DNA of 7,296 nt from Desulfobacteraceae bacterium (GTDB taxonomy: Bacteria; Desulfobacterota; Desulfobacteria; Desulfobacterales; Desulfobacteraceae): positions 1-7,296 of the forward strand of contig JAGLLQ010000539.1 of NCBI GenBank assembly GCA_023140455.1, given 5' to 3'. Below, piece after piece: positions 1 to 7,296 of this stretch (position 1 is the stretch's first letter; each line of letters begins with the position of its first letter). A model generated the notes under the pieces. That model worked only from the letters and a program-made list of their open reading frames with translations. It was not told where the DNA came from and made no database searches. Both the position numbers and the translations under genes were made by a program.

Positions 1-789
1 GCTGACCTTTCAATTTTAAACACATTTTTACAATATGGCTATGGGAAAAAACAGAAAGATGTTCTCTTTAAAATGCTACAAAAAAGTGAAAGATTACATA
101 TCAACAATCATACACTTAGTATTTCAACTATTGGCATTAAAGGGCGTATACAAAATCTTGCTGTTGTCGTTCAAATGTTCAGGGAAATTATAAATGTTGA
201 TGCAGCTTTTGGAATTTTCCATGATATTGACACAAAAAAATGTATGATAATTGGCAGAAGTGGATCAGATGAAATTAATATGGGACTTATCATGAGAAGT
301 CTCAGTGGCGGTGGACATCCTGGAGCCGGGTCTGCGCAAATTAAAGATGTTAATCCCAAAGCAGTTGAAAATATGATTATTGAATTAATCAAAGGCAATC
401 AGACTACTTCTGTTAATCTTTCTGATATCATGTCTTATCCTGTAATAACAATTAATGAAGATACAAAGGTTAAAGAAGTAGCAATGATTTTACGAGACGT
501 TGGTTGTACCGGCGTACCGATTACTGATAAAAATGATAAGCTTATTGGAATTATGTCCAGACGGGATTTTAAAAAAGTTCGAAAAGATTCACAAATGCAA
601 TCTCCTGTTAAAGCGTTTATGACTCGTAACCCTGTTAGTATTTCATATGATAAGACTGCAATGGAAGCAGCTAAATTAATGATTAAACATGACATTGGAA
701 GAATCCCAATAATTAAAAATGATAAAATAATTGGAATAGTTACCAGATCAGATACCATGCTCTATTTTTATGATCTTTTACCCGATTAA
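1..789 (+). CDS. DHHA1 plus tandem CBS-domain protein, 3' part (5' end outside window)
   Basis: The reading frame is already open at base 1, giving 24 residues before the first ATG at 73, which has no Shine-Dalgarno sequence. The true start is therefore outside the window. About 262 residues are visible. Numbered from that internal Met, residues 79-86 read GGGHPGAG, the glycine-rich signature of the DHHA1 domain that closes DHH-family phosphoesterases (NrnA/RecJ-like). The DHH metal-binding half should lie upstream. Residues about 117-170 and 180-232 form two CBS domains (typical pieces: VGCTGVPITD...LIGIMSRRD and DIGRIPII...IIGIVTRSD), a pair that in other proteins binds adenine nucleotides. 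In several bacteria this DHH-DHHA1-CBS-CBS block precedes a tRNA nucleotidyltransferase/poly(A) polymerase domain. Here the protein stops right after CBS2 (ending LLPD), so no polymerase domain is attached. Likely a cytoplasmic nucleotide-regulated phosphoesterase; substrate unknown. It is convergent with oleC and probably unrelated to the lipid operon. Confidence 0.85.
   Translation, partial: ADLSILNTFLQYGYGKKQKDVLFKMLQKSERLHINNHTLSISTIGIKGRIQNLAVVVQMFREIINVDAAFGIFHDIDTKKCMIIGRSGSDEINMGLIMRSLSGGGHPGAGSAQIKDVNPKAVENMIIELIKGNQTTSVNLSDIMSYPVITINEDTKVKEVAMILRDVGCTGVPITDKNDKLIGIMSRRDFKKVRKDSQMQSPVKAFMTRNPVSISYDKTAMEAAKLMIKHDIGRIPIIKNDKIIGIVTRSDTMLYFYDLLPD
786..789. other. Shared stop codons of two convergent genes (TTAA)
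   Basis: The palindrome TTAA supplies TAA to the rightward DHHA1-CBS gene (787-789) and TAA to leftward oleC (788-786). The two coding regions thus overlap by four bases, and no hairpin-plus-U-tract terminator is visible around the junction, so each transcript probably runs into its neighbour as antisense RNA. Confidence 0.85.
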
Positions 790-2435
790 ATTTTTAATAA
801 TTTTTTAGCTTTAACAGCAAGTTTTTCTCTGAAAATTTTTGCATTATGTCTTATATCTACTGGGAATGCATTATCTATAAAAAAATGTTTAATCTTTTTT
901 GTATGGGAAAATGAATCTGCAAGTTTAGAAAGTTCATTAATCAATTTATCTTTATCTTTTATCTTAGAAAAAGGTTCAACAAATATTACTGGAATTTGAT
1001 CTCCTTTTTTCCCAACTCCTACAAGGGCACTTCTATAAACCTTTTCATGGTTATTGAAAATTGCTTCACATGGAATTGTGAACATAGTTTCATTCTTTGT
1101 TTCAACTCGATGACTTTTCCGGCCGCAAAACCAGATTCTTTCATCTTTATCTTTCCAGGCCACATCTCCCATTCTATGCCATATTTTGCCAAAAGAGTCA
1201 GGAATTTTTCCAAAAAGGTCAGCTTTACGATTTTCAAAATAATGTTCCGTAACAAGTGGGGCTTGAACAATAATTTCTCCTACTTCACCTTCATTTAATA
1301 TATGCACATCTCTTAATTGTGAAATTGTTTCATCAGTTATTTTGATTATTTGTACAGATGTATCAAGAATTGGTCTTCCAATACATAAACCATATCCCTT
1401 TTCACTTAAGTCTCTTGTTTCAGATAATATTTCATCACTTTTTATGGAAATAATTGATACTGCTTCAGTTGCACCATAGGGAGTATGAATATAAGCATTA
1501 TCATCAAGCATAGAAGAAAATTGTTCGATATTAGCAGGAGATACTGGTGCCCCGGCAGAAATAACCCGTCTTAAAGTTGGAAGTTTAATGTTATTCTTTT
1601 TGCCATACTTTCCAAGTCTGTGTAATAGAGCAGGTGATGCAAACATATTTGTAACACCATGATTTTCAATTGCCTCTATCAATTTATCAGGATTTGCTTT
1701 GGCAGGTTTTGTAGGATCCATATCCGGAATTACAGCAGTCATAGAAAGAGCTGGATCATAAAGTGCAAAAAGAGGGAAGGTTGGCAGATCAATTTCATCA
1801 CCTTCAACTTTAAAATGATCTTTTAACTGTTCGATAAGGGCATTAAAATTTCCATGGGTATATATAACACCTTTTGCAGGTCCTGTACTTCCTGTTGTAA
1901 AAACGATAGCTGCTGTTTCATTTTTTGTTGTTTTAGCAACCCTATATTTTTCTTTTCTTGGTTTCCAGATACTTTTAAGAGTATGCCCGCCCCAAAACCA
2001 TCTTTTTCCAACAGTCACCCATGTTTTAATGGATTTAAAATACATGGGGGTCAGTTTTCTTAACACATGGGCTTTCTCAATCCCAATAAATGCTTCAGGT
2101 TTACTTTGTTCAAGGCATGAAAGCATTCTTTTAATCCCCATACCCGGATCAACAACAACCGGGACTGCTCCGATCTTAATCATGGCAAAAATTATATAAA
2201 AGAATTCTATGGATGGGGTGACCATTAATATAGTTCTGGTACCCCTGGTGATTCCAACATTTTCAAGTCCAAAAGCAATCTCGTCAGAACCTTTTTCTAA
2301 CTGCTTAAAAGTAATTTGACTATAAGTAACTCTTCCTTGTTTGTCCCTTCCTGCCGGATAAACAACTGCTCTTTTGTAAGGAAATTTTTCTGCTGAATAT
2401 TTTAGTCCTTCGGAAATATTAACAAATTTGCTCAT
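786..2435 (-). CDS. oleC: OleC, beta-lactone synthetase (ANL/AMP-forming family)
   Basis: A complete 549-residue adenylate-forming enzyme. The P-loop (A3) is FTTGSTGPAKGV at 179-190, A5 is YGATEA at 320-325, A7 is HRMGD at 420-424, A8 is CGRKSHR from 437, and the C-terminal catalytic lysine is probably K533 in DIRHNAKIFREKL. The TGSTGPAKGV loop, the WHRMGDVAW and FCGRKSHRVET segments and the DIRHNAKIFREKLA end are characteristic of OleC and not of general acyl-CoA ligases. OleC activates a 2-alkyl-3-hydroxyalkanoic acid with ATP and closes it to a beta-lactone, the step before OleB; early annotations as acyl-CoA synthetase are superseded. The start ATG overlaps the stop of the preceding gene by one base (TAATG). 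The 20 bases before it are nearly all A/T with no Shine-Dalgarno, so translation is probably coupled to the upstream gene. Its stop overlaps the stop of the convergent DHHA1-CBS gene. Cytosolic, or associated with OleB/OleD as in studied systems (inferred). Confidence 0.92.
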   Translation of the reverse strand: MSKFVNISEGLKYSAEKFPYKRAVVYPAGRDKQGRVTYSQITFKQLEKGSDEIAFGLENVGITRGTRTILMVTPSIEFFYIIFAMIKIGAVPVVVDPGMGIKRMLSCLEQSKPEAFIGIEKAHVLRKLTPMYFKSIKTWVTVGKRWFWGGHTLKSIWKPRKEKYRVAKTTKNETAAIVFTTGSTGPAKGVIYTHGNFNALIEQLKDHFKVEGDEIDLPTFPLFALYDPALSMTAVIPDMDPTKPAKANPDKLIEAIENHGVTNMFASPALLHRLGKYGKKNNIKLPTLRRVISAGAPVSPANIEQFSSMLDDNAYIHTPYGATEAVSIISIKSDEILSETRDLSEKGYGLCIGRPILDTSVQIIKITDETISQLRDVHILNEGEVGEIIVQAPLVTEHYFENRKADLFGKIPDSFGKIWHRMGDVAWKDKDERIWFCGRKSHRVETKNETMFTIPCEAIFNNHEKVYRSALVGVGKKGDQIPVIFVEPFSKIKDKDKLINELSKLADSFSHTKKIKHFFIDNAFPVDIRHNAKIFREKLAVKAKKLLKI

Positions 2436-3196
2436 TAGAATATATTTTTAATTTTGTATATTATTTTATTGATAAATCCCTGAGGCGCTTTCACTTTATT
2501 TTTTTCAATTTTCTGAATATATGGATCTAAAGTCTTAAGAGCATCAGTGGCACGGTTTAACAGTTCTTCGCTTTTTTCTTTTATCTTTTGTTCGCCTTCG
2601 TTTTTATTAACATTATATAACACATAGATTTCTTTAATTGCTTTTTCAATTTTAATAAATGTTTTTTCAACTTTTTCTTTAGCCTTTATCCAATTTTTTT
2701 TTTCTTTGTCTGCTATATTTTTTTGTTCAGGATAATTTTCACCAATTTGATTTATTCTACTAATTTCTTTATCAAATAAAAAGACTCTTAAGTCGTAGGT
2801 AACTAATGCGAAATACAAATCATTAATCTGGTAAAATGAAAACTTAAGCATCTCGTCAGGCAGGTTTATATTTTTAAGAACAACTGATTTATATTCTATT
2901 GGTTCATCTGAAGTTGAAAAATATGTTTTATAAACAAAAAAGGAAGAGCCTGCAAGAATTAATACAAGTACAGAAAAGATTACAAGGTTTTTTACAGTCA
3001 AAAAATTTTTCTTTTTTGATGACTTTTCACTTTTATCAGGCGTATCATCTTTATCAGGTTTACCTGAAGATTCTTTTTTGTTTTTCTTCTCTAACCTAGC
3101 TGCAGCTTTTGCCTTTTTTTTTGCTTCTTTAGCTTCTTTTTTTGCAGCCTTTTTGTCAGCTTTTTCCTGTTTTTTTTCTTTTGATTTGTCAGCCAT
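2435..3196 (-). CDS. Unrecognised lysine-rich single-pass membrane protein between oleB and oleC
   Basis: A 253-residue protein that I do not recognise. Residues 1-63 are extremely polar and basic (25 lysines in the first 64 residues, with Ala/Glu-rich KKAAKKEAKEAKKKAKAAA runs), probably cytoplasmic and partly helical. Residues about 68-92 form one hydrophobic transmembrane helix (NLVIFSVLVLILAGSSFFVY) with KKK just before it, so the positive-inside rule predicts N-terminus in, C-terminus out. The remaining 160 residues are mixed and charged, with a Lys/Glu-rich helical stretch around 160-235 that could be a coiled coil, and a basic tail. There is no signal peptidase site, lipobox, cysteine pair or known catalytic motif. 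It sits 43 nt after oleB, and its stop overlaps the oleC start by one base, so it is part of the operon. A weak AGG lies 12 nt before the ATG; a possible own promoter is listed separately. A scaffold tethering Ole enzymes to the membrane is a guess. Low-complexity composition makes distant homology hard to see. Confidence 0.8.
   Translation of the reverse strand: MADKSKEKKQEKADKKAAKKEAKEAKKKAKAAARLEKKNKKESSGKPDKDDTPDKSEKSSKKKNFLTVKNLVIFSVLVLILAGSSFFVYKTYFSTSDEPIEYKSVVLKNINLPDEMLKFSFYQINDLYFALVTYDLRVFLFDKEISRINQIGENYPEQKNIADKEKKNWIKAKEKVEKTFIKIEKAIKEIYVLYNVNKNEGEQKIKEKSEELLNRATDALKTLDPYIQKIEKNKVKAPQGFINKIIYKIKNIF
2694..3177 (-). repeat. Three poly-A tracts inside the lysine-rich gene
   Basis: On the coding strand, runs of 8 A (3177-3170), 9 A (3122-3114) and 10 A (2703-2694) occur within lysine codons. 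They follow from AAA codon preference in an AT-rich genome, but runs of 9-10 A are known sites of polymerase slippage. The frame is intact as given. Confidence 0.6.
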
Positions 3197-3202
3197 ATTT
3201 AA

Positions 3203-3231
3203 TTAATACCTGAGCATTTAAAAAATGTCAA
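3203..3231 (-). promoter_or_regulatory. Possible sigma70-type promoter ahead of the lysine-rich membrane gene
   Basis: In the 43-nt gap after oleB the minus strand shows an exact TTGACA (3231-3226), a 17-nt spacer and TATTAA (3208-3203; four of six matches to TATAAT). Transcription would begin about 6-7 nt downstream, almost at the ATG at 3196, giving a leaderless or near-leaderless message for the membrane protein and oleC. The AT-rich background makes chance -10 boxes common, but an exact -35 at ideal spacing is less usual. Unproven. Confidence 0.3.
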
Positions 3232-3239
3232 AATAGACA

Positions 3240-4154
3240 TTAATTATTTAAAAACTTTTCTATTAATAATAATGTTTCAGAAGGTTTGTCCTCAAAAATA
3301 TAGTGCCCTGAGTTTTCAAAAACATGATATTCAGCTTTGGGAATTCTTTTTTTCCATTCATTTAAAACATTTTTATCAAAAACAAAATCTTTTAAACCCC
3401 ACAAAAACAAAAGAGGAAAGTCTTTAATTTTATATAAATTTTCATCAACGGTTTTAACAATATTATAAGATATATCAGTTTCAGTTAAAGGGATATCCTG
3501 TACAAATTTTAATGTTGCAATTCTGTTTTCCCATGAATTATATGGTGCAGTTAATCCTTTTTTTATCTCTTTTGAAAGTTTAGTCTTAGCTGCGATATAA
3601 AGTGCACCTACAGAAAATATATTAAGTCCTAAGACAGCTGGCACACCAAATGGTGTAAAATATTTAATTAAGGCTAATCTTAAAGGAAAATTTTTACTTT
3701 GAGGCCTTAAAAATCCAAAGGTATTTGTAATGATTATTTTTTCTATTTGTGAAAGGTTATCCAATGCCCAGGCAAGACCTATCATTCCTCCCCAGTCGTG
3801 AACTATAAGGGTTATTTTCTCTTTAAGATTAAGATGTTCTATAAATCTTGTAAGGTCGGCAACCCTGTTCTCAAGTGTATAATTATAATCCTTAACTCCT
3901 GGTTTATCTGAAAACCCGCATCCAATGTGATCTGGGACAATTGTTCTATAATTATTTGAAAATTTATTAACAACGTTTCTAAAATAAAATGACCATGTTG
4001 GATTACCATGAACCATTAATAAAGGTTTACCCCTGCCTTCATCGATATAATGCATATCAAATCCATTATTTTTAAAATAATTTGATTTATAAGGATAAAT
4101 TTCTTTAAAACCTTTTGTTGAAACAATTTTGTTATTGATTGTTCTTTTTGTCAT
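3240..4154 (-). CDS. oleB: OleB, beta-lactone decarboxylase (haloalkane dehalogenase-like alpha/beta hydrolase)
   Basis: A complete 304-residue alpha/beta hydrolase of the haloalkane-dehalogenase-like group. Visible are the oxyanion/halide-site motif HGNPTW (49-54), the nucleophile elbow VHDWGG (118-123) with nucleophile Asp120, a probable acid Asp256 in LWGLKD, and the catalytic His284 in NSGHY. An Asp nucleophile followed by Trp is the dehalogenase/OleB pattern, unlike the Ser of esterases. Alone the sequence would be called a dehalogenase, but its position directly after oleA and near oleC identifies it as OleB, which opens the beta-lactone made by OleC and releases CO2 to give a cis-olefin. 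The start ATG lies one base after the oleA TAA. An AGTGG four bases before the ATG overlaps the last oleA codons and can serve as a ribosome site, so the two genes are probably translationally coupled. The next gene starts 43 nt downstream. Haloalkane dehalogenase activity cannot be excluded from sequence alone but is unlikely here. Confidence 0.9.
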   Translation of the reverse strand: MTKRTINNKIVSTKGFKEIYPYKSNYFKNNGFDMHYIDEGRGKPLLMVHGNPTWSFYFRNVVNKFSNNYRTIVPDHIGCGFSDKPGVKDYNYTLENRVADLTRFIEHLNLKEKITLIVHDWGGMIGLAWALDNLSQIEKIIITNTFGFLRPQSKNFPLRLALIKYFTPFGVPAVLGLNIFSVGALYIAAKTKLSKEIKKGLTAPYNSWENRIATLKFVQDIPLTETDISYNIVKTVDENLYKIKDFPLLFLWGLKDFVFDKNVLNEWKKRIPKAEYHVFENSGHYIFEDKPSETLLLIEKFLNN

Positions 4155-4155
4155 T

Positions 4156-5205
4156 TTACCACTTAATACCCATCACTAAACAATTGAGCCCACTACCGAC
4201 ACCAATGAAACAGACAAGATCATCTTTTTGTAAAAAATCCCTTTCATCTGCAATTGCAGCTGTAATTGGCAATGAAACTGATCCAATATTTCCTAAATAT
4301 GGAAAAGTTGCAAAATCTTTTTTTATATCAATCCCAAGTGCTTTATAAAAAGATTGATGATGAACAGCACCTACCTGATGTCCAATAAATTTATCTATAT
4401 TATCCGGAGATAATTTAAATTCCTGTAAGAATTTTGTAAAGGTCTCAACCACGAGCTTAGTACCATTTTCAAGGACTGAATTAGCCTGTGTTCTCATAAT
4501 GATCTTTGAATTAACCGGCATTCCCTTTTCGGAAAATCCCCAGCTACATAAATTATGGTGCTGGATTGAATTTTTTATAACGGCACCTTTAATCTGGTGT
4601 TTGGAATTATTGTTTGAAAATGATCCATCTGTCAGGAGCACTGCTACTGCGCCGGATCCACCGGTCATTGTGGCAAGAGTCTCTTTATAAAAAGCTAAGG
4701 TCTTATTCTCATTAATTTCATCAATTGTAGAGTCTATAATTTGCCTTGAAGTTTCACACGATACAACAAGGCCAGCTTTAATTTGCCCAAGTTCAATTGC
4801 ATTTGCAACTTGAATCATACCGGATATAACACCGAGGCAGGCATTTGATACATCATAAATATGAGCATCTTTGCTGATATTTAAATTGTCAGCAATCGAG
4901 CATGAGGTGGCAGGTTCAAACCCTTCCTTGCAGACACCGCAAAAAACTAATGAGTCAATTTGATCAGGAGAAATTCCAGACTCGTCAATAGCTTTTTGAC
5001 CTGCTTTAACAGCTTCTTCAGATATTGAATGGTCAATATCCCAGCATCTTCTCTCTTTTATTCCGGTAAGCGCAAGAATCTGCCCGGGATTAAAATCAGT
5101 GACATCATAAAAGGGTTTTAATCTTTCTTCTATTTCATCAGTGGTTAAGACATTGGGTGCTAACTCATAACCAAATGCTTCAATAAATACTTTCGAATAT
5201 CTCAT
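4156..5205 (-). CDS. oleA: OleA, thiolase-fold acyl-CoA condensing enzyme for head-to-head hydrocarbon synthesis
   Basis: A complete 349-residue thiolase-fold condensing enzyme of the KAS III/FabH relatives. The catalytic set of OleA is visible: Cys123 in SNACLG, Glu97 in EGFEPAT (26 residues before the Cys, as Glu117/Cys143 in Xanthomonas OleA), His276 in GHQVG and Asn306 in LGNIGS (30 residues after the His, as His285/Asn315 there). The C-terminal GVGSGLNC also matches OleA. The Glu97 position distinguishes OleA from FabH; the enzyme joins two fatty acyl thioesters by a non-decarboxylative Claisen condensation into a 2-alkyl-3-ketoalkanoate. It is the first committed step of the olefin pathway encoded by the next genes. 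The start at 5205 is supported by GAGA six bases upstream and lies 38 nt after the PfaC-like gene; no promoter is obvious in that gap. oleB follows after one base. Which acyl chains it accepts cannot be read here, but its neighbour suggests products of the Pfa-like synthase. Confidence 0.93.
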   Translation of the reverse strand: MRYSKVFIEAFGYELAPNVLTTDEIEERLKPFYDVTDFNPGQILALTGIKERRCWDIDHSISEEAVKAGQKAIDESGISPDQIDSLVFCGVCKEGFEPATSCSIADNLNISKDAHIYDVSNACLGVISGMIQVANAIELGQIKAGLVVSCETSRQIIDSTIDEINENKTLAFYKETLATMTGGSGAVAVLLTDGSFSNNNSKHQIKGAVIKNSIQHHNLCSWGFSEKGMPVNSKIIMRTQANSVLENGTKLVVETFTKFLQEFKLSPDNIDKFIGHQVGAVHHQSFYKALGIDIKKDFATFPYLGNIGSVSLPITAAIADERDFLQKDDLVCFIGVGSGLNCLVMGIKW

Positions 5206-5211
5206 TATTTA

Positions 5212-5215
5212 TCTC
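5212..5215 (-). promoter_or_regulatory. Ribosome binding site of oleA
   Basis: The minus strand reads GAGA followed by six bases and then the oleA ATG at 5205. It is short, but it is the only purine-rich element in the 38-nt gap and fixes the start chosen for oleA. Confidence 0.45.
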
Positions 5216-5243
5216 AATTTATTTTCAAAAAATTTCTTATAAA

Positions 5244-7296
5244 TTATTTCCACAGATCTTCTATCTCTTGTTGGATAAGACCTTTAATTTTTATTCCCAT
5301 GTTTTTATAAAATACAATCTGCAAATCATCAGAAAACATATGAGCATCTGCAATTATATATGGCTCAGGATTATAACCAATATCTTTTATTTCAATGTAA
5401 TAACCTGCTTTTTTAGTCTCGATTGTAACGGGTCCTCTACATTTAAGATCACTTTCAACACCGTCAATAATATCATAAAAAACATCATCTCTATTTGAAA
5501 CCCATCCCATTCTCAATGTAAAAATTCTCAAAGCATGGGAGCAGCATTCATACATGAGGGTCCCTGGCATTACCATGTCATCTATAAAATGACAAGTCAA
5601 AAACCAATGATCTTTTTTAATATCAGCTTGAGCTGTTATGGAACCAAGACCAAATCGTCCGCCCTCAGGATCAAGTTCTGTAACACGATCAATTAAATGC
5701 ATTCTTTTACCAGGCAATCTCATGGATTTTCCAAGTTTAATACCCTTAAACTGATCACCAAATGCAAATTCAAGGTCTAAGTTTCGTAAAGCTTCTATTT
5801 TTGCATCACTAAAACTCTCTTTAATAAAGTTGACAGGTGGTTTAAATTGTTTTTCTTTTAATTTTTTTTCAGCATCTTCATTTTTTAATATAATCCCTCC
5901 GGAATTTTCTACTTCTTCAGGAGTAAAAAAGCCAGCACACCCATCACGCATAGAAATTAACAACTGATCATTAATATATCCTTTATAGTGGAAAAAGAAA
6001 AGATATACATCACCCTGATTTAAAAAACGATCAATTTCAATATGATACTCAATAGTCTCTCCTGGCTCAGGAAGAGTTCTGTGAAAAGTGACCTTTGCAT
6101 CAAGCAGTCTGTAGCTTCTGATACCTTTAACTTTATGATCAATTCCAAGATAAGATGAAAGGAATAAATCTGCCTGGCCTGCTTCAATTGAAATAGAAAC
6201 AGGTGCCTTGCCACCATCAAGATACCATGCATCAGGTTTTACATCATGTTGAGTAACAATCTTCCCGGGATTTAAAGAAAGCATTTCGCCTTCAATATTC
6301 ATTATCCTGTCAACTAGCATTAAAGGTTCTGCGGGAAGCCTGACCCGTACTGGATAAGTATCTATAATTTCAAATTTTTCCCCTAATACATTTGAAGCTT
6401 TTCCAATTGCAAATTCTATACATTGCTCTCTATCAAATAGTGGTTTTAATTCAATATTTTCTACAATTGCTGAATCGGGCGTCAAAGATGAAATCTTTGT
6501 TAAAGCTTTAAATTGTTCCTCTAAGCCGCGCATATTCTCTTTTGTCAGCTCAAGAAATTTATTATGTGCCTTTGCTGTGTCTTCAGCACTTTTAACAATC
6601 AACTCAGGGTTTGATTCCGGATAGTATTGATCAGCTATATAATTATTATTAATTGCCCTGGGTTTTTTATACTCTTCAATGAGAATATGTGAGCATGCCC
6701 CATCATCTGTAATTGATGCGATGCAGGCCTGTCTTTTATTAATTACCTGATTTTTTTCAATGAGCATTGATCTGTTAAGAGACAATATACCTTTAATAAA
6801 TGAAATAAGGCCGGATACTCCCTTAGTGTCACCTACAATTGAGTTGGCGGATTCAAAATTGATTGAGGAGGTTGAATAAGATTTTCCTCCAATATATTCT
6901 TTTAAAGCATTAGTCTCAATTTTTTTTTCTTCTTGATAAGCTGCTGAACTAAGTTCATAATGCTCAATATTTTCAAAACCTGATAAACTGTTTTCAAAAC
7001 ATCTTTTTAAAGATAATTGATAGACATTTTTAATTCTTTCATTATTCAAATTCCTTTCACATCTTAATTCTCCTGCTGAACCCTTACCTGTTCCTTTAAT
7101 TATCCCATAAATTTTATCATTATCTTTTTCAGCCTGATCCAATGTCTTTAAAACAACAGCTCCTGCACCTTCAGAAAAAAAATAATCAGGTATACTCTTC
7201 TCAAAGGGGATTAAGCTTTTATTTAATTTAAATTGTCGAATATCAGAGGCCATATCAACACTGCCACATAAAAAAACATTTGTTTCTCCGGATGTG
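5244..7296 (-). CDS. pfaC: PfaC-type secondary-lipid/PUFA synthase subunit, C-terminal part: chain-length factor end plus FabA-like dehydratase hot-dogs
   Basis: About 683 C-terminal residues are seen. The frame stays open to the right edge (TSGETNVFLCGSVD precedes the Met at 7253), so that Met is internal. Numbered from it, residues 1-200 are the end of a ketosynthase fold: FFSEGAGAVVLK (25-36), then NSIVGDTKGVSGLISFIK (137-154), where active ketosynthases have GH and this one has GD at 141-142. That fits the catalytically silent chain-length factor (CLF) of PfaC. After a linker, residues about 296-450 form a FabA-like hot-dog without the catalytic His (WYLDGGKAPVSISIEAGQ at 343-360). Residues about 505-660 form a second hot-dog with an intact site: His555 in CHF, then VMPGTLMYEC with Glu569. 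It would dehydrate beta-hydroxyacyl-ACP intermediates during iterative chain building in the cytosol. PfaC is usually KS-CLF-DH-DH; the upstream KS and other pfa genes are expected to the right. oleA begins 38 nt after its stop. Automated pipelines may call it a beta-ketoacyl synthase. Confidence 0.85.
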   Translation of the reverse strand, partial: TSGETNVFLCGSVDMASDIRQFKLNKSLIPFEKSIPDYFFSEGAGAVVLKTLDQAEKDNDKIYGIIKGTGKGSAGELRCERNLNNERIKNVYQLSLKRCFENSLSGFENIEHYELSSAAYQEEKKIETNALKEYIGGKSYSTSSINFESANSIVGDTKGVSGLISFIKGILSLNRSMLIEKNQVINKRQACIASITDDGACSHILIEEYKKPRAINNNYIADQYYPESNPELIVKSAEDTAKAHNKFLELTKENMRGLEEQFKALTKISSLTPDSAIVENIELKPLFDREQCIEFAIGKASNVLGEKFEIIDTYPVRVRLPAEPLMLVDRIMNIEGEMLSLNPGKIVTQHDVKPDAWYLDGGKAPVSISIEAGQADLFLSSYLGIDHKVKGIRSYRLLDAKVTFHRTLPEPGETIEYHIEIDRFLNQGDVYLFFFHYKGYINDQLLISMRDGCAGFFTPEEVENSGGIILKNEDAEKKLKEKQFKPPVNFIKESFSDAKIEALRNLDLEFAFGDQFKGIKLGKSMRLPGKRMHLIDRVTELDPEGGRFGLGSITAQADIKKDHWFLTCHFIDDMVMPGTLMYECCSHALRIFTLRMGWVSNRDDVFYDIIDGVESDLKCRGPVTIETKKAGYYIEIKDIGYNPEPYIIADAHMFSDDLQIVFYKNMGIKIKGLIQQEIEDLWK

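Follow-up and report, generated by a model that had tools for sequence, protein, structure and literature searches.

A PfaC-type synthase without an acyltransferase domain encoded in one gene row with oleA, oleB and oleC in a Desulfobacteraceae contig

Gene content of the window

The stretch of DNA analysed in the current work (the window) comprises 7,296 nucleotides from a Desulfobacteraceae-like source, on the minus strand of which are located, in this order, the 3' end of pfaC, oleA, oleB, a small gene for a lysine-rich membrane protein, and oleC. The PfaC-type synthase is represented by its C-terminal 683 amino acids (minus strand, 5244..7295), its 5' end being open at the window edge, and is followed on the same strand by oleA (4156..5205, 349 aa), oleB (3240..4154, 304 aa), the membrane-protein gene (2435..3196, 253 aa) and oleC (786..2435, 549 aa). 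The earlier note had placed the end of a CLF/FabA-like protein 38 nt before oleA and the start of oleB one base past the oleA stop, and both spacings were retrieved: the pfaC frame runs from 7295 to 5244 and oleA begins at 5205, thus with a spacer and no overlap, while oleB begins at 4154 and oleA ends at 4156. The gene row runs on beyond that earlier description, with the 253-aa protein and then oleC, the start of which is overlapped by 1 nt. The 3' part of a gene for a DHHA1/CBS protein, related to A-adding tRNA nucleotidyltransferases, occupies positions 1..789 of the plus strand and is a convergent neighbour of the putative operon rather than a member of it. The counts of promoter-like sites in the window (36, versus a mean of 32.8 in shuffles) and of terminator-like ones (2, versus 3.7 in shuffles) do not help to decide whether oleA has an internal promoter.

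OleA matches NCBIfam PRK09258 with 439.5 bits (cut-off 285) and, over its full length, solved OleA-like structures such as 3row, which we take to be Xanthomonas OleA. Residues E97, C123, H276 and N306 occupy OleA active-site positions, at which E97, H276 and N306 presumably play their known roles, so that an OleA with Cys, Glu, His and Asn at the active-site places is found alongside homologues of OleB and OleC. In Shewanella OleA, C123 is given as the catalytic residue (PMC6463001). OleB is an alpha/beta hydrolase whose nearest models are those of haloalkane dehalogenases, below their cut-offs. From its family and its gene place we take it to be the beta-lactone decarboxylase, a probable assignment. 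OleC is a probable olefin beta-lactone synthetase: it scores 608.6 and 586.6 bits against two lineage-specific models of this enzyme, short of the 850 and 900 that these require, and 725.8 bits against PRK09274, over the cut-off of 478. No oleD is present in the window. The 253-aa protein is predicted to consist of a lysine-rich N-terminus, one membrane helix (residues ~68-93) and a helical C-terminal domain (predicted model: mean pLDDT 79.3, pTM 0.55), and since this model has no match in the PDB at E <= 0.001, no function is claimed for it.

The PfaC-type protein and its missing acyltransferase domain

The PfaC fragment contains, in order, the end of a CLF (Ketoacyl-synt_C), a linker of about 80 aa and two FabA-like stretches (PF07977, E 1.5e-37), DH1 and DH2, a pair strongly conserved across 15 aligned rows. 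The CLF ends at about residue 202 and DH1 starts at about residue 286, leaving no room between them for an acyltransferase (AT). Only the CLF end falls within the window, whereas the complete PfaC proteins of two relatives, L002 and L013, have two ketosynthase-type domains followed by the DH pair, and no AT was found in either. The protein is therefore distinct from the pfaBC fusion, in which the AT is fused into PfaC (Types C and I of Shulse and Allen). Clusters whose PfaC does carry an AT have it between CLF and DH1, with the motif GYSLG in L043 and L078, and relative to these proteins the window-type PfaC is missing about 640 residues, including the AT. A search of one GTDB family with an AT query revealed an AT in the PfaC of 14 of 70 PfaC-containing genomes and none in that of 52, the status of the remaining four not being judgeable from their short contig-edge frames.

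The AT of PfaA retains the glutamine of FPGQG and an arginine after GHSFG, whereas the PfaC-borne ATs read PGSG and have no arginine after the motif; the same residue difference separates PfaA-MAT from PfaB according to Lofeudo 2026 (PMC12895367). A single loss of the AT was considered and rejected: placing all AT-less rows in one clade fails the AU test (p 0.000117, 39 rows), with the caveats that the grouping had been seen beforehand in an earlier tree, that the deep branches are without resolution and that the outgroup is long-branched. In the tree, the AT-bearing L027 falls among the AT-less rows.

Linkage of pfaC and oleA in relatives

PfaC and OleA are both present in 67 of the 86 genomes of one GTDB family, and in 59 of these 67 pfaC and oleA lie within 173 nt of each other on one strand. 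Among 80 loci, which are the best of 518 and thus biased towards the window, OleA is present in 55, in every case downstream of PfaC and on the same strand, and considering both this arrangement (55/55) and the adjacency (59/67), the linkage is more than chance. In the inner loci the two genes usually touch, the stop codon of pfaC overlapping the start codon of oleA in 25 of the 28 considered. When genomes with both genes are divided by AT status, the two genes are linked in 48 of 51 AT-less and 8 of 12 AT-bearing cases, the three AT-less exceptions being due to contig-end breaks (G063, G064) and a 1.6-kb insert (G070). Since AT-bearing pfaC is also joined to oleA, loss of the AT and linkage do not go strictly together, and as the rows share ancestry an association between them is not claimed.

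The idea that clusters without oleA make terminal alkenes was dropped, as all eight such genomes have one divergent OleA elsewhere. This protein is 34-38% identical and keeps the four checked residues in all six of the eight cases read in frame. A comparison of the PfaC fragment with viral contigs found no relative.

PfaA, PfaD and OleD in relatives

The remaining pfa genes had been expected in the same neighbourhood, and this expectation holds for some relatives and fails for others. In L002, the nearest relative with upstream sequence, no pfa domain was found in the five upstream ORFs, of six, that were scanned, tblastn of the locus retrieved neither PfaD nor the carrier-KR part of PfaA, and pfaD-pfaA and oleD are located on other contigs of the genome. 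In Desulfobacter latus, pfaD and pfaA belong to the same cluster and follow oleC. PfaD scores over cut-off in 28 of 28 relatives' genomes; a PfaA match is found in 30 of 30, of which 17 are over cut-off, compared with matches in 11 of 14 controls, none over cut-off. The two PfaA proteins scanned contain KS, MAT, two carrier domains, KR and dehydratases, and in the inner group a second DH pair lies at the PfaA end in the three genomes checked. oleD is missing from all 33 inner loci, oleC being visible in 23 of them, although an OleD homologue is encoded in all 30 genomes searched, 26 of them those of inner loci. Two unlinked homologues match OleD-type models best (E 3.5e-119 and 1.6e-124), below strict cut-offs.

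Comparison with known systems

Pfa and ole genes had been thought to form separate loci in other organisms, which is incorrect: in Photobacterium profundum SS9 the pfa and ole operons lie side by side (Allemann 2019, PMC6463001), and a 2016 review places the pfaD,A,B,C, oleA,B,C,D and pfaE genes of Geobacter bemidjiensis in a tandem array and gives C31:9 as a product of this organism (PMC4882568). The window resembles the Type I arrangement of G. bemidjiensis (Shulse and Allen) in that a Pfa-like synthase and Ole genes occur together (PMC4882568; PMC3098273). It differs in that pfaB and pfaC are described as fused in Type I and the window's PfaC is without an AT, in that pfaD-pfaA and oleD are elsewhere in most relatives examined, and in the extra small membrane-protein gene before oleC. 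The PfaC of P. profundum SS9 and Shewanella has the order KS-CLF-DH-DH (PMC6463001; PMC3098273), of which the window shows the CLF end and the DH pair, and Pfa chains feed OleA in Shewanella (PMC6463001), but these organisms retain a separate pfaB AT and the PfaT thioesterase. Two AT queries and PF00698 retrieved no PfaB-type AT from the AT-less relatives examined, although a divergent PfaB could escape such searches.

In the outer Desulfobacterales clusters, such as L043 and L078, PfaBC is likewise followed by oleA, oleB and oleC; they differ in a PfaBC with an AT and a second DH pair, and in the presence of oleD after oleC. The pfaD-pfaA pair of the L078 genome is found some 3.5 kb upstream, with ORFs of the opposite strand in the gap. 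An operon of AT-less pfaC and oleA was not found in the literature text available, although Figure 1 of PMC3098273 (Type S, Desulfobacterium autotrophicum) could show one.

Proposed route and alternatives

We consider it somewhat more likely than not that a split Pfa synthase serves the Ole enzymes, with hand-over of a chain of about C16 to OleA, OleA replacing the lost AT, and a C31:9-like alkene as product. At the level of sequence, this reading is founded on gene content, linkage, the absence of the AT from PfaC, and the PfaA, PfaD and OleD homologues of relatives. The window, from a Desulfobacteraceae-type bacterium, would carry half of such a polyunsaturated fatty acid (Pfa) synthase together with head-to-head hydrocarbon genes, presumably co-transcribed, the organism's own pfaA, pfaD and oleD being assumed from its relatives. 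PfaA and PfaD, whose genes lie elsewhere in most of the relatives examined, would cooperate with the operon's PfaC to assemble polyunsaturated acyl chains on the carrier domains of PfaA. OleA would condense two of these chains, each most likely of about C16, and OleD (encoded elsewhere), OleC and OleB would convert the product to a long polyunsaturated alkene. We infer this chain length, the hand-over and the product in part from work on other Pfa systems.

Because the PfaB-type terminal AT is missing from PfaC, OleA probably takes over chain removal, and the missing domain suggests a synthase devoted mainly to hydrocarbons. PfaB is described as needed for processing beyond C18 (PMC12895367), while Shewanella OleA uses a predicted 16:4 chain, forms its ketone in an E. 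coli fadD mutant and, even as an active-site mutant, cuts EPA about tenfold (PMC6463001); hand-over at about C16 is chemically consistent with these observations. The dedicated Pfa-to-Ole route suggested in the earlier note is therefore retained as the best reading, the linkage being conserved across the family and the stop/start overlap being present in most inner loci; the unusual very long olefin or ketone is not, as the likely product is of a known alkene kind. A wider version, in which the Desulfobacteraceae Pfa system is a hydrocarbon synthase, translationally coupled OleA replaces the PfaB-type AT, and the AT was lost at least twice after coupling, is put forward tentatively.

Less likely, yet the foremost competitor of the proposed route, is an arrangement in which the Pfa and Ole enzymes are expressed together and draw on common substrates but OleA does not off-load the chain. 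Release would instead fall to the PfaA AT, to the AT of a 3,800-residue megasynthase, to a stand-alone AT or to an unlinked thioesterase, and the chain would go on to OleA as acyl-CoA or into membrane lipids. In favour of it, all 23 AT-less genomes examined have at least two AT-family domains (PF00698), and in Photobacterium and Shewanella the output of Pfa products is aided by the thioesterase PfaT (PMC6463001). Eight of the 23 genomes carry AT-family domains beyond those of PfaA and one giant synthase, and six of these eight provide eight stand-alone ATs, all with the glutamine and nearer to PfaA-MAT than to the PfaC-borne AT; two of these (G046, G010) are without the malonyl-type arginine and could thus accept other acyl groups. 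Against this stand the malonyl-type residues of the PfaA AT, the 15 of 23 genomes (7 of 8 first sampled and 8 of 15 sampled later) in which only PfaA and the giant synthase carry AT-family domains, and the FadD-independent formation of the OleA ketone (PMC6463001).

Saturated or monounsaturated chains, and hence a less unsaturated long alkene or ketone, are unlikely: the ketoreductase, enoyl reductase and PfaA dehydratases do lie outside the window, but relatives possess the full set, including PfaD, and the DH1-DH2 pair is strongly conserved. That the pathway ends at a ketone or other non-alkene product is very improbable, for the absence of oleD from the window and the inner loci is offset by the OleD homologues of all genomes searched, even if the two scored fall below strict cut-offs.

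Significance

The linkage of pfa and ole genes was already known, and the new part appears to be the missing domain. The end and release of Pfa chains are still being worked out. Clusters that naturally possess or lack a PfaB-type AT, most of them joined to oleA, would allow OleA to be tested as terminal acceptor and would shed light on the use of a C16 chain rather than EPA or DHA in the Ole route. If a split synthase serves the Ole enzymes, marine sulfate reducers should contain polyunsaturated hydrocarbons, with consequences for lipid biomarkers, and the cultured relatives Desulfobacter latus and Desulfospira joergensenii make this prediction testable.

Gene organization of the window

The minus strand of the window carries a row of genes which, in the order of transcription, consists of a PfaC-type gene represented by its 3' end (7295..5244), whose product contains FabA-like domains and the C-terminal domain of a ketoacyl synthase according to Pfam, followed by oleA (5205..4156), oleB (4154..3240), a small gene of 253 codons (3196..2435) and oleC (2435..786). 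OleA is assigned by NCBIfam model PRK09258, which scores above its cut-off, and by alignment over the full length with solved OleA-type structures. Below the curated cut-offs, the closest models for OleB, an alpha/beta hydrolase, are those of haloalkane dehalogenases, and OleC is matched by models of olefin beta-lactone synthetases. The spacers are 38 nt (pfaC-oleA), 1 nt (oleA-oleB) and 43 nt (oleB-small gene), while the small gene and oleC overlap by 1 nt. The row of PfaC-type gene, oleA and oleB had been read correctly in the earlier note, and extends by two further genes, the small gene and oleC.

Related loci (L-numbers; genomes carry G-numbers) were taken from one GTDB genome scan, in which the best 80 of at least 518 relatives were retained, L001-L033 being designated inner and the remainder outer loci. 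The best named matches of the window proteins are to Desulfobacteraceae and Desulfobacula, and the nearest loci among these best 80 of at least 518 are L002 (Desulfobacterales bacterium, 76% in its best segment) and L001 (Desulfobacteraceae bacterium, 72%). The plus-strand DHHA1/CBS gene (1..789), kin of A-adding tRNA nucleotidyltransferases, is convergent to oleC, and is found in this orientation within 200 nt past oleC in 19 of the 23 inner loci that show oleC.

Of the 23 inner loci having both oleB and oleC, 15 carry the small gene between the two, the other eight showing a gap of 20-292 nt. A search with its protein recovered 24 members, one of them (P0121) at 100% identity; no family scored above its cut-off in profile searches, and the predicted structure, consisting of two helices, one lysine-rich and one in the membrane, and a helical domain, had no match among solved structures. 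Our guess is that it might tether the Ole enzymes to the membrane.

Conservation of the pfaC-oleA linkage

OleA was found in 55 of the best 80 of at least 518 loci, in every case downstream of pfaC and on the same strand. The 25 loci of this set lacking an OleA match include five with fewer than 700 bases downstream and seven with oleB yet without oleA. A survey of the GTDB family of Desulfospira (100 genomes requested, 86 searched, E <= 1e-60) returned the PfaC dehydratase (DH) pair in 70, OleA in 71 and both in 67 genomes, of which 59 have pfaC and oleA on the same strand and at most 173 nt apart; the remaining eight comprise one with a 1,620-nt gap and seven with the matches on separate contigs. 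Base-level inspection of 28 inner loci showed overlapping pfaC stop and oleA start codons in 25, the overlap being 4 nt long in 22 of them and 1 nt in three, an arrangement that, as a sequence feature, is typical of translational coupling, the other three having spacers of 6, 13 and 63 nt. The linkage is conserved.

In genome G070 a 426-codon ORF (L151:338-1618) lies between pfaC and oleA. PfaC or PfaBC clusters with oleB and without a linked oleA occur at L037, L038, L041, L063, L066, L070, L073 and L152 (G045); each of these eight genomes encodes elsewhere one divergent OleA, 34-38% identical to that of the window, which suggests displacement by another OleA.

The premise of the earlier note that pfa and ole form separate loci elsewhere falls, because their adjacency is already published: according to the cited text, the two operons adjoin each other in Photobacterium profundum SS9 (Allemann 2019, PMC6463001), and Geobacter bemidjiensis, a C31:9 producer, is described as having pfaD, A, B, C, oleA, B, C, D and pfaE in tandem (2016 review, PMC4882568).

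Absence of the acyltransferase from PfaC

In related clusters, as exemplified by L043 (2,400 residues) and L078 (2,354 residues), the PfaBC proteins contain ketosynthase (KS), chain-length factor (CLF), acyltransferase (AT, motif GYSLG) and two DH pairs. The window-type PfaC proteins of L002 (1,331 aa) and L013 (1,430 aa) align with these over KS-CLF and the first DH pair, skipping approximately 640 residues including the AT; in the window PfaC, CLF ends near residue 202 and the first DH starts near residue 286. An AT query matched 68 of the 86 Desulfospira-family genomes (E <= 1e-15), mostly just weakly and in PfaA-type frames. Among the 70 PfaC genomes, a strong match (best piece of about 240 bits or more) in or adjoining the PfaC frame was obtained in 14, including G087 with in-frame stops within its PfaC match, and none there in 52, the other four having short contig-edge frames. 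A single clade of AT-less rows was rejected in a DH-pair tree (AU test p 0.000117, 39 rows), a test to be read with the grouping having been seen in an earlier tree, unresolved deep branches, a long-branch outgroup and the AT-bearing L027 among AT-less rows; because of this rejection, the tree suggests that the AT was lost from PfaC at least twice. The missing acyltransferase seems to be the novelty of these clusters.

Other acyltransferases in AT-less genomes

The 23 AT-less genomes searched with PF00698 comprised sets of 8 and 15; a sixteenth genome of the second set, G014, was excluded as AT-bearing. Fifteen contain just two AT-family domains, in PfaA and in one large synthase, and eight contain further ones (G008, G010, G019, G046, G047, G051, G052, G074), six of these in stand-alone frames below 600 residues; in 17 of the 23, PF00698 detected no AT-family protein of the stand-alone kind, such as FabD. 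Eight stand-alone domains were compared, leaving out a short ninth fragment in G047. Each resembles the PfaA acyltransferase (MAT) more closely than the PfaC-borne AT; the PGQG-type glutamine is retained in all eight and the arginine in six. Both residues are kept in the PfaA-MAT of two inner genomes and one outer genome and absent from three PfaC-borne ATs; the cited text of Lofeudo 2026 (PMC12895367) uses the same pair to tell PfaA-MAT from PfaB, and states that no longer-chain PUFA is formed without PfaB. The glutamine-keeping ATs of L172 (G046) and L175 (G010) lack the malonyl-type arginine and are candidates for other acyl transfer or hydrolysis.

The large synthase (L125:7740-19190 and similar frames, mostly of 3,700-4,000 residues) combines an NMO-type enoyl reductase, KS domains, an AT, three carrier domains, a ketoreductase and a DH. 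It may be a core fatty acid synthase, an idea put forward for Desulfobacterium autotrophicum in the cited text of Shulse and Allen (PMC3098273).

Remaining pathway genes in relatives

The placement of genes beyond the window was taken from the genomes of relatives. PfaD exceeded its cut-off in 28 of 28; the PfaA model matched in 30 of 30, 17 over the cut-off, against 11 of 14 control genomes with none over it. The genome of L002 carries pfaD-pfaA and pfaC on different contigs, and a single contig of Desulfospira joergensenii has pfaA and pfaD, separated by ~18 kb, at a distance of ~0.3 Mb from pfaC. In Desulfobacter latus (L024:17224-22202) oleC is followed by pfaD and pfaA, placing both synthase halves in one cluster. 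Besides its pfaC-ole locus, the L018 genome contains another pfa-type cluster, L140 (G014:C26). An OleD homologue occurs in 30 of 30 genomes; oleD is found in none of the inner loci and follows oleC on the same strand in 22 of the 29 outer loci with oleC.

The second DH pair is C-terminal in outer PfaBC. In three inner genomes it forms the end of PfaA, with 45-51% identity to the second pair versus ~24-27% to the first; the single outer PfaA searched for it gave no match. The frames concerned are L121:8437-16140, L123:9179-16753, L139:4247-12496 and L043:5465-12667. This is a domain move between subunits.

Proposed pathway

A polyunsaturated chain would be built by PfaA, PfaD and PfaC together, and would be removed by OleA through condensation of two chains; pfaC-ole co-transcription, acyl hand-over, chain length and an alkene product are parts of the scheme that we infer. 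Published work on Shewanella supports the scheme: the cited text of PMC6463001 gives a predicted 16:4 chain as the OleA substrate, and reports that OleA formed its ketone in E. coli mutated in fadD, and that EPA was approximately tenfold lower with OleA, even when catalytically dead. Since dead OleA still lowers EPA, contact between OleA and the Pfa system is suggested. C31:8 and C31:9 are reported in the sulfate reducer Desulfotalea psychrophila (PMC2649909), from which, according to a reviewer's summary published alongside the paper, a polyketide-type PUFA pathway is absent; on account of that absence, these alkenes support the product class in sulfate reducers and not the pfa-ole gene route. 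The dedicated Pfa-to-Ole route proposed in the earlier note is broadly sound and the linkage itself is not novel; as far as the literature searched shows, the new part is a split, AT-less synthase joined to oleA.
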